A DNA stretch of 64,000 nt. Origin: Bradyrhizobium sp. WSM471. Its GTDB lineage: Bacteria; Pseudomonadota; Alphaproteobacteria; Rhizobiales; Xanthobacteraceae. Below are positions 1 to 64,000 of the stretch, in pieces (position 1 is the stretch's first letter; every line of letters starts with the position of its first letter). A program made the translations under genes and the position numbers. Under the pieces are notes generated by a model. That model had not been told where the DNA came from. It did not search any database and saw only the letters and a list, made by a program, of their open reading frames with translations. The stretch covers positions 2,666,001 to 2,730,000 of the forward strand of contig NZ_CM001442.1 of the NCBI RefSeq assembly GCF_000244915.1, written 5' to 3'.

Positions 1-144
1 ATTCTCGAACTGGGCTCTGCCATCCGGCAGCTGCAACGCGAGGGGCTCGACGACGCCGCCGCCCAGCTCTTGATCGCGCGCAAGCGTGCACGACTCGATC
101 ATCTGGTGAAGTCAGATCCTGCAGCGCGCCTTAACGTCACCTGA
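1..144 (+). CDS. C-terminal end of an unidentified protein (partial)
   Basis: Frame 1 is open from the window edge to TGA at 142-144, giving 47 residues. The visible part is rich in Ala, Leu and Arg (for example QLLIARKRARLDHLVK) and looks like an amphipathic helix. The start lies outside the window, so no family can be assigned. A gene-poor stretch of about 400 bp follows. Confidence 0.5.
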   Translation: MLELGSAIRQLQREGLDDAAAQLLIARKRARLDHLVKSDPAARLNVT

Positions 145-174
145 GGCCCGACGCAGCTAAGCGAGTTCGTCACG

Positions 175-387
175 TCAAGGCAGGTAGATCAGGGCACCTT
201 CGGAGCGCCGGCCCAGCAATAGAACGCCCGAGATCAAGAGGCCGAGGCCGGCCGGCAGATATTAGAACGAGCCACCCATGGCTATCAGCCACGCGCCTCC
301 GATCGCGATGATGATGCCGCAGATGAGCATGATTGCGCCGAGCAGCGGCGCCGCCCGGCGCGAGAGCAATGACCGGACGTTCGTCAT
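175..387 (-). pseudogene. Remnant of the N-terminal membrane domain of PQQ-dependent glucose dehydrogenase
   Basis: Reading down from ATG at 387, the frame encodes MTNVRSLLSRRAAPLLGAIM, continues as a membrane helix ending near GGAWLIAMGGSF, then meets an in-frame TAA at codon 42 (262-264). The same frame resumes as YLPAGLGLLISGVLLLGRR until TGA at 175-177. The known N-terminus of membrane-bound glucose dehydrogenase (Gcd) has the same layout: helix, GG(G/A)WL(V/I)A(I/M)GGS(W/F)YY, then a second helix. Here a Tyr codon position is a stop. The roughly 700 residues of PQQ propeller that should follow are absent. I read it as a decayed fragment; a 41-residue membrane peptide is the alternative. 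The surrounding 145-548 shows no other gene. Confidence 0.7.
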
Positions 388-548
388 TCGCCACCTCGAT
401 GGATTGAATGCGGTTCAACCGATCTTTTCGGCGAACCTTCCTGTGGCCGACATAACCTGCCGCACATCCGCGTGAGGCCGGCAATCGCGCGGAACGGAAG
501 CCGGCTCGACCGATTGACCGGGCTCCTCTCACATTAACGGAGTGTTCC

Positions 549-1109
549 ATGGAGCTTCAGGGTAAGACGATCGCGATCTTGGCCACGCACGGCTTTGAAC
601 AATCGGAACTGGAAGTGCCGCGCGACCGCTTGAAACAGGCAGGCGCGACGGTCCATGTGGTCTCGCTTGCACCCGGCGAGATCAAGGGCTGGGACATGAA
701 GGATTGGGGTCGGCCCGTGAAGGTCGACAAGACGCTCGATCAGGTATCGAGCAGCGACTACGATGCGATCGTTCTGCCGGGTGGGCAGATTAATCCTGAC
801 CTCCTACGGGTCGAGCCGAAAGCTTTGAGCTTCGTCAAGGACATCTTCAACGCGAAGAAGGTCGTTGCGGCAGTCTGCCATGCGCCTTGGCTCCTGATTG
901 AGACAGGCATCGCCAGGGGCCGCAAGATGACCTCATACAAATCGATCAAGACCGATGTCATCAATGCCGGCGCGGCATGGGAAGACTCGCAGGTGGTTGC
1001 TGACCAGGGCGTCATCACCTCGCGCAACCCCGGCGATCTCGAAGCCTTCAGCGCCAAAATCATCGAAGAAGTGAAGGAAGGCCGGCACCTTCAACGCAGC
1101 GCAGCGTGA
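549..1109 (+). CDS. PfpI/DJ-1 family type 1 glutamine amidotransferase-like protein
   Basis: This 186-residue protein has the DJ-1/PfpI fold. It starts with KTIAILATHGFEQSELEVPR, in which Glu is the usual acidic partner of the catalytic Cys. It has the AIVLPGG strand near residue 75 and the nucleophile elbow VAAVCHAPWLL near residue 120, with Cys followed by His. Family members act as intracellular proteases, deglycases or chaperone-like stress proteins. Length and motifs are complete. The ATG is the first in frame and follows a purine-rich stretch (taacggag). It appears monocistronic, with a strong hairpin terminator just downstream. The exact substrate cannot be told from sequence. Confidence 0.9.
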   Translation: MELQGKTIAILATHGFEQSELEVPRDRLKQAGATVHVVSLAPGEIKGWDMKDWGRPVKVDKTLDQVSSSDYDAIVLPGGQINPDLLRVEPKALSFVKDIFNAKKVVAAVCHAPWLLIETGIARGRKMTSYKSIKTDVINAGAAWEDSQVVADQGVITSRNPGDLEAFSAKIIEEVKEGRHLQRSAA

Positions 1110-1129
1110 AGTCAGCGACTCCCGGACGG

Positions 1130-1158
1130 AAAAGCCCCGCGTTGTTCGCGGGGCTTTT
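1130..1158. terminator. Bidirectional intrinsic terminator
   Basis: A perfect 12-bp stem (aaaagccccgcg / cgcggggctttt) with a 5-nt loop gives a U-tract on either strand. It lies between the plus-strand PfpI gene and the convergent minus-strand gene ending at 1179, so it can serve both. Confidence 0.9.
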
Positions 1159-1178
1159 GTCCGACATGTCGGCGTAGA

Positions 1179-1424
1179 TTACTTGGTGTTGCTCATGCCG
1201 CCTTTGTTGTTCGTCATGGTGCCGCCCTGGTCGGAGCCGGGACCGGAGCCGCCCTGACCGGAGGGATCAGGCCCCTTGGAGGACTTGGTGTTGGCGCCCG
1301 TAGTCTGCGACGATGACATCGAGGATCCGTGTTTTGCCTTGTGCGACTTGGCCTGCACGGCGAACGGCGCGGCGGCGAGGCCGGTTGCCAACATCACCGC
1401 AAGCGCGAGCTTGGTGGTCTTCAT
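1179..1424 (-). CDS. Small exported Gly/Ser-rich protein of unknown function
   Basis: The 81-residue product begins MKTTKLALAVMLATGLAAAP and has a clear Sec signal peptide with a probable cleavage site after AVQA. The mature part is low complexity: Lys/Ser-rich, then Gly/Pro/Gln-rich (GQGGSGPGSDQGG), then Asn/Lys at the C-terminus. Upstream in-frame codons to 1493 lack signal-peptide character, and AGGGAGTT precedes the chosen ATG, so 1424 is preferred. No enzyme or binding motif is visible. Small exported, disordered proteins of this sort are common in this group and several recur in this window (for example at 10204). Confidence 0.75.
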   Translation of the reverse strand: MKTTKLALAVMLATGLAAAPFAVQAKSHKAKHGSSMSSSQTTGANTKSSKGPDPSGQGGSGPGSDQGGTMTNNKGGMSNTK

Positions 1425-1519
1425 GCGCGGGAACTCCCTGAGTTGAATTGACGCAGGCAGCCAACCGTCATTCGTCGCGGGAGGTCCGAACAAGGGAGTT
1501 CCGGCAAATCACCAATACT

Positions 1520-1777
1520 TCAAGGTTGCTGGTCGTTCTCTGCGAGGATGAATACGACGCCGGTGAGTGTCGCGCCGATCGCGAACGTCGTCACCAATGT
1601 GAGGGCAAAAACGACTACGGCCTGCCTTCCGCCGTGACTCAGCAAATTGGCGACGCCTGGATTGGACAGCACCAGCAAGAGGCTGAAAGCGAGCCCGAGG
1701 GCTGCGCCCATCATGGCGTGCGTCATCAGCTTGATGAGCCCGCTCGGAGAGATCAGGTCCGACTTTTTCGCGCGCAT
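1520..1777 (-). CDS. Small two-helix membrane protein
   Basis: This 85-residue protein has two predicted membrane segments: roughly residues 20-43 (MMGAALGLAFSLLLVLS) and 54-78 (VVVFALTLVTTFAIGATLTG). They are joined by a short polar loop containing SHGGRQ. The N-terminus is charged (MRAKKSDL), consistent with an inside orientation. No named family was recognised. Its promoter is a strong match to the EcfG general-stress consensus (1803-1827), with only about 20 nt of leader, so it is probably a stress-induced inner-membrane protein. Confidence 0.75.
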   Translation of the reverse strand: MRAKKSDLISPSGLIKLMTHAMMGAALGLAFSLLLVLSNPGVANLLSHGGRQAVVVFALTLVTTFAIGATLTGVVFILAENDQQP

Positions 1778-1802
1778 GGAACTTTATTCCGATGTCGCAA
1801 GC

Positions 1803-1827
1803 AACGCCTGCGATACGCGCCGGTTCC
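1803..1827 (-). promoter_or_regulatory. EcfG-type general stress promoter
   Basis: The minus strand reads GGAAC, a 16-nt spacer, then CGTT, an exact match to the alphaproteobacterial EcfG consensus (GGAAC-N16/17-CGTT). It ends about 26 bp upstream of the ATG at 1777. Confidence 0.75.
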
Positions 1828-1915
1828 ATCCGCATGAAGGAATCGTTATCGCCCGCTTCATCCGACGTTCATGCCAAGCCTGCAAGAATGACCACGCAAC
1901 ACGGGAACATTCGAT

Positions 1916-2137
1916 ATGGGTAAGGTGGTCTTTCTCTATCGCTCTCTGGCTTATCGTAACGCCGCGGCGGACATCCTCCGCAAGGCGCGCAAGCTGCCCC
2001 GCGGCGCGGAGCGAAGCGCGGCGCGGCGCTATGCCAAGGCGCTGCGTGATCTCGCCCAAACGGAAGCCTGGCTCGAGGGACGGGTCGCGCGCGAACCGCA
2101 AACGATCGAGCGCAGGAAGAGTGCGGCCTCCGGTTAA
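1916..2137 (+). CDS. Small Arg/Ala-rich protein of unknown function
   Basis: The 73-residue basic protein begins MGKVVFLYRSLAYRNAAADI and continues with Arg/Ala/Glu-rich helices (ARRYAKALRDLAQTEAWLEG). It has no signal peptide or membrane segment. The start is the first ATG after a purine stretch (gggaacattcgat). Its TAA sits in GTTAAC, so it overlaps by 3 nt (2134-2137) the stop of the convergent kinase gene; each serves as the other's 3' boundary. I recognise no family. Coding character is supported by strong codon bias and by the tight convergent arrangement. Confidence 0.6.
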   Translation: MGKVVFLYRSLAYRNAAADILRKARKLPRGAERSAARRYAKALRDLAQTEAWLEGRVAREPQTIERRKSAASG

Positions 2138-3624
2138 CCGGACGCGCGCTGCAATTCGGCGGAGCCGGCGGCTTCGAAGTTGCCGGGCGCGGTTGTCGCG
2201 GCACTCTTGCCGACCAACGGCACCTCGAGCCGGCACAACAGGCCCTCGGCGCGCCAATCGAATCGCGCCTGCCCGCCGAGCTGGGACTCGACGCTCGCAA
2301 GCAGGCTCCGCGTACCAAAGCCGCGGGATTTCGGCGTCTTGACAAGCGGGCCGCCGGATTCCTCCCACGTCAGGGTGAGCAGTTCGTCCTCGACCTGCCA
2401 GCCGATTGCGAGCCGTCCCGTCCGCGTCGAGAGCGCGCCATACTTCGCCGAGTTGGTGAAAAGTTCATGCAGCGCCAGCGCCAGCGTCTGGGCGGTCGCG
2501 GGCAGCAACTGAACTTCGGACCCCGCCAATTTGATCTGGCCGCCGAGGGAATAGGGCGCAAGCTCCTCGTCGATCAGCTTCGAGAGTTCGGCGCCCTGCC
2601 AGCTCGATAGCGACAGGATCGTATGCACGCGCGCCAGTGCATTGATGCGTCCCTCGACGGCGCTGACATAGGCTTTCACCTCGTCGGCGCGGGTGAGGCG
2701 CACGATCGATTGCGCCAGCGCCAGCGCATTCTTGGCCCGATGGTCGACTTCCCGCGCCAGCAGAGTCTGCCGTTCCTCCGCGCGCTTGCGTTCGGTGATG
2801 TCCACCGTCACGCCGCTGACGCGCATGACCCGACCGCTCTCGTCGACCGTGGCGGCGGCCGTGCCGACACACCAGCGCACATCGCCGTCGGGCCGCACGA
2901 TGCGGAACTCCGTTTCATAGGAGCGTGTGCCCTTGTTGAATTCGGCGATCGCCTTGCGCAACTGATCGACGTCATCCGGATGCAACAGCGCCTGAACGTT
3001 GGCCGGGTTCACCTCGAAGCTCTCCGGGCCAACGCCGAAGATGCGGTATTGCCCCTCGTCCCACATCCAGTCGCCCGTGATCCAGTCCCAGTCCCAGGAG
3101 CCCATCTTGCCGGCGGCGATCGCCATGCTGCGCCGCTCTTCGCTCTCGCGCAGCTTTGCGGTGGAATTCTCCAGCTCGGCGGTGCGTGCACGCACGCGGT
3201 CCTCGAGATCCTGGTTCAGCCGCTCGAGTTCGCGCGTCTTGCGATAGAGCTCTGCGAACACCTTGACCTTGGCGCGCAGCACCTCCGGCACGACCGGCAC
3301 GGGGACGTAGTCGACGGCGCCCATCTCGTAGCCGCGCAGGCGGTCAATGTCGCTGACTTGAATGGCCGAGATGAAGATCATCGCGGTCTTCTGGAAGCGC
3401 GGGTGCTCGCGGATCATCGCGGCGAGCTCGAAGCCGTCGAGCTCGGGCATGCAGACGTCGACCAGGATCACCGCGATCTCGGTCTTGAGCAGCACCTCCA
3501 GGGCCTCGCGACCGGACGAGGCGATCACGAGGTTCTGGCCGAGATCCTTCAGGATCACCTCATAGGCGAGCAGCTTGGCCGGCTGGTCGTCGACGAGGAG
3601 GATGTTGACCTTTTCGTGGTCCAT
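2134..3624 (-). CDS. REC-PAS-HWE sensor histidine kinase
   Basis: About 496 residues. An N-terminal receiver domain (NILLVDDQPAKLL; acceptor Asp in LVDVCMPELDG) leads into a coiled coil (ELERLNQDLEDRVRARTAEL), a PAS domain at about 180-285, and an HWE-type kinase core. The core has the phospho-acceptor His in EVDHRAKN near residue 293 and the diagnostic WEESGG near 421. Kinases of this class lack the usual F box and often feed PhyR or single-domain regulators. The receiver is unusual: where the invariant Lys is expected it reads DYVPVPVVP. The ATG at 3624 is preferred over the one at 3666, which would overlap the upstream gene. The 13-bp gap to the poly-HAMP kinase implies co-transcription and probably a phosphorelay. 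Confidence 0.9.
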   Translation of the reverse strand: MDHEKVNILLVDDQPAKLLAYEVILKDLGQNLVIASSGREALEVLLKTEIAVILVDVCMPELDGFELAAMIREHPRFQKTAMIFISAIQVSDIDRLRGYEMGAVDYVPVPVVPEVLRAKVKVFAELYRKTRELERLNQDLEDRVRARTAELENSTAKLRESEERRSMAIAAGKMGSWDWDWITGDWMWDEGQYRIFGVGPESFEVNPANVQALLHPDDVDQLRKAIAEFNKGTRSYETEFRIVRPDGDVRWCVGTAAATVDESGRVMRVSGVTVDITERKRAEERQTLLAREVDHRAKNALALAQSIVRLTRADEVKAYVSAVEGRINALARVHTILSLSSWQGAELSKLIDEELAPYSLGGQIKLAGSEVQLLPATAQTLALALHELFTNSAKYGALSTRTGRLAIGWQVEDELLTLTWEESGGPLVKTPKSRGFGTRSLLASVESQLGGQARFDWRAEGLLCRLEVPLVGKSAATTAPGNFEAAGSAELQRASG

Positions 3625-3637
3625 ACGGGCATCCAAC

Positions 3638-9925
<6,288 letters not shown>

Positions 9926-10152
9926 AATTTGTCCCCCGCAGGCGTCGGCCGATTCCCAGGCAAGACGCGGTTTATCAAAATAGAGCGTCAGCCAAATTCG
10001 AAATCAAGCGCCAACGTCACGGCGCCCGGAAGTGGAACCTGCTTTGCTCAGCCCGATTAGCATAAGTGCGTCCATTCAGAATGGTTCCATCGGGTTCCAA
10101 TGTTTTTCTGACCTGTTCTCAGCAACTTGTTTCTAGGACTTGATCCCTTTGC

Positions 10153-10177
10153 GGAACGGAGGCCCGGGCCTGCCGTT
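10153..10177 (+). promoter_or_regulatory. EcfG-type general stress promoter
   Basis: GGAAC, a 16-nt GC-rich spacer, then CGTT: an exact consensus match. It ends 26 bp before the ATG at 10204, which has an AGGGAGA ribosome-binding site. The region 9926-10152, upstream of the divergent poly-HAMP kinase, holds no other gene. Confidence 0.8.
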
Positions 10178-10203
10178 AGCCCGCAAATACAGGGAGAGCC
10201 CAC

Positions 10204-10482
10204 ATGAAAGGATTTGCCGTCATCGGCACGGTGATGTTGTTGGCCGGATCGGCGTTCGCGCAAGGTGGGGCCCCCAGCGGCCGCGGGGCCGTCACCGGTG
10301 ATCCCGCCGCAAGCTCCGCCACGCCACGCGCGGACACACCAACCACGGGTACGTCGACCCGGTCCAATCCCAGCGGTAGCGGCACGTCGAGTTCGGGCGG
10401 CAAGGATGATAATGGGGATGCCGGCAGGGACAAGATGCTGGAGGGCAACCGCAGCGCGCGGCCGGAGAACCGGCAAAAGTAA
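10204..10482 (+). CDS. Small exported Ser/Thr/Gly-rich protein
   Basis: The 92-residue product has a Sec signal peptide (MKGFAVIGTVMLLAGSAFA, cleavage likely after AFA). The mature segment is disordered and rich in Ser, Thr, Gly and Pro, with a charged tail (KDDNGDAGRDKMLEGN). No domain was recognised. The EcfG-type promoter immediately upstream and AGGGAGA before the ATG support a real gene induced by the general stress response. The gene converges on the DUF4142-like gene, leaving only 17 bp between stops. Confidence 0.8.
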   Translation: MKGFAVIGTVMLLAGSAFAQGGAPSGRGAVTGDPAASSATPRADTPTTGTSTRSNPSGSGTSSSGGKDDNGDAGRDKMLEGNRSARPENRQK

Positions 10483-10499
10483 GGGGTTGCTTGGCCGCC

Positions 10500-11012
10500 C
10501 TACTTGTCTGCCATCGTGCGCTCGGCGTCCTTGACCTGCGAGCGCAACAGAGGGAGCTGCTCTCGCGCGAACGCTGCAAGCGCGGCATTGTCGGGCGCCT
10601 TGAGATAGCGTTCGAGCAGGTCGATCACCGCTTCATACTCGGGAATCTGCGCGGCATAGAAGCTTCTGACGAAAGTCGGCCCGTCCGAGGTTTCGGGCTC
10701 GATCAGGCTCGCGCTCGCCGGGGTCGTCTTGGTGATGCGCGGTTCGGTGCCGATCGCCTCCTGAATCAACTTCAGAGCCTTGTCACGCCGGGCCGCTTCT
10801 TCGGCGCGCAGGGCGGCGAGGTTCTTGACCTCGGCATTGCCCTTGAGGTCGGTGCTCTCCAGCAGACCCTGCTGGAAGCGGCTGAAGGTGTAGAGATCGC
10901 TGATGGTCTCGGTTGCGGTCGGCGTGCGGCCGGCCGGCCTTCGCTCCCCGGTGCTGTCGGCAAGCGCTGCCGTGCTGATGAACGCCAAAACCATCGCGAG
11001 GAGAATCCGCAT
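10500..11012 (-). CDS. Exported DUF4142-like (ferritin-like helical) protein
   Basis: 170 residues with a Sec signal peptide (MRILLAMVLAFISTAALA). The mature part is helical: TATETISDLYTFSRFQQGLL, NAEVKNLAALRAEEAARRDK, then a C-terminal helix pair with ALAAFAREQLPLLRSQVKDA. This is the layout of DUF4142, a predicted periplasmic ferritin-like bundle often induced by stress. Compared with the fuller DUF4142 protein at 15163 it lacks the clear His-rich ligands, so metal binding is doubtful. Function is unknown. It is assigned by fold pattern rather than by close identity. Confidence 0.75.
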   Translation of the reverse strand: MRILLAMVLAFISTAALADSTGERRPAGRTPTATETISDLYTFSRFQQGLLESTDLKGNAEVKNLAALRAEEAARRDKALKLIQEAIGTEPRITKTTPASASLIEPETSDGPTFVRSFYAAQIPEYEAVIDLLERYLKAPDNAALAAFAREQLPLLRSQVKDAERTMADK

Positions 11013-11108
11013 GGATATTCAATGGCAGACAGCGGTCGAAAGTTCCGCAGATGTTATGATCCGGTAAGGGCGGTTGCGACGCGGCGGTTCCGTCCCCAAT
11101 TCATCTTC

Positions 11109-11303
11109 ATGAAACAGTCCGAGATCTTCAGGGATAACGCCGACAACTGCCTCCAGCTCGCTGAGCGCGCCGAAGGACAGCCGTCACACAATCGTTTTCT
11201 GCGCATGGCGAATGCGTGGACGGCACTTGCCGACGAGCAGGATTGGCTCGACGGCGAGGTGCCGCCCGTTCCAGCGCGCAGGCCTCAAAAGCAGGATGCG
11301 TAA
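11109..11303 (+). CDS. Small cytoplasmic protein of unknown function
   Basis: 64 residues, beginning MKQSEIFRDNADNCLQLAER and containing RFLRMANAWTALADEQDWLDG, followed by a Pro/Arg tail. The pattern (xNAxxCxxLAExA...RFxxMAxAWxxLAxEQ) is typical of a widespread, uncharacterised small alphaproteobacterial family. The ATG at 11109 is chosen because the upstream in-frame sequence has no family similarity and is antisense to the neighbouring gene. No transmembrane segment is present. Function is unknown. Confidence 0.75.
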   Translation: MKQSEIFRDNADNCLQLAERAEGQPSHNRFLRMANAWTALADEQDWLDGEVPPVPARRPQKQDA

Positions 11304-11408
11304 TGCTGTCGTTTTCGTGGATCTGCGTGTGAGACTGCTCACGGACAGCAAGCAGGATCATTCGTAACAGTCGATCGCGTTGATTTCCTATTCCAGGAGG
11401 TTTTTGCA

Positions 11409-11540
11409 ATGGCTCCACGTCTGGCTCTTCTTTCGCTCGTCCTCGCCTTTGGCGTGTCGGTCGCGTTCGCCACCGTGACGACGGTGCGGCAGGTGCATCA
11501 CGAAAATGCATCGGCGCCGGTGCACTCGGCGCACAGTTAG
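11409..11540 (+). CDS. Short exported peptide of unknown function
   Basis: A 43-residue product (MAPRLALLSLVLAFGVSVAF...) consists largely of one hydrophobic signal-like helix followed by a short polar tail ending ASAPVHSAHS. The start is well supported by a strong CCAGGAGG ribosome-binding site 8 nt upstream. It could be a cleaved periplasmic peptide or a single-pass membrane peptide. Confidence 0.6.
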   Translation: MAPRLALLSLVLAFGVSVAFATVTTVRQVHHENASAPVHSAHS

Positions 11541-11559
11541 CAGTCTGATCTCGCGGGTC

Positions 11560-11584
11560 GGAACCTTCGACGCTCCGGCGCGTA
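11560..11584 (+). promoter_or_regulatory. Possible EcfG-type promoter (one mismatch)
   Basis: GGAAC, a 16-nt spacer, then CGTA instead of CGTT. It ends 34 bp upstream of the ATG at 11619. The spacing is ideal but the last -10 base is off consensus. Confidence 0.45.
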
Positions 11585-11618
11585 AGCGCTTCGAGACAGC
11601 AAAGAGGCGAGAGCTATC

Positions 11619-11825
11619 ATGGCCCATTCCGACCAAGGCATCATCAGAGATCAACGCGGTGAACAGCAGCCGCGGGACAAGCAGCGTGCGCAGACCGTGC
11701 ACAAGTCGGAGCCGGAGGGCTCGCCCTCTCGCGAGGCCACGCGCGATCCCAAATTGAACGACAACAGCAAGACGCCCGGCTCCGGCATGACGCCGGATGA
11801 TTCCGGCGACGCCCCGAGCGGCTAA
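11619..11825 (+). CDS. Small hydrophilic disordered protein
   Basis: 68 residues, extremely hydrophilic and low in aromatic residues: MAHSDQGIIRDQRGEQQPRD, then Lys/Ser/Glu-rich, then DNSKTPGSGMTPDDSGDAP. It resembles hydrophilin or CsbD-like small stress proteins in composition only; no domain is recognised. A near-consensus EcfG promoter lies upstream and a GAGAGC Shine-Dalgarno precedes the ATG. It is followed by an inverted repeat and a terminator-like hairpin. Confidence 0.65.
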   Translation: MAHSDQGIIRDQRGEQQPRDKQRAQTVHKSEPEGSPSREATRDPKLNDNSKTPGSGMTPDDSGDAPSG

Positions 11826-11862
11826 TTCCATCAGGAACGAATCCCCGCGCAAAGAGTCGAGG

Positions 11863-11905
11863 GATTGCTTCCGGTTGTCATGCCCCCGGTGATCCGGAAG
11901 CAATC
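11863..11905. repeat. Perfect 12-bp inverted repeat with 19-nt spacer
   Basis: gattgcttccgg at 11863-11874 pairs perfectly with ccggaagcaatc at 11894-11905. It lies between the convergent genes ending at 11825 and 11964. It could be an RNA hairpin or a binding site. Confidence 0.7.
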
Positions 11906-11910
11906 TCCAA

Positions 11911-11945
11911 GGACGGCCCTGGCACTCCCGTGCCGGGGCCGTTTG
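11911..11945. terminator. Probable intrinsic terminator
   Basis: Near-perfect stem (acggccctggcac / gtgccggggccgt) followed by tttgcttg on the plus strand. It sits between convergent genes. Confidence 0.6.
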
Positions 11946-11963
11946 CTTGAGCATCAGGTTGGA

Positions 11964-12212
11964 TTAATCCTCGGAGTCGCGCGCCGAATTGGCGTGTGTG
12001 TGGCCGTCCGGGCCGCGCCCGAAAACCCCGAAGCTGCTCGATTTGACATTGCTCCCTGCATCGACCGCGGCAGCGGCCAATCCAAGCTTGAGGAGCTCGC
12101 GCACGGCCGCGGCTCGCGTCGGCATGCGATGTTTGAACCGGAAGTCGTCCACCGCGGCCAGTTCTTCCGGTGACAGCATGACCTGGAGCCGCTCGGCGCG
12201 AAGGTCGTTCAT
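11964..12212 (-). CDS. Ribbon-helix-helix-like DNA-binding protein
   Basis: 82 residues from the ATG at 12212 (84 from 12218). The N-terminal half, LRAERLQVMLSPEELAAVDD followed by RAAAVRELLKLGL, fits a ribbon-helix-helix fold: a beta strand with alternating residues, helix A and helix B. These are usually autoregulators, often antitoxin-like. No toxin gene is adjacent. The tail (SNVKSSSFGVFGRGPDGHTH) is polar. Upstream lie an exact EcfG promoter and a perfect palindrome overlapping its -10 region, so self-repression of a stress-induced gene is a reasonable inference. Confidence 0.75.
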   Translation of the reverse strand: MNDLRAERLQVMLSPEELAAVDDFRFKHRMPTRAAAVRELLKLGLAAAAVDAGSNVKSSSFGVFGRGPDGHTHANSARDSED

Positions 12213-12235
12213 GATCAATCATCCAAAATGAGCAA

Positions 12236-12254
12236 GTTGAGTAGTTTACTCAAC
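12236..12254. promoter_or_regulatory. Palindromic operator candidate for the RHH protein
   Basis: Perfect inverted repeat GTTGAGTA-N3-TACTCAAC. It overlaps the -10 element of the EcfG promoter and lies 24 bp upstream of the RHH start. Short half-sites with this spacing suit a dimer of RHH dimers. Confidence 0.65.
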
Positions 12255-12276
12255 GAACTCATTCGGCCGCGGTTCC
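12252..12276 (-). promoter_or_regulatory. EcfG-type general stress promoter
   Basis: The minus strand reads GGAAC, a 16-nt spacer, then CGTT, an exact match. It drives the RHH gene, with its -10 element inside the palindromic operator. Confidence 0.75.
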
Positions 12277-12388
12277 ACAAGATGCGGCTACGGCGCCAAG
12301 TTAGTAAAAAAGAACAGCAATTTCAATAAGTTATGTGATGCAAATGTTCTTGGGCAGGTGTATGCTCCCGGCAAATGGGAGAGACATC

Positions 12389-12556
12389 ATGACGAACGAA
12401 GTCAGATTGCCCCGCATACATCTCGAAGTGAGCGACGCACCCAAGCCGGTGCGCCCAAGCCACCAGAAGGTCATCGAGCAGGTCGAGCGCTGGGCCAACA
12501 GCCCGGGCCTTCAACCGCCGAGACTGCAGCCGGCAACGCATGCCAAAGCGGGCTAG
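12389..12556 (+). CDS. Small hypothetical protein
   Basis: 55 residues from ATG 12389 (MTNEVRLPRIHLEVSDAPKP...), preceded by GGGAGA at good spacing; an upstream in-frame ATG at 12335 has no such site. The protein is basic and Pro-rich, with VIEQVERWANSPGLQPPRL. No family was recognised. Its TAG overlaps the stop of the convergent DUF3147 gene. The leader is AT-rich (12300-12350), unlike its surroundings, which suggests a promoter there. Confidence 0.5.
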   Translation: MTNEVRLPRIHLEVSDAPKPVRPSHQKVIEQVERWANSPGLQPPRLQPATHAKAG

Positions 12557-13041
12557 CGCTTCGCAAGGGGAGAGCCCTTGGCCGATAGTGAATGCGCTGA
12601 TCGGTGCGGTTTGCGGGAGACGATGCGCAGCTTGCGCCTGAGCCACCAGGCCAAGACCGAAACGAAGGCCCAGACTATCAACGCGGCAGCGAAAGCGCCC
12701 GGAACGCTTGCAGCCACGGTGAAATGAAAGACGGCGGCGAATGCCAGGAGACCGATGCTTCCCCAGGCGGCACCAGCTGCGTCGAGCCCGGCGGCCTCTT
12801 GCCCGCGGCGCGTGCCGCTGAGGCCGGCCTTCTCCTTGGTGCGGCGTTCATGGCTTTCGACCAGCGTGGCGCTCGCGCAGAAGATGGCGGGAAGCGCAAG
12901 GAAAAGTCCGCCGACGGACACACCGAAGCGCGCTCCCAGAACCCCCGTGAGCACGGTCGCCAGGCCCCCCAGCAGGAAACGAATGCCGTATTCGTACCAG
13001 CGTGTCTGCTTGAGCGCGGAGAGCGACAGCTTGACCGGCAT
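12553..13041 (-). CDS. DUF3147 family membrane protein
   Basis: 162 residues. Membrane segments lie near residues 18-40 (YGIRFLLGGLATVLTGVLGA), 43-60 (VGGLFLALPAIFCASATL, then VESHE), 92-112 and 115-135. The GGLFLALPAIF...ESHE signature belongs to DUF3147, whose members are usually encoded in adjacent pairs. The start overlaps the stop of the upstream gene by 4 nt (ATGA), showing translational coupling. The C-terminal 30 residues are basic and cytoplasmic. Its biochemical role is unknown; the pair is probably a small integral-membrane complex. Confidence 0.85.
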   Translation of the reverse strand: MPVKLSLSALKQTRWYEYGIRFLLGGLATVLTGVLGARFGVSVGGLFLALPAIFCASATLVESHERRTKEKAGLSGTRRGQEAAGLDAAGAAWGSIGLLAFAAVFHFTVAASVPGAFAAALIVWAFVSVLAWWLRRKLRIVSRKPHRSAHSLSAKGSPLAKR

Positions 13042-13388
13042 CAGGCCGCACCTCCGAAGCCGGCGAGCAGGCCGAAGGCGACCGCAAGCCAGACGATGAC
13101 AGCGAGGACGGTCGCGGGCAGCGCGGACAGACGATATCTGATCAGCAGATGGCAGACCACGACGCTGTAGCAGCCGAGCGCGACCGCGCCATAGATCATC
13201 GTCCAGCTTTCGGCCGCGGCATATTGCGGGCCGTGCTGGACGACGGCGATGCCGAGCGTCGCCAGTGCGACCGACGGTGCTGCGCCGAGCAACCCCGCAA
13301 AGCTTTTGGGTTTGAGCATGTCGCCCAAGATCGCAAAAGCGGAGACGATGATGCCACCGGCGATGAAGCGCACGATGTATTCGGTCAC
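13041..13388 (-). CDS. DUF3147-like membrane protein (partner)
   Basis: 115 residues from a GTG at 13388 (VTEYIVRFIAGGIIVSAFAI...), with about four hydrophobic helices and the motif KPKSFAGLLGAAPSVALATL, which parallels the pore-like motif of its downstream partner. The GTG overlaps the TGA of the PAP2 gene (GTGA), and its own TGA overlaps the next ATG (ATGA). An upstream ATG at 13439 (MDTDAIVPQASQ...) is possible but would overlap the PAP2 gene by 55 bp. The three overlapping genes must form one operon. Confidence 0.8.
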   Translation of the reverse strand: MTEYIVRFIAGGIIVSAFAILGDMLKPKSFAGLLGAAPSVALATLGIAVVQHGPQYAAAESWTMIYGAVALGCYSVVVCHLLIRYRLSALPATVLAVIVWLAVAFGLLAGFGGAA

Positions 13389-13969
13389 GGCTTTTCCCGC
13401 CGATTGACTTGCTTGCGGAACGATTGCGTCAGTGTCCATGGCCGCAAGAGTCTCTCGACGGCCGCGCCAAGCGCAAAGCCTTCGACCACGTCGCTTGCCC
13501 AGTGCGCGAGTACCGCGATCCGGGTCAGCGATAGTGCGATTGCGGCTGTGCGCAGCAATCGGCGCGGCGTCTTCGGCAGCAAGCCCGCCGCCGAGGCAAG
13601 GGCGCCCATATGGACCGCGTGACCGGAGGGGAAGGCGTCGCGCGCCCGTCCTGAGACGGGTACTCCATGCCCGTGCCCGCGTATGGTCAGCCGGTCTGGC
13701 CTGGTCTGATCGAACACGGATTTCAGGAGATGCGGCAGGACGGCCGTTGCCAGCGACACGGCCAAGATGTGATTTGCCACGGGCCGCTGTTGCGGCTGCC
13801 GAATGTGAGTGTAGAGCCACCCTATTGCGGCCAGCGCGAGCAGCACGTGCTCGTCGGCGGCCCAGGTTAATGTCTGCGCCGTGTGCTCGACGCCTGAATT
13901 GGTGTGATCAGCAATCGTATCCGCGATCGCGGTATCGATCCGGCTGGGTTTGACCTCTACCAATGCCAT
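13385..13969 (-). CDS. PAP2 superfamily phosphatase
   Basis: 194-residue membrane protein with the three PAP2 signature motifs: KSVFDQTRPDR (motif 1, near residue 85), PSGHA (motif 2, near 115) and LTRIAVLAHWASD (motif 3, with catalytic His and Asp, near 150). Such enzymes hydrolyse lipid phosphates or undecaprenyl-type diphosphates at the outer face of the membrane. Motif 3 lacks the usual Ser before Arg (Thr instead). It is the first gene of a three-gene overlapping operon with two DUF3147 genes, suggesting a shared envelope-lipid task. Confidence 0.9.
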   Translation of the reverse strand: MALVEVKPSRIDTAIADTIADHTNSGVEHTAQTLTWAADEHVLLALAAIGWLYTHIRQPQQRPVANHILAVSLATAVLPHLLKSVFDQTRPDRLTIRGHGHGVPVSGRARDAFPSGHAVHMGALASAAGLLPKTPRRLLRTAAIALSLTRIAVLAHWASDVVEGFALGAAVERLLRPWTLTQSFRKQVNRREKP

Positions 13970-14068
13970 CTGTCTGCAAGCGTAATGTCCTTTGTGACAG
14001 TTTTGTAAAGCCCGGAGACAAAGAAGGTTCCTGGGCTCTGCCGCGTGACATCAGCCTGCAGCGCCGGG

Positions 14069-15067
14069 CTACGGCTGTCCCGATCCGCCAGCGGACCCAT
14101 ACACCTGGCCGGTCGCATAGCTCGCGTCGGCCGCGGCAAGCTGCACGTAAATCGAGGCCAGTTCGGCGGGCTGGCCGGGACGGCCGAGCGGCGTCATGCC
14201 GCCGAATTTTTCGAGCTTCTCCATTGTAGCGCCGCCGGAGACCTGGAGCGGCGTCCAGATCGGTCCCGGGGCGACGCCATTGACGCGAATGCCCTTCGAG
14301 GCGAGCTGCTTCGCCAGCGATTTGACGTAATTCATCGTCGCTGCCTTGGTCTGCGCGTAGTCGTAGAGATCGGGCGAGGGATCGTAAGCCTGCTCCGACG
14401 TCGTGCCGATGATGCACGAGCCGGGCTTCAAATGCGGCAGCGCCGCCCTGATGATCCAGAACGGCGCGTAGATGTTGGTCTTCATGGTCGCATCGAAGTC
14501 TTCCGAGGAGACGTCGAGAATGGACGCACGTGTCTGCTGCCGCGCCGCGTTGCAGACGACGATGTCGAGTCCGCCGAGACCTTGGACGGCCTGCTCCACC
14601 AGCTGCTTGCAGAAAGCCTCATCCTTGAGGTCGCCGGGAATCGCGAGCCCGGTGCGCCCTTCCTTCTTGATCAGCGCGATGACGTCCTGCGCATCCGGCT
14701 CTTCGGCCGGGAGATAGTTGATGGCGACGTCGGCGCCTTCGCGTGCATAGGCTATCGCAGCGGCGCGGCCCATACCGGAATCGCCGCCGGTGATCAGCGC
14801 CTTGCGGCCCGCGAGCCGGCCAGAGCCCTTGTAGCTGCTCTCGCCGTGATCCGGCGGCGGCTCCATCTTGCCGGCAAGGCCAGGCCAGGGCTGCGACTGT
14901 TTTTTGAACGGCGGCTTTGGAAAACGACTGACGGGATCGACGAGTTTCTGCTCAGCCATGGATGTGTCTCCTTTCGCTGTCGAAGAGGCCAGCGCAGCAG
15001 CGAGCGTTGCGCTCGCCGCTTGGACGACGTGCCGGCGGGATAATGAAGTCTTGTCTTGATGTGTCAT
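14069..15067 (-). CDS. SDR family oxidoreductase with a Tat-like N-terminus
   Basis: 332 residues. A twin-arginine-like leader (SLSRRHVVQAASATLAAALA) precedes a linker with FPKPPFKKQSQPWPG that typifies the general-stress SDR group (B. subtilis YdaD/GsiB-neighbour type). The Rossmann core has ITGGDSGMGRAAA for the cofactor, NAA near residue 170, Ser in TSEQAY and YAQTK as the catalytic Tyr/Lys. It is likely an NAD(P)-dependent alcohol/aldehyde dehydrogenase. An internal ATG at MAEQKLVDP would give a cytoplasmic form of about 296 residues, so dual localisation is possible. It lies downstream of the DUF4142 gene but behind its terminator. Confidence 0.9.
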   Translation of the reverse strand: MTHQDKTSLSRRHVVQAASATLAAALASSTAKGDTSMAEQKLVDPVSRFPKPPFKKQSQPWPGLAGKMEPPPDHGESSYKGSGRLAGRKALITGGDSGMGRAAAIAYAREGADVAINYLPAEEPDAQDVIALIKKEGRTGLAIPGDLKDEAFCKQLVEQAVQGLGGLDIVVCNAARQQTRASILDVSSEDFDATMKTNIYAPFWIIRAALPHLKPGSCIIGTTSEQAYDPSPDLYDYAQTKAATMNYVKSLAKQLASKGIRVNGVAPGPIWTPLQVSGGATMEKLEKFGGMTPLGRPGQPAELASIYVQLAAADASYATGQVYGSAGGSGQP

Positions 15068-15117
15068 GAGGCTCTCCGCGATCTCGCGATCTCAATGCGC
15101 GGAGACAGGCATCGTTG

Positions 15118-15154
15118 CAAAACGAGAGGACGCCGACTGCAGGCCGGCGTCCTC
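15118..15154 (-). terminator. Intrinsic terminator of the DUF4142 gene
   Basis: Perfect 10-bp stem (gaggacgccg / cggcgtcctc) followed on the minus strand by tctcgttttg. It is located just after the stop at 15163. Confidence 0.75.
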
Positions 15155-15162
15155 GGCAACCA

Positions 15163-15717
15163 TTACTTGGACGATTGGCCGACGCTCGGCGCCTTGCCGA
15201 GCTCCTTGGCCATTTCGAGATGGTGCTTGAGCGCCGGCAGCGTCTTGCCGGCCCAATCCTTCAGGTCGGAATTGTCGCCGCCCTTGGCGTAACGCTCGAA
15301 CAGCGAGACCGCGTCCTCATGAGCACTGACCTGGTACGAATTGTAATCCGAGCTGAAGTCCTTCCCATTCGCACTCTTGAGCTTGTCGAGCTTGCTCTGG
15401 TGCGAACTGTCGAGCGCTGTCGGCAGGGTCGCCTTCACCTTGCCGCCGCTGACGAGGCCCTTGAGTTCGCTGCTGGTCTTGGTGTGGTCGGTCACCATCT
15501 GCTGCGCAAAGGTCTTCTCCTGCGCGTTGCCTTTCTGCTCGGCGAGCTTGCTCGACTCGATCTCGAACATGTCGCTGATGGCGACTTCCTTGACGAAGTC
15601 GGCGGTGGCAGGCGCGACGCCGAGCGCCGAGTTGACGCCGGTCTTCTCGCCGAGCGACTGGGCGAGCGCGGGACCTGCGAGAAGCACGCAGGCAGCTGCG
15701 ATAATCATTCGTTTCAT
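15163..15717 (-). CDS. Exported DUF4142 protein
   Basis: 184 residues with a Sec signal peptide (MKRMIIAAACVLLAGPALA). The mature region has the DUF4142 four-helix pattern: FVKEVAISDMFEIESSKLAE, KTFAQQMVTDHTKTSSELKG, SYQVSAHEDAVSLFERYAKG and a final TLPALKHHLEMAKEL. His residues in helices 2-4 are the likely metal or cofactor ligands of this ferritin-like fold. Such proteins are periplasmic and commonly part of the general stress regulon. An EcfG-like promoter lies upstream and a terminator downstream, so it is monocistronic. Confidence 0.9.
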   Translation of the reverse strand: MKRMIIAAACVLLAGPALAQSLGEKTGVNSALGVAPATADFVKEVAISDMFEIESSKLAEQKGNAQEKTFAQQMVTDHTKTSSELKGLVSGGKVKATLPTALDSSHQSKLDKLKSANGKDFSSDYNSYQVSAHEDAVSLFERYAKGGDNSDLKDWAGKTLPALKHHLEMAKELGKAPSVGQSSK

Positions 15718-15773
15718 GGTCCGATCCCTTCGAATGGGCGCGCAGCCTCTCGCCGCGCGACGTTGCGCCGACC

Positions 15774-15798
15774 AACACGCCGCGGGGGCCGAGGTTCC
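15774..15798 (-). promoter_or_regulatory. EcfG-type promoter (first -10 base off)
   Basis: The minus strand reads GGAAC, a 16-nt spacer, then TGTT. The invariant GTT is kept. It lies about 57 bp upstream of the DUF4142 start and just after the stop of the 75-residue gene. Confidence 0.6.
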
Positions 15799-15804
15799 TA
15801 ACGG

Positions 15805-16032
15805 CTAATCCGTTGGACGCCGCCCGGTGCGCGGATTGATCGGATCCGTCGGCTTGCGGCGAAGCCGTTCGGGCAGAAACGGCTCGGTCGGCGTCGCGGT
15901 GGCCTCGGCACGCACGTCTGCATGGCGTTGTGCCCGCTCGTGCGGCGTCCGGTTGTCGTTGATCTGCCGCTTCACGTCGAGGCCATCGACGGGATCGTTG
16001 ACGCCGTGCTGGATATCGCGGAAATCGCTCAT
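15805..16032 (-). CDS. Small hydrophilic protein downstream of the TPP enzyme
   Basis: 75 residues, highly charged and Pro-rich (MSDFRDIQHGVNDPVDGLDV ... RKPTDPINPRTGRRPTD), with no signal peptide. It starts 8 bp after the stop of the TPP-dependent enzyme gene on the same strand, so it is almost certainly co-transcribed with it. No family was recognised. The composition suggests an intrinsically disordered stress protein. Confidence 0.65.
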   Translation of the reverse strand: MSDFRDIQHGVNDPVDGLDVKRQINDNRTPHERAQRHADVRAEATATPTEPFLPERLRRKPTDPINPRTGRRPTD

Positions 16033-16040
16033 GCTTCACC

Positions 16041-17828
16041 TCATTCACTTCCAGGCAGGATCTTTTCCAACACCTGCCGCGCCGCCCCCTTGATCACTCC
16101 GCTCTCGTTGGGATCGCCCTTCATCAGCGCAAGCGCGAAGTTCTTGGCCTGCTGCAGGGTGATGTGCGGCGGCAAAGGCGGCACTTCGGGGTCGGTCTTC
16201 ACCTCCAGCACCACCGGCATCCGGCTCGCCAGCGCCTGCTCCCACGCCGAGCCCAGCATCTGCGGGCTGTCGACATAGATGCCGGAGAGGCCGATCAGCT
16301 CGGCAAACCGCGAATAGGACACGTTTGGGATGCGCTGCGATGCCTCGAATTTCGGATCCCCGTTGATGATACGCTGCTCCCAGGTCACCTGGTTGAGATC
16401 TTCGTTGTTGAAGACGCAGACGACGAAGCGCGGATCCTTCCAGTCGCGCCAATATTTCGCGGCGGTGATCAGCTCGGCCATGTTGTTCATCTGCATCGCG
16501 CCGTCGCCGACGAGGGCAATCACCGGGCGGTCGGAATGGGCGTATTTCGCGGCGAGCGCATAGGGCACCGCGGCACCCATCGAGGCGAGGCCGCCCGAGA
16601 GCGAGGCCGTCATGCCGCGACGCATCTTCAGGTCGCGCGCGAACCAGTTGGCGCAGGAGCCGGAATCGCTGGTGATGATGGCACGGTCAGGCAGGCGCGG
16701 CGACAGCTCCCAGGTGACGAGCTGCGGATTGACCGGTGCCGCGGGCTGATGTGCCCGATCATCGAGCGTCTTCCACCATTTCGCGACGTCCTCTTGAATC
16801 CCCTGGCGCCAGGCGCCGTCGGTCTTGGGTGCGAGCCGCGGCAGCAGGGCGCGTAGCGTCTCGGCGGCATCACCGACCAGGCCGACCTCCATGGGAAAAC
16901 GGATCGACATCATGCTGGCGTCGATGTCGATCTGCACGCCGCGCGCCGCGCCTTCCTTCGGCAGGAACTCGGAATACGGAAACCCGGAGCCGACCATCAG
17001 CAGCGTGTCGCATTCCATCATCATGTTGTAGCTGGGCTCGGTGCCGAGCAGGCCGATCGAGCCGGTGACCCAGGGCAGATCGTCCGGGAGCGCCGCCTTG
17101 CCGAGCAGTGCCTTGGCGCAGCCGGCGGACAAGCGGTCGGCGACGGCGATCACCTCTTCGGTGGCATGGAGCGCGCCGGCGCCGATGAGCATCGCGACCT
17201 TCTTGCCGGCGTTGAGCACCTCGGCGGCACGATCGAGGTCAGTGTCACGAGGCTTGATGCTTGGCGCGCTATAGCCGACGCCGGAGTGCAGGGTGCCGTG
17301 TGCGCGCGGCGGATCCTCGTAGGGCTCCTCCTGGATATCGTTGGGCAGGATGACCACAGTGGGCGTCCGCCGGGCCAACGCGATCCGGATCGACCGATCG
17401 ATCAGATGCCGGATTTGCGCGGGCGAGGATGCCTGCATGACATAGGCGCCAGCCACATCCTTGAACATCGAGACGAGGTCGAGTTCCTGCTGATAGTGTC
17501 CGCCCAGCGCATTGCGTGCCTGCTGACCGACGATCGCGAGCACGGGCTGGTGATCGAGCAGGGCATCGTAGAGCCCGGTGATCAGGTGCGAGGCGCCGGG
17601 ACCCGAAGTTGCGATACACACCCCGAGCTGGCCGGAGAACTTCGCATAGGCGGTGGCCATGAAGGCGGCCATCTCCTCATGCCGCGTCTGGACGAAACCG
17701 ATCTTGCCCTCAGCGCGCTGAAGGGCGCCGAATACGCCGTTGATGCCGTCGCCGGGATAGCCAAAGAGGTGGCGCACGCCCCATTGATGCAGACGTTGAA
17801 CGATGAAGTCGGAGACGGTCTGGGACAT
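16041..17828 (-). CDS. Thiamine pyrophosphate-requiring enzyme (pyruvate oxidase/acetolactate synthase superfamily)
   Basis: 595 residues with all three TPP-enzyme domains: Pyr (GVRHLFGYPGDGINGVFGAL; catalytic Glu in TRHEEMAAFMA), central (from about 190) and PP, with the TPP/Mg motif GDGAMQMNNMAEL near residue 440. It is closest in layout to pyruvate oxidases (PoxB) and to the uncharacterised TPP-requiring proteins of rhizobia; the membrane-binding C-terminal helix of PoxB is not evident. The likely reaction is oxidative or simple decarboxylation of pyruvate. An EcfG-like promoter upstream suggests stress or stationary-phase use. It forms an operon with the small gene at 15805. Confidence 0.9.
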   Translation of the reverse strand: MSQTVSDFIVQRLHQWGVRHLFGYPGDGINGVFGALQRAEGKIGFVQTRHEEMAAFMATAYAKFSGQLGVCIATSGPGASHLITGLYDALLDHQPVLAIVGQQARNALGGHYQQELDLVSMFKDVAGAYVMQASSPAQIRHLIDRSIRIALARRTPTVVILPNDIQEEPYEDPPRAHGTLHSGVGYSAPSIKPRDTDLDRAAEVLNAGKKVAMLIGAGALHATEEVIAVADRLSAGCAKALLGKAALPDDLPWVTGSIGLLGTEPSYNMMMECDTLLMVGSGFPYSEFLPKEGAARGVQIDIDASMMSIRFPMEVGLVGDAAETLRALLPRLAPKTDGAWRQGIQEDVAKWWKTLDDRAHQPAAPVNPQLVTWELSPRLPDRAIITSDSGSCANWFARDLKMRRGMTASLSGGLASMGAAVPYALAAKYAHSDRPVIALVGDGAMQMNNMAELITAAKYWRDWKDPRFVVCVFNNEDLNQVTWEQRIINGDPKFEASQRIPNVSYSRFAELIGLSGIYVDSPQMLGSAWEQALASRMPVVLEVKTDPEVPPLPPHITLQQAKNFALALMKGDPNESGVIKGAARQVLEKILPGSE

Positions 17829-17881
17829 CGAGGGCGCCCTTCGTGTTCCGGTATTTGGTTTCCGGGATTTGAAGTTGAGAG

Positions 17882-17906
17882 AACCGCCCGTTTCCGGCGA
17901 TGTTCC
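17882..17906 (-). promoter_or_regulatory. EcfG-type promoter for the TPP enzyme
   Basis: The minus strand reads GGAAC, a 16-nt spacer, then GGTT. It is located 54 bp upstream of the ATG at 17828 and back to back with the plus-strand site at 17928. Confidence 0.6.
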
Positions 17907-17927
17907 TCAAGTCTGAAGGAACATGCC

Positions 17928-17953
17928 GGAACGATCGCGCACCTCTTCGGGTT
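17928..17953 (+). promoter_or_regulatory. EcfG-type promoter for the PRC-barrel gene
   Basis: GGAAC, a 17-nt spacer, then GGTT, ending 29 bp before the ATG at 17983. A divergent EcfG-like site lies just upstream. Confidence 0.6.
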
Positions 17954-17982
17954 GTCTCACACTGGCTGAGTGGAGAATTGAG

Positions 17983-18357
17983 ATGTTGAATCAGGGTGAA
18001 CTGGACCGAGACGAAATGGGTCGGTTGATCGGTAGCGACAAGGTCGAGGGAACATCGGTCTACGGCGCCGATCGCAACAAAATCGGCTCGATCGAACGCG
18101 TGATGATCGACAAGATCAGCGGCAAGGTATCCTACGCCGTGCTCGGCTTCGGCGGATTTCTGGGCCTCGGCAACGACCATTATCCGCTGCCGTGGCAGTC
18201 GCTGAAATACGACACGGAGCTCGGCGGCTATATCACCGGCATCACCACCAAGGAGCTGGAAGGCGCGCCGAAATACGGCGAACGGAGCGAGTGGAACTGG
18301 GGTGACGACGCCGCGGTTCGCGGCATCGATTCCTATTACGGCGTCCCCGCCGCTTAG
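17983..18357 (+). CDS. PRC-barrel domain protein
   Basis: 124 residues. The PRC-barrel fold spans about 12-85: MGRLIGSDKVEGTSVYGADR, KIGSIERVMIDKISGKVSYA, then GLGNDHYPLPWQSLKYD, the typical end of the barrel. Single-domain cytoplasmic PRC-barrel proteins of this type are common in stress regulons; their ligand is unknown. The start is the ATG at 17983 with TGGAGA upstream; the longer frame begins in the promoter region. It is followed by a strong intrinsic terminator. Confidence 0.9.
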   Translation: MLNQGELDRDEMGRLIGSDKVEGTSVYGADRNKIGSIERVMIDKISGKVSYAVLGFGGFLGLGNDHYPLPWQSLKYDTELGGYITGITTKELEGAPKYGERSEWNWGDDAAVRGIDSYYGVPAA

Positions 18358-18383
18358 ACATTTCCGCTGAAAGGAAGCTCGAC

Positions 18384-18420
18384 GCGAGCGCGGCACCCGG
18401 TGCGCCGCGCTCGCTTTTTA
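18384..18420 (+). terminator. Intrinsic terminator after the PRC-barrel gene
   Basis: Perfect 11-bp stem (gcgagcgcggc / gccgcgctcgc) with a 9-nt loop followed by TTTTTA. Confidence 0.9.
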
Positions 18421-18553
18421 GGCAGGGCGTTCACGAACGCGATGGTGCTCGCAACGAGCGGAACCATGATCAGGAGTTGCAGTTGGGCTCGCGTCGCGTG
18501 AGCCGGCTTTGGCGGCTCTGCCGCCAGTTTGATCCCTGAGAAAGGTGTTCACC

Positions 18554-19708
18554 GTGGATGCTCAAACCCGGGAGCGTGATCCATCCGCGGAGCAGCCGCA
18601 GAGGGCGAAGGAAGCTCCGAAGACCTCTCCTGATCAGGTCCGCGAAGCCAAGGACTCGAAGCCGGCGAAGGCGCCGTCGCTGCGGGACCGGATTCGCGAG
18701 CATTGGTTGGTGGCAACCGTTGGCACCATTGTCTTGCTCGCGGCCCTGATCGGCGGAGTGCTCTACTGGCTTCAGGTACGCCACTATGAATCCACCGACG
18801 ATGCTTTCGTCGCCGCGCGCAGCTTTTCCGTGGCCTCCAAGGTCGGCGGGTACGTGACCGAGATCCCGGTCACGGACAACCAGCATGTCAAAGCCGGGGA
18901 CCTTCTCGCCAAGATCGACGAGCGCGACTATCGCATCGCCATCGATCAGGCCAATGCTCAGGTCGCGGTCGCCAGGGCGAACATCGCCAATGTCGAGGCG
19001 CAGATCGTTTCTCAGCAGGAGCAGATCAAGCAGGCGGAGGCGCAGCTCGATCAGGCCCAGGCCCAGCTCAAGTTCTCGCAGGAAGAATTCGCGCGCGCTC
19101 AGGATCTGGTCGAGAAGGGCGCAGGCACCGTGCAGCGCCAGCAGCAGACCCGCTCCGATCTTCAGGCGCAGCAGGCCAATACTGAGCGCGCGAAGACCGC
19201 GGTGACGGCCGCGCAAGTCGGCATCAAGACGCTGCAGGCCCAGCTCGAAGGCGCCCGGGCGCAGCTCCAGCAGTCGCAGGCGCAGCTTGATCAGGCCAAG
19301 CTGAACCTGCAATATACCAGCGTCGTTGCCGCGCAGTCCGGCCGCGTCGTCAAGCTCAGCGGCGCCAAGGGCACTTTCGTCAACCCGGGCCAGAGCCTGA
19401 TGATGTTCGTGCCTGACGAAGTCTGGATCGTCGCCAACTACAAGGAGACGCAGCTCAACGACATGCGGCCGGGCCAGCCGGTTGAGATCCGCATCGACGC
19501 CTATCCCGGGCGCAAGCTGACCGGTCACGTCGAGTCCGTGCAGCCGGGCTCCGGCACTGCGTTCAGCCTGTTGCCGGCGGAGAACGCCACCGGCAATTAC
19601 GTCAAGGTGGTGCAGCGCGTGCCGGTGAAGATCGTGGTCGACAGCTGGCCAGCCGATTTGCCCGTTGGCCCCGGCATGTCGGTCGTGCCCTGGACCAGGG
19701 TGCGATGA
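18554..19708 (+). CDS. emrA: HlyD/EmrA-type membrane fusion protein of an efflux pump
   Basis: About 384 residues: a charged cytoplasmic N-terminus, one membrane anchor at about 52-74 (VGTIVLLAALIGGVLYWLQV), then a biotinyl-lipoyl half (HYESTDDAFVAARSFSVASK), a long Gln/Ala-rich alpha-helical hairpin (about 120-250) and the second lipoyl/beta-barrel half (SGRVVKLSGAKGTFVNPGQS). This is the periplasmic adaptor that links an inner-membrane MFS pump to the outer membrane. The GTG at 18554 is preferred because GAGAAAGG lies 8 nt upstream; a GTG at 18545 is also in frame. The stop overlaps the next ATG by 4 nt. Confidence 0.9.
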   Translation: MDAQTRERDPSAEQPQRAKEAPKTSPDQVREAKDSKPAKAPSLRDRIREHWLVATVGTIVLLAALIGGVLYWLQVRHYESTDDAFVAARSFSVASKVGGYVTEIPVTDNQHVKAGDLLAKIDERDYRIAIDQANAQVAVARANIANVEAQIVSQQEQIKQAEAQLDQAQAQLKFSQEEFARAQDLVEKGAGTVQRQQQTRSDLQAQQANTERAKTAVTAAQVGIKTLQAQLEGARAQLQQSQAQLDQAKLNLQYTSVVAAQSGRVVKLSGAKGTFVNPGQSLMMFVPDEVWIVANYKETQLNDMRPGQPVEIRIDAYPGRKLTGHVESVQPGSGTAFSLLPAENATGNYVKVVQRVPVKIVVDSWPADLPVGPGMSVVPWTRVR

Positions 19709-21324
19709 CGGACACGGCGCAAGGGGGCGCGTCAGCGGGCGGCTGGTCGCCGGAGCGCTCGGCGGCGGGCGGTCATAATCCCTACCTCATCGCATTCGTC
19801 GTCTCGATCGCGACCTTCATGGAGGTACTCGACACCACCATTGCCAATGTCGCCTTGCGCCACATCGCCGGTGGGCTTGCCGTCGGCATCGACGAGAGCA
19901 CCTACGTCATCACCAGCTATCTCGTCGCCAACGCCATCGTGCTGTCGATCTCGGGCTGGCTGTCGACCGTGATCGGCCGCAAGCGCTTCTACATGATCTG
20001 CGTTGCGATCTTCACGCTCTCGTCGCTTTTGTGCGGCTTCGCCTGGAATTTGCAGTCGCTTGTGCTGTTCCGCATCCTTCAGGGCCTCGGCGGTGGCGGG
20101 ATGGCGACCAGCGAGCAGGCGATCCTCGCCGACTCCTTTCCGCCGCACAAGCGCGGCCAGGCCTTCGCAATCTATGGCGTCGCCGTCGTGGTCGCGCCCG
20201 TAGTCGGTCCGACACTCGGCGGCTGGATCACCGACACCTACACCTGGCACTGGGTGTTCCTGATCAACGTCCCCATGGGAATGCTGTCGCTGTTCCTGGT
20301 CGGCACGCTGGTCAAGGAGCCATCGGGGGCGGAGGAGGAGCGGGAGAAGCTGCTGAGCAAGGGCCTGCGCGTCGACTATGTCGGCTTCCTGCTGGTCGCG
20401 ATCGGGCTCGGCTCGCTCGAATACGTGCTCGACGAAGGCCAGCGCAGCGACTGGTTCGGCTCGAACGTGATCGTGTTCTTCGCGGTACTTTCGGCCGTGT
20501 CACTGTTTGCGCTGATCCCTTGGGAGCTGACGCGCGAGGATCCCATCGTCGATCTTCGCCTGCTGGGCCGTCGCCAGTTCGCCGCCTGCTTCCTGGTCAT
20601 GCTTGCGACCGGCGCGGTGCTGATCTCGACGACGCAGCTTTTACCGCAACTGCTCCAGAGCGATTTGAACTACACCGCCATGCTGGCGGGTCTTGCGCTT
20701 TCACCTGGCGGAATCGCGACCCTGGTGCTGATGCCGGTGGTGGGCCGTCTCGTCAGCAGCGTGCAGCCGAAATACCTCATCATGCTCGGGGCGAGCATCG
20801 TCGCGTTTTCGATGTGGCATCTCACGGGCCTCACCGGCGACATCACCTACGGCTATGCCGCGATGTCCCGCATCTTCCTCGCGCTCGGTCTGCCTTTCCT
20901 GTTCCTGCCGGTCACGACCGCGTCCTATGACGGCGTGCCGCCCGACAAGACCAACCAGGCCTCGGCACTGATCAACGTCGCCCGCAATATCGGCGGCTCC
21001 ATGGGCGTTGCACTGGCGCAGACAATCCTGGCGCAGCGCCAGCAATTCCACCAGAGCCGCCTGATCGAACACGCCGCGCCATCGGACCTCGGCTACCAGC
21101 AGACCATCGAGACGATGACCCGCTTCTTCCAGGCTCAGGGCTCGAATGCGAGCGATGCGGCCTCGCAGGCGGTCGCCTGGGTCGGGCGCACCTTGCAGCA
21201 TCAGGTCGATTTGCTCGCCTATATCGACGTGTTCTGGACGCTCGCGATCATCGCGGTGCTGATGATCCCGACCGCCGCGGTGCTGCGCCCGATCAAGCTG
21301 GGCGCTCCCGCGCGGGGGCATTGA
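19705..21324 (+). CDS. emrB: DHA2 family (EmrB/QacA) MFS drug:proton antiporter
   Basis: 539 residues with about 14 membrane helices. It has the DHA2 motifs: FMEVLDTTIANVALRHIAGG in helix 1 (motif D1), SGWLSTVIGRKRFY (motif A), VGPTLGGWITDTYTWHWVFL (motif C, antiporter) and GMLSLFLVG. It exports lipophilic drugs or metabolites with the adaptor encoded just upstream, with which it overlaps by 4 nt (ATGA). The substrate is unknown. No dedicated regulator or outer-membrane factor gene is adjacent, so a TolC-like protein encoded elsewhere is assumed. Confidence 0.93.
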   Translation: MTDTAQGGASAGGWSPERSAAGGHNPYLIAFVVSIATFMEVLDTTIANVALRHIAGGLAVGIDESTYVITSYLVANAIVLSISGWLSTVIGRKRFYMICVAIFTLSSLLCGFAWNLQSLVLFRILQGLGGGGMATSEQAILADSFPPHKRGQAFAIYGVAVVVAPVVGPTLGGWITDTYTWHWVFLINVPMGMLSLFLVGTLVKEPSGAEEEREKLLSKGLRVDYVGFLLVAIGLGSLEYVLDEGQRSDWFGSNVIVFFAVLSAVSLFALIPWELTREDPIVDLRLLGRRQFAACFLVMLATGAVLISTTQLLPQLLQSDLNYTAMLAGLALSPGGIATLVLMPVVGRLVSSVQPKYLIMLGASIVAFSMWHLTGLTGDITYGYAAMSRIFLALGLPFLFLPVTTASYDGVPPDKTNQASALINVARNIGGSMGVALAQTILAQRQQFHQSRLIEHAAPSDLGYQQTIETMTRFFQAQGSNASDAASQAVAWVGRTLQHQVDLLAYIDVFWTLAIIAVLMIPTAAVLRPIKLGAPARGH

Positions 21325-21419
21325 GCCAACGGCCGTTCGGAGAGAAAGGGTGACCGCGGCGCAAAAGTCCGGCTAGACTGGTCCGAACACACCAAGCAAA
21401 AGCCCGGGAGGTAATTTAA

Positions 21420-22421
21420 GTGAAGACCGCGATCACCGAACTGTTCGGCATCGAGCACCCCATCATCCAGGGCGGCATGCATTTCGTCGGCTTTGCCGAG
21501 CTGGCGGCTGCCGTCTCCAATGCCGGCGGGCTCGGCATCATCACCGGTCTCACGCAGAAGACGCCGGAGCTGCTGGCAAAAGAGATCGCGCGCTGCCGCG
21601 ACATGACCGACAAGCCGTTCGGCGTGAACCTCACTTTCCTGCCGACCTTCGCCACGCCGCCTTATCCGGAATACATCGCGGCCATCGTCGAAGGCGGCAT
21701 CAAGTCCGTGGAGACCGCGGGCCGCAGCCCGGAAGCCTACATGCCCGCGCTGAAGGCTGCCGGGATCAAGGTCATCCACAAATGCACCTCGGTGCGCCAC
21801 TCCCTGAAGGCCGAGCGCATCGGATGCGACGCCGTCAGCGTTGACGGCTTTGAGTGCGGCGGCCATCCGGGCGAGGACGACATTCCCAACATGATTCTGC
21901 TGCCGCGCGCGGCGGAGGAATTGAAGATCCCGTTCGTCGCGTCCGGCGGCATGGCCGACGGGCGCAGCCTCGTCGCGGCGCTGTCGCTGGGGGCGGCCGG
22001 CATGAACATGGGCACGCGCTTCATCGCGACCAAGGAAGCCCCGGTGCATCAGAACGTCAAGAACGCGCTGGTCGCCGCGACCGAGCTCGACACCCGCCTG
22101 ATCATGCGGAGCCTGCGCAATACCGAGCGCGTGCTGAAGAACGCCAATGTCGACCGCCTGCTCGAGATCGAACGCGAGAAGGGCGACAGACTGAAGATCG
22201 ACGACATCCACGACCAGGTCGCGGGCGTCTATCCCAGGATCATGCTGGACGGGCAGATGGACGCGGGCGCGTGGAGCTGCGGCATGGTCGCAGGCCTCAT
22301 CCACGACATCCCCACCTGCAAGGAACTCGTCGACAGGATCATGACTGAGGCGGAAACCATCATCCGTACCCGTCTGATGGGGTTTCTTGAAGGGACGGGT
22401 GCACCGCGAAAGGTCGCCTGA
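21420..22421 (+). CDS. Nitronate monooxygenase (class I, FMN-dependent)
   Basis: 333-residue TIM barrel of the 2-nitropropane dioxygenase/NMO family: IQGGMHFVGFAELAAAVSNA at the N-terminus, ECGGHPGEDDI with the conserved catalytic His near residue 146, and the FMN-phosphate loops ASGGMADGRSLVAAL and GAAGMNMGTRFIAT. Such enzymes oxidise propionate-3-nitronate and other alkyl nitronates to aldehydes. It starts at a GTG with GGGAGGT upstream. It seems monocistronic; some close relatives act as enoyl reductases instead, so the substrate remains open. Confidence 0.9.
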   Translation: MKTAITELFGIEHPIIQGGMHFVGFAELAAAVSNAGGLGIITGLTQKTPELLAKEIARCRDMTDKPFGVNLTFLPTFATPPYPEYIAAIVEGGIKSVETAGRSPEAYMPALKAAGIKVIHKCTSVRHSLKAERIGCDAVSVDGFECGGHPGEDDIPNMILLPRAAEELKIPFVASGGMADGRSLVAALSLGAAGMNMGTRFIATKEAPVHQNVKNALVAATELDTRLIMRSLRNTERVLKNANVDRLLEIEREKGDRLKIDDIHDQVAGVYPRIMLDGQMDAGAWSCGMVAGLIHDIPTCKELVDRIMTEAETIIRTRLMGFLEGTGAPRKVA

Positions 22422-22528
22422 CACCGCCAAACTTCTTAACCACGGCGCCAGTTGACCGCTGGAATTGCGCGCGACGCCTCCTAAATAGAGGTAAATTACC
22501 TCTTAACAATCAATTTCAGGAGGCGTCC

Positions 22529-22948
22529 GTGATTCCAAAGAGCGCTCCTTTTGCAATGGCCGTTGCCCTCATGCTCGCATGGGGCGGCGTCGCGCGCGCT
22601 GACGACTACAAGCCCAGCGAATATCTCGGCCTCGACCTTTCGAAGGCAGTGTTGTCGCCGAAGCGGCTCGGGCCCGAAACCCAATTCGCGCCGGTCGCTC
22701 TGGAGGCGCGCGGCGGCAACGAGGCGCAGGCGCGCGCCGTGCCGGTCGACGTGCCGAAGAAAGTCGCCGCCGAACGCGTGCGCGTGTCGGAGCCGAAGGT
22801 TGCGCACGCCAAGCCCGCGCAGCCGCGCGGCGCGGCACGCACCAAGCTCGCGCATCGCCACGGCAATCCGCTCGACGCGCAGGCGATGGACACCCGCATC
22901 CAGACCTGGCCGTGTCGCAGCGGGGGCATCTGCAACTGGAAGCATTAG
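22529..22948 (+). CDS. Exported basic protein of unknown function
   Basis: 139 residues from a GTG with an AGGAGGCG ribosome-binding site. The signal peptide is MIPKSAPFAMAVALMLAWGG (cleaved near ARA-DD). The mature protein starts DDYKPSEYLGLDLSKAVLSP, is rich in Ala/Arg/Val/Pro (basic linker with HAKPAQPRGAARTKLAHRH) and ends in a conserved-looking QTWPCRSGGICNWKH with two Cys, possibly a disulfide. No domain was recognised. Confidence 0.75.
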   Translation: MIPKSAPFAMAVALMLAWGGVARADDYKPSEYLGLDLSKAVLSPKRLGPETQFAPVALEARGGNEAQARAVPVDVPKKVAAERVRVSEPKVAHAKPAQPRGAARTKLAHRHGNPLDAQAMDTRIQTWPCRSGGICNWKH

Positions 22949-22978
22949 CTTAGTTCCGAGCCGTCATCCGCACGTCGC

Positions 22979-23022
22979 AAAACCGTAGACCCGCGGTCAA
23001 GAAACCGTAAGCCGGGGGTCAA
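22979..23022 (+). repeat. Imperfect direct repeat upstream of phoD
   Basis: Two 22-nt units share (a)aaccgta..cc.gggtcaa (aaaccgtagacccgcggtca, then aaaccgtaagccgggggtca), 45 bp or more upstream of the PhoD start. It does not match the canonical PHO box. Confidence 0.5.
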
Positions 23023-23066
23023 ACGACGCAGGCACCTTCCGTCGCTAGTCGACGAAGGTTTCCTGA

Positions 23067-24632
23067 ATGGTAGCGCTCCGCGCCTCGCGCGCCTGGACCC
23101 GGCGGCAATTCCTGGTCCGTTCCACCTCGAGCCTCGCCGTTGCCGCGCTCGCAACGCCACATCTCAGCCGCGCCGCTGATCGTCCGCAGATCGCAGGCGG
23201 CATCCAGTCCGGCGACGTCTCGGATGGCTCCGCCGTGATCTGGGCGCGCGCCGACCGGCCGGCGCGGATGCAGGTGGACTATTCGACCGTGGAAAGCTTC
23301 AAGACCGTCATCGCGTCGGCTTCGCGCGATGCGTTGCCCGAAGCCGACTTCGCCTCAAAGCTGCTGCTGAATGATCTGCCTCCCGGGCAGGACATCTTCT
23401 ATCGCGTGCGCTTCGACGACATCGCGACCGGCATCGCTGGCGAAAGCCGCATCGGCCATTTCCGCACTGCGCCGGGTGCCGGCCGGTCGATCTCGTTCCT
23501 GTGGTCCGGCGATACCGCGGGGCAGGGCTGGGGCATCGACACATCGCGCGGCGGCTACCGCAGCTATCGCACCATGCACGACAATCGCCCGGACTTCTTC
23601 ATCCACTCCGGCGATCACATTTACGCCGACTGCACGATCCCCTCCGAGCAGAAGCTGCCGAACGGCGAGATCTGGCGCAACATCGTGACCGAGGAGAAAT
23701 CCGAGGTCGCGCACACGCTGGCGCAGTTCCGCGGCAATTACAAATACAACCATCTCGACCAGCACTTCCGCGCCTTCCACGCCGAGGTGCCGATGTTCGC
23801 GCAATGGGACGACCACGAGGTCACCAACGACTGGTCGCCGACCGGCAGCTACGACGGGGCCGGCCATGAGGATGACGGCACGCCCCGCCTGGTCGCGCGC
23901 GCCCGCCGCGCCTTCTTCGACTTCATGCCGATCCGCGAGATCGGCGCGCGAAAGGGGCGGGTCTATCGCAAGATCGCCTATGGTCCGCTGCTCGACGTCT
24001 TCATGATCGACATGCGCAGCTATCGCGACGACAGCTGGAACAAGGGCGGCGATCACCGCGGCTGGATCCTGGGCGCCGAACAGCTCGCCTGGCTGAAGCG
24101 TGAGCTCGCGGCCTCGCGCGCGACCTGGAAGGTGATCGCGGCCGACCTGCCGATCGGCCTGGTCAGCCTCGATGCGGTTGCGCTCGGCAATGGGCCGCCC
24201 GACCGGCGCGAGCACGAGATCGCCGACCTTCTCGCGTCCATCAAGCGCGCCGGAATCCGCAACATCGTCTGGCTCACCGCCGACATGCATTACACCGCCG
24301 CGCACCATTACGATCCGAACAGGGCGCAATTTAGCGACTTCGACCCGTTCTGGGAGTTCGTCTCGGGGCCCTTGCATGCCGGCACCTGGGGCCCGGGCGA
24401 GCTCGACGACACCTTTGGTCCGGTCGCGATGTACCAGAACGGGTGCAGTGAAACGCAGGGCGAAGACCTCGCGCCCTGTTTCGGACTGCAGTTCTTCGGC
24501 AAGGTCGACATCGATGGCCGGACCGGCGTGATGACCGTGACGCTGAAGGACGTCGACAATCGGGACCTCTGGTCGGTCGATATCGAGCCGCAGCCGCAGG
24601 CGCGTCCAGCCATGGTGGCGCAGCATTCCTGA
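23067..24632 (+). CDS. phoD: Exported alkaline phosphatase D (PhoD family)
   Basis: 521 residues with a twin-arginine signal (WTRRQFLVRSTSSLAVAALA), an N-terminal Fn3-like PhoD_N domain (about 45-140) and a metallophosphatase domain. Metal and catalytic motifs: SGDHIYADC (Asp, Tyr-linked Cys), MFAQWDDHEVTNDW, MIDMRSYRDD and LTADMHYTAAHHYDP. PhoD enzymes are Ca/Fe-dependent phosphodiesterases/phosphomonoesterases that scavenge phosphate outside the cytoplasm. Length is normal for the family. No phosphate-regulon box is clear upstream; a pair of direct repeats is present instead. Confidence 0.93.
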   Translation: MVALRASRAWTRRQFLVRSTSSLAVAALATPHLSRAADRPQIAGGIQSGDVSDGSAVIWARADRPARMQVDYSTVESFKTVIASASRDALPEADFASKLLLNDLPPGQDIFYRVRFDDIATGIAGESRIGHFRTAPGAGRSISFLWSGDTAGQGWGIDTSRGGYRSYRTMHDNRPDFFIHSGDHIYADCTIPSEQKLPNGEIWRNIVTEEKSEVAHTLAQFRGNYKYNHLDQHFRAFHAEVPMFAQWDDHEVTNDWSPTGSYDGAGHEDDGTPRLVARARRAFFDFMPIREIGARKGRVYRKIAYGPLLDVFMIDMRSYRDDSWNKGGDHRGWILGAEQLAWLKRELAASRATWKVIAADLPIGLVSLDAVALGNGPPDRREHEIADLLASIKRAGIRNIVWLTADMHYTAAHHYDPNRAQFSDFDPFWEFVSGPLHAGTWGPGELDDTFGPVAMYQNGCSETQGEDLAPCFGLQFFGKVDIDGRTGVMTVTLKDVDNRDLWSVDIEPQPQARPAMVAQHS

Positions 24633-24779
24633 GGGACGCTAACCCGATCTTGATTGGCCGCCGTGCGCCTGCCGCGCTATGCTGTCCGTTCCCGCCACCT
24701 CTTTTCCATCCCCGAAGAGTCTGCTCACGCAGCATCGCTGCTGGCCTCCGGCGGGCTGAACGATGTCAGGAGCCTTTTC

Positions 24780-25598
24780 ATGGACAATCTCAAGACACAG
24801 GGCATCAGCATGCCCAAGCTCGGCCTCGGGACCTTCCGCATGCAGGGCGATGCCTGCCGCGCGGCGGTCGAGAGCGCCCTGTCGATCGGCTATCGCCATA
24901 TCGATACCGCCGAGATGTACGGCAACGAAGAATCGATCGGCGCGGCGCTCGCCGCGGCCCGGCTGCCGCGGGGCGAGCTGCACGTCACGACCAAGGTCTG
25001 GCACGAGAACCTCAGCCCCGACGCCATCCGCCGCGCCTTCGACACCAGCCTGAACAAGCTGCGGCTCGATCATGTCGATCTCTATCTCGTGCACTGGCCG
25101 TCCAAGACTGCGAACTGGGGTGCGGTGTTCGAGACGTTGATGCAGCTGAAGGAGGAAGGGCGCACACGGGCGATCGGCGTCGCCAACTTCACCACGGCGC
25201 TGCTCAAGATCGCGGTCGAGGACATCAAGGCGCCGATCGCCTGCAATCAGATCGAATATCACGCCATGCTCGATCAATCGAAGGTGCTGGCTTATCTCAA
25301 CGCCAAATCGATCCCGCTGGTCGCCTATTGCCCGCTGGCACAGGGGCGCGTTGCCTCCGATCCGGTACTGGCCGAGATCGGCGCCAGGCACAATGCAACC
25401 GCCGCGCAGGTCGCGCTGAAATGGCTGCTCGACCAAAACGGTGTCGCCGCGATCCCGAAGGCCTCGCGCCGAGAGAGCCAGCAGGCCAATCTCGACGCGC
25501 TGAAGATCACGCTCGACGACGCCGACCGCAACAAAATCGCCGCGCTGCCGAAGGACAGGCGCTGCGTCAATCCCGGCTTTGCGCCGGCATGGGACTGA
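24780..25598 (+). CDS. Aldo/keto reductase (DkgB-like)
   Basis: 272-residue TIM-barrel enzyme: MPKLGLGTFRMQGDAC, the active-site Asp/Tyr in DTAEMYGNEESIGAAL, Lys in TTKVWHENL, His in LYLVHWPSK, and the NADPH site IPKASRRESQQANLDAL. It matches the AKR5/DkgB group that reduces 2,5-diketo-gluconate or methylglyoxal. The ATG at 24780 with CAGGAG upstream fits the usual start; an in-frame codon at 24654 would add 42 residues without family similarity. The gene is 147 bp downstream of phoD and probably has its own promoter. Confidence 0.9.
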   Translation: MDNLKTQGISMPKLGLGTFRMQGDACRAAVESALSIGYRHIDTAEMYGNEESIGAALAAARLPRGELHVTTKVWHENLSPDAIRRAFDTSLNKLRLDHVDLYLVHWPSKTANWGAVFETLMQLKEEGRTRAIGVANFTTALLKIAVEDIKAPIACNQIEYHAMLDQSKVLAYLNAKSIPLVAYCPLAQGRVASDPVLAEIGARHNATAAQVALKWLLDQNGVAAIPKASRRESQQANLDALKITLDDADRNKIAALPKDRRCVNPGFAPAWD

Positions 25599-25628
25599 CC
25601 TCGCCGAACGTTTCGTACACGCAAAGAG

Positions 25629-25648
25629 ATGGCCCCGTGAGGGGCCAT
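25629..25648. terminator. Bidirectional hairpin terminator
   Basis: Perfect 8-bp stem atggcccc / ggggccat with a 4-nt loop between convergent genes. The minus strand is followed by ctcttt. Confidence 0.65.
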
Positions 25649-25667
25649 CTCCATATTGCGTTGCGCA

Positions 25668-25895
25668 TTAGTCCCAATGATGGCGGTGACCACGCTTGAT
25701 CACGACGACCCGGTCGCGATGGTGCCAGCCGCGATGCCAGCCGTGATCGCGATGCATGCCGTATTCGGCGCGGGCGCCATACATGCCGTGATGATGACCT
25801 CCGCGCTTGATCACCACCGTCTCCGCGCTGGCGAGCGTCGGCAGTGCAACCGCGAGCGCGCCGACAGCGGCAAGCACATAACCAAACTTCTTCAT
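25668..25895 (-). CDS. Histidine-rich small exported protein
   Basis: 75 residues. The signal peptide MKKFGYVLAAVGALAVALPT (cleavage near ASA) is followed by a mature part of about 50 residues containing over ten His (GGHHHGMYG, HRDHGWHRGWHHRD, GHRHHWD) plus Trp, Arg and Met. The spacing suggests Ni, Zn or Cu binding in the periplasm. The start is at the ATG after GGAGGA. An exact EcfG promoter lies 31 bp upstream, so it belongs to the stress-induced small proteins of this window. Confidence 0.8.
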   Translation of the reverse strand: MKKFGYVLAAVGALAVALPTLASAETVVIKRGGHHHGMYGARAEYGMHRDHGWHRGWHHRDRVVVIKRGHRHHWD

Positions 25896-25925
25896 GATGT
25901 CCTCCTCCAATGGAATGCAAATCTA

Positions 25926-25950
25926 AACGGCGCATTCGCGTGAACGTTCC
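25926..25950 (-). promoter_or_regulatory. EcfG-type general stress promoter
   Basis: The minus strand reads GGAAC, a 16-nt spacer, then CGTT, an exact match. It ends 31 bp upstream of the His-rich gene. Confidence 0.8.
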
Positions 25951-25991
25951 GGAGGAATCGCAGGAGAATTCTGAACGCCTGTTCAGGTGGG

Positions 25992-26444
25992 TTAATCGCA
26001 GCGCTGTTGTGCGGGTGTTGGCGCGCCTGTCGCGACGTATTTGCCGTCCCTGATCGTGTACTCGCCGCGCTCACTGCGATTGTAGATTGCGCGCAAGCTG
26101 CCTTGCTTCGAGAGTAGCAGACCGAACTCGCGGGTCTGCTGCAGCAAGGGGAAGTACACCATCACATTGAGCAGACCGTCGGCGTTGACCATCGCCGATA
26201 CCACTTCGTTTTCGTCCTTGGCCTCGCCGAAATTGCGCCGGTACATCACCCTTCCGTCCTTCCGGATCTCGTAGGTCAAGAGCGCGCCCTTGTCACGGTC
26301 GGGCCGGACCGCGCAGTCGATCGCCCATGAGCCGAGCAAGCCCCATTGCTCGACGGTCGCCGCAAGCGACTCGGCACCGGCCGCGGGCGTGAACGCAACC
26401 CACAGCACTGCTGCCGCGATCGAGCGGCTCAAACAACGTCCCAT
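25992..26444 (-). CDS. Exported protein of unknown function
   Basis: 150 residues from ATG 26444. A signal peptide (MGRCLSRSIAAAVLWVAFTP) is followed by a compact domain that begins VEQWGLLGSWAIDCAVRPDR and contains ALLTYEIRKDGRVMYRRNFG and LLSKQGSLRAIYNRSERGEY. The W-GxWaxDC opening and alternating strands suggest a lipocalin-like beta fold. Two Cys (near residues 47 and 149) could form a disulfide. The family is known to me only as uncharacterised rhizobial proteins. Confidence 0.7.
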   Translation of the reverse strand: MGRCLSRSIAAAVLWVAFTPAAGAESLAATVEQWGLLGSWAIDCAVRPDRDKGALLTYEIRKDGRVMYRRNFGEAKDENEVVSAMVNADGLLNVMVYFPLLQQTREFGLLLSKQGSLRAIYNRSERGEYTIRDGKYVATGAPTPAQQRCD

Positions 26445-26602
26445 GTCCTGAAAGGCCCCATCTGCAAACAATTCCGAAGTGTAGCATCCCGCGCGCGATC
26501 GTCCACGCTGACCGCCATTCGCGCGCGAATTTGATCCGCGTCAATGAGGCCGCCCGTTTCACCCGTAGGATGGCGCTCCCGAAGGCGAGATTGGATAGAC
26601 CG

Positions 26603-26875
26603 ATGCTGAATCAAGTCAGGGATTTCGCGGGCGAGGTGCTGCCGGGGAGCTGTGCCGTGCCGCCTTATTCCGAGACCGCGTTTCTGGCCGAGTTGGGCGA
26701 CCGCCTGAGGTCCTCGCGCATGCGCTGCGACCTGTCGCGGCGGGAGCTGGCCCGCCGCTCCGGGATTTCCGAGCGCTACATCGCCCAGATCGAGGCCGGC
26801 AAGGGCAACGTCTCGATCGTGCTGCTGCTGCGGCTGGCCTCTGCGATCCACGGCAGCCAGCCGCAAGTGGCCTGA
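26603..26875 (+). CDS. HTH regulator resembling the DNA-binding half of BoxR/BzdR
   Basis: 90 residues from ATG 26603. The HTH is at about 35-85: LGDRLRSSRMRCDLSRRELA, then RRSGISERYIAQIEAGKGNV. The SGISERYIAQIEAGKGN(V/I)S pattern is characteristic of BoxR/BzdR regulators of aromatic acid degradation, which normally carry a C-terminal shikimate-kinase-like effector domain binding an acyl-CoA. Here the protein stops right after the HTH. It precedes a ring-cleavage dioxygenase gene by 17 bp on the same strand, so local control of that gene is likely. ATG 26570 and TTG 26531 are alternative starts. Confidence 0.75.
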   Translation: MLNQVRDFAGEVLPGSCAVPPYSETAFLAELGDRLRSSRMRCDLSRRELARRSGISERYIAQIEAGKGNVSIVLLLRLASAIHGSQPQVA

Positions 26876-26892
26876 CGCTTGAGGTGAGCGCG

Positions 26893-27747
26893 ATGGGGCA
26901 ACTCGTATTGGCAGCCAAGGTCACGCATGTCCCATCGCTGATGCTCTCGGAAAAGCCCGGCAGTCACTTGCGCTCGGCGCGCGAGGCGGCCGTGGACTCC
27001 TTGCGCGAGCTCGGGCGGCGGGCGAGATCGCGCGGCGTCACCACTTTCGTGGTGTTCGACACCCACTGGCTCTCCAATTTTGGCTATCACATCAACGCCA
27101 ACGCGCGGCATCGCGCCTCGTTCACCAGTCACGAGGCGCCGCACATGATTCAGGATCTGAGCTATGATCTGCCGGGCGACACGAGACTCGCCGAAGCAAT
27201 CGCCGCCGAAGCCGGCGTTGCAGGTCTCGATGTCAACGCGCATCAGGTACCGAGCCTCGGGCTTGAATACGGCACGATCGTGCCGATGCACTACATGAAC
27301 CCGGACGGCTTCGCGAGGGTGGTTTCGGTTGCCTCGCCGCTGTTCACGTCGTTCGAGGAAAGCCGCACCCTCGGCGAGGCGACGCGCCGTGCCGTCGACA
27401 AATCCGGCGAACGGGTTGCGATCCTGGCCAGCGGCTCACTCTCACATCGGCTCTGGCCCAACAAGAAGCTGGGCTCTGAGGCGTGGACGAGCGTTGCCAG
27501 CGAGTTCAATCGCCAGGTCGACCTCCGCGTGCTCGAGCTCTGGCAGAGCCGTCGCTACCGCGAATTCCTCGACATGCTTCCGGATTACGCAACCAAGTGC
27601 AACGGCGAGGGCGGTATGGCCGACACCATCATGCTGTTCGCCGCGCTTGGCTGGTACGAATACCATGACAGGGCCGAGCAGCTCTGCGAGTACTTTCCGT
27701 CATCCGGCAGCGGCCAGGTCAACGTGGAGTTTCACGTCGCGGCATAA
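26893..27747 (+). CDS. Class III extradiol ring-cleavage dioxygenase (HpaD/homoprotocatechuate type)
   Basis: 284 residues, collinear with E. coli HpaD: the start MGQLVLAAKVTHVPSLMLSE (metal His in THVPS), FVVFDTHWLSN (second His), FTSHEAPHMI, LEYGTIVPMHYMN (metal Glu nearby) and SGSLSHRLWP. The C-terminus, SGSGQVNVEF, also matches. The reaction is meta-cleavage of 3,4-dihydroxyphenylacetate or a related catechol. ATG 26893 is preferred because TTGAGGTG lies 6 nt upstream; GTG 26884 is possible. No other hpa pathway genes are adjacent, which is unusual, so the true substrate is uncertain. Confidence 0.9.
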   Translation: MGQLVLAAKVTHVPSLMLSEKPGSHLRSAREAAVDSLRELGRRARSRGVTTFVVFDTHWLSNFGYHINANARHRASFTSHEAPHMIQDLSYDLPGDTRLAEAIAAEAGVAGLDVNAHQVPSLGLEYGTIVPMHYMNPDGFARVVSVASPLFTSFEESRTLGEATRRAVDKSGERVAILASGSLSHRLWPNKKLGSEAWTSVASEFNRQVDLRVLELWQSRRYREFLDMLPDYATKCNGEGGMADTIMLFAALGWYEYHDRAEQLCEYFPSSGSGQVNVEFHVAA

Positions 27748-27757
27748 GGCGTCGCCC

Positions 27758-28993
27758 TCACACTGACGCCTTCTCCACATTGGCGCTGCGGGCCGGCACG
27801 CCGAACTCGTTGCGGCAGATCTCGGCCAGCACGGCGACGCCCTCGCGGATCTGCTGATGCGAGGGGCTCGCGAAGCACAGCCGCAGTCGCGATCTGGAAT
27901 GGTTCTTGTCGGTCGACCATTCCGGCCCCGGATTGATCGAGACGCCGGCGGCAAGCGCGGCCTGATACAGCTTCAGCGTATCCACCTGATCGGGCAGCTT
28001 GACCCACAGGAAGATGCCGCCCTTCGGCTCCTCGAACTCGGCTGCCGTCCCGAACTGCTCGTTGACGGCTTCCATCAGCGTGTCGAGCTTGGTGCGCAGC
28101 GCCTTCGTCAGCGCCGGCACGTGGGTCGAGAAATGCGGCTTGCAATAGGCAGCAAGCACCATCTGCTCCAGTGCGCCGGAGCCGGCGTCCGTCTTCAGCG
28201 CCAGCATTCGCGACATTACATCCCAGGGCGCGACGATGAAGCCGACGCGCAGCGCGGGCGCGATCGACTTCGAGAACGAGCCGATATGGATCACGCCGCC
28301 GTTCGGGCTCATCGCATGGATCGCCGGCGGCCGCTGTCCTGACCAGACCAGATCGGCATAGCAATCGTCCTCGAAGATGGGCACGCCATAGTCTGCCGAC
28401 AGCCGCAACAGCTCGGTGCGGCGGCCCTCCGGCATGATGCTGCCGGTCGGGTTCTGCACCGTCGGAATGGTGTAGATGTATTTCGGCCGGATGCCACGGC
28501 CCTTGAGGTCGGCCAGCGTCGTGGCAAGCACGTCCATGCGCATGCCGTCCTTGTCGAGGGGAATGCCAACCACGTTGACTCCGAGTCGGGCCAAACGGGT
28601 CAGCGAGCCCTGATAGCTATCCTGCTCGAAAATCACGGTATCGCCGCGCGTCAGCAGCGTGGCGTTGACGAGGTCGAGCGCCTGCAGCGAGCCGGAGACG
28701 ATCAGCAGATCGTCGACCGTGCAGTTGATGCCGGCATCGCGCTTGAGTTTCGTCACCAGGAATTCGCGCAAGGGCAGATAGCCTTGGGGACCATGTGCCA
28801 GCCCGTAAGTGGCAAGCGAGCGGCCTTCGCGTTGCAGAGCGAGGTTAGCCGCCTCGATCAGATGATCGAGCGGCAGTTGCTCGGAGTCGTTGTTGCCGCC
28901 GACAAAACTGTATTTGGCGAGGCCCGTCCAGCGCGCAGAGGGGGCCGGCAGCCCTGCGGGAAACAGGGGCGCAAAATCGAAGCTGGACGTCAT
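27758..28993 (-). CDS. PLP-dependent class I/II aminotransferase (LysN/2-aminoadipate type)
   Basis: 411-residue fold-type I aminotransferase. Features: YGLAHGPQGYLPLREFL, TVQNPTGSIMPEGRRTELL, EDDCYADLVWSG (PLP-ring Asp) and the PLP Lys in HIGSFSKSIAPALRVGF; C-terminal SRLRLCFASP carries the substrate-carboxylate Arg. It lacks the GntR domain of MocR regulators. Close relatives transaminate 2-aminoadipate, kynurenine or branched-chain/aromatic amino acids. GAGGAACG precedes the ATG. It is convergent with the dioxygenase gene, 10 bp apart. Confidence 0.92.
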   Translation of the reverse strand: MTSSFDFAPLFPAGLPAPSARWTGLAKYSFVGGNNDSEQLPLDHLIEAANLALQREGRSLATYGLAHGPQGYLPLREFLVTKLKRDAGINCTVDDLLIVSGSLQALDLVNATLLTRGDTVIFEQDSYQGSLTRLARLGVNVVGIPLDKDGMRMDVLATTLADLKGRGIRPKYIYTIPTVQNPTGSIMPEGRRTELLRLSADYGVPIFEDDCYADLVWSGQRPPAIHAMSPNGGVIHIGSFSKSIAPALRVGFIVAPWDVMSRMLALKTDAGSGALEQMVLAAYCKPHFSTHVPALTKALRTKLDTLMEAVNEQFGTAAEFEEPKGGIFLWVKLPDQVDTLKLYQAALAAGVSINPGPEWSTDKNHSRSRLRLCFASPSHQQIREGVAVLAEICRNEFGVPARSANVEKASV

Positions 28994-29062
28994 GGGGGCG
29001 TTCCTCGTTCTATTCTTTCTTGTCAGGCTGCCCGCCTTGCGCCGGTCAGTCGTGCTTCTTGC

Positions 29063-29590
29063 TTACTTCTTGCCGACCGTTCGGGTCGGACGGCCCTGGC
29101 TGATGAAAGCGTAATGCGCATTGGCGACGCCGCCAACCATCAAGGCCTCGACAGCAGGCTCGGCGATCTCGCTTGTTGCAGCCCAATCGACGAGAAAGTT
29201 GGCTCCGGTCCCGCCGCGTACGTCGTCGGTCGGAATGAAGATCGAGACGGTGGCGAGGGGCTTCAACGCGACGGGCGCCTTCAGATAGCTCTCGACCTGC
29301 TTGCCTGCGGTGTCGAAATAGCCGATGCGTTTGACCACCAGGGCTTGCGTCTCGGAGGCGTTGTGCACGCTCAAGGTCACCGAGAAGTCGACGCGCAGTT
29401 TGCCCTGGCTCATCGCGACGCTGGAATAGGCGGGCACGTAGAAGCCGCCGGAGACGGCAAGTTCTTCCTTCGGCAGTGCGGTGAGGGAATCGGCAAAGCT
29501 TTGTTCGATATTGACCTTGGATTGAGCGGCTGCCGGTACGGAGGAGGCGAGGGGGCATAGCAGCATTGCAATGGCGAGCCCCATCCGCAT
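29063..29590 (-). CDS. Exported DUF3124-like protein
   Basis: 175 residues from ATG 29590, with signal peptide MRMGLAIAMLLCPLASSVPA. The mature domain carries VSGGFYVPAYSSVAMSQGKL, DFSVTLSVHNASETQALVVK, RIGYFDTAGKQVESYLKAPV and GGTGANFLVDW, the immunoglobulin-like beta pattern of DUF3124. Its role is unknown; it is probably periplasmic. It is divergent from the Kef-type antiporter with a 67-bp shared promoter region. The longer frame up to 29683 runs into that gene and lacks signal-peptide features. Confidence 0.8.
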   Translation of the reverse strand: MRMGLAIAMLLCPLASSVPAAAQSKVNIEQSFADSLTALPKEELAVSGGFYVPAYSSVAMSQGKLRVDFSVTLSVHNASETQALVVKRIGYFDTAGKQVESYLKAPVALKPLATVSIFIPTDDVRGGTGANFLVDWAATSEIAEPAVEALMVGGVANAHYAFISQGRPTRTVGKK

Positions 29591-29657
29591 GTGACGAATT
29601 GCTCGCTTGCCGCGCCGCACTCGATCACTAGGGTGCGGCAAAACGGACCAATCTGGC

Positions 29658-31385
29658 ATGCACGAGCTCATTCGCGACATCACTCTCTGTATCCTGTTTG
29701 CCTGGATGCTGGGCCTGCTTGCCCACTTTTCCAGGCAACCGTTGATCCTGGCCTATCTTATCGCCGGGTTCTGCATAGGTCCATTTGGCGCCGGCTGGGT
29801 CAAGTCGCAGGAATCGATCAGCGTCATCTCCGAGCTCGGCCTGATCTTCATGCTGTTCATGATCGGCCTGGAGATCGACCTGAAGAAGATCGTGCGGGCC
29901 GGAAAGGTCATCCTGTTCGCGGCGGGCGGCCAGCTCCTCGGCGGCTGCGTGCTCGGGGTGCTGTTCTTCGCCGGCATCGGCCTATCGCTCGGGGGCGGAC
30001 AGTTCGACGCGGTTTACCTCTGTGTCGCCTGCGCGCTGTCGAGCACCGTCATCATCGTCAAGGTGCTCTACGAGAAGCGCGAGCTCGACACGCTGCCGGG
30101 CCGCATCACCCTCGGCGTGCTGGTGCTCCAGGACATCTTCGCCATCCTGTTTCTGGCGGTGCAGCCGAGCCTTGCCAATCTGGAAATCAGCGTCATCCTG
30201 CTCTCGATCGGCCGCGTCGCGGTGCTGGTCGCCGCCGCACTGCTGGTGAGCCGCTACGTGCTGCCGCGCCTGTTTCACCAGATCGCCCGCCGCCCCGAGC
30301 TGATCCTGCTCGGCGCGCTCGCCTGGTGCTTCCTGGTCGCCGAGACCGCCGAGCGGCTGTCGCTGTCGCGCGAGATGGGCGCTCTGATCGCCGGCGTCTC
30401 GCTCTCGACCTTTCCCTACGCGCTCGACGTCACGGCCAAGGTCACCACGCTTCGCGATTTCTTCATCACGCTGTTCTTCGTCGCGCTCGGCATGACCATT
30501 CCGGTGCCCGGCCTCTCCGTGATCGGGCTTGCCCTGATGATCGCGGCGTTCACGGTGGTGAGCCGCCTCGTCACCACCTTCGCCCCGCTCTATCTGATGA
30601 AACAGGGCCTGCGCGCCAGCCTGTTGCCGGCCCTGAATCTCGCGCAGATCTCCGAGTTCTCGCTGGTGGTGATCCAGACCGGCGTCGCCGACCACCACAT
30701 CGCAGCCGAGACGGCGAATGCGGCCTCCTTCGCCTTCGTGGTGCTGGCGGTGCTCTCGACCTTTGTGATGACCCGCAGCGACGAAATCACCCGCTGGGCG
30801 ATCGGCCCCCTGAAGCGGATTGGCCTGCGCGATCTCGACCACGGCAACGGTCATGGCGAGGAAGGGCACGAAGGCCATGGCGAGGCCCGCCGCATCGTCA
30901 TCCTCGGCTTTTTCCGTGCGGCGAGCGCGCTGCTGGCCGAGATCGAACGGCAGGCACCGGTGCTGCTCGAGCAGATCACCGTAATCGACTTCAATCCCAA
31001 TGTGTACCAGACGCTGCTTTCGCGCGGCCTGCACGTGGTCTATGGCGATATCAGCAGCGCCGACACGCTGCTCCATGCCGGCGTGGGCAAGTCCGAGATG
31101 ATCATCCTCAGCGTCCCGGATGCGCTTCTGAAGGGGGCCAGCAACGAGAAGCTGGTCCGCCATGTCCGCACCCTCAACCCGACCGCCATGATCATTGCCA
31201 CGGCCGATCTGTTGTCGGATGTGGGCGAACTCTACGCCGCTGGCGCCAGCTATGTCACCGTGACCCGGCTCAGCGACGCCCATGAGCTGTTCACGGTGAT
31301 CGAGGCCGCTCAAGCCGGCCTGTTGGCCGACAAGCGTGCCGAGCTCGATCAGCGGCTCGGCGAGCGGCGCGAAGTGCTGCCCTGA
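29658..31385 (+). CDS. Kef-type CPA2 cation:proton antiporter with TrkA-N-like domain
   Basis: 575 residues: about 12 membrane helices (residues 1-380) with FWxxLLA-like opening HELIRDITLCILFAWMLGLL and antiporter motifs LEIDLKKIVRAG and LSLSREMGALIAGVSL, then a cytosolic Rossmann-type RCK domain (about 415-550: VIDFNPNVYQTLLSRG, YGDISSADTLLHAG). The dinucleotide loop reads GFFRAAS rather than GxGxxG, so NAD binding may be lost. A His/Gly/Glu-rich linker (DHGNGHGEEGHEGHGE) joins the halves. It probably exchanges K+ or Na+ for H+. The ATG at 29658 gives the expected N-terminus. Confidence 0.9.
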   Translation: MHELIRDITLCILFAWMLGLLAHFSRQPLILAYLIAGFCIGPFGAGWVKSQESISVISELGLIFMLFMIGLEIDLKKIVRAGKVILFAAGGQLLGGCVLGVLFFAGIGLSLGGGQFDAVYLCVACALSSTVIIVKVLYEKRELDTLPGRITLGVLVLQDIFAILFLAVQPSLANLEISVILLSIGRVAVLVAAALLVSRYVLPRLFHQIARRPELILLGALAWCFLVAETAERLSLSREMGALIAGVSLSTFPYALDVTAKVTTLRDFFITLFFVALGMTIPVPGLSVIGLALMIAAFTVVSRLVTTFAPLYLMKQGLRASLLPALNLAQISEFSLVVIQTGVADHHIAAETANAASFAFVVLAVLSTFVMTRSDEITRWAIGPLKRIGLRDLDHGNGHGEEGHEGHGEARRIVILGFFRAASALLAEIERQAPVLLEQITVIDFNPNVYQTLLSRGLHVVYGDISSADTLLHAGVGKSEMIILSVPDALLKGASNEKLVRHVRTLNPTAMIIATADLLSDVGELYAAGASYVTVTRLSDAHELFTVIEAAQAGLLADKRAELDQRLGERREVLP

Positions 31386-31560
31386 CCGCGCCCCGGCCGG
31401 CTTCTCAACGGGCTTCTCCGCGCCCATATCCCTGGTATGCCCGGTGCAAGCCGCCCGTCGGGCAGGGCTGCGGTCCGGCATATGTGGTTGCGCCGGGGAC
31501 ACTAGCGCCCCGGCCCAAGTCCGGCTAAGCCTCCGGGCCATAACCGTCAGAGATTGGGAA

Positions 31561-32637
31561 ATGCCGGATAACGTCCAGGAAGTCTTGCAGGCCTTTGCCC
31601 GGGGTGAGCTCGTGGTCGTCACCGACGACGATGATCGCGAGGGCGAGGGCGATCTGATCGTCGCCGCCTCGTTCTGCACCGCCGAGAAGATGGCGTTCAT
31701 CATCCGCCACACCTCCGGCATCGTTTGCGCGCCGATCACGACCGAAGATGCGCGCCGCCTGCGGCTCGATCCGATGGTGGCCCACAACGATTCAGCGCAC
31801 ACTACCGCATTCACGGTCTCGATCGACTACAAGCCCGACGGCGGCACCGGCATCTCGGCCGAGGAGCGCGCCTCGTGCTGCCGCGCGCTGTCCAATCCCA
31901 ACGCCGGCGCCAACGACTTCGCCCGTCCCGGCCACATCTTCCCGCTGATCGCCAAGGACGGCGGCGTGTTGCTGCGCTCCGGCCATACCGAGGCCGCGGT
32001 CGACCTGTGCAAGCTCTCCGGCCTGCCGCCGGTCGGCGTCATCAGCGAGTTGATGAACGACGACGGCAGCGTGATGAAAGGCGAGCAGGTCGCCCGCTTC
32101 GCCGCGCAGCACAAGCTCAAGCACGTCACCATCGCCGACATGATCGCCTACCGCCAGGTGCGCGAGAAGCTGATCGAGCGGGTCTCGACCTTTGTCACCG
32201 AGAGCCCGATCGGGCCGCTGCAGGGCTATGCCTACCGCTCGCCGTTCGATTCCATCGCCCACGTCGCCTTCGTCTACAACGGCGTCGGCGACGGCAAGAA
32301 CGTCCTGACACGCTTCCACAAGCCGAACATCGTCAAGGACATCTTCACCGGCCACAAGCGCATGGCGGCGGTGCTCGAGCACTTCAAGAAATCCGGCCGT
32401 GGCGTTCTGGTCTACCTGCGCGACGGCGCGGCCGGTGTCCCCGTGGCGCCGCTGCCCGATGAGAGCGCGACCGAGGCTGACCGCAACCGGCAGTGGCGCG
32501 AAGTCGGCGTCGGTGCACAGATCCTGCGCGATCTCGGCGTCACCTCGATCCGGCATCTCACCTCTTCGGTGCACGACTACAAGGGGCTTTCCGGCTTCGG
32601 CATCGAGATCGTCGCCAACGAGCTGCTCGAAAGCTAG
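31561..32637 (+). CDS. ribB: 3,4-dihydroxy-2-butanone 4-phosphate synthase with degenerate GTP cyclohydrolase II domain
   Basis: 358 residues. The N-terminal RibB domain (1-205) is intact: DDDDREGEGDLIVAA, HTSGIVCAPI, AKDGGVLLRSGHTEAAVDLC and SELMNDDGSVM cover metal and ribulose-5-phosphate residues. The C-terminal RibA-like domain (about 210-355) keeps the fold but lacks the zinc-binding Cys triad of GTP cyclohydrolase II, so only the RibB reaction of riboflavin synthesis is expected. The start at 31561 follows GGGAA. The 175-bp leader shows no convincing FMN riboswitch. Confidence 0.93.
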   Translation: MPDNVQEVLQAFARGELVVVTDDDDREGEGDLIVAASFCTAEKMAFIIRHTSGIVCAPITTEDARRLRLDPMVAHNDSAHTTAFTVSIDYKPDGGTGISAEERASCCRALSNPNAGANDFARPGHIFPLIAKDGGVLLRSGHTEAAVDLCKLSGLPPVGVISELMNDDGSVMKGEQVARFAAQHKLKHVTIADMIAYRQVREKLIERVSTFVTESPIGPLQGYAYRSPFDSIAHVAFVYNGVGDGKNVLTRFHKPNIVKDIFTGHKRMAAVLEHFKKSGRGVLVYLRDGAAGVPVAPLPDESATEADRNRQWREVGVGAQILRDLGVTSIRHLTSSVHDYKGLSGFGIEIVANELLES

Positions 32638-32796
32638 CGCTGTCATCTCGGGGTGCGCGAAGCGAATCCCCCGAGGCGCGCCTCGCGGGTCCCGGGATTC
32701 ACGCAGACCCGTACATCTGCAACGCAATTGCACTTGTTGCCGCGGCGCTTTACGTTGTCGGGCAAATTTTGACGGAACCAGACGAAAGGACGTTTC

Positions 32797-34011
32797 ATGA
32801 CCGCGCGCCCTCAGGCCAAGGACAAGCCGGCTTCGGCTTCTTTCCAGTGGGACGATCCGTTCCTGCTCGACGAGCAGCTCACCGAAGACGAGCGCATGGT
32901 GCGCGACACCGCGCGCGCCTACGCCCAGGACAAGCTGCTGCCGCGCGTCGCCAAGGCCTATCTCGAAGAGAAGACGGATCGCGAGATCTTCAATGAGATG
33001 GGCGAGCTCGGCCTGATCGGCATCACGTTGCCGGAGGAATATGGCTGCGCCAATGCAGGCTATGTCGCCTATGGTCTCGTCGCGCGCGAAATCGAGCGGG
33101 TCGATTCCGGCTACCGCTCGATGAACTCGGTGCAGTCCTCGCTGGTGATGTATCCGATCTACGCCTATGGCGACGAGAACCAGCGCAAGAAGTACCTGCC
33201 GAAGCTCGCCAGCGGCGAGTGGGTCGGCTGCTTCGGCCTGACCGAGCCTGACGCCGGCTCCGATCCGGCCGGCATGAAAACCCGCGCCGAGAAGGTGTCG
33301 GACGGCTATCGCCTGACCGGCAGCAAGATGTGGATCTCGAACGCGCCGATCGCCGACGTGTTCGTGGTCTGGGCCAAGTCGGCCGCGCACGACAACCAGA
33401 TCCGCGGCTTCGTGCTGGAGAAGGGCATGAAGGGCCTGTCGGCACCGAAGATCGGCGGCAAGCTGTCGCTTCGCGCCTCCATCACCGGCGAGGTCGTGAT
33501 GGACGGCGTCGTGGTTCCGGAAGACGCGCTGCTGCCCAACGTCTCCGGCCTGAAGGGCCCGTTCGGCTGCCTCAACCGCGCCCGCTACGGCATTTCATGG
33601 GGTGTGCTCGGCGCCGCCGAGGACTGCATGCACCGGGCCCGCCAGTACACGCTCGACCGCAAGCAGTTCGGCAAGCCGCTCGCTGCGACCCAGCTCGTGC
33701 AGAAGAAGCTCGCGGACATGCAGACCGAGATCGCGCTGGGCCTTCAGGGCTCGCTGCGCGTCGGCCGCCTGATGGACGAGGGCAAGTTCGCGCCCGAGAT
33801 GATCTCGATCATGAAGCGCAACAATTGCGGCAAGGCGCTCGACATCGCCCGCGTCGCGCGCGACATGCACGGCGGCAACGGCATCTCGATCGAGTATCAC
33901 GTGATGCGCCACGTCCATAACCTCGAGACCGTCAACACCTACGAGGGCACCCACGACGTCCACGCCCTGATCCTGGGCCGCGCGATCACGGGCATTCAGG
34001 CGTTTTTCTGA
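32797..34011 (+). CDS. gcdH: Glutaryl-CoA dehydrogenase
   Basis: 404-residue acyl-CoA dehydrogenase with the glutaryl-CoA subgroup signatures: [20 protein letters not shown] at the N-terminus, [32 protein letters not shown], and the catalytic Glu in [23 protein letters not shown] contacts at [13 protein letters not shown]. It converts glutaryl-CoA to crotonyl-CoA plus CO2 in lysine/tryptophan/aromatic degradation, using ETF as electron acceptor. AACGAAAGGACG precedes the ATG. The 159 bp before it are non-coding, with weak palindromes. Confidence 0.95.
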
Positions 34012-34054
34012 GCAAGCCGCCCGAGTGTGGGATGCGACTGAACTCTCCAATTGC

Positions 34055-34135
34055 GTCATGGCCGGGCTTGTCCCGGCCATCCGCGTCTTAGACCACGGGA
34101 AGAACGTGGATGCCCGGCACGAGGCCGGGCATGAC
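34055..34135. repeat. Dispersed palindromic repeat (type GTCATGGCCGGGC)
   Basis: Bounded by gtcatggccgggc and gccgggcatgac, with an inner hairpin (ccacg...cgtgg). The composition and position (intergenic) match the Bradyrhizobium family of long palindromes also seen at 35088, 36166 and 48072. Confidence 0.75.
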
Positions 34136-34160
34136 GAAGTCAGGAAGTTATGAGCAAGCC

Positions 34161-35081
34161 ATGTCCGACAATGACGACGTCCCGTTCAACCGCGACTTTC
34201 CGCTGAAGCCCGGCATCGTCGAGGAAGTCCGCCCGGGCGTGCGGCGCGTGCTCTGTAACAATCCGAGCCCGTTCACTTTCACCGGCACGGTCAGCTACAT
34301 CGTGGGCCGAGGCAACGTCGCGATCATCGATCCCGGTCCGGACGACGAGGCGCATGCGGCGGCGCTGCTCGATGCCGTCAGCGGCGAGACGGTGAGCCAT
34401 ATCTTCGTGACCCACACCCACCGCGACCATTCGCCGAACACCGCGCGGATCAAGCGGGCGACCGGCGCGCCAGTTTACGCCGAAGGCCCGCACCGCGCCT
34501 CGCGCCCGCGCTTCGAGAGCGAGAAGCACAACCCGGAATCCGGCGCCGACCGCGACTTCGCGCCCGATATCAGGATCGCCCATGGCGACGTGGTCGAAGG
34601 AGACGGCTGGCGGCTCGAGGCCGTGGCGACACCCGGTCATACCGCCAATCACCTCGCCTTTGCCTGGCCCGAGCGGAAATTCAACTTCGTCGGCGATCAC
34701 GTGATGGGGTGGTCGACCTCGATCGTGGCGCCACCCGACGGCTCGATGATCGACTATATGGAATCGCTGGATCGTCTCGCCGCGCGCGAGGAGGATGTGT
34801 ATTTCTCCGGCCACGGCCCCGAAATTCCGGACGGTCCGCGCTTCGTGCGCTTCCTGATCCGTCACCGCAAGGCGCGCGAGGCCTCCATCCTGCACCGCCT
34901 TGCCAAGGGCGAGACCGACATCCCGACCATGGTCCGGGCGATCTATATCGGCATCGATCCGAGGCTCACCACCGCGGCGGGCTACTCCGTGCTGGCGCAT
35001 CTGGAAGACCTGGTCGCCCGCGGCGTGGTGGCGACGGACGGCGATCCCGTGATTGGCGGGACCTATCGGATGGCGGGCTAG
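34161..35081 (+). CDS. MBL-fold metallo-hydrolase (LACTB2-like)
   Basis: 306 residues. The metallo-beta-lactamase core has [15 protein letters not shown] (HxHxDH zinc motif), [21 protein letters not shown] (third His), [19 protein letters not shown] (bridging Asp) and [12 protein letters not shown] (last His). The C-terminal about 80 residues form the winged-helix-like domain typical of LACTB2-type proteins, some of which cleave RNA, while others hydrolyse thioesters. The ATG at 34161 begins [15 protein letters not shown]; upstream codons lie in a repeat and are not coding. Confidence 0.9.
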
Positions 35082-35087
35082 TCTCTC

Positions 35088-35190
35088 GTCATTCCGGGCC
35101 GCGCGTTAGCGCGAACCCGGAATCCATTTATCCGCGGATGCTGCGGCCGATGGATTCCGGGCCCGCCGCTTCGCGTCGCCCCGGAATGAC
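35088..35190. repeat. Dispersed palindromic repeat (two hairpins, GTCATTCCGGG type)
   Basis: Starts gtcattccggg and ends ccccggaatgac, with an inner ccggaatcca/tggattccgg pair. It lies between convergent genes and may terminate both. Confidence 0.8.
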
Positions 35191-35196
35191 AGAACC

Positions 35197-36051
35197 CTAC
35201 TTCTTCACCGTCTTCGCCGGCGCCTTCGGCGGCGCCACCGGCGTCTTCTTCACCGGCTTGAGTGCGTCGGCATCGGCGGCGGTGTTGAGGTCGTCGATGA
35301 ATTTCTTCACGCGCGCGGCGTTGCTGCCGAGGTCGCTCTCGAAATAGCGCGAGGCAGATCGGATATCGACGCGGGAATCCTCGCCGTCGGGCACGACGCG
35401 GATCGCGACGTCCTCGCGGAACCCCATGATCGGCGAGCGCGCGACCGCCTCGATGCGGCCGATGCGGCGCGGCGGCTGCGGCGCACGCTCGTCGATGACA
35501 AGCCATTTGCGCTTGTTGACCAGCTGAAGCGCGATCGCATAGGCGCGGTCGACTGAGATCTCGAGTTCGATCGGCTCGATATCGGGATAGAAATGTCGCT
35601 GCTGCTCGGCCGAATAGAGGCCGGCATACACAGCGGTGTTGGCACCATCGCCGGTGCGCAAGCGGGCCAGTGCGTCGAAGCGCGGCGGGTCGATCGGGTC
35701 GGTGGTGATATCGTGGATCGCCGGCAGCTTGCGGTATTGCAGGCCGAGATAAGCGGGATAGGCGAGGATCGCGCCGTCGATCAGGAACGCAAGCAGGATG
35801 CGCGCCATGCCGCGCGAGCCGTTCTGCCAGATCGCGGCGAAGCCGGCGAGCCCCAACAGGATCGAGAGCGCCGCAATCCCAAGCCCGCCGAAGAAGGTCG
35901 CGAGTGCAGGCTTCATCTCCAGGAAGCCGAACCGGACGATGATGGTCGAGACCACCACCGCCACCACGGCGAACACGGCCAGATTGCGCGCCCAGCTCGC
36001 GAGGCTGGACACGGGCTCCGACTGATAGGGAGCGGAAAACCTGCGGGCCAT
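35197..36051 (-). CDS. DUF1499 membrane protein
   Basis: 284 residues from ATG 36051. Three hydrophobic helices occupy the N-terminal third (NLAVFAVVAVVVSTIIV, FFGGLGIAALSILLGLAGFA, ILLAFLIDGAILAYPAYLG), followed by the DUF1499 domain (YAIALQLVNKRKWLVIDERA, RIEAVARSPIMGFREDVAIR, VDIRSASRYFESDLGSNAAR) and a Lys/Pro/Ala tail. The function of DUF1499 is unknown. An upstream ATG at 36123 would add 24 residues; the shorter form is chosen because its start (MARRFSAPYQ) suits a membrane protein. Confidence 0.85.
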   Translation of the reverse strand: MARRFSAPYQSEPVSSLASWARNLAVFAVVAVVVSTIIVRFGFLEMKPALATFFGGLGIAALSILLGLAGFAAIWQNGSRGMARILLAFLIDGAILAYPAYLGLQYRKLPAIHDITTDPIDPPRFDALARLRTGDGANTAVYAGLYSAEQQRHFYPDIEPIELEISVDRAYAIALQLVNKRKWLVIDERAPQPPRRIGRIEAVARSPIMGFREDVAIRVVPDGEDSRVDIRSASRYFESDLGSNAARVKKFIDDLNTAADADALKPVKKTPVAPPKAPAKTVKK

Positions 36052-36165
36052 CGGGTGAGCTCTGCCGGGTCTCGGGGACGGTGCCGGCCGATCTGGCACG
36101 ACTATGGGGCCCGTTGAGACCACGGCCCCGAGGCAAATTCAAGGGTTCCCGGGATGTTACGGTCT

Positions 36166-36206
36166 GTCATTCCGGGTTCGATGCCAATGGCATCGCCCGG
36201 AATGAC
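36166..36206. repeat. Dispersed palindromic repeat (short form)
   Basis: gtcattccgggttcgatgcc / ggcatcgcccggaatgac forms one long imperfect hairpin, the short variant of the units at 35088 and 48072. It lies downstream of the acyl-CoA ligase gene. Confidence 0.8.
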
Positions 36207-36224
36207 GGTGGTTGGTTTGGCCGC

Positions 36225-37853
36225 CTACGCCGCCGCGTTCGGGAAGCGGTATTCCTTGAACTGGTCGCGCAGCGCGGTCTTCAGGATCTTGCCCGTCGCC
36301 GTATGCGGGATGCCGTCGACGAAGGCAATGTCGTCGGGCATCCACCATTTGGCGATCTTGCCGTCCATGAACTTCAGGATGTCCTCGCGGCTGGCCTGCT
36401 GGCCCTGCTTCAGCTGCACGATCAGCAGCGGACGCTCGTCCCATTTGGGATGAAACACGCCGATCACGGCGGCTTCCGCCACAGCGGGATGGCCGACTGC
36501 GAGGTTCTCCAGCTCGATCGAGGAGATCCACTCGCCGCCGGACTTGATCACGTCCTTGGAACGGTCGGTGATCCGCATGTAGCCGGCTTCGTCGATGGTC
36601 GCGACGTCACCGGTGTCGAAGAAGCCGTCCTCGTCGAGGATGTCAGTGTCGACCCGGTAATAGGCCTTGGCGACGGCCGGGCCGGCGACCTTGAGGCGGC
36701 CGAAGGTCGTGCCGTCCCACGGCAGTTCCTTGCCGGCATCGTCGGTGATCTTCATCTCGACGGCGAACGGCGCGTAGCCCTGCATCTGGAGCACGTCGAG
36801 CCGCGCCTCGCCGGTTGCATTTTGGAACGGCGGCTTCAGCGCCGCGACGCTGCCGATCGGGCTCATCTCGGTCATGCCCCAGGCGTGGCGGACGTTCGAG
36901 CCCATGTCGAGGAAGGCCTTGATCATCGAGCGCGGCATCGCCGAGCCGCCGCAGATCACCATCTTCAGGTCCGGCAGCTTGAGATTGTTGGCGGTCATGT
37001 GCTGGAGCAGCATCAGCCACACCGTGGGCACCCCGGCGGTATGCGTCACCCTCTCGGTCGAGAGCAGCTCATAGACCGAGGCGCCGTCGAGCTTGGCGCC
37101 GGGCATCACGAGCTTGGTGCCCTGCGAGGGCGCGGAGAAGGCGATGCCCCAGCTGTTGGCGTGGAAGAGCGGCACCACGGGAAGCATGGTCTCGGAGGCG
37201 CTGGTGCCGAGCGCGTCGACATTGTTGGCCATCAGCGCGTGCAGCACGTTGGAACGATGCGAATACAGCACGCCTTTGGGATCGCCGGTGGTGCCTGATG
37301 TGTAGCACATCGCGGCCGCCGTGTTCTCGTCAAAGTCCTTCCATTTAAACTTGCCGTCGGCCTCCGCAATCCAGTCCTCGTAGGCGACCACGTTCTTCAG
37401 CCTCGTCTGCGGCATGTGCGCCTTGTCGGTGAGCACGACGTAGCGTTCCACGCTTGTCAGCTTGTCGGCGATCTTCTCCAGGACGGGAATGAACGTGATG
37501 TCGGTCATCACGATGCGGTCCTGCGCATGGTTGATGATCCAGGCGATCTGCTCGGGGAAAAGGCGGGGGTTGACGGTATGGCAGATGGCGCCGATCCCCA
37601 TGATGCCGTACCAGACCTCGAGATGGCGCCAGGTGTTCCAGGCGATCGTTGCGACACGGTCGCCGAGCTTGATGCCGTCGCGCTCCAGCATCTGCGAGAC
37701 CTTGAGCGCGCGCTTGTGGATGTCGGCATAGGTGGTGCGATGGATCGGTCCCTCGACCGAGCGCGTCACGACCTCCTGCTTGCCATGAATCTTGGCAGCA
37801 TGTTCGATGATCCTGTGGCAGAGCAGGGGCCAGTCTTGCATCAAACCAAGCAT
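36225..37853 (-). CDS. Fatty-acid--CoA ligase (AMP-binding family)
   Basis: 542 residues with ANL-superfamily motifs: P-loop [20 protein letters not shown] (A3), [13 protein letters not shown] (A5), [20 protein letters not shown] (A7), [20 protein letters not shown] (A8/hinge) and the catalytic Lys in [16 protein letters not shown]. It activates a carboxylic acid as acyl-AMP, then acyl-CoA. The sequence resembles medium/long-chain enzymes of rhizobia, but chain length cannot be told. It is monocistronic and divergent from the extensin-like gene (65-bp gap). Confidence 0.92.
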
Positions 37854-37918
37854 TCCGTCGTTCCTCCGAGAAGCCGCTGGGCGGATTGTCGCTCTCAGCG
37901 TTGGGCCAAAGAATTGTC

Positions 37919-39052
37919 ATGAGTTTTAACCTGCCCGCCTTTCGCCGCAAATGGTCTTGTCGCGGCTATATGTCCGTCGGCGCGGCGATGGTTACCGTCG
38001 CGCTCGGGCTCGCGGATCGGGCAGAGGCGCGCAAATATGGGGCCCCGCTGGATATCTTTGGTATTGCTGCACCACGGCCGCGCGCGACGGTTCATTCTGC
38101 CAATACCTCTGGCAAGATCCCGCTCCCAAGGCCCCGCCCCGAGGATGCCCCCAAGGCGCCGGCCAAGGCGTCGGACGAGGCTCCTGCGGAGACCGACGGC
38201 AAGCCTTCCGCGGACAAACCTGGCGCCACCAAGCCCGCCGAGGCGGCGCCGCCGCCCGAGAAGCAGGCCTCGGCGTGCCGCCTCGCGCTGACCGAGGAGA
38301 TTGCGATCGCGCCCTCGATCCCGGATATCCGCGGCCCTGGCGCCTGCGGCGGCGAGGATCTGGTGCGGCTCGAAGCCATCGTGCTGCCGGACAAGCGCAA
38401 GGTGGCGGTCAAGCCGGCGGCGATCCTCCGCTGCACCATGGCGTCCGCAATCGCCGATTGGGTGCGCAAGGACGTGGTGCCGCTGGCCGCGAGCCTCGGC
38501 TCGACCATCAGCGATCTCGACAATTTCGACAGCTTCGAGTGCCGCGGCCGCAACCGCGTTGTCGGCGCTCTGCTGTCCGAGCACGGCAAGGCCAACGCGA
38601 TCGATGTGCGTGCCATCAAGCTCGCTAACGGGCAATCGCTCGGCCTCACCGACCGCACCATGTCGCGCGAGGTGCGCGAGCGCGTGCTGCATTCGGTCTG
38701 CTCGCGTTTTTCGACCGTGCTCGGCCCCGGCTCGGATTGGTACCACGAGGACCATATCCATCTCGATCTGGCGCAGCGGCGCAACGACTACCGGATCTGC
38801 CAGTGGAACGTCTGGGATCCCCTGCCGCAGGTTGCCCCGCTCCTGCCGGCGGAACGGCCCGAGGAGGCGCCGCCGCGTGAGGTCGCGGCCAAACCTGAAG
38901 CGAAGCCCGAGACCAGGCCCGAGACCAAGCCCGAGACGACGCAAGGAGTTGACGACGAGGCGGCGGAGAAATCGCCTGTGCCTGCGGACAACCCGGCGGC
39001 CGAGGGCCACAAAGCCCAGCCGCACAAGCCGGCAACAAAAAAGCGCCGGTGA
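37919..39052 (+). CDS. Extensin-like C-terminal domain protein
   Basis: About 377 residues from ATG 37919. An N-terminal hydrophobic segment (MSVGAAMVTVALGLADRAEA) suggests export, followed by a Pro/Ala/Lys linker, the extensin-like domain (about 130-300: RCTMASAIADWVRKDVVPLA, DSFECRGRNRV, HGKANAIDVRAIKLANGQSL, YHEDHIHLDLA) and a Pro/Glu/Lys-rich tail. The H-x-D and HxDH-like residues resemble the metal centre of LAS/VanY-type peptidases, so a peptidoglycan role is plausible. Its TGA sits in the loop of a bidirectional terminator shared with the L,D-transpeptidase gene. Confidence 0.85.
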   Translation: MSFNLPAFRRKWSCRGYMSVGAAMVTVALGLADRAEARKYGAPLDIFGIAAPRPRATVHSANTSGKIPLPRPRPEDAPKAPAKASDEAPAETDGKPSADKPGATKPAEAAPPPEKQASACRLALTEEIAIAPSIPDIRGPGACGGEDLVRLEAIVLPDKRKVAVKPAAILRCTMASAIADWVRKDVVPLAASLGSTISDLDNFDSFECRGRNRVVGALLSEHGKANAIDVRAIKLANGQSLGLTDRTMSREVRERVLHSVCSRFSTVLGPGSDWYHEDHIHLDLAQRRNDYRICQWNVWDPLPQVAPLLPAERPEEAPPREVAAKPEAKPETRPETKPETTQGVDDEAAEKSPVPADNPAAEGHKAQPHKPATKKRR

Positions 39053-39064
39053 AACCGGCGCTTT
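39040..39064. terminator. Bidirectional intrinsic terminator overlapping a stop codon
   Basis: Perfect 11-bp stem aaagcgccggt / accggcgcttt with a 3-nt loop. The plus-strand gene's TGA (39050-39052) begins in the stem and ends in the loop. Confidence 0.9.
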
Positions 39065-39088
39065 GAATGTCTGAGATCAGGTACCTGA

Positions 39089-39772
39089 TCAGTAGTTCGC
39101 CTGGCCGGGTTGGCTGCCGCCGAGTGCGAGGCGCGAATTGTAGGGCGAATCGCCATGCTTCGGTTCGAGCACCACGACGATGGTGCCGACCTTGACGCGG
39201 CCATAGAGGTCGATCGCGTCCTCGTTGGTCAGGCGGATGCAGCCCGACGAGATCGAGGCGCCGATATATTCAGGCTGATTGGTGCCGTGAATGCGGAACA
39301 ATGTGTCCTTGCCGCCCGAATACAGATACATCGCGCGCGACCCCATCGGATTGTCCGGACCGGGGGCGACGAAGGTGGGCACGCCCAGGCGCGAAATCTC
39401 GCCGGGGGTCGGGTGCCAGGCCGGCCATTCGGTCATGCTGCCGACCTTGGCAATGCCGGACCATGCCATGGCTTCTTCACCGACGGTGATGCCGTAGCGG
39501 ATCGCCTTGCCGCCATCCAGGACGTAGTAGAGGTAATGGTTGTCGGAATCGACCACGATCGAGCCCGGCGATTCCTTGCGGTGGTACTCGACGATGGCGC
39601 GGCGGAACGGCTCTGCGACCGGGGTGTTCTCGTACCGAACCTTGGCAAGGAGTTCCTTGTCCTTCGGCTTGAAGGCCTTGGTGTCGGTCGCTTCAAAATG
39701 CGTGGCCTGCATGCAGCCCGACAGCATCAGGCCAGCGGCCAAAATACCCAGCGTAACTTTCAGCGACGACAT
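39089..39772 (-). CDS. Lipoprotein L,D-transpeptidase (YkuD family)
   Basis: 227 residues. A lipoprotein signal (KVTLGILAAGLMLSGCMQAT; lipobox LSGC) is followed by a YkuD catalytic domain with HGTNQPEYIGASISSGCIRL: His and the nucleophile Cys of the SxGCIR(L/M) motif near residue 190. It makes 3-3 crosslinks in peptidoglycan or attaches proteins to it, from the periplasmic side. Next to the extensin-like gene (convergent), this locus is a small cell-wall pair. The ATG at 39772 is followed by a normal n-region. Confidence 0.93.
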   Translation of the reverse strand: MSSLKVTLGILAAGLMLSGCMQATHFEATDTKAFKPKDKELLAKVRYENTPVAEPFRRAIVEYHRKESPGSIVVDSDNHYLYYVLDGGKAIRYGITVGEEAMAWSGIAKVGSMTEWPAWHPTPGEISRLGVPTFVAPGPDNPMGSRAMYLYSGGKDTLFRIHGTNQPEYIGASISSGCIRLTNEDAIDLYGRVKVGTIVVVLEPKHGDSPYNSRLALGGSQPGQANY

Positions 39773-40108
39773 GATTTGGTTCCAATCGACAACAACAAGC
39801 TTTCGTGGGGCTTGAACCAGCCCAATTCCACGATTCCGTTGGCTCCATTATCGTTGAAATCTGCCACAATTCCAGCCTTACGAAGCTTCTACCGCGCTGC
39901 AAGACCTTACCTGTGGCTTTTCTGCCGCAAGTTTTACGGGTCAGAGTCGGTTTCTGGGCGAAACGGGGGGATGTGTCGATTCCGTGCCACAGTTGGGCCA
40001 CGGCGTCGCCACAAATGCAAACGCTCCGTTAATGTGCTTGTCATCATCAACTTGTCAGAATCGCGCTAAGGGCTGTCAGTCTGTCGCAGGCCCCTGCTGG
40101 AGTTGTGC
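39773..40108. other. 336-bp intergenic region between divergent genes
   Basis: No gene seen. It must hold the promoters of the L,D-transpeptidase (minus) and corA (plus). No EcfG match, riboswitch or strong hairpin was found; it is somewhat less GC-rich than the coding DNA. Confidence 0.6.
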
Positions 40109-41086
40109 ATGTTTTCTGTGTTCGTTCCCTCCGAGTCCTCTCTCAAGAAGGCCGTCGTCGAGGATCTCGCGGCAGTCCCGGAGCATGCGGTCTGGATCGA
40201 CCTGGTCAACCCGACTGCCGCCGAGGACAAGGCCGTCGAGAAGCTCTCGGGGATCGCAATCCCGACCCGGGAGGACATGCAGGAGATCGAGATCTCGAGC
40301 CGCCTCTATATGGAGAACGGCGCGCGCTACATGACCGCGACGCTGATGTGCCACTCCGATACCGATATGCCCCGGACCACGGCGGTGACGTTCATTCTCG
40401 GCGACCACCGCCTGGTGACGGTGCGCTATGACCAGCCCAAGCCCTTTGCGCTGGTCGAGGCCAAGCTGGCCCGGTCCTGCGCGCCGGCCGTCACCGGCGA
40501 GATGGTGCTGATGGAGCTGCTCGATGCCGTGATCGACCGCTGCGCCGACATCCTGGAGCGCTGCGGCGCCGAGATCGACCAGGTCTCGCATGACATCTTC
40601 GAGCCGGAGAGCGAGCGCCACGGTCACGCCAAGCAATATTCGCAAATCCTGATCTCGATCGGCCGCAAGGGCGATCTGACCTCCAAGGTTCGCGAGAGCC
40701 TGGTCTCGATCGGCCGCGTCGTCGCCTTCCTGTCGGCGGTGGTGGAGGGCGTGAAATGGTCGAAGGACATGCGCGAGCAGCTCAAGACCATGCAGCGCGA
40801 CGTGGTCTCGCTGACCGATCACGCCTCCTACCTCTCCAGCAAGATCACCTTCGTGCTCGACGCCATGCTCGGTGTCGTCAATCTCGAGCAGAACAACATC
40901 ATCAAGCTGTTTTCGGTCATGGCGGTTGTCCTGATGCCGCCGACGCTGATCGCCTCGATCTACGGCATGAACTTCAAGTCGATGCCGGAACTCGAATGGG
41001 CGCACGGTTATCCGTTCGCGCTGGTCTTGATGCTGATCGCGGCGATCGTTCCGTACTGGATCTTCAAGTGGAAGAAGTGGCTGTAA
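40109..41086 (+). CDS. corA: CorA-type magnesium/divalent cation channel
   Basis: 325 residues: N-terminal cytosolic alpha/beta domain, long stalk helix, and two C-terminal membrane helices with the signature YGMNF (near residue 292) that forms the selectivity loop; the C-terminus is basic (IFKWKKWL). It is a homopentameric channel for Mg2+ (also Co2+, Ni2+). The start at ATG 40109 (MFSVFVPSES) fits family N-termini. Length is normal. It is monocistronic. Confidence 0.95.
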   Translation: MFSVFVPSESSLKKAVVEDLAAVPEHAVWIDLVNPTAAEDKAVEKLSGIAIPTREDMQEIEISSRLYMENGARYMTATLMCHSDTDMPRTTAVTFILGDHRLVTVRYDQPKPFALVEAKLARSCAPAVTGEMVLMELLDAVIDRCADILERCGAEIDQVSHDIFEPESERHGHAKQYSQILISIGRKGDLTSKVRESLVSIGRVVAFLSAVVEGVKWSKDMREQLKTMQRDVVSLTDHASYLSSKITFVLDAMLGVVNLEQNNIIKLFSVMAVVLMPPTLIASIYGMNFKSMPELEWAHGYPFALVLMLIAAIVPYWIFKWKKWL

Positions 41087-41272
41087 TAGCTACCGAGACC
41101 TTACGCCCGACGCAGAGACCTGGTGCCTGGTGTCGCAGAATAGAGCGGGATTGCGGCCGCACGGCGATGTGTGCTCGCCGCCCCAATTCCTCCGGTAAAA
41201 TTTGAGCAGTGGGCTGAACGTTTACGCGAAGCTTGTCTGCGATAAGGAGCAGGTAAGCCGCGAGGAACAACC

Positions 41273-41491
41273 ATGGTTGAAAAACACATAACGACGCCCC
41301 CCAACGTCATCGATCTGGCGAGCTATCGCCACGTCGTGGCGAGCGGCAAGGCGTCGTCGATGTCGGCACGCATGTGCCGGCACTGTGGTGCTCCGCTGCT
41401 CGACGGTGAGAACGACGACGATTGCTCGACCGCAATCAGCACGGCCGCTCCGCAGCCACGCGAGAGGTCACGTCGGATTCGACTCGATTGA
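41273..41491 (+). CDS. Small CxxC-containing protein
   Basis: 72 residues (MVEKHITTPPNVIDLASYRH...). A CRHCGAPL motif followed later by DDDCS could bind Zn as a half knuckle. The ends are disordered, and the C-terminus is Arg-rich (RERSRRIRLD). GAGGAACAACC precedes the ATG. The VIDLASYR box recurs in small uncharacterised rhizobial proteins. No partner is evident nearby. Confidence 0.65.
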   Translation: MVEKHITTPPNVIDLASYRHVVASGKASSMSARMCRHCGAPLLDGENDDDCSTAISTAAPQPRERSRRIRLD

Positions 41492-41573
41492 GGAACGGAA
41501 GCTAAGGGCGATCCAGGTCTTGCGGCGGCGTTGTCTGGATCGCCTTGCTTCCCCGGCGTTGTTTCCAACATCT

Positions 41574-41602
41574 CATTGCGAGGAGCGCTTGCGCTCGCAA
41601 TG
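41574..41602. repeat. Short hairpin repeat (CATTGCGAG type)
   Basis: cattgcgag / ctcgcaatg with an inner gcgc pair, located directly after the SDR stop (41605). It is a second, different class of dispersed hairpin common in this group and a likely transcript end. Confidence 0.65.
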
Positions 41603-41604
41603 AC

Positions 41605-42357
41605 CTACACGTGCTGGCCGCCGTTGATGTGGATCTCGGCGCCGTTGACGTAAGACGAGGTGTCCGTGCACAGCACGTAGATGATCTTGGCGACCTCGTC
41701 GGGCGTGCCGAGCCGGTGCATCGGGATCTGCTGGTCGACGATCTTCTCGGTACCCGGCGACAGGATCGAGGTGTCGATCTCGCCCGGCGCGATCGCGTTG
41801 ACGCGCACGCCGACGCGGCCGAAATCGGAGGCCATCTCGCGCGTCAGGGATGCCAGCGCGGCCTTCGAGGTTGCGTAGGCGGCGCCTGCGAAGGGATGCA
41901 CGCGCGAGCCCGCGATCGAGGTGACGTTCACGACAGAGCCCTTGGCCGTCTTCAGTTCCTCGATCAGCCCGCGCGCCATCATGATCGGCGCGAAGAAGTT
42001 GACGTTGAACACATGCGTCCAGGTGTCGAGGTCGGTGTCGATCGAGCCGAGCCTGGAGCCGCCGGCGCCCTTCGGTGAGATCGCGGCGTTGTTGACCAGC
42101 GCATGCAGCATCCCGCCTTCGAGACGGTCGCGGATGTCGGAGATCGCGCGGGTGGTATCGGCGGGGGTGGCGAGGTCGACCTGGATATGGTCCTCAGGGC
42201 CCGCATCCCAGGGACAATCCTCCGGGAACGGATGTCGCGAGCAGGTGATGACGCGCCAGCCGGCCGAGGAGAAACGGATCACGGTGGCATGGCCGATGCC
42301 GCGGCTCGCCCCGGTCAGGAGCAGCGTACGGCGCGGCGCGTTGGAAGGCTGCGGCAT
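41605..42357 (-). CDS. SDR family oxidoreductase
   Basis: 250 residues, classical SDR: LLTGASRGIGHATVIRFSSA (TGxxxGIG cofactor loop), NNAA near residue 90, Ser in VVNVTSIAGSRVH, catalytic YATSK, and the PG loop IAPGEIDTSI. Absence of an acidic residue right after strand 2 (TCSRHPFPED) suggests NADP(H). Substrate unknown. C-terminal SSYVNGAEIHINGGQHV is typical. Flanked by two hairpin repeats, it appears monocistronic. Confidence 0.9.
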   Translation of the reverse strand: MPQPSNAPRRTLLLTGASRGIGHATVIRFSSAGWRVITCSRHPFPEDCPWDAGPEDHIQVDLATPADTTRAISDIRDRLEGGMLHALVNNAAISPKGAGGSRLGSIDTDLDTWTHVFNVNFFAPIMMARGLIEELKTAKGSVVNVTSIAGSRVHPFAGAAYATSKAALASLTREMASDFGRVGVRVNAIAPGEIDTSILSPGTEKIVDQQIPMHRLGTPDEVAKIIYVLCTDTSSYVNGAEIHINGGQHV

Positions 42358-42374
42358 GAAGGTCTTTCAGGTTG

Positions 42375-42444
42375 GAGCATGATCTGGATCCGGAGGGCCG
42401 CGTTAGCGCAAAACGTGCAGCGGCTTTACGAAAGGATCATGCTC
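42375..42444. repeat. Palindromic repeat with GAGCATGATC ends
   Basis: gagcatgatc (42375-42384) and gatcatgctc (42435-42444) form perfect 10-bp arms with a 50-nt interior containing ggatccggag. It has the same end motif as the unit at 44692. Confidence 0.75.
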
Positions 42445-42454
42445 GAACAAAATA

Positions 42455-43096
42455 CTAGGGATACATCCGCGTCTTGGACCATTTCTGGCCGGCCGCGTCA
42501 CGGCGAAATTCGATGCGGTCGTGCAGACGGAATGGGCGATCATGCCAGAACTCGATACGCGACGGCGTGATACGCCAGCCGCTCCAGCCCGGCGGCCGTG
42601 GCACCTCGCCGATCATGTGCTTGGCGGCGACCTTGGCGATCGCCTGCTCGAACGCGAAGCGGCTCTCCAGCTCCTGCGACTGCTTGCTCGCCCAGGCGCC
42701 GATCTGCGCCTGCTTCGGGCGGGTGGCGAAATAGGCATCGGCCTCGGCCTCGGTCACCGGCGTCACGTTGCCGCGGATGCGGACCTGACGGCGCAGCGAC
42801 TTCCAGTGAAAAAGTAACGCCGCCTTAGGATTTGCGGCGAGTTCGCGGCCCTTCTGGCTGGCGATGTGGCTGTAGAAGACGAAACCATCGATATCGAAGC
42901 CCTTCATCAGCACCATGCGCACGTCCGGCAGGCCGTCGGGGTCGACGGTGGCGAGCGCCATGGCGTTCGGATCGTTCGGCTCGCTCTTGATGGCTTCGTT
43001 CAGCCAGGCCTCGAACAGCGCAAACGGCTCGTCGGCGGCGGTGAAATCACCGGATGTTAAGGGTGTCTGGTGTTTCATCGAGGTCGTGTCGGTCAT
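42455..43096 (-). CDS. pdxH: Pyridoxamine 5'-phosphate oxidase
   Basis: 213 residues with PdxH hallmarks: [20 protein letters not shown] (FMN/substrate strand), [33 protein letters not shown], and the C-terminal W-G-x-R-(I/V)-x-P box ([20 protein letters not shown]) with DRIEFRRD. It oxidises pyridoxine/pyridoxamine phosphate to PLP with FMN and O2. Slightly short but complete. It is divergent from the surface-antigen-like gene. Confidence 0.95.
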
Positions 43097-43137
43097 GTCT
43101 GGGGTCCGAGTTGCGTCCTGCGGTCCAAAACGCGCTG

Positions 43138-43617
43138 GTGTCTGCTACCGCCCTATATAGGGTATGGGGACGCGTTGGCCTATTGGCGATCCGGCCATCC
43201 GGCTTCGTCATGACGATCATTCTGATCGGGCTCGGCACCGGCGGTTGCAGCTTTTCCCGCAATGAAAAGAGTGCCTACGCCAAGGCCGACGACAGCGATC
43301 TCACCGGCTCGATCGCAATGCCGGCCAGAGTGGCGGCACCGACCGAGACCGATCTCGCCTTCGCCCGCAACGCCGCCTCCGACGTCCTCAGCAAGAACGA
43401 CAAGGATTCCAGCCAGCATTGGGAGAATCCGGAAACCGGGGCGCGCGGTTCGGTCACGCCGATCGCGCAAGCCTATGCCGCCGAGGACGGCCGCAGGTGC
43501 CGCGACTTCCTGGCGAGCTACGTCAACGGCAGCACCGAAAGCTGGCTCCAGGGCGCCGGCTGCCAAAGCAGCCGTGGCAGTTGGGAGATTCATACGCTAA
43601 AGCCGTGGCGGAGCTAG
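43138..43617 (+). CDS. RT0821/Lpp0805-type surface lipoprotein
   Basis: 159 residues from GTG 43138, or 135 from ATG 43210. A hydrophobic stretch [20 protein letters not shown] contains a lipobox (GTGGC). The mature domain ends with the family's signature: [20 protein letters not shown], then [13 protein letters not shown]. Members are 17-kDa-antigen-like outer-membrane lipoproteins of unknown function. The start is uncertain: the shorter form has no basic n-region, so the GTG start is kept. It is divergent from pdxH. Confidence 0.75.
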
Positions 43618-43726
43618 GAATCGCTTCACCAGGCTAGTTGCAAAAATACCACTCGCCCCCCACATGAGACGCAGGTGGGGCGGGGAGCCCTTTGAACAAT
43701 TCGATTTCTTGAAGGAGACGTGACGG

Positions 43727-44689
43727 ATGCGCGACCCCTATGAGGTCTTGGGGGTGCCGCGGAGCGCCAACGCTGCCGCGATCAAGAGCGCCTATCGCAA
43801 GCTTGCCAAGAAGCACCATCCCGACAGCAACAAGAACGACCCGAAGGCGGCCGAGCGCTTTGCTGAGCTCAATACGGCCAACGAGATCCTCGGCGACGAG
43901 GACAAACGCAAGCAATTCGATCGCGGCGAGATCGACGCCGACGGCAAGCCGCGCTTCCAGGGCTTTCCGGGCGGCGGCGGGCCGCGCGGTCGCGCCGGTC
44001 CTGGCGGGTTCGAGAGCTATACGTTCCGCGGTGGCGGCGCGGGCCCTGGTCCGGGCGGCGGCGCGTTCGAGGACATTCTCAACAGCATGTTCGGCGGTGG
44101 GCAGCGTCCGCGCCCCGGGGCCGGCGGCGGTGCCCAATTCGAGTTCGACACCGGCGGGATCGGGCTCGATCTCGACGTCACTGTCGCCATGACCGTCTCG
44201 CTGGAAGAGGCGGTCAAGGGCGGCGAGAAGCGCGTCCGGCTACCGAATGGCAAGGAACTCAACGTCAAGATTCCGGCCGGCGTGACCGAGGGTCAGCAGA
44301 TCCGGTTGCGGGGACAGGGCGAGAGCGCTCAGGGCCATCCGCCGGGCGATCTCCTGATCACGATCGGCATCGCACCGCATCCGTTCTTCAAGATCGAGGG
44401 CGCCGATCTCAGGATCGACCTGCCGGTCACGCTTTACGAGGCGGTGCTCGGCGGCAAGGTCCGGGTGCCCACCCTCGGCAATGCCGTGGAGCTTTCGGTC
44501 CCGCAAAACACCTCCAGTGGCCGGACCTTCCGCCTTAAGGGCAAGGGATTGCCGAAAGCTGGCGGAACCGGGGATCTCTTTGTCACTGTCAGGATTATGC
44601 TACCGGACGGGAACGACGCCGAGCTTGAAGCATTGATGGAGAAGTGGCGGGACCAGCACCCCTACAATCCACGTAGCGGGCTTGGCTAA
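43727..44689 (+). CDS. DnaJ C-terminal domain protein (CbpA-like, no zinc finger)
   Basis: 320 residues: J domain ([23 protein letters not shown] in KHHPDSN), a Gly/Phe-rich linker ([14 protein letters not shown]) and two beta-sandwich substrate-binding domains ([40 protein letters not shown]). There is no CxxCxGxG zinc module, so it is a class B/CbpA-type co-chaperone for DnaK, not the housekeeping DnaJ. GAAGGAGACG precedes the ATG. A CATGATCCGGAAAA hairpin follows the stop. Confidence 0.93.
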
Positions 44690-44691
44690 CG

Positions 44692-44733
44692 CATGATCCG
44701 GAAAAGCGTGTAGCGGTTTTCCGGAAAGTCATG
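44692..44733. repeat. Palindromic repeat, CATGATCCGGAAAA type
   Basis: catga ... tcatg outer arms and ccggaaaa / ttttccgg inner arms. This motif is widespread in rhizobial intergenic DNA and resembles the ends of the unit at 42375. Confidence 0.75.
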
Positions 44734-45097
44734 TGCAAACAAGAGCTGAAGCGCGATTGATCGCGCTTTGGGCGAGATCGGCAGCTGAAGGGGTTCTCCT
44801 AAAGACTGAGAGCGTCGTCCATCGAGATGATGCTCATCATATGCCCGAGGCGTGGTAGCCCTTCTTGGCTCACGTGCTCGACGTGTCGGCTGTCCGGCGG
44901 GGCAGCCGATAAAAAGGTGCGGCCTCGAGAGGGGGACCAGCGCGGTACCAAAAACCCCAATCGAGGCCGCCCGCGTCGATCGGCGGATCGAACGCTGCTC
45001 ATTTTCGCGTGATCATCCGGTGCGATAATGAGACGCGCCGATGTCTTCATTCCAAATTTTCAATGTCGGAATCGAGGCACCGCGTTTGCGTGGTTGT
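44734..45097. other. Gene-free region with a 10-bp inverted repeat
   Basis: No convincing gene. gcggcctcga (44922-44931) and tcgaggccgc (44962-44971) are perfect arms around agggggaccagc...aaaaacccc, which could extend the stem. Short frames on both strands (for example minus 44799-45050) have no recognisable similarity. It may encode a structured RNA or be a decayed gene. Confidence 0.4.
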
Positions 45098-45868
45098 CTA
45101 GGTGCCGTTTTTCTCTGCCTGGTCGTAGACCGCTTGCGCCACTTTGGTCAGCCGATCGCGGTCGCTGCCACCGCTGACGACGTAGCCGACGCCGCGCTCG
45201 GCCCAGAACAGCGCCTCGTCCTTGTCCGTTCTGGCGTAGCGCATCTGCGTCGCGCCATTCTCGGTCTTGGCGGTGTAGATCGTGTACCGCTCGCCCGAGG
45301 CGCCCTCATACATCAGGAACGACGCCGGCCCGTTCGGCCCCGGCAAGAGCCGGCCACCGACGAGCTTCAGTCCACTCGCCTCCAGGTTCGGTGCAAACAC
45401 GGTCCAGCCGCAGCGTCTGGTCAGCCAGGCCTGGAGGTGGTCGCGCTCGTTGCCGCCGACCTCGACGGGATGGCGAACCTCGACGACATAGAGGCGGTGG
45501 GCGTCGAGTGCGTCGGTCGTAAAGCTCTGGAAGGTCGAGGGCGCGTTGGCGGCGCCATGCGCCACCCAGCCGGCGGTGCCGCCGGCGACGAAGGCAACCA
45601 GCACGGCCGCGGCGGCGCCATAGAGCCAGTGCCGCGGGCGGCGCTCCAGCCGTTCGAGCTCGAGCCGCGCCGGCACCGGCTCCTGGGCGACGGAATCGTA
45701 GCGGGCGTGCAGCATCTCGGCCATGGCGCGCCAGGACTGCACGCGCTCGCCATCCTCAGGCTGCGCGGCAAGCCAGGCCTCGACATCGGCGCGGCGCTCG
45801 GCCGGCAGCTCGCCGTCGACATAGGCGTGCAGTTCGTCCTCGGTCACTGGGATCTTGCGGTCGTTCAT
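45098..45868 (-). CDS. Transmembrane anti-sigma factor
   Basis: 256 residues from ATG 45868. The N-terminal cytosolic part has VTEDELHAYVDGELPAERRA, the anti-sigma/zinc-finger-like helix pattern (ZAS-like, without the Cys pair). One membrane helix follows at about 90-112 (WLYGAAAAVLVAFVAGGTAG), then a periplasmic sensor domain of about 140 residues (VGGNERDHLQAWLTRRCGWT). It sits 106 bp downstream of the ECF sigma gene on the same strand, the standard arrangement. It presumably holds the sigma factor at the membrane until an envelope signal arrives. Confidence 0.9.
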   Translation of the reverse strand: MNDRKIPVTEDELHAYVDGELPAERRADVEAWLAAQPEDGERVQSWRAMAEMLHARYDSVAQEPVPARLELERLERRPRHWLYGAAAAVLVAFVAGGTAGWVAHGAANAPSTFQSFTTDALDAHRLYVVEVRHPVEVGGNERDHLQAWLTRRCGWTVFAPNLEASGLKLVGGRLLPGPNGPASFLMYEGASGERYTIYTAKTENGATQMRYARTDKDEALFWAERGVGYVVSGGSDRDRLTKVAQAVYDQAEKNGT

Positions 45869-45974
45869 ATCGATCGTCTCTGGCTCTGCGGCCCAAAATG
45901 TTCTTCGTGGTTCAACTGCGCCGCTTCCCATGCCATGCAGGAGAAACGACCGGCGCGATGCATCAATCCTGCCA

Positions 45975-46463
45975 TCATTTCACCCGCCTGAGCGCCGGGC
46001 GCTCACCCTCCAGCGAGGCTTTAACGTGGGCGCGGGCGCGTGCCAGGCGCGACATCACGGTGCCGATCGGCACGCCCTGGATGTCGGCGACCTCGCGGTA
46101 GCTCATGCCCTCCAGCATCACCAGGAGCAGCACCGAGCGTTGCTCCTCGACGAGCGTCGCCAGCGCCCTCTCGATATCGCGCCCTTCGGCTTCGGTCCCG
46201 CTGGCATCCGGGTTGTTCTCCGTCAGCTGCATGAATTGCGGCCGTCGTGCCAGCGAGCGCCGCCGGTTCTTGTTGAGGTTGGTCAGGATCGTATAGAGCC
46301 AGCTCCTGACGTCGCCCCCGAGGAAGAGGCGCTCCGAACGCAGCGCCCGCACCAGCGTATCCTGCACTAGATCGTCGGCCGCATCCGCCTCGCGCGTGAG
46401 CGCGCGGGCGTAGCGGCGCAACGCCGGGATCATGGCTTCAACACTCTGGCGAAACGCACTCAT
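45975..46463 (-). CDS. ECF RNA polymerase sigma factor
   Basis: 162 residues from ATG 46463. Region 2 (ALRRYARALTREADAADDLV, DTLVRALRSERLFLGGDVRS, WLYTILTNLNKNRRRS) and region 4 (LATLVEEQRSVLLLVMLEGM, SYREVADIQGVPIGTVMSRL) are complete. It is paired with the membrane anti-sigma factor just downstream. It is not the EcfG general-stress sigma, which is normally linked to nepR/phyR; neither is present here. The palindrome CCGGAA-N6-TTCCGG and a GGAAT...TGTT pair upstream may mark an autoregulated promoter. Confidence 0.92.
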   Translation of the reverse strand: MSAFRQSVEAMIPALRRYARALTREADAADDLVQDTLVRALRSERLFLGGDVRSWLYTILTNLNKNRRRSLARRPQFMQLTENNPDASGTEAEGRDIERALATLVEEQRSVLLLVMLEGMSYREVADIQGVPIGTVMSRLARARAHVKASLEGERPALRRVK

Positions 46464-46516
46464 TGCGGTCTTGACGTCCTGATGTCGGCGCGAGCGCCAC
46501 AACGTTCATAACACCC

Positions 46517-46534
46517 GACCGGAACGGCTATTCC
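46517..46534. promoter_or_regulatory. Palindrome upstream of the ECF sigma gene
   Basis: CCGGAA-N6-TTCCGG, 54 bp upstream of the sigma ATG. On the minus strand GGAAT, a 16-nt spacer and TGTT follow, resembling an ECF promoter. Confidence 0.4.
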
Positions 46535-46635
46535 GGCGCTTGAAACAGCGTTAACGCCGCGTATTAGGACTGTACCGCAACGGAGGGCTGGTGTACCTCC
46601 AAACCTCACCGGGAGCTCGACGGGACGTTAGCAAA

Positions 46636-47451
46636 ATGGCGCAGAATTCAGGTCTGATGCAAGGCAAGCGGGGCGTGGTCCTCGGCGTTGCCAACAACCG
46701 CTCGATCGCCTGGGGCATTGCCAAGGCATGCCACGCGGCCGGCGCCGAGCTCGCCTTCACCTATCAGGGCGATGCGCTGAAGAAGCGCGTCGAGCCGCTC
46801 GCCGCCGAGATCGGCGGGCTCGTGCTCGGCCATTGCGACGTCACCGATGCCGCGACCATCGATGCCGCCTTCGCGGTGCTGAAGGAGAAGTGGGGCAAGA
46901 TCGACTTCCTGGTGCATGCGATCGCCTATGGCGAGCAGCTCGACGGCCGCTACGTCGACACCACGCAGGAGAATTTTTCGAAGTCGCTGCTGATCTCCTG
47001 CTATTCGTTCACAGCCGTGGCGCAGCGCGCCGAGAAGCTGATGACCGACGGCGGCTCGCTCATCACGCTCAGCTATTACGGCGCCGAGAAGTGGATGCCG
47101 CACTACAACGTCATGGGCGTCGCGAAAGCGGCGCTCGAAGCGAGCGTGCGTTATCTCGCCGCCGATCTCGGCGAGAAGAACATCCGCGTCAACGCGATCT
47201 CGGCGGGGCCGATCAAGACCCTCGCGGCGTCCGGTATCGGCGATTTCAGATATATCCTGAAGTGGAACGAGGCCAACGCGCCGCTGCGGCGCAACGTCTC
47301 CACGGAAGACGTCGGCGGCAGCGCGCTGTATTTCCTCTCCGACCTCTCGCGCGGCGTCACCGGCGAGGTGCACCACGTCGATTCCGGCTATCACGTGCTC
47401 GGCATGAAGCGCCCGGACGCGCCTGACATTTCGTTCGGCGCGAAGGACTAG
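46636..47451 (+). CDS. fabI: Enoyl-[acyl-carrier-protein] reductase (NADH)
   Basis: 271 residues from ATG 46636. FabI motifs: GVANNRSIAWGIAKACHAAG (cofactor loop), FLVHAIAYGEQLDGRY, and the catalytic SYYGAEKWMPHYNVMGVAKA (Tyr-x6-Lys). It catalyses the last reduction in each round of fatty-acid elongation and is the target of triclosan. GTTAGCAAA before the ATG is a weak ribosome-binding site; the ATG matches family length. It is followed 14 bp later by the phosphatase gene and may be co-transcribed with it. Confidence 0.95.
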   Translation: MAQNSGLMQGKRGVVLGVANNRSIAWGIAKACHAAGAELAFTYQGDALKKRVEPLAAEIGGLVLGHCDVTDAATIDAAFAVLKEKWGKIDFLVHAIAYGEQLDGRYVDTTQENFSKSLLISCYSFTAVAQRAEKLMTDGGSLITLSYYGAEKWMPHYNVMGVAKAALEASVRYLAADLGEKNIRVNAISAGPIKTLAASGIGDFRYILKWNEANAPLRRNVSTEDVGGSALYFLSDLSRGVTGEVHHVDSGYHVLGMKRPDAPDISFGAKD

Positions 47452-47465
47452 TTTCTGAATCTGGA

Positions 47466-48065
47466 ATGCCCGTGCCCACGATCTATTATCTGCGCCATGG
47501 CGAGACCGAGTGGAATGCGCTCGGGAGGCTTCAGGGCACCAGGGACATTCCGCTGAACGCGCGCGGTCGCGATCAGGCCGTGCAGGCCGGCGGCATTCTC
47601 GCCGATCTGTTCAAGCGCGAAGGCCGCGACAAGGCAGCATTACCCTACGTGTCGAGTCCGCTTGGCCGCGCGCGAGAGACCATGGAACTGGCGCGGAGCA
47701 AGCTCGAACTGCCGACTGCGGATTATGCGCTCGACGATCGCCTGCGTGAGATCGGCTACGGTACCTGGGAGGGGCTGACGCTGGCCGAGAGCGAGGCCTC
47801 CGATCCCGAGATCTACGCCCGGCGCCTCGCTGACAAATGGACGGTGGGCCCCGCGGGCGGGGAGACTTACGCCGATGTGCAGGTCCGAGTGCGCGCCTGG
47901 TACGACCAGCTCCGTACAGACACCGTCGCGGTCGCCCATGGTGGGACCTGCCGGGCCCTGATGGTTTCACTCGGCCTTGAGACGCCGGCGAGCGCGGCCG
48001 AACTCTATATCGAGCAGGGCGCCGTCTACGTGTTCCGGGACGGGCGGCTGGAGAAGTTTAGTTAA
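47466..48065 (+). CDS. Histidine phosphatase (phosphoglycerate-mutase-like)
   Basis: 199 residues: catalytic LRHGETEWNALGRLQGTRDI (phospho-His in RHGE), YVSSPLGRARETMELAR (second Arg) and VAHGGTCRALMVSLGL (second His). This is a small alpha-ribazole-phosphatase/PGM-like enzyme, cytoplasmic; the substrate may be a sugar phosphate or nucleotide. It begins 14 bp after fabI. The start at ATG 47466 or GTG 47472 makes little difference. Confidence 0.88.
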   Translation: MPVPTIYYLRHGETEWNALGRLQGTRDIPLNARGRDQAVQAGGILADLFKREGRDKAALPYVSSPLGRARETMELARSKLELPTADYALDDRLREIGYGTWEGLTLAESEASDPEIYARRLADKWTVGPAGGETYADVQVRVRAWYDQLRTDTVAVAHGGTCRALMVSLGLETPASAAELYIEQGAVYVFRDGRLEKFS

Positions 48066-48071
48066 GCAACT

Positions 48072-48150
48072 GTCATTCCGGGGCGCCCGAAGGGGCGAAC
48101 CCGGAATCTCGAGATTCCGGGTTCGATGCTTTGCATCGCCCCGGAATGAC
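48072..48150. repeat. Dispersed palindromic repeat (two hairpins)
   Basis: gtcattccggggcgcccgaa at one end and ccccggaatgac at the other, with a central ccggaatctc/gagattccgg palindrome. Same family as 35088 and 36166. Confidence 0.85.
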
Positions 48151-48236
48151 GGAACTAGGGTTGAACCCAATGCTCCTCGGCGCTACGACGTTGACCAACG
48201 TCCGTGCAAAACGTCAACGCCAAGCGGCAGTTCGCG

Positions 48237-49325
48237 ATGTCCTTCAACACCTTCGGCCATATGTTCCGCGTCACGACCTTCGGCGAGAGCCATGGGGTGG
48301 CGATCGGCTGCGTGGTCGACGGCTGCCCGCCCATGATCCCGCTCGTCGAGGCCGACATCCAGGGTGATCTTGATCGCCGCCGGCCCGGCCAGTCGCGCTT
48401 CACGACCCAGCGTCAGGAGGCGGACCAGGTCAAGATTCTTTCCGGCGTGATGGCGCATCCGGAGACCGGCGTGCAGGTGACGACGGGCACGCCGATCGGG
48501 CTGCTGATCGAGAACACCGACCAGCGCTCGAAGGACTATTCCGAGATCAAGGACAAGTTTCGCCCTGGTCATGCCGACTTCACCTATGAAGCGAAGTACG
48601 GCCTGCGCGACTATCGCGGCGGCGGCCGCTCGTCGGCGCGCGAGACCGCAACGCGCGTCGCCGCCGGCGCGATCGCGCGAAAGGTGCTGCCCGACGTGAA
48701 GGTGCGCGGCGCGCTGGTGCAGATCGGGCCGCACAAGATCGACCGGGCGAAGTGGGACTGGGACGAGATCGCGAAGAATCCGTTCTTCTGTCCCGACAAG
48801 GACAAGGCCGCGTTCTTCGAGACCTATCTCGACGGCATCCGCAAGAGCGGCTCCTCGATCGGCGCGGTGATCGAGGTCGTCGCCGAAGGCGTGCCGGCTG
48901 GCCTTGGCGCGCCGATCTACGCCAAGCTCGACGCCGAGCTCGCCTCCGCAATGATGAGCATCAATGCGGTGAAGGGCGTCGAGATCGGCGCCGGCTTTGG
49001 CGCGGCCGAACTGACCGGCGAAGAGAACGCCGACGAGATGCGCACCGGCAATGACGGCACGCGTTTTCTGTCCAACCACGCCGGCGGCGTGCTGGGCGGT
49101 ATCTCCACCGGACAGCCGGTGGTGGTGCGCTTTGCGGTGAAGCCGACCTCGTCGATCCTGCAGCCGCGTCTCACCGTCGATCGCAACGGCGCCGACACCG
49201 AGATCATGACCAAGGGCCGCCACGATCCCTGCGTCGGCATCCGCGCCGTCCCCGTTGGCGAAGCCATGATGGCCTGCGTGCTGGCGGATCATTTCCTGCG
49301 CGACCGCGGCCAGGTCGGGCGCTAG
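48237..49325 (+). CDS. aroC: Chorismate synthase
   Basis: 362 residues. All three family signatures: [37 protein letters not shown] and [21 protein letters not shown]-dependent elimination of phosphate from EPSP gives chorismate, the branch point to aromatic amino acids, folate and quinones. ATG 48237 ([12 protein letters not shown]) is the conserved start; an in-frame ATG at 48204 would add 11 residues. A dispersed repeat lies just upstream. Confidence 0.97.
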
Positions 49326-49405
49326 CATTGCGCGAGGCGCTTGTATCGCGCCAGTCGCCCACCGCGCAGCTTGACGATCCCACAACTTCGTCCGCAAATG
49401 CGGAC

Positions 49406-50596
49406 ATGGAAAGCTCCGAGCTCCAACGCATCACCAGCTGGCTGATCGACGGCGCCTGGTCGTCGAAGGCCCCGGCCGAGATGACGGCGGAAGCCTGCGA
49501 ACGGATGGTCGCAGCCGGTCTGCCGCTATGGCGGTTCGGCATCTTCATCCGCACGCTGCATCCCGAAATTTTCGGTCGCAACTTCATCTGGCGGGAGGGC
49601 GAGGAGGTCGAGATCGGCACGGTCGATTTCGAGATCCTGGAGACGCCGGAATTCGCCAGAAGTCCGCTGCGGGTCGTGTTCGAGCAGGGACTTGAGGTGC
49701 GGGGACGCATGGACGATCCCGGCAGCAAGCATTTCCCTTTTTTCGACGATATGCGAGCCGAAGGCGTAACCGACTACGTCGCGACGCCAATGCAGTTTCT
49801 CGACGGCTCGGTCCACGCGACGAGCTGGACCACGCGCCATCCAGGCGGCTTCACTGATGACCACATCGCGGCGATTCACGCCATCCTCAAACCGCTCGCG
49901 CGCATCACCGAGATCATCAGCCTGCGCCGCACCGCCGAGATGCTGCTCGACACCTATGTCGGCAATCGTGCCGGCGCGCGCATCCTTGGCGGTCAGATCC
50001 GCCGCGGCCACAACGACACCATGCAGGCTGCGATCTGGCTCTCCGATCTGCGCGGCTTCACCGCACTGTCGGACCGGCTGCCGGCCGAGACCGTGGTCGA
50101 GATCCTCAACCATTATTTCGACTGCCAAGTCGCCGCGATCCGCGGCCATGGCGGCGAGGTGCTGAAATTCATGGGCGACGGCCTGCTCGCGGTATTCCCC
50201 ATCGACGAATATGTCGGCGATACCGCGCATGTCTGCACGCGCGTGCTGGAGGCGGCACGCGAATCCCGCGCCAGCGTCGAGGCGCTCGCGTATCCGGTCG
50301 GCGACGTCATCGAGCGCTTCCGCTTCGGCGTGGCGCTCCACGTCGGCAACATCCTCTACGGCAATATCGGTGGCGGCAACCGCCTCGACTTCACCTGCAT
50401 CGGCCCCGCCGTGAACCTTGCCGCCAGGCTCGAGAAGATCACGGGTCGCCTGGGGCGGACCGTCGTCGCCTCGGAAATGTTCGCCAATGTCTGCCGCCAC
50501 GACTGGCACGAGCTCGGCGAATTCCCGATCGCGGGCTTTTCAAAGGCGCAGCGCGTATACGGGCTGACGGAGGAGACGCCAATGGTGATGGCCTGA
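49406..50596 (+). CDS. Class III adenylate/guanylate cyclase
   Basis: 396 residues from ATG 49406 (422 if the TTG at 49328 is used). The N-terminal about 200 residues form a GAF-like sensor unit seen in rhizobial cyclases (MAAGLPLWRFGIFIRTLHPE-type). The catalytic domain (about 210-390) has the metal Asp pair (SDLRGFTALSD; KFMGDGLLAVFP), the transition-state Asn/Arg (AVNLAARLEK) and the dimer interface. It makes cAMP from ATP. No membrane helices are present. It follows aroC by about 80 bp. Confidence 0.88.
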   Translation: MESSELQRITSWLIDGAWSSKAPAEMTAEACERMVAAGLPLWRFGIFIRTLHPEIFGRNFIWREGEEVEIGTVDFEILETPEFARSPLRVVFEQGLEVRGRMDDPGSKHFPFFDDMRAEGVTDYVATPMQFLDGSVHATSWTTRHPGGFTDDHIAAIHAILKPLARITEIISLRRTAEMLLDTYVGNRAGARILGGQIRRGHNDTMQAAIWLSDLRGFTALSDRLPAETVVEILNHYFDCQVAAIRGHGGEVLKFMGDGLLAVFPIDEYVGDTAHVCTRVLEAARESRASVEALAYPVGDVIERFRFGVALHVGNILYGNIGGGNRLDFTCIGPAVNLAARLEKITGRLGRTVVASEMFANVCRHDWHELGEFPIAGFSKAQRVYGLTEETPMVMA

Positions 50597-50640
50597 GGTC
50601 GTCCTCGGATGTCCGCCGCCATCAACCCGGTGAGCAGAAT

Positions 50641-51810
50641 TCAGGCGTTCGACGCCATCACCGACCTCAGCGGGACATCCAGCTGATAGACAAATCCGGA
50701 CGGTTCGTAGGCCAGCCGCACCTGCCCGTTCAGTTGCTGGCCGAGCGACTCGATCATCCGGGTGCCGTAGCTCCGTCGTGTTGGCGGCGCCACCGCAGGG
50801 CCGCCGCTTTCGCTCCACTTCAGGCGCAGCCTTTGCTCGATCTCGTCGACCGTCCATGCGATCTCGACATGCCCGGAGGAACTGGACAGCGCGCCGAACT
50901 TCGTCGTGTTGGTGCAGAGCTCGTTGAACGTCATTGCGAGCGCTATCACGGCACCGGACGTGATCCGGAGGTCCGGGCCATTGAAATGGAATCGTCGGCC
51001 CCCCTGACTGTCAAAGGGATCGGTGGCGCCGCTCAGGGTATGAGTGAGGCTCGCATTTGACCAGCTGACCTGTATCAACAGGTCGTGGGCACGTCCTAAC
51101 GCCAGCAAGCGGCCATCCATGGCCTTTTGCCCGTGCTCCAGACTGATCGCCGTCCGGAAGCTCTGGGCCGCAATAGCGCTCACCGTTGCAAGCGTATTCT
51201 TGATGCGATGATGCAGCTCTCCGAGGATCAGCTTTTGCAATTTGTCGGCAGCCTCGCGCTCGTGGGCTTCGATGCCGGCTTGAGCGAGCAGGACCTTGGC
51301 GTCGGTGTCCGCCTGTTCCAGCAACAGGCGCAAATTGTCGTTTTCCGCGGCCAGAACCGATTCCTGTGGCGAACGACTAACCTCAAGATTTTCCCCGGGA
51401 TCAGTCGTTGTGGTCGGAAGGATTTTTAGCGCGCCCGCTCCGATCATCGTCTGCAACTGCGAGATCATTTCGTCGACGGCGAGCGGCTTGCGAAAGAAGC
51501 GGCTGTCCGCCGGCGTTTCGTTTTCAGACGGCTTTACCTGACCGGAAACCAGCACGATCTTGATGGCAGGCCAGCGATCGTGCACCGCGTGGGCCAGCTT
51601 CAAGCCGTCCATGGTCCCGGGCATCTGGATGTCGCTGAACAGAAGCGAGATGTCCGACCGCGACTCGAGGATCGCGATGGCTTCGTCGGCGTTGACGGCC
51701 TGCACAGGGCAGAAGCCTGCATCCTCCACGATATCGACTGCGCGCATGCGCAGGATCATCTCGTCTTCGACGACGAGAACGTTCGGCAAGGAGGTTGGGG
51801 GCATTGACAT
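50641..51810 (-). CDS. REC-HWE histidine kinase
   Basis: 389 residues. Receiver domain (about 8-120; NVLVVEDEMILRMRAVDIVE, acceptor Asp in LLFSDIQMPGTMDG, Lys in FRKPLA), a coiled coil, then an HWE core: His in LGELHHRIKNTLATV (about 200), Asn-box ELCTNTTKFGALS, and the diagnostic LKWSESGG (about 332). It is a soluble two-component protein that likely receives phosphate at REC from another kinase or works in reverse to set the relay state. ATG 51810 (MSMPPTSLPN) is preferred to 51843. Confidence 0.92.
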   Translation of the reverse strand: MSMPPTSLPNVLVVEDEMILRMRAVDIVEDAGFCPVQAVNADEAIAILESRSDISLLFSDIQMPGTMDGLKLAHAVHDRWPAIKIVLVSGQVKPSENETPADSRFFRKPLAVDEMISQLQTMIGAGALKILPTTTTDPGENLEVSRSPQESVLAAENDNLRLLLEQADTDAKVLLAQAGIEAHEREAADKLQKLILGELHHRIKNTLATVSAIAAQSFRTAISLEHGQKAMDGRLLALGRAHDLLIQVSWSNASLTHTLSGATDPFDSQGGRRFHFNGPDLRITSGAVIALAMTFNELCTNTTKFGALSSSSGHVEIAWTVDEIEQRLRLKWSESGGPAVAPPTRRSYGTRMIESLGQQLNGQVRLAYEPSGFVYQLDVPLRSVMASNA

Positions 51811-51870
51811 CTGTGCACGACACTTTCCTGGATCATCCGACAAGCTCGGCCGGCGCTTTGCGATTGTGGT

Positions 51871-52122
51871 CTAACGGCGCGCGGTGACCAAACGAGCTTC
51901 ATGAATCCTGACATCGGATTCACCTCGGCGCAGACATGATGCTTCGAAGTCCGGCCAGACCTGGCCCAGGCAATTGCTGGCCACCGGATGGCTCGCCAGC
52001 CGGTCCGCCTTCGCCAAAGCAACGGTTTCGCGCGCTTTTACTTGCGGAGCAAAACCGGGCAACACCATTACGGACACTCCGAGGAGCGCGAACATCGCGA
52101 ACGCAATAAGAGATTTCATCAT
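51871..52122 (-). CDS. Small exported protein
   Basis: 83 residues with an N-terminal signal sequence MMKSLIAFAMFALLGVSVMV. The mature part (ARETVALAKADRLASHPVAS, then CLGQVWPDFEASCLRRGESD) has two Cys that could pair, and NCLGQVWPDF...C resembles small periplasmic proteins of rhizobia. No function is known. An AT-rich leader (52170-52220) probably holds its promoter. Confidence 0.65.
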   Translation of the reverse strand: MMKSLIAFAMFALLGVSVMVLPGFAPQVKARETVALAKADRLASHPVASNCLGQVWPDFEASCLRRGESDVRIHEARLVTARR

Positions 52123-52300
52123 TTGGGGCTGCTTTGGCTGTCGACCGCCCCGTTTCGTTTGGGGATGCTGTTACAACAACCAAAATGAGATATAGTTCAT
52201 TTTTTACAACTTATATTTGAAGTGTGATTTGCAGCAGGATGCCGCCACGGCCCGGATCGTCGCTCAGTGAGAAGAGGCCGCCGACCAGGTTGGCTTGCCG

Positions 52301-52540
52301 CTACCTCGGTGTTTTGGGACCAGGCAGGCTTATCCAGTCGTGAATGTGCGAGGCCGTTTCACTCAATCGCGCCGCTCTAAGCAGCGATTCCCGCTGCACG
52401 CCGGGCGGGGCAATCTCTGCGCGACGGCGAGCCTCGGCTGCCAATTGGGCAAGGCGATTGCTCAGCGGGATGGTTCTCTTGGTGGTGTCTTGCACAGGAC
52501 GCTCCGCATTGGGCGGGAGCGCAAAGACTCTCTCAGTCAC
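52301..52540 (-). CDS. Small hypothetical protein
   Basis: 79 residues (MTERVFALPPNAERPVQDTT...), basic and helical: LAQLAAEARRRAEIAPPGVQ, RESLLRAARLSETASHIHDW. The pattern LxxLAxxARxxAxxxPPGxxRExLLxxARxxE recurs widely in rhizobial proteins of about 70-80 residues. Function is unknown. Confidence 0.7.
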   Translation of the reverse strand: MTERVFALPPNAERPVQDTTKRTIPLSNRLAQLAAEARRRAEIAPPGVQRESLLRAARLSETASHIHDWISLPGPKTPR

Positions 52541-52673
52541 CGATGGATGCCGTGGCGGGCCGGTGATGGGTTACCATGCGCCTGTTGACGGCCAATAGAT
52601 ACATTATTCGGCAGAACAGATTAGGCGCCGAAATCGAAGGGGGCGCCAAAGCACCAAAGCCGGACCGGTGCCA

Positions 52674-52979
52674 CTATTCCTCCGGCTCCGTGGTGAACAG
52701 CAGGGGATAGCCCTTGGTGCGGCCGGCATCCGTTGCGCGGGTAGCCTTGGTCTCGGCGACGTCCTTGGTGAAAACCGCGACCACGCAGGCGCCGAGCTTG
52801 TGGGCGGTGATCATCACCTTGTAGGCCTGATCCTCGGTCATCCGAAACTCGGCCTTGAGGATCATCGTGACGAACTCGCGGGGCGTAAAGTCGTCGTTGA
52901 TCAGGATGACCTTATGCAGCTTCGGCCGCTCGACCTTGGTCTTCGTCCTGGTTTTCGGTTTGGCAACGGTATCGTTCAT
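52674..52979 (-). CDS. clpS: ClpS family adaptor protein
   Basis: 101 residues: a disordered N-terminal tail with KPKTRTKTKVERPKL, then the ClpS fold. LINDDFTPREFVTMILK has the conserved DD(F/Y)T/P motif that binds N-degron residues, and MITAHKLGACVVAVFTKDVA carries the conserved His. It delivers N-degron substrates to ClpAP. The sequence is of the ClpS2 sort. It lies 43 bp downstream of the fluoride operon's DUF190 gene on the same strand; clpA is not adjacent. Confidence 0.93.
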   Translation of the reverse strand: MNDTVAKPKTRTKTKVERPKLHKVILINDDFTPREFVTMILKAEFRMTEDQAYKVMITAHKLGACVVAVFTKDVAETKATRATDAGRTKGYPLLFTTEPEE

Positions 52980-53022
52980 TCCGCCTCCCGGATATGGCGG
53001 GCTCCGGTTCCTGCCGGCGCGC

Positions 53023-53364
53023 TCAGCGCGCGGCCTTCTCACCATATTGCAGGACCTGCACCTTCTCCAAGGTGATCAGGCCGCTCGACATCATGCCATC
53101 CAGGATGGGCAGGAATGCATTGATGTTGTCCTCGCTGTCGACGATCTCGACCAGCAGCGGCAGGTCTTCCGAGAGCCGCAGGATTTTGGACGTGTGGAGC
53201 CGGCTCGACTTGCCGAAGCCCATCGGGCCGCGCAGCACGGTGGCGCCGGCCAGATGCCGCTCGCGCGCCGTCATCACGATCGCTTCATAGAGCGGCTTGC
53301 CGTCGAAATGGTCGCTCTCGCCAATGAAGATCCGGAGCGAAACTGCCTGATTGGGGATTTGCAT
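53023..53364 (-). CDS. DUF190 (PII-like) protein of the fluoride operon
   Basis: 113 residues of the DUF190 family (VSLRIFIGESDHFDGKPLYE, GATVLRGPMGFGKSSRLHTS, KILRLSEDLPLLVEIVDSED). DUF190 proteins adopt a PII-like trimeric fold and are frequently encoded next to crcB. It starts 4 bp after the first crcB gene (crcB1, 53369). It may sense a ligand and modulate the channel, by analogy with PII partners; that is inference. Confidence 0.92.
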   Translation of the reverse strand: MQIPNQAVSLRIFIGESDHFDGKPLYEAIVMTARERHLAGATVLRGPMGFGKSSRLHTSKILRLSEDLPLLVEIVDSEDNINAFLPILDGMMSSGLITLEKVQVLQYGEKAAR

Positions 53365-53368
53365 GGTG

Positions 53369-53797
53369 TCAGCTCCTTCGCAAGCGGTTGGTGCCGCTGG
53401 CCATCATATGGCCTGCCCATACCGACACCAGCCAGCAAATGACGGACGCCGCGATATAGGCGAGCGCCGTGTATTTCATGCCGCCGTGGAACAGGCGGAA
53501 GGTCTCCAGGCTGAAGGTTGAAAAGGTCGTGTAGCCGCCGCAGAACCCGGTCATGACGAACTGCCGGTGCTCGGGCCGCGCCAGCACCCGGCCGTCGGGG
53601 CCGGTCAGCGTCGCGTAGAAGCCGATGATCAGAGAGCCCGTGGCGTTGATGAACAGCGTCGCGACGGGGAAGCCGGGGCCGGTGTCGAGCGCAAGCCCAA
53701 CCAGATAGCGCGTCAGCCCGCCGACCATGCTGCCGGCGGCAATCCAGGCATAGAGCGTCGCGGTGCGCCAGCGATCGGCAGAGGAGGAGGACTTCAT
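53369..53797 (-). CDS. crcB: Fluoride channel CrcB/FluC (first of a pair)
   Basis: 142 residues, four membrane helices. Motifs: GSMVGGLTRYLVGLALD (helix 1), LFINATGSLIIGFYATL (Asn in the GxxN box), and FVMTGFCGGYTTFSTFSLET, the Phe-box that lines the fluoride pore, with both conserved Phe. Flucs are dual-topology dimers or heterodimers exporting F-. A second crcB gene lies 6 bp upstream, so a heterodimer is expected. Part of the riboswitch-controlled operon. Confidence 0.95.
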   Translation of the reverse strand: MKSSSSADRWRTATLYAWIAAGSMVGGLTRYLVGLALDTGPGFPVATLFINATGSLIIGFYATLTGPDGRVLARPEHRQFVMTGFCGGYTTFSTFSLETFRLFHGGMKYTALAYIAASVICWLVSVWAGHMMASGTNRLRRS

Positions 53798-53803
53798 CTG
53801 CCT

Positions 53804-54193
53804 CTAGCCTCCCAGAGTGTCCGCGAGGAGGAAGCCGCAACTGACTGCCGCGAGGCAGAGCACGACCGAGACCGCGACATTTCCGAGCGCGTGCATCGCC
53901 TCGCCGTTGCGCGCCAGCGTCAGCGTTTGCAAGCTGAACGAGGAGACCGTGGTGTAGCAGCCAAGAAAGCCGGTGACCGCGAACAACCATGGATCGGGCG
54001 CGGCGAAGGCCGAGCCGGGATGGGTCGCCAATGCGCCAAAAATGCCGATCAGAAAGGCGCCGGTGACGTTGATGGTCACGGTGCCCCACGGAAACGTCTC
54101 GCCCAGCCGCCGGGCGATCGCGCCGGAGATGAAATAGCGCGCGCAGCCGCCGAGCACGCTGCCGATCATGATCGCAAGCACTCCGCTCAGCAC
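53804..54193 (-). CDS. crcB: Fluoride channel CrcB/FluC (second of a pair, altered Phe box)
   Basis: 129 residues from a GTG at 54193 preceded by GGGGGGC. Helix 1 has MIGSVLGGCARYFISGAIAR; the Asn box is ITVNVTGAFLIGIFGAL; the Phe box reads FAVTGFLGCYTTVSSFSLQT, so the first Phe of TTFSTF is Val and the Gly-Gly is Gly-Cys. In paired Flucs one pore is often degraded, and this subunit fits that. It ends 6 bp before the next crcB and starts 16 bp after the MFS stop. Confidence 0.9.
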   Translation of the reverse strand: MLSGVLAIMIGSVLGGCARYFISGAIARRLGETFPWGTVTINVTGAFLIGIFGALATHPGSAFAAPDPWLFAVTGFLGCYTTVSSFSLQTLTLARNGEAMHALGNVAVSVVLCLAAVSCGFLLADTLGG

Positions 54194-54209
54194 GGCGAAC
54201 AGCCCCCCG

Positions 54210-55421
54210 TCATCGTTTCTCCTCCGTTGCCAGCCCGTTGCCGACGGCAAATAGTCCCATGAGCGCGACCAGCGCGAAGCCGAGCCCCGCCAGGAACGTG
54301 CCGGCCGGACCATAGGCATCCCACAGTGCGCCGGCGATCACGCTTGCGGCCAGCAAGGCAAGGCCGGTGAACAGGTTGAAATAGCCGAACGCGGTGCCGC
54401 GCAGGCTCGGTGGCGCTGCGTCGGCGACGAGGGCCGAGAGCAGGCCTTGCGTCAATCCCATATGCAGTCCCCACAGCGCGACGCCGAGGGCGAGGCCCCC
54501 AAGGTTTGGCAGCAGCGCGAGCGCGAGATCGGCGCCGGCAAGGAAGACGAGGCCGAGCGCGAGCAGGCCGGTGCGGTTGATGCGGTCCGAGAGCGCGCCG
54601 GCCGGATAGGCCGATAATGCATAGACGATGTTCATCAGCACCAGCACGGCCGGCACCCACATCGCATTGAGCCCGATGTTCTGCGCGCGCAGGATCAGAA
54701 AGGCTTCGCTGAAACGCGCCAGCGTGAACACGACGCCAACCGCGACCACACGCCAGTACAGGGATCCAAGCTGCCGCATCGCGGCGATGTTCAGCGGATT
54801 CCTTGACGGCTCCCGGCCTGGGTCCGGCTCCGGCTCGCTCACCGCGAACGCGATCAGTCCGAACGACAGGAAGCCCGGCAGCACGGCCGCCCAGAACACC
54901 ATCGTAAAATTGTCCGCCGTCCACCACATCAGGCCGATCGCCACGAGCGGCCCGACGAACGCACCGATGGTGTCGAGCGACTGACGCAGGCCGAAGCTCG
55001 CGCCACGCAGGCCGATGGGTGCGATATCGGCGATCAGCGCATCGCGCGGCGCGCCGCGAATGCCCTTGCCGACGCGATCGATGAAGCGCGCGGCAACCAG
55101 CCATTCGACGCTGGGGGCAAGCGGGAACAGCGGTTTTGTCAGCGCGGCCAGTCCGTAGCCGAGCGCGGCGAGCAATTTGCGCCGACCGAGCCAGTCGGAC
55201 AATGCGCCGGAGAAGATCTTCGTGATCGAGGCGGTCGCCTCTGCAATGCCCTCGATGAAGCCGACCGTGAGTGTGGAGGCACCGAGCACGGTGACGAGAT
55301 AGACCGGCAACAGCGCGTGGATCATCTCGGAAGAGACATCCATCAGCATCGAGACGAAACCGAGCACCCAGATCCCCCTGGGCAGCCCCGCACGTGCAGC
55401 ATTCGGTGTTGTCGTCGTCAC
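54210..55421 (-). CDS. MFS transporter leading the fluoride operon
   Basis: 403 residues from a GTG at 55421 with AGGAG upstream. Twelve membrane helices; motif A in SGALSDWLGRRKLLAALGYG, repeated as GALSDRINRTGLLALG after helix 6. It has the layout of DHA1-type exporters. It directly follows a fluoride riboswitch and terminator and heads crcB2-crcB1-DUF190. The role in fluoride stress (export of F-, metal-fluoride complexes or an organic metabolite) is unknown. Not a recognised standard member of the fluoride stimulon. Confidence 0.9.
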   Translation of the reverse strand: MTTTTPNAARAGLPRGIWVLGFVSMLMDVSSEMIHALLPVYLVTVLGASTLTVGFIEGIAEATASITKIFSGALSDWLGRRKLLAALGYGLAALTKPLFPLAPSVEWLVAARFIDRVGKGIRGAPRDALIADIAPIGLRGASFGLRQSLDTIGAFVGPLVAIGLMWWTADNFTMVFWAAVLPGFLSFGLIAFAVSEPEPDPGREPSRNPLNIAAMRQLGSLYWRVVAVGVVFTLARFSEAFLILRAQNIGLNAMWVPAVLVLMNIVYALSAYPAGALSDRINRTGLLALGLVFLAGADLALALLPNLGGLALGVALWGLHMGLTQGLLSALVADAAPPSLRGTAFGYFNLFTGLALLAASVIAGALWDAYGPAGTFLAGLGFALVALMGLFAVGNGLATEEKR

Positions 55422-55477
55422 GTCCAGGACTTCTCCTCGGCCTCTCCTCGGCCGCTCCTTGCCTTCGCGTCCAGGCA

Positions 55478-55507
55478 ACAAAAAACCCGCCAGCGGCGGG
55501 GTTGTCC
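55478..55507 (-). terminator. Intrinsic terminator (riboswitch expression platform)
   Basis: The minus strand reads cccgcc-gct-ggcggg followed by TTTTTT. It is about 45 nt downstream of the aptamer and 57 bp before the MFS start, the arrangement for transcriptional control by fluoride. Confidence 0.85.
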
Positions 55508-55548
55508 ATGCTCCCGCCGAAGGCAGAGGCCCGAAATTGCCCCTCCTC

Positions 55549-55615
55549 TAGCAGGAGTCATCAGCCCACCACGGTCACAGGCCGCCGGGCGGTTGTCGGG
55601 GGACTCCATCCCCAT
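55549..55615 (-). ncRNA. Fluoride riboswitch (crcB motif aptamer)
   Basis: The minus strand reads GGGGATGGAGTCCCCC, then AACCGCC, then GGTGGGCTGATGACTCCTGC. GGAGT pairs with ACTCC (P1), GGGG with CCCC (P2/pseudoknot) and CCGCC with GGTGG (P3), and the conserved GATGG and CTGATGA are in place. This matches the crcB RNA motif, which binds F- through Mg2+ ions. With fluoride bound, the terminator 45 nt downstream should not form, allowing transcription of the MFS-crcB-crcB-DUF190 genes. Confidence 0.9.
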
Positions 55616-55795
55616 CCTGTGTCGCCAGCCTAACATGGAAATCGCGCCGGACAAGTGGGCGAGGTACTCTGTCCAGTGGCCCGTCAATCCGGGAGCGCAC
55701 CGGACTATTGCATTCGGGTGCCCACGATCCCGCAGTCAGCGGCGCGAGCGCGGCAACATGCCGGCAGCTTTGCGCAGTGCTTCGCAATTCCCGCC

Positions 55796-55825
55796 GCAAA
55801 TGCCTAACTGGCAAATGCCTAACTG
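55796..55825 (+). repeat. Two tandem 15-bp repeats
   Basis: gcaaatgcctaactg is repeated exactly twice between the riboswitch region and the DUF1194 gene. It may be a binding site or a slippage product. Confidence 0.7.
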
Positions 55826-55906
55826 GAATGTGAAGCGCGAGCGATCTTCGGACTTTGCTGCAAGGCGATTGCATGTCACCATCGCGTCATACGACGGGAG
55901 GCTGCG

Positions 55907-56776
55907 ATGCGCTTGCTGTTCTCGATCGGGGCTGTGCTGGTGACCGGCATCTTCGCCGGAGGGGACGTCGCGGGCATCGCGGCACCAGGACCCAAATTTG
56001 AGTCGCCTAAAATTCAGCCGGAGCGGCAAGCAGCCGACAGGGACGCGCAGACGGTCGATGTCGAGCTGATCCTCGCCGTCGACGTCTCCTACTCCATGGA
56101 CATGGACGAGCTCGCGGTTCAGCGTGAAGGCTATGCGCAGGCGATCCAGTCGAAGGAATTCCTGCAGGCGCTGAAGCTGGGCCCGAACGGCCGCATTGCG
56201 GTGACCTATTTCGAGTGGGCCGCCTCGACCGACCAGAAGATCATCATTCCCTGGCGCCTGATCGACGGACCGGAGACCGCCGATGCCGTCGCCGCCGAAA
56301 TCCTGAAGACGCCGATCCGGCGCGCCTCGCGCACCTCGATCTCCGGCGCGATCAGTTTCGCGATGCCGCTGTTCGATGAGGATCCCTATCGGGGGCTGCG
56401 CCGCGTGATCGACATTTCCGGCGACGGTCCCAACAACAATGGCACGCCGGTCACGATCGCGCGCGACGCGGCGATCGAGAAGGGCATCGTCATCAACGGC
56501 CTGCCGATCATGGTCAAGGAGCCGTCCTATTCGACCATGGATATCGACAATCTCGACTTCTATTATGAAGATTGCGTCATCGGCGGGCCCGGTTCCTTCG
56601 TCATCACGATCAAGGACCGCGACAAGTTCAAGGAAGCCATCCGCACCAAGCTCTTGATGGAGGTTGCGGGCCGTATGCCGGAGCGCCCCGTGATGCACGT
56701 TGCGGACAAGGACAAGGAGCCGCGTGTGAACTGCTTGATCGGCGAGAAGATCTGGTCAGACCGCTGGGGTCGTTGA
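55907..56776 (+). CDS. DUF1194 (von Willebrand A-like) exported protein
   Basis: 289 residues: signal peptide (MRLLFSIGAVLVTGIFAGGD), short linker, then a VWA-like domain. The MIDAS motif is DVSYSM (DxSxS form, near residue 61), and ISGAISFAMPL and VIDISGDGPNNN match DUF1194. C-terminal KLLMEVAGRMPERPVMHVAD is unique. VWA domains bind metal-coordinated partners, so it is likely a periplasmic adhesin- or complex-like protein. Function unknown. GGGAGG precedes the ATG. Confidence 0.88.
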   Translation: MRLLFSIGAVLVTGIFAGGDVAGIAAPGPKFESPKIQPERQAADRDAQTVDVELILAVDVSYSMDMDELAVQREGYAQAIQSKEFLQALKLGPNGRIAVTYFEWAASTDQKIIIPWRLIDGPETADAVAAEILKTPIRRASRTSISGAISFAMPLFDEDPYRGLRRVIDISGDGPNNNGTPVTIARDAAIEKGIVINGLPIMVKEPSYSTMDIDNLDFYYEDCVIGGPGSFVITIKDRDKFKEAIRTKLLMEVAGRMPERPVMHVADKDKEPRVNCLIGEKIWSDRWGR

Positions 56777-56951
56777 GCGCGGCCCCCGGAGGAGACCTTT
56801 TGCCCCATTTGCCCGCGATGGAATTTTAACCACGCGTTAACTGTTGCGTGGCCCTAATCGGCTGCTTCCAGTTGTTTCCGGATACTGTTCTGACGTTCCT
56901 GTCGGGGCGCGAACCAAGCGGGCCTGTCAGACAAATCCGCCGAGCAATCCA

Positions 56952-57584
56952 ATGGCCATCGTCACGTCGAGCACCAGCCAGATTTCTCCCGCTCTCGAGC
57001 GGGTGTATCACCAGAGCTCCCTGCTCGGTGAGTGGAAAGGCAATTGGGCGGGCAATAACCAGCCCGTCAGCTTCAAGGTCGTGAACATCCGCGGTGCCCG
57101 GGCGCAGGTCGAGTACACCCATAACGGGCGCACGGAGCGCGGTTTTGGCGAGGTCGCAGGTTCGCTTCTTACCTTCGGCACGGTCACGGTCGGCACAAAG
57201 GACGGCAAGAGTCTGGTGCTGTTGTCATCTGCGGGCGCGGGCAAGCAGACCGCGACTCTCGAGAAGCAGGCGCCGCCGGCCTCCGACAGCCGCTTGATGG
57301 GAAGTTGGGGCGGCTATTCCAGTGACAATGGCAAGAGCGCGAGCTTCAGGGTGCTCGCTGTCAACGGCAACGAAGCGCAGGTCAGCGTCACCACCGATGG
57401 CGTCACCCGTCAGGGCACCGGCACCGTCTACAAGAACGTCATAATGTTCGGGCAGGCGCAGATTGCGACCGACGACGGGCAGAACGGCAAGATCATCTAC
57501 CAAGTCCGCAACAAGTCCTTCGTGGTGCCCGTGACGAAATATCCGCCGGCGGATTCGTCGTCCACGGTGGACAGGACGGCCTAA
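56952..57584 (+). CDS. Two-repeat beta-rich protein of unknown function
   Basis: 210 residues from ATG 56952, no signal peptide. Two copies of an about 70-residue unit, the first LLGEWKGNWAGNNQPVSFKV ... GEVAGSLLTFGTVTVGT, the second LMGSWGGYSSDNGKSASFRV ... GTVYKNVIMFGQAQIATD. Each opens W-x-G and ends in a beta hairpin, as in lipocalin- or avidin-like strands. The family is uncharacterised to me. Preceded by a 175-bp leader containing a small hairpin (ccacgc...gcgtgg). The 214 bp after it hold nothing identifiable. Confidence 0.7.
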   Translation: MAIVTSSTSQISPALERVYHQSSLLGEWKGNWAGNNQPVSFKVVNIRGARAQVEYTHNGRTERGFGEVAGSLLTFGTVTVGTKDGKSLVLLSSAGAGKQTATLEKQAPPASDSRLMGSWGGYSSDNGKSASFRVLAVNGNEAQVSVTTDGVTRQGTGTVYKNVIMFGQAQIATDDGQNGKIIYQVRNKSFVVPVTKYPPADSSSTVDRTA

Positions 57585-57798
57585 CCGTCACGGCTGCTAG
57601 CTGCCAGATTGCATCAGCGCCTTCAATTGCCGCTCGATCTCACGCAAGACATCGCAAGCGCGCGTGAGGGCGCCATTGCCGATCATTTGCGGCGGCCAGC
57701 TTACGTTGCGGCGCGAGCGAGGCAAGGCTGTCGGCGCCAGGCGTGGCTGCAGCATCGGCACGGCCATATGCCGCAGCCACGCGTCGGAAAGGGGAAGA

Positions 57799-58857
57799 TC
57801 AGATCCGCGCCTCCAGAATCAGATTGAAGGGCGTTTCAGCGGCGCGGCGGAAGCGCGTCAGTCCGCCCTCTCGCGCGACGTTGCGCAGCCTTGCCTCGCC
57901 CGCTTGCGCGCCCAGTGCGAGGCCCACCTCCTGGTCGAGCGAGGCCGGCGTGCAGATCATGGTCGACGCCGCATAGTAGACCCGCCCGACCGGGTTGAGA
58001 TTGTCCTCGAGGCGGTCGCCTGCGAACGGCTCGACCAGCATGCAGGTGCCGTCCTTTGCCATGGTCTCGCGCACGTGGCCGATGGCGCCGACGGGGTCGC
58101 CCATGTCATGCAGGCAATCGAAGAAGCAGACGAGATCATAGCCCTCGGCCGGATAGGTCTTGGCGGAATGAACAGCGAAGCTGACCCGGTCGCCCAATTT
58201 GGCTTCGGTGGCCGCCTTTCGCGCGGCCTCGATCGAACCCTCGTGATAGTCGAAGCCGTAGAAGCGGGAGTTCGGGAAGGCTTCCGCCATCAGCCGTGTC
58301 GAGACGCCGTGCCCGCAGCCGACATCGGCGACCTTGGCGCCGCGCTTCAGCTTGTCCACGACGCCGTCGAGCGAGGGCAGCCATTCCTGCACCAGATGAT
58401 GCATGTACCCGGTCCGGAAAAAGCGGGCGGTGCCGCAGAACAGGCATTCGCTGCGCCGGTTCCACCCGACGCCCTTGCCGGATTTGAATGCGTCCGAGAC
58501 CTTCGGCTCGTCGAGAAAAGCCGAGGCAATGACATTGCCGAACGCGCCGAGGAACACCGGACTGTTCTCGTCGGCAAGCGCCATCGCCTGCTCCGGCAGC
58601 ATCGAGAATTTTGCCGAAGCGGAATCGTATTCGATGTAGCCGGACGCCGCCTGGCTCGCGAGCCATTCGCGGACGTAGCGCTCCGCGGTCCCGGTGGCGC
58701 TTGCGAACTCGGACGAGTTCATCGGTCCCTTGGCGGCAAGGGTACGGTAGAGACCGAGCTTGTCCCCGAGCAGGACCAGCGACGCATTCATCGCCGCCCC
58801 GAATTCGGTGACCATCTTGCCCATAAAGGCATTCAACCTGTCGGAATTGACCTCCAT
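57799..58857 (-). CDS. SAM-dependent methyltransferase with N-terminal winged helix
   Basis: 352 residues from ATG 58857. N-terminal winged-helix/dimerisation region (FGAAMNASLVLLGDKLGLYR, ATGTAERYVREWLASQAASG) as in the Rv2258c-type methyltransferases, then a class I fold: VADVGCGHGVSTRLMAEAFP (motif I), FYGFDYHEGSIEAARKAATE and DLVCFFDCLHDMGDPVGAIG. Small-molecule O- or N-methylation is likely, substrate unknown. It is divergent from the exported protein at 59025. Confidence 0.88.
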   Translation of the reverse strand: MEVNSDRLNAFMGKMVTEFGAAMNASLVLLGDKLGLYRTLAAKGPMNSSEFASATGTAERYVREWLASQAASGYIEYDSASAKFSMLPEQAMALADENSPVFLGAFGNVIASAFLDEPKVSDAFKSGKGVGWNRRSECLFCGTARFFRTGYMHHLVQEWLPSLDGVVDKLKRGAKVADVGCGHGVSTRLMAEAFPNSRFYGFDYHEGSIEAARKAATEAKLGDRVSFAVHSAKTYPAEGYDLVCFFDCLHDMGDPVGAIGHVRETMAKDGTCMLVEPFAGDRLEDNLNPVGRVYYAASTMICTPASLDQEVGLALGAQAGEARLRNVAREGGLTRFRRAAETPFNLILEARI

Positions 58858-59024
58858 GACAGCCTCCGTGCTGACGCGCCCCCTCAGGTGGGTCGATCCG
58901 GAATGCGGGAAGTTCAATTGACAGGAAAACGTGATCCCGGAACTCAAGGGAAGACTGGTGTCGCGATGCTGGCATTCATGATGCCTGGTGGGTATAATTC
59001 GCAAGCTTTTCGACGGTTATTTGG

Positions 59025-59627
59025 ATGTCCAGGCTTACCCGCTCTTGCGGTCTCGCGGTTTTTCTTGCCCTGCTCTGCCTCGGCGAAGCGCCGGCTCATG
59101 CGCAAGCCGCACCCCTGCAATATTGGATCCCCGGCGGACCTTTCGGCTTCGGCGGCGTTGCCGGTCAGAGCGCCGACAGCTACGGCAATGTCCCGAGCTT
59201 CAATGGCGGCGACGCAAGCAGCCGCAGCAATTTTGCGAACGGCTTCTTTGTCGGCAGCCAGCATGGCAATCTCAATTGGAGCGGCCTCAGCCCGGCCGGA
59301 CTGAGCGGCAATTTCAGCGCGCTCTCCTACGACAGCACGCAGTTCGGCTACAACACCAAGACCGCGGGCGGCATGCCCGTCACGTTCTTTGCCGGTTTCG
59401 ACACACTGAAATACGGCGGCGGCATTGGCAGCTCGCTTGCGCCGCTCACCTCCAGCGCCTCGCCCGGCTATGGTGCATTCGCGGGTGTCGAGTTCAAACC
59501 GACCTCCAACCTCAGCCTGTCGTTCGGCGCCGGCTTCACCCAACAGCAATCCGGGCGCATGGACAGCGACATCAACTCGTCGATATTGCCCGGCGAGTCG
59601 CCGGCCCTGGGCGGCCTTCGGCGCTAG
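59025..59627 (+). CDS. Exported Gly/Ser-rich beta protein
   Basis: 200 residues with a signal peptide (MSRLTRSCGLAVFLALLCLG; cleavage near AHA). The mature part is rich in Gly, Ser and Phe with alternating pattern (LQYWIPGGPFGFGGVAGQSA, FAGFDTLKYGGGIGSSLAPL), and the last 60 residues look like one pair of outer-membrane beta strands (YGAFAGVEFKPTSNLSLSFG). Likely a secreted or outer-membrane protein; too short for a full barrel of known type. It is convergent with the nitroreductase-like gene, 6 bp apart. Confidence 0.7.
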   Translation: MSRLTRSCGLAVFLALLCLGEAPAHAQAAPLQYWIPGGPFGFGGVAGQSADSYGNVPSFNGGDASSRSNFANGFFVGSQHGNLNWSGLSPAGLSGNFSALSYDSTQFGYNTKTAGGMPVTFFAGFDTLKYGGGIGSSLAPLTSSASPGYGAFAGVEFKPTSNLSLSFGAGFTQQQSGRMDSDINSSILPGESPALGGLRR

Positions 59628-59633
59628 ACTGCA

Positions 59634-60716
59634 TCATCCGCGCATCACCAGCTCCGGGCCGCGCCTCAGCGATTTCGGCAAATTCGGTCCGGCTCCGAAA
59701 CGGATCACAATGTCGGGACGCCGCTCACCGAGTCCGAGTGAGGCTGCGAATTGCGATCTCAGTGTCGGCACCTCGACCGGCTGGTTGACGAAGGAATATT
59801 TCAGCCCCAGTGCGGTCGCCTGCAAACCGAACCGCTGGCAAGCGCGTCCGACCGCGATCCACTGCGATGTGTCGCTGCGGTCGGCGGCAAGCACGAGGAT
59901 CCCCGCGGAGCTGTCGAGCTCCTCGCGGTACTTTCTGTTCTCGCCCTGCTCGGTGAAGACGAGCTTCAGCAGCGGCCGCGCGACCCATGCCGGCAGTGAC
60001 GGGCTGCCTGACGCGCGCGAGAATAGCCCGTCCATGGACGCGACCGCATCCGCCTCGTTGAAGCGCATCCAGCTCACGAGTTCGCTCATGAAGGCCTTGT
60101 CGCGCATTTGTGCGGAATTGCCTTCGAGCACATAGTCGGTGACTTTGGCGATGGCTGCGCGTTCGGTCAGCAGGATTGCCGACACGTTCGGCTCGCGACA
60201 GGCGTCCTCGAGCTGGCGCAACATCTCGGGCGCGACCGGCTTGCCGTCGAATGCCGCACGGGTGCATTGCCTGACTGGAATTGCGGCCGCCAGCGCCGAT
60301 GCGGCAGGCGGAGCTTGGTCGAGTGCGATCACGATCCGGCCGCCGTCGACCGTCTGGTTTGCGCGCCAACCCAGCGTTGCCGCCGCAAGCGCGAGATTTT
60401 CGGCGGCGCAGCCGAGGCTGACGAAGAGGTGGTGATCGTCCGGGTCGACTGCGGGACAGCGGCGTGCGACGTCTGGCCTGATCACGATGACATTATCATG
60501 GGCGGAAAAAATCCAGGGCTGGGTGTTGTGGCTGTTGGCCGCGAGTGTCGCAAAACGCACGAACTCGCGGTCTCTCGGGGACGATCGCAGCGGTGCCCGG
60601 GCCGCCTGCACCGCGTCCTCATAGCTCCCGTTCGAGGCCTGCGCGGGACTGGCCGTGAGCGTCGCCGCGGAAAGGCCGAACGTATTGGTCATGAATTGTC
60701 GTCGGTCGATCGCCAT
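59634..60716 (-). CDS. Acg-like nitroreductase family FMN protein with Tat-like leader
   Basis: About 360 residues from ATG 60716 (ATG 60734 is upstream). The N-terminus MAIDRRQFMTNTFGLSAATL is a twin-Arg-like leader. The body fits the Acg subgroup of nitroreductase-like proteins: FATLAANSHNTQPWIFSAHD, CAAENLALAAATLGWRANQT, and C-terminal SQWIAVGRACQRFGLQATAL. Acg proteins are thought to bind and store flavin rather than reduce nitro compounds. A periplasmic version is unusual. Function unknown. Confidence 0.8.
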   Translation of the reverse strand: MAIDRRQFMTNTFGLSAATLTASPAQASNGSYEDAVQAARAPLRSSPRDREFVRFATLAANSHNTQPWIFSAHDNVIVIRPDVARRCPAVDPDDHHLFVSLGCAAENLALAAATLGWRANQTVDGGRIVIALDQAPPAASALAAAIPVRQCTRAAFDGKPVAPEMLRQLEDACREPNVSAILLTERAAIAKVTDYVLEGNSAQMRDKAFMSELVSWMRFNEADAVASMDGLFSRASGSPSLPAWVARPLLKLVFTEQGENRKYREELDSSAGILVLAADRSDTSQWIAVGRACQRFGLQATALGLKYSFVNQPVEVPTLRSQFAASLGLGERRPDIVIRFGAGPNLPKSLRRGPELVMRG

Positions 60717-60802
60717 CATCCGCTCCGCGGCCATTCCCGCGCGAGCTTAGCGCAACGGCAGAGCCGGTCGGTTGACCGGCATCAAGGTCGGGAGGGACGC
60801 GC

Positions 60803-62038
60803 TTATCTCACAAACCGCGCCACCAGCTCGACATGCGGCGTGTGCCGGAATTGGTCGACCGGCACCACGGCATCCATCTTGTAGCCGCCATCGATCAGCA
60901 GCCGCGCGTCGCGGGCAAATGTCGCGACGTTGCAGGAGACCGCGACCACCACAGGCACCTTGCTCGCGGCGAGCTTCAAGGCCTGCGCCTGCGCGCCCTG
61001 GCGCGGCGGGTCGAACACGACGGCGTCGAAATCGCGCAGCTCCGGCGCCACCAGGGGACGGCGGAACAGGTCGCGCGGCTCGGCCTTGATCGGCTTGAGC
61101 CCTGGTGTGCGCGCGGCCTTTGCGAGCGCTGCAATGGCGCCGGCGTCGTTGTCATGGGCGGTGACCCGGGACTTTTCGGCGAGCCGCAACGCAAACGGTC
61201 CGACACCGCAGAAGAGATCGAGAACGTTCTTGGCCTTGCCGATGCGCTCCGCGACGAGCGACGCAAGCGTCTCTTCACCGGCGACGGTCGCCTGCAGGAA
61301 CGAGCCCGGCGGCAGCGTCACCTCGGCGCGGCCCATCTGCAGGGTCGGTGGCAGGCGTTGCAGCACCAGTTCGCCGTGCCGTGTCAGCCGCGCCAGGCGG
61401 TGCTGCTCGGCGACGCGCGACAGCGCCGTCACGAGTGACGTTGGCAGCGGGCCGGAGCCGCGCACGTCGATGTCGAGACCGTTGGCGGTCGCGGTGACCT
61501 GGATGTCCAGCGGTTTCGTCACCGGCATTTTGGACGTCAGCAGCTCGGCGAGCGCCCAGCCGGCATCGAGCGCACCCTCGAGCCCGGGATCGAGGATCGG
61601 GCAGCGATCGATCGGGATGACGTCGTGCGAGCTGGCAGCCGAGAAGCCGACCTTGAGGATGTCATGGGTGCCGAACCGGCCGTGCAGCGTCATGCGCCTG
61701 CGTCCCGCACCGTGGGCATCGACCAGCGACGCCACCTCGCAGTCGATGCCGGCCTGGGCCAGGGTCTCGACCACGATGCCGCGCTTCCAGGCGTGATACG
61801 GTTCGGCCGCCCAGTGCTGGATTGCGCAGCCGCCACAGACGCCGAAATGCGGACAGAACGGCGCGACGCGCTCGGGGCTGGCGACATCCACCGCCAGCAG
61901 CTTGCGGCGGTCGGGATGGTTGCCGACGACATGATCGACCTCGACGTTCTCGCCGCCGAGCGTGTAGGGCACATAGATGGCATCGCCGGCGTCGAGCGAG
62001 ACGCCGTCGCCGCGATGGCCGACGTGATCGATTGTCAT
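60803..62038 (-). CDS. RumA/RlmD-like class I RNA (uracil-5) methyltransferase
   Basis: 411 residues: an N-terminal TRAM-like part, a [4Fe-4S] Cys cluster in [16 protein letters not shown], and a Rossmann domain with [20 protein letters not shown] (SAM), [13 protein letters not shown] and the catalytic [16 protein letters not shown]-terminal [16 protein letters not shown] is typical. It methylates C5 of a uridine in 23S rRNA or similar. Starts 4 bp after the tlyA stop, so it is co-transcribed. Confidence 0.92.
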
Positions 62039-62042
62039 GCGC

Positions 62043-62780
62043 TCAACCACGGCGCGCGCCCAGGAAGAATTCAATATTGCCGTCGCCGCCGGTGATCGCC
62101 GAGGGGAACACCTCGATATCGGTGCAGCCGAGCGAGGCCGCAAAGGCGGCGACGTCGTCGCAGATCTCGCGGTGCACGGCGGCGTCGCGGATGATGCCCT
62201 TCTTGTTGTGCTTCCGGTCTGCCTCGAATTGCGGCTTGATCAGCGCCAGCAGGCTCATCGGCGCGGCGGCCAGCGACAGCGCCACGGGCAGCACCGTCTT
62301 GAGCGAGATGAAGCTGACGTCGATTACGACGACATCGGGCCGCGCTGGCAGGCGCTTGCCGTCATAGGCGCGGATGTCGGTCTCTTCCATCGACACGATC
62401 TTGGAGTGACCGCGCAGCGAGGGATGCAGCTGACTGGTGCCGACATCGACGGCAAAAACGAGGCTCGCGCCGTTCGCCAGCAGCACCTCGGTGAATCCGC
62501 CGGTGGACGCACCGACATCGAGGCAGACATGATCCTCGATCTCGATCGGGTAGCGCTCCAGCGCGCCGGCGAGCTTGACGCCGCCGCGGGAGACGTAGGG
62601 ATGCGCGGGCTCGGCCTGGATCACGGCGTCCTCGGCGATGGTCTCCGATGGCTTTGCCACCTGCTTGTCGTCGGCCGTGACGAGCCCGGCCTCGATCGCC
62701 GCGCGCGCCCGCGCCCGGCTCTCGAACAGGCCGCGCTCGACCAGCAGAATATCCGCGCGCTTGCGGGCAGGGGACATCAT
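62043..62780 (-). CDS. tlyA: TlyA family rRNA 2'-O-methyltransferase/hemolysin homologue
   Basis: 245 residues: S4 RNA-binding domain at the N-terminus ([20 protein letters not shown]) and a FtsJ-like methyltransferase domain ([60 protein letters not shown]). TlyA methylates 16S and 23S rRNA. The gene order dxs - (deoxyribosyltransferase) - tlyA - RNA methyltransferase resembles the usual dxs-tlyA order of alphaproteobacteria. Confidence 0.95.
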
Positions 62781-62804
62781 CTCTCCGAAAGACGCCTGAG
62801 GCGC

Positions 62805-63359
62805 TTATGTAGCGATCAATCGCGCGGCCGCCATCCGGACGCAAGCCTCGAACGCGGCCAGATCGTGCCACACGTCGATCGGCATCTGCGCCGGCGTCAC
62901 CAGCGGGCAGCCATGCAGCTCCAGCGCGTGGATCATCATGAGATTGTCGACGAGGCCAAAATCCTCGACCGTCAGTCCCTGCGCGTCGACCAGCCGCCCG
63001 TCCTCGGACGTCACCTCCATGAAGCGGCCGACACGGTCGGCATAGGCGGCGCCGTCGTTGGAATAGGCGAGGCAAAACTTGCGGCGGCCGGCCATGTAGC
63101 CGAGCTCGTAGACGGTGCCGGGATCGGCGCCGGCGCCGCGGAACGGCGTGAGGTTGGCGATGATGGCATCGGCCGCGTCCATCATCGCCTCGTTGCCGCA
63201 AAAAATCTGCCGCGAGGCGTCGGGAGCGGCGAGGTCGATCTCGTTGTCGAGGGGATAGAGCCCGGTGAGGCCGTTCGCGGCACAGATCGAGACCTTCCAC
63301 CGGCCGATCTCGACCGCATCTGGCAGGAACACGTCGGGGCCTGCCAGATAGATCTTCAT
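62805..63359 (-). CDS. Nucleoside 2-deoxyribosyltransferase-like protein
   Basis: 184 residues from ATG 63359 (MKIYLAGPDVFLPDAVEIGR...). The family's motifs are present: YLAGPDVF at the start, ADAIIANLTPFRGAGADPGT with VYELGYMAGRRK (catalytic Glu in YELG). It would cleave or transfer deoxyribose between nucleobases. It sits between dxs (32-bp gap) and tlyA (24-bp gap) on the same strand, an insertion in that cluster whose purpose is not clear. Confidence 0.88.
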   Translation of the reverse strand: MKIYLAGPDVFLPDAVEIGRWKVSICAANGLTGLYPLDNEIDLAAPDASRQIFCGNEAMMDAADAIIANLTPFRGAGADPGTVYELGYMAGRRKFCLAYSNDGAAYADRVGRFMEVTSEDGRLVDAQGLTVEDFGLVDNLMMIHALELHGCPLVTPAQMPIDVWHDLAAFEACVRMAAARLIAT

Positions 63360-63391
63360 CGAGCTGTTTCGCGGAAGGTCGAAGCTCGCTG

Positions 63392-64000
63392 TCAGGCGAG
63401 CTTGACCGTCTCGGCCTTGACATCCTTGCCGAGCGCTTCGAACACCTTGGCGACGATGCCCTTGGCATCGAGACCGGCACGACCGTACATCGCCGCCGGC
63501 GTGTCGTGGTCCTGGAACACGTCGGGCAGCACCATGGTGCGGAACCGCACCAGGCCGCTGTCGAGCGCGCCCTGATCGGTGAGGTACTGCGCGACATGCG
63601 AGCCGAAACCGCCGACCGAGCCTTCCTCGATCGTGATCAGGATCTCGTGGTCGCGCGCGAGCTTGAGCACGAGCTCGGTGTCCAGCGGCTTCATGAAGCG
63701 CGCATCCGCAATCGTGGTCGAAAGGCCGTGGGCTGCGAGCTCGTCGGCGGCCTTCTCGCATTCGGCGAGGCGCGTGCCGAAGGAGAGCAGGGCGATCTTG
63801 CTGCCCTGGCGGACGATGCGGCCCTTGCCGATCTCGAGCGGAACGCCGACTTCCGGCATCTCGATGCCGCGGCCTTCGCCGCGCGGATAGCGCAACGAGC
63901 TCGGACGATCGTTGATCGCGACCTGGGTTGCGACCATGTGCACCAGCTCGGCTTCGTCGGCCGCGGCCATGATCACCATGTTCGGCAGACAGCCGAGATA
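63392..64000 (-). CDS. dxs: 1-deoxy-D-xylulose-5-phosphate synthase, C-terminal part (partial)
   Basis: The last 202 residues of Dxs, open to the window edge at 64000. The visible part contains [29 protein letters not shown] and [20 protein letters not shown], all diagnostic of the C-terminal transketolase-like domain. Dxs makes DXP from pyruvate and glyceraldehyde-3-phosphate for isoprenoids, thiamine and PLP. The remaining N-terminal two-thirds lies outside the window. Confidence 0.95.

What the first reader, a model, noticed from the sequence alone, without database searches (positions are those of the whole stretch)
53023..55615. Fluoride riboswitch drives an MFS-crcB-crcB-DUF190 operon
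A crcB-motif aptamer plus terminator lies 57 bp before an MFS gene that in turn precedes two crcB genes and a DUF190 gene, with gaps of 4-16 bp. An MFS exporter as the first, fluoride-induced gene is unusual. It may export fluoride, a fluoride-metal complex, or a metabolite that accumulates when enolase or pyrophosphatase is inhibited.
Basis: partly seen in the sequence, partly recalled or inferred. Interest (0 to 1): 0.85.

Follow-up and report, generated by a model that had tools for sequence, protein, structure and literature searches.

The report
Fluoride-switched operon with unexplained transporter
In Bradyrhizobium soil bacteria an RNA switch that senses fluoride sits in front of a transporter gene of unknown cargo, followed by the usual fluoride channel genes; the transporter stays in place where the channel has been swapped, so it is probably a real but unstudied part of fluoride defence.

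Summary
Observation confirmed: a fluoride riboswitch (RF01734, 52.7 bits), a terminator, then MFS-crcB-crcB-DUF190, then clpS.

The pairing is conserved. In 146 same-genus genomes, 76 of 77 MFS copies of at least 84% identity lie 88-151 bp behind a fluoride riboswitch; 0 of 39 more distant copies did in that search (a decayed switch was found later by one). A second genus has the whole operon. In 80 loci the riboswitch-MFS head is constant while the channel differs: 61 crcB-crcB-DUF190, 19 a single diverged crcB, 10 of the 19 with a DUF190 remnant. Relatives of the MFS adjoin fluoride genes in three other lineages.

The leader can form mutually exclusive folds that explain an ON switch; each holds in 98.8% of base-pair cells of 81 leaders, but too little varies for covariation to test them.

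Substrate unknown. All 80 loci keep a fluoride channel and the MFS has few clade-specific changes, so I favour export of an anionic by-product of fluoride stress over free fluoride. New variant of a known kind.

The parts
55627..55654 (-). putative promoter TTGTCC (55654-55649) - 16 nt - TAGGCT (55632-55627)
   Evidence: coordinates; strict pattern in 61 of 81 leaders, the other 20 printed and mostly differing by a letter or two, L222 by more; pattern chosen after seeing the sequences; the generic promoter scan does not call it
55545..55622 (-). fluoride riboswitch aptamer (RF01734)
   Evidence: 52.7 bits, gathering 34, full length
55550..55557 (-). CUCCUGCU: 3' strand of the aptamer pseudoknot plus the bases behind it; can alternatively pair with GGCGGGAG
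   Evidence: 99.7% of cells paired over 81 leaders; paired so in the minimum-energy fold
55511..55518 (-). GGCGGGAG: 5' arm of the proposed antiterminator, and partner of CUCCUGCU
55486..55500 (-). intrinsic terminator hairpin CCCGCC-GCT-GGCGGG, T-run 55485-55480
   Evidence: in 70 of 70 leaders that the script could parse
54210..55421 (-). MFS transporter (GTG start), 403 aa, 12-helix MFS fold predicted
   Evidence: PF07690; AlphaFold mean pLDDT 89.8
53804..54193 (-). crcB (Fluc) 1, GTG start
   Evidence: PF02537; NF010799 above its cut-off
53369..53797 (-). crcB (Fluc) 2
   Evidence: PF02537; TIGR00494 above its cut-off
53023..53364 (-). DUF190 protein
   Evidence: PF02641
52674..52979 (-). 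clpS adaptor gene, follows the channel genes in 80 of 80 linked loci; probably a positional neighbour
   Evidence: PF02617, NF009564; no clpS match in the 276 bp held behind DUF190 in the second genus (L222)

Best explanation
A fluoride-induced transcription-ON operon. Without fluoride the aptamer's 3' strand (CUCCUGCU) pairs with GGCGGGAG, which leaves CCCGCC free to form the terminator, and RNA polymerase stops before the MFS gene. With fluoride, ACUCC is held in the aptamer pseudoknot, GGCGGG is released and pairs with CCCGCC, the terminator cannot form, and the MFS, the fluoride channel subunits and DUF190 are made. The two CrcB proteins probably form a heteromeric Fluc channel that lets fluoride out. 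The MFS is most likely a proton-coupled exporter of a small anionic compound that accumulates or forms during fluoride stress (its family's ordinary cargo), recruited to the fluoride regulon about once in the family that includes Bradyrhizobium and then mostly kept. Shown: gene content, riboswitch match, conservation of gene order and of both leader folds. Inferred: fluoride response, heteromer, direction and substrate of the MFS.
For: RF01734 hit. 76 of 77 orthologues of at least 84% identity lie 88-151 bp behind a same-strand fluoride riboswitch in 146 genus genomes, against 0 of 39 more distant copies in the same search. Whole operon in a second genus (L222). Riboswitch-MFS head constant in 80 loci while the channel is crcB-crcB-DUF190 in 61 and one diverged crcB in 19; a DUF190 remnant scores above all 50 shuffles in 10 of the 19, and channel type changes at least 12 times on a quick tree of the 80 MFS genes (shuffled mean 17.1, minimum 14). 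One clade of 27 rows in a 156-row MFS tree holds the 23 operon copies put in it (support 94). Each leader fold is present in 98.8% of cells in 81 leaders, against 44-69% with partners slid by 1-3 columns. Isolated helices are of similar energy (antiterminator -12.0, terminator -11.3, anti-antiterminator -10.5 kcal/mol). The minimum-energy fold of the window's leader pairs CUCCUGCU with GGCGGGAG base for base. Relatives outside that clade adjoin fluoride genes: MFS directly before crcB (L257), MFS-DUF190-crcB in Alsobacter soli (L318), MFS-riboswitch-Na/H exchanger type (L259).
Against: Covariation does not test the leader folds: no both-sided change in the OFF set and one cell in the ON set, which 95 of 500 shuffles reach; shuffles reach the paired percentage in 47 (OFF) and 15 (ON) of 500. 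The minimum-energy fold of the whole leader does not contain the terminator hairpin, and the OFF set is computed as more stable than the ON set without its pseudoknot (-37.5 against -31.1); neither models folding during transcription. 34 of 110 riboswitch-bearing genus genomes have no linked MFS and 60 of 136 riboswitch places are not followed by it, so the MFS is not needed for fluoride defence in general. Members of the same clade lack the link: B. lablabi keeps the MFS at the same chromosomal site beside clpS with no riboswitch or crcB found (L168/L302), a Hyphomicrobiales MAG has neither (L306), and G406 has a decayed riboswitch and no crcB found around the MFS (L169). One strain lost the aptamer and keeps the operon (G495). 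DUF190 remnants were not seen in 9 of the 19 exchanged loci. Nothing identifies a substrate; 'anionic' rests on conserved basic residues (R112, R116, K119, R146, R236) whose place in the pore I did not measure.
Confidence: 0.5

Rival explanations
1. The MFS is itself a fluoride (or HF) exporter, for example a fluoride/proton antiporter that works beside the Fluc channel, as a further bacterial fluoride exporter family.
For: First gene behind the fluoride riboswitch in 76 of 77 close orthologues; stays while the channel is exchanged. A 28%-identical MFS_1 protein follows a fluoride riboswitch in a different family (G150). Nine positions set the clade apart, among them 214 (Ala in 23 of 23 linked, Glu or Asp in 99 of 116 relatives) and 380.
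Against: A crcB gene is present in 80 of 80 linked loci. Four of the nine distinguishing positions lie in the loop 211-217, and none is a polar residue that relatives conserve at 98% or more, although relatives live beside genes unrelated to fluoride.
Confidence: 0.13
2. The MFS serves an unrelated stress (metal, oxyanion or drug efflux) and was placed behind the riboswitch by chance or as a passenger; the operon is maintained for crcB.
For: Relatives stand beside ChrB (2 of 28 genus, 3 of 25 family, 8 of 51 named non-linked loci), beside an M20 hydrolase and PrsW (13 of 28 genus), or beside metal genes on plasmids. Some clade members have lost the riboswitch and crcB but kept the MFS (L168/L302, L306).
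Against: A passenger should have been lost or separated across 76 genomes and at least 12 channel-type changes; separate associations with fluoride genes recur (L257, L259, L318).
Confidence: 0.22
3. The MFS is an importer that restores something depleted by fluoride (for example phosphate or a metabolite below the blocked enolase step).
For: Phosphate and metabolite shifts are reported parts of fluoride responses (PMC11139923, passages and section 14 read).
Against: By sequence 7 of the 9 solved matches are the drug exporter NorA; structural neighbours include exporters and importers alike, so direction stays open.
Confidence: 0.12

Closest known systems
Fluoride riboswitch-crcB operons (RF01734, Fluc)
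   Same: same aptamer, same channel family, terminator in the leader
   Different: an MFS gene is placed first; the leader has an apparent anti-antiterminator between the pseudoknot strand and an antiterminator arm
Six-gene fluoride operon of Enterobacter cloacae FRM (PMC5533749, passages read)
   Same: fluoride riboswitch in front of a multi-gene operon with crcB
   Different: that operon carries ppaC, uspA, eno, gpmA, crcB, orf5249; 'MFS', 'major facilitator' and 'DUF190' do not occur in the main text
BenE-I of Pseudomonas putida (PMC13104614, abstract and passages read)
   Same: a transporter of another cargo that raises fluoride tolerance without lowering intracellular fluoride when overproduced
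   Different: not called an MFS in the text (0 occurrences); controlled by a protein regulator; tested in a crcB deletion background, where its loss raised intracellular fluoride, which the authors tie to membrane permeability
ChrB-MFS-PAP2 cassettes
   Same: MFS of the same family, 64-70% identical
   Different: stand beside ChrB_N (PF20229) and, in some, PAP2 instead of crcB

Membership tests
Fluoride riboswitch (RF01734) | covariance-model score above gathering over the full model | tested here: met
   52.7 bits against 34, positions 1-64
Fluoride riboswitch (RF01734) | loop GGAGU to ACUCC pseudoknot can form | tested here: met
   99.8% of cells paired over 81 leaders, one both-sided change
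Fluoride riboswitch (RF01734) | fluoride binding and fluoride-dependent expression | not testable with these tools
   needs in-line probing or a reporter assay
CrcB / Fluc fluoride channel | CRCB domain | tested here: met
   PF02537, both genes above cut-off; one single crcB of the exchanged form also PF02537 (L276)
CrcB / Fluc fluoride channel | fluoride conduction | not testable with these tools
   none
Major facilitator superfamily | MFS_1 profile and MFS fold | tested here: met
   PF07690 E 8e-37; model pLDDT 89.8, top matches MFSD10, NorA, YajR, LmrP
Named MFS subfamilies in NCBIfam | score above a subfamily's curated cut-off | tested here: not met
   18 NCBIfam matches, none near its cut-off
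Known bacterial fluoride exporters (Fluc, CLC-F) | the MFS protein matches the CRCB or Voltage_CLC profile | tested here: not met
   only MFS_1, Sugar_tr and, below cut-off, MFS_1_like
DUF190 | PF02641 profile | tested here: met
   E 4e-40

The most novel reading that the evidence does not exclude
The MFS family pumps out tetrahedral fluoro-anions, above all monofluorophosphate (a shape mimic of sulphate and chromate), formed in the cell when kinases meet fluoride; the same pump type serves chromate-like anions in ChrB cassettes. That would be a detoxification route for fluoride adducts, distinct from export of the ion itself. That pyruvate kinase can make fluorophosphate, and that fluorophosphate resembles sulphate and chromate, is recalled and comes from no call.
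Probability: 0.07. Interest if true: 0.85.

Novelty: new variant of a known kind. Interest (0 to 1): 0.5.

Why it matters
A 2024 review describes bacterial fluoride defence as channel or CLC export plus antiporters and inhibited enzymes made in excess (PMC11139923, passages read). A transporter that stays behind the fluoride switch through repeated exchange of the channel points to a further transport step in a large, agriculturally important genus, and it can be tested with one deletion. The leader also offers a compact switch whose competing helices can be read directly from the sequence.

Tried and rejected
Chance pairing of riboswitch and MFS: rejected by the genus survey. Start of the MFS at TTG 55481: disfavoured, it lies at the terminator's T-run, and many orthologue matches begin at residue 1 of the GTG form. 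Covariation as proof of the leader folds: tried, inconclusive, the leaders hardly vary. MFS as a member of a named efflux subfamily: no NCBIfam cut-off reached. Substrate from solved relatives: the sequence search gives NorA (7 of 9 rows), GLUT4 and one entry named MFS Transporter; the structure search gives importers and exporters alike; no substrate can be read from them. chrB-a RNA as driver of an MFS: one chrB-a hit (L224), but it lies about 0.8 kb downstream of the MFS. clpS as part of the fluoride response: it follows in 80 of 80 Bradyrhizobium loci but has no match in the 276 bp held behind DUF190 in the second genus, so more likely position than function. Pocket geometry of the MFS was not measured. 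No control was run for how often an unrelated MFS family adjoins crcB.

Rows dropped before counts: 5 of 73 order-survey riboswitch rows, all below the cut-off, were not fetched; 27 of 60 genus riboswitch places without the MFS were not fetched; of 40 unlinked MFS copies 29 were fetched, one of them the operon of G495, so shares are out of 28; 11 of 80 leaders failed an anchor pattern and were recovered, one of them by hand; the family and class searches gave loci for 30 matches each out of 50 and 40 listed; the named scan kept the best 80 of 590; the tree took 21 of the 80 linked loci plus L167 and L222; 14 distant rows and L168, L302, L169 were left out of the clade-specific residue comparison.

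One search shows 4 of 9 there, and position 214 changed from mostly acidic to Ala.
Full report
What is there. On the minus strand a fluoride riboswitch aptamer at 55622-55545 scores 52.7 bits against a gathering threshold of 34 and is the only match found in the genome. It is followed by a terminator (55500-55486, T-run to 55480), an MFS gene from GTG 55421 to 54210, crcB 54193-53804, crcB 53797-53369, DUF190 53364-53023 and, 43 bp further, clpS 52979-52674.

Is the pairing real. I searched 146 genomes of the genus for the aptamer and for the MFS. The aptamer is in 110. The MFS search gave 116 matches in 114 genomes. Joining the two tables: of 77 MFS copies with at least 84% identity, 76 lie 88-151 bp downstream of an aptamer on the same strand; of 39 with 80% or less, none did in that search. 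The exception above 84%, G495, has the operon and the terminator but has lost the aptamer. A model built from 26 order-level aptamers later found a decayed aptamer 93 bp before one 77% copy (L169, 30.3 bits); with it I scanned 28 of the 39 distant copies. Against a fixed link, 60 of 136 riboswitch places, and 34 of 110 riboswitch-bearing genomes, lack the linked MFS. In the order, 57 of 397 genomes have the aptamer; in the 68 of 73 places I read, the MFS at 89% or more follows in 9, all in this genus, and one genome of another family (G150) has a 28%-identical MFS_1 protein behind a fluoride riboswitch.

Constant head, changing channel. I read 80 linked loci: the window, 71 others from the genus survey, 4 genomes present in both surveys and 4 from the order survey. 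In 61 the order is MFS-crcB-crcB-DUF190-clpS. In 19 a single crcB, 40-45% identical to the window's, stands in place of crcB-crcB-DUF190; a copy tested is a CRCB protein (L276). Between that crcB and clpS a stretch resembling the C-terminal end of DUF190 scores above all 50 shuffles in 10 of 19 and not in 9. I infer that the two-crcB form is the older one at this site and was replaced. Channel type changes at least 12 times on a quick tree of the MFS genes, fewer than shuffled labels (mean 17.1, minimum 14), so exchange, or recombination just behind the MFS, has been frequent. The riboswitch and the MFS stayed.

Beyond the genus. Of 25 family-level loci outside the genus, one (L222, another genus) has riboswitch-MFS-crcB-crcB-DUF190, with the MFS 73% identical and the same terminator and antiterminator letters. 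Of 29 class-level loci, one (L259) has an MFS, then a fluoride riboswitch, then a Na/H exchanger-type protein; another (L257) has an MFS directly before a crcB gene, without a riboswitch found. Of 51 named non-linked loci, none has a credible riboswitch in the up to 5 kb held on each side (two matches at E 0.05 and 0.8), but Alsobacter soli has MFS-DUF190-crcB (L318). A tree of 156 MFS sequences puts the 23 operon copies given to it in one clade of 27 rows (support 94), with L222 and a Hyphomicrobiales MAG at its base and with members that lack the link: that MAG (L306), B. lablabi (L168/L302, MFS beside clpS at the same chromosomal site, no riboswitch or crcB found), and L169. L257, L259 and L318 fall outside that clade. 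I read this as one recruitment with later losses, plus separate associations; it is a quick tree, with 65 of 151 inner branches under support 80.

How the leader most likely works. The 81 aligned leaders contain CUCCUGCU, which is the aptamer's pseudoknot strand plus the bases behind it, GGCGGGAG, CCCGCC and GGCGGG with a T-run. CUCCUGCU can pair with GGCGGGAG (99.7% of cells), GGCGGG with CCCGCC (99.6%), CCCGCC with the terminator's GGCGGG (99.8%), and ACUCC with the aptamer loop GGAGU (99.8%); a further hairpin between them holds in 96.0%. The OFF and ON sets exclude each other and each holds in 98.8% of cells; sliding the partners drops this to 44-69%. There is almost no variation: no both-sided change in the OFF set and one cell in the ON set, a count that 95 of 500 shuffles reach. 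The isolated helices have similar computed energies. The unconstrained fold of the window's leader pairs CUCCUGCU with GGCGGGAG base for base, but does not contain the terminator hairpin. I conclude that ligand binding, by holding ACUCC, frees the antiterminator. This is inference from sequence, consistent with the published view that terminators often overlap crcB aptamers and that ligand should raise expression (PMC2864571, passages read).

What the MFS may do. It belongs to a broad family without a named NCBIfam match, with a confident MFS model whose nearest solved folds are MFSD10, NorA, YajR and LmrP; a fold shows no substrate. Relatives stand beside an M20 hydrolase and PrsW (13 of 28 unlinked genus loci read), beside ChrB (2 of 28 genus, 3 of 25 family, 8 of 51 named, 2 of 5 plasmid loci opened), in six of those with PAP2. 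Between 23 linked copies and 116 relatives nine positions differ consistently: four lie in the loop 211-217, including 214, which is Ala in the linked copies and acidic in 99 of 116 relatives; none is a polar residue that relatives conserve at 98% or more. A crcB gene is present in 80 of 80 linked loci. These points favour an unchanged family cargo, needed under fluoride stress, over a new fluoride pump. Relatives tied to other stresses keep the passenger rival alive, and the direction of transport is not known.

Literature. The listings of five full-text searches (1, 2, 6, 3 and 2 papers) show no paper that by title or start of abstract describes an MFS gene under a fluoride riboswitch or a Bradyrhizobium fluoride operon; I did not open those papers. 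Two more listings (1 and 3 papers) show none on DUF190 and fluoride. The paper that lists riboswitch-associated genes (Baker 2012) was not held, so an MFS entry there cannot be excluded. A 2024 review names exporters, Na/H antiporters, enolase, formate hydrogen lyase and chorismate mutase, and does not contain 'MFS' or 'facilitator' (PMC11139923; passages and section 14 read); a 2020 review's text has neither 'MFS' nor 'major facilitator' (PMC7266159; passages read). A 2026 paper shows that another transporter, BenE-I, raises fluoride tolerance in a crcB deletion strain without lowering internal fluoride, although its loss raises it (PMC13104614; abstract and passages read), a partial precedent for the favoured explanation.

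Verdict. The system is a known riboswitch class driving known channels plus one conserved and unexplained partner that I found in no paper seen: a new variant of a known kind.

Noticed in passing
L215 (G436:C15:8000-27900) and L071/L072 (G150:C22): Genomes with 11 and 8 fluoride riboswitch hits, most of them in one region, near genes for FtsH, a cyclopropane-synthase-like enzyme and a nitrate-reductase-beta-like protein (L215) and a NADH-dehydrogenase-type membrane subunit (L071).
   Followed up: partly
L212:2607-4469 (-): A CLC channel fused to a C-terminal DUF190 domain behind a fluoride riboswitch, linking DUF190 to both fluoride exporter families.
   Followed up: partly
L167 (G495), upstream of the MFS at 5001: Natural loss of the fluoride aptamer with the terminator and the whole operon kept.
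   Followed up: partly
L169:4829-4893 (+): A decayed fluoride riboswitch with a terminator-like hairpin in front of a 77% MFS, and no crcB match in the 11 kb held.
   Followed up: partly
L105 and other single-crcB loci, between crcB and clpS: Remnants of the DUF190 C-terminal end where the channel was exchanged, in 10 of 19 loci.
   Followed up: yes
L305, L308, L310, L312, L314, L173: Recurrent ChrB-MFS-PAP2 cassette in several alphaproteobacterial families.
   Followed up: partly
L092:10903-10966 and L175:199-262: Fluoride riboswitch about 4.8 kb behind a ChrB-MFS gene pair, on a Bradyrhizobium betae plasmid (with an RND pump between) and in a same-genus genome.
   Followed up: no
L224:595-670 (-): chrB-a RNA (RF03078) about 0.8 kb behind a ChrB-MFS pair.
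   Followed up: no
L094:8809-8978: Manganese riboswitch directly before an MntP-family gene, three genes after an MFS of this family on a Marinobacter plasmid.
   Followed up: no
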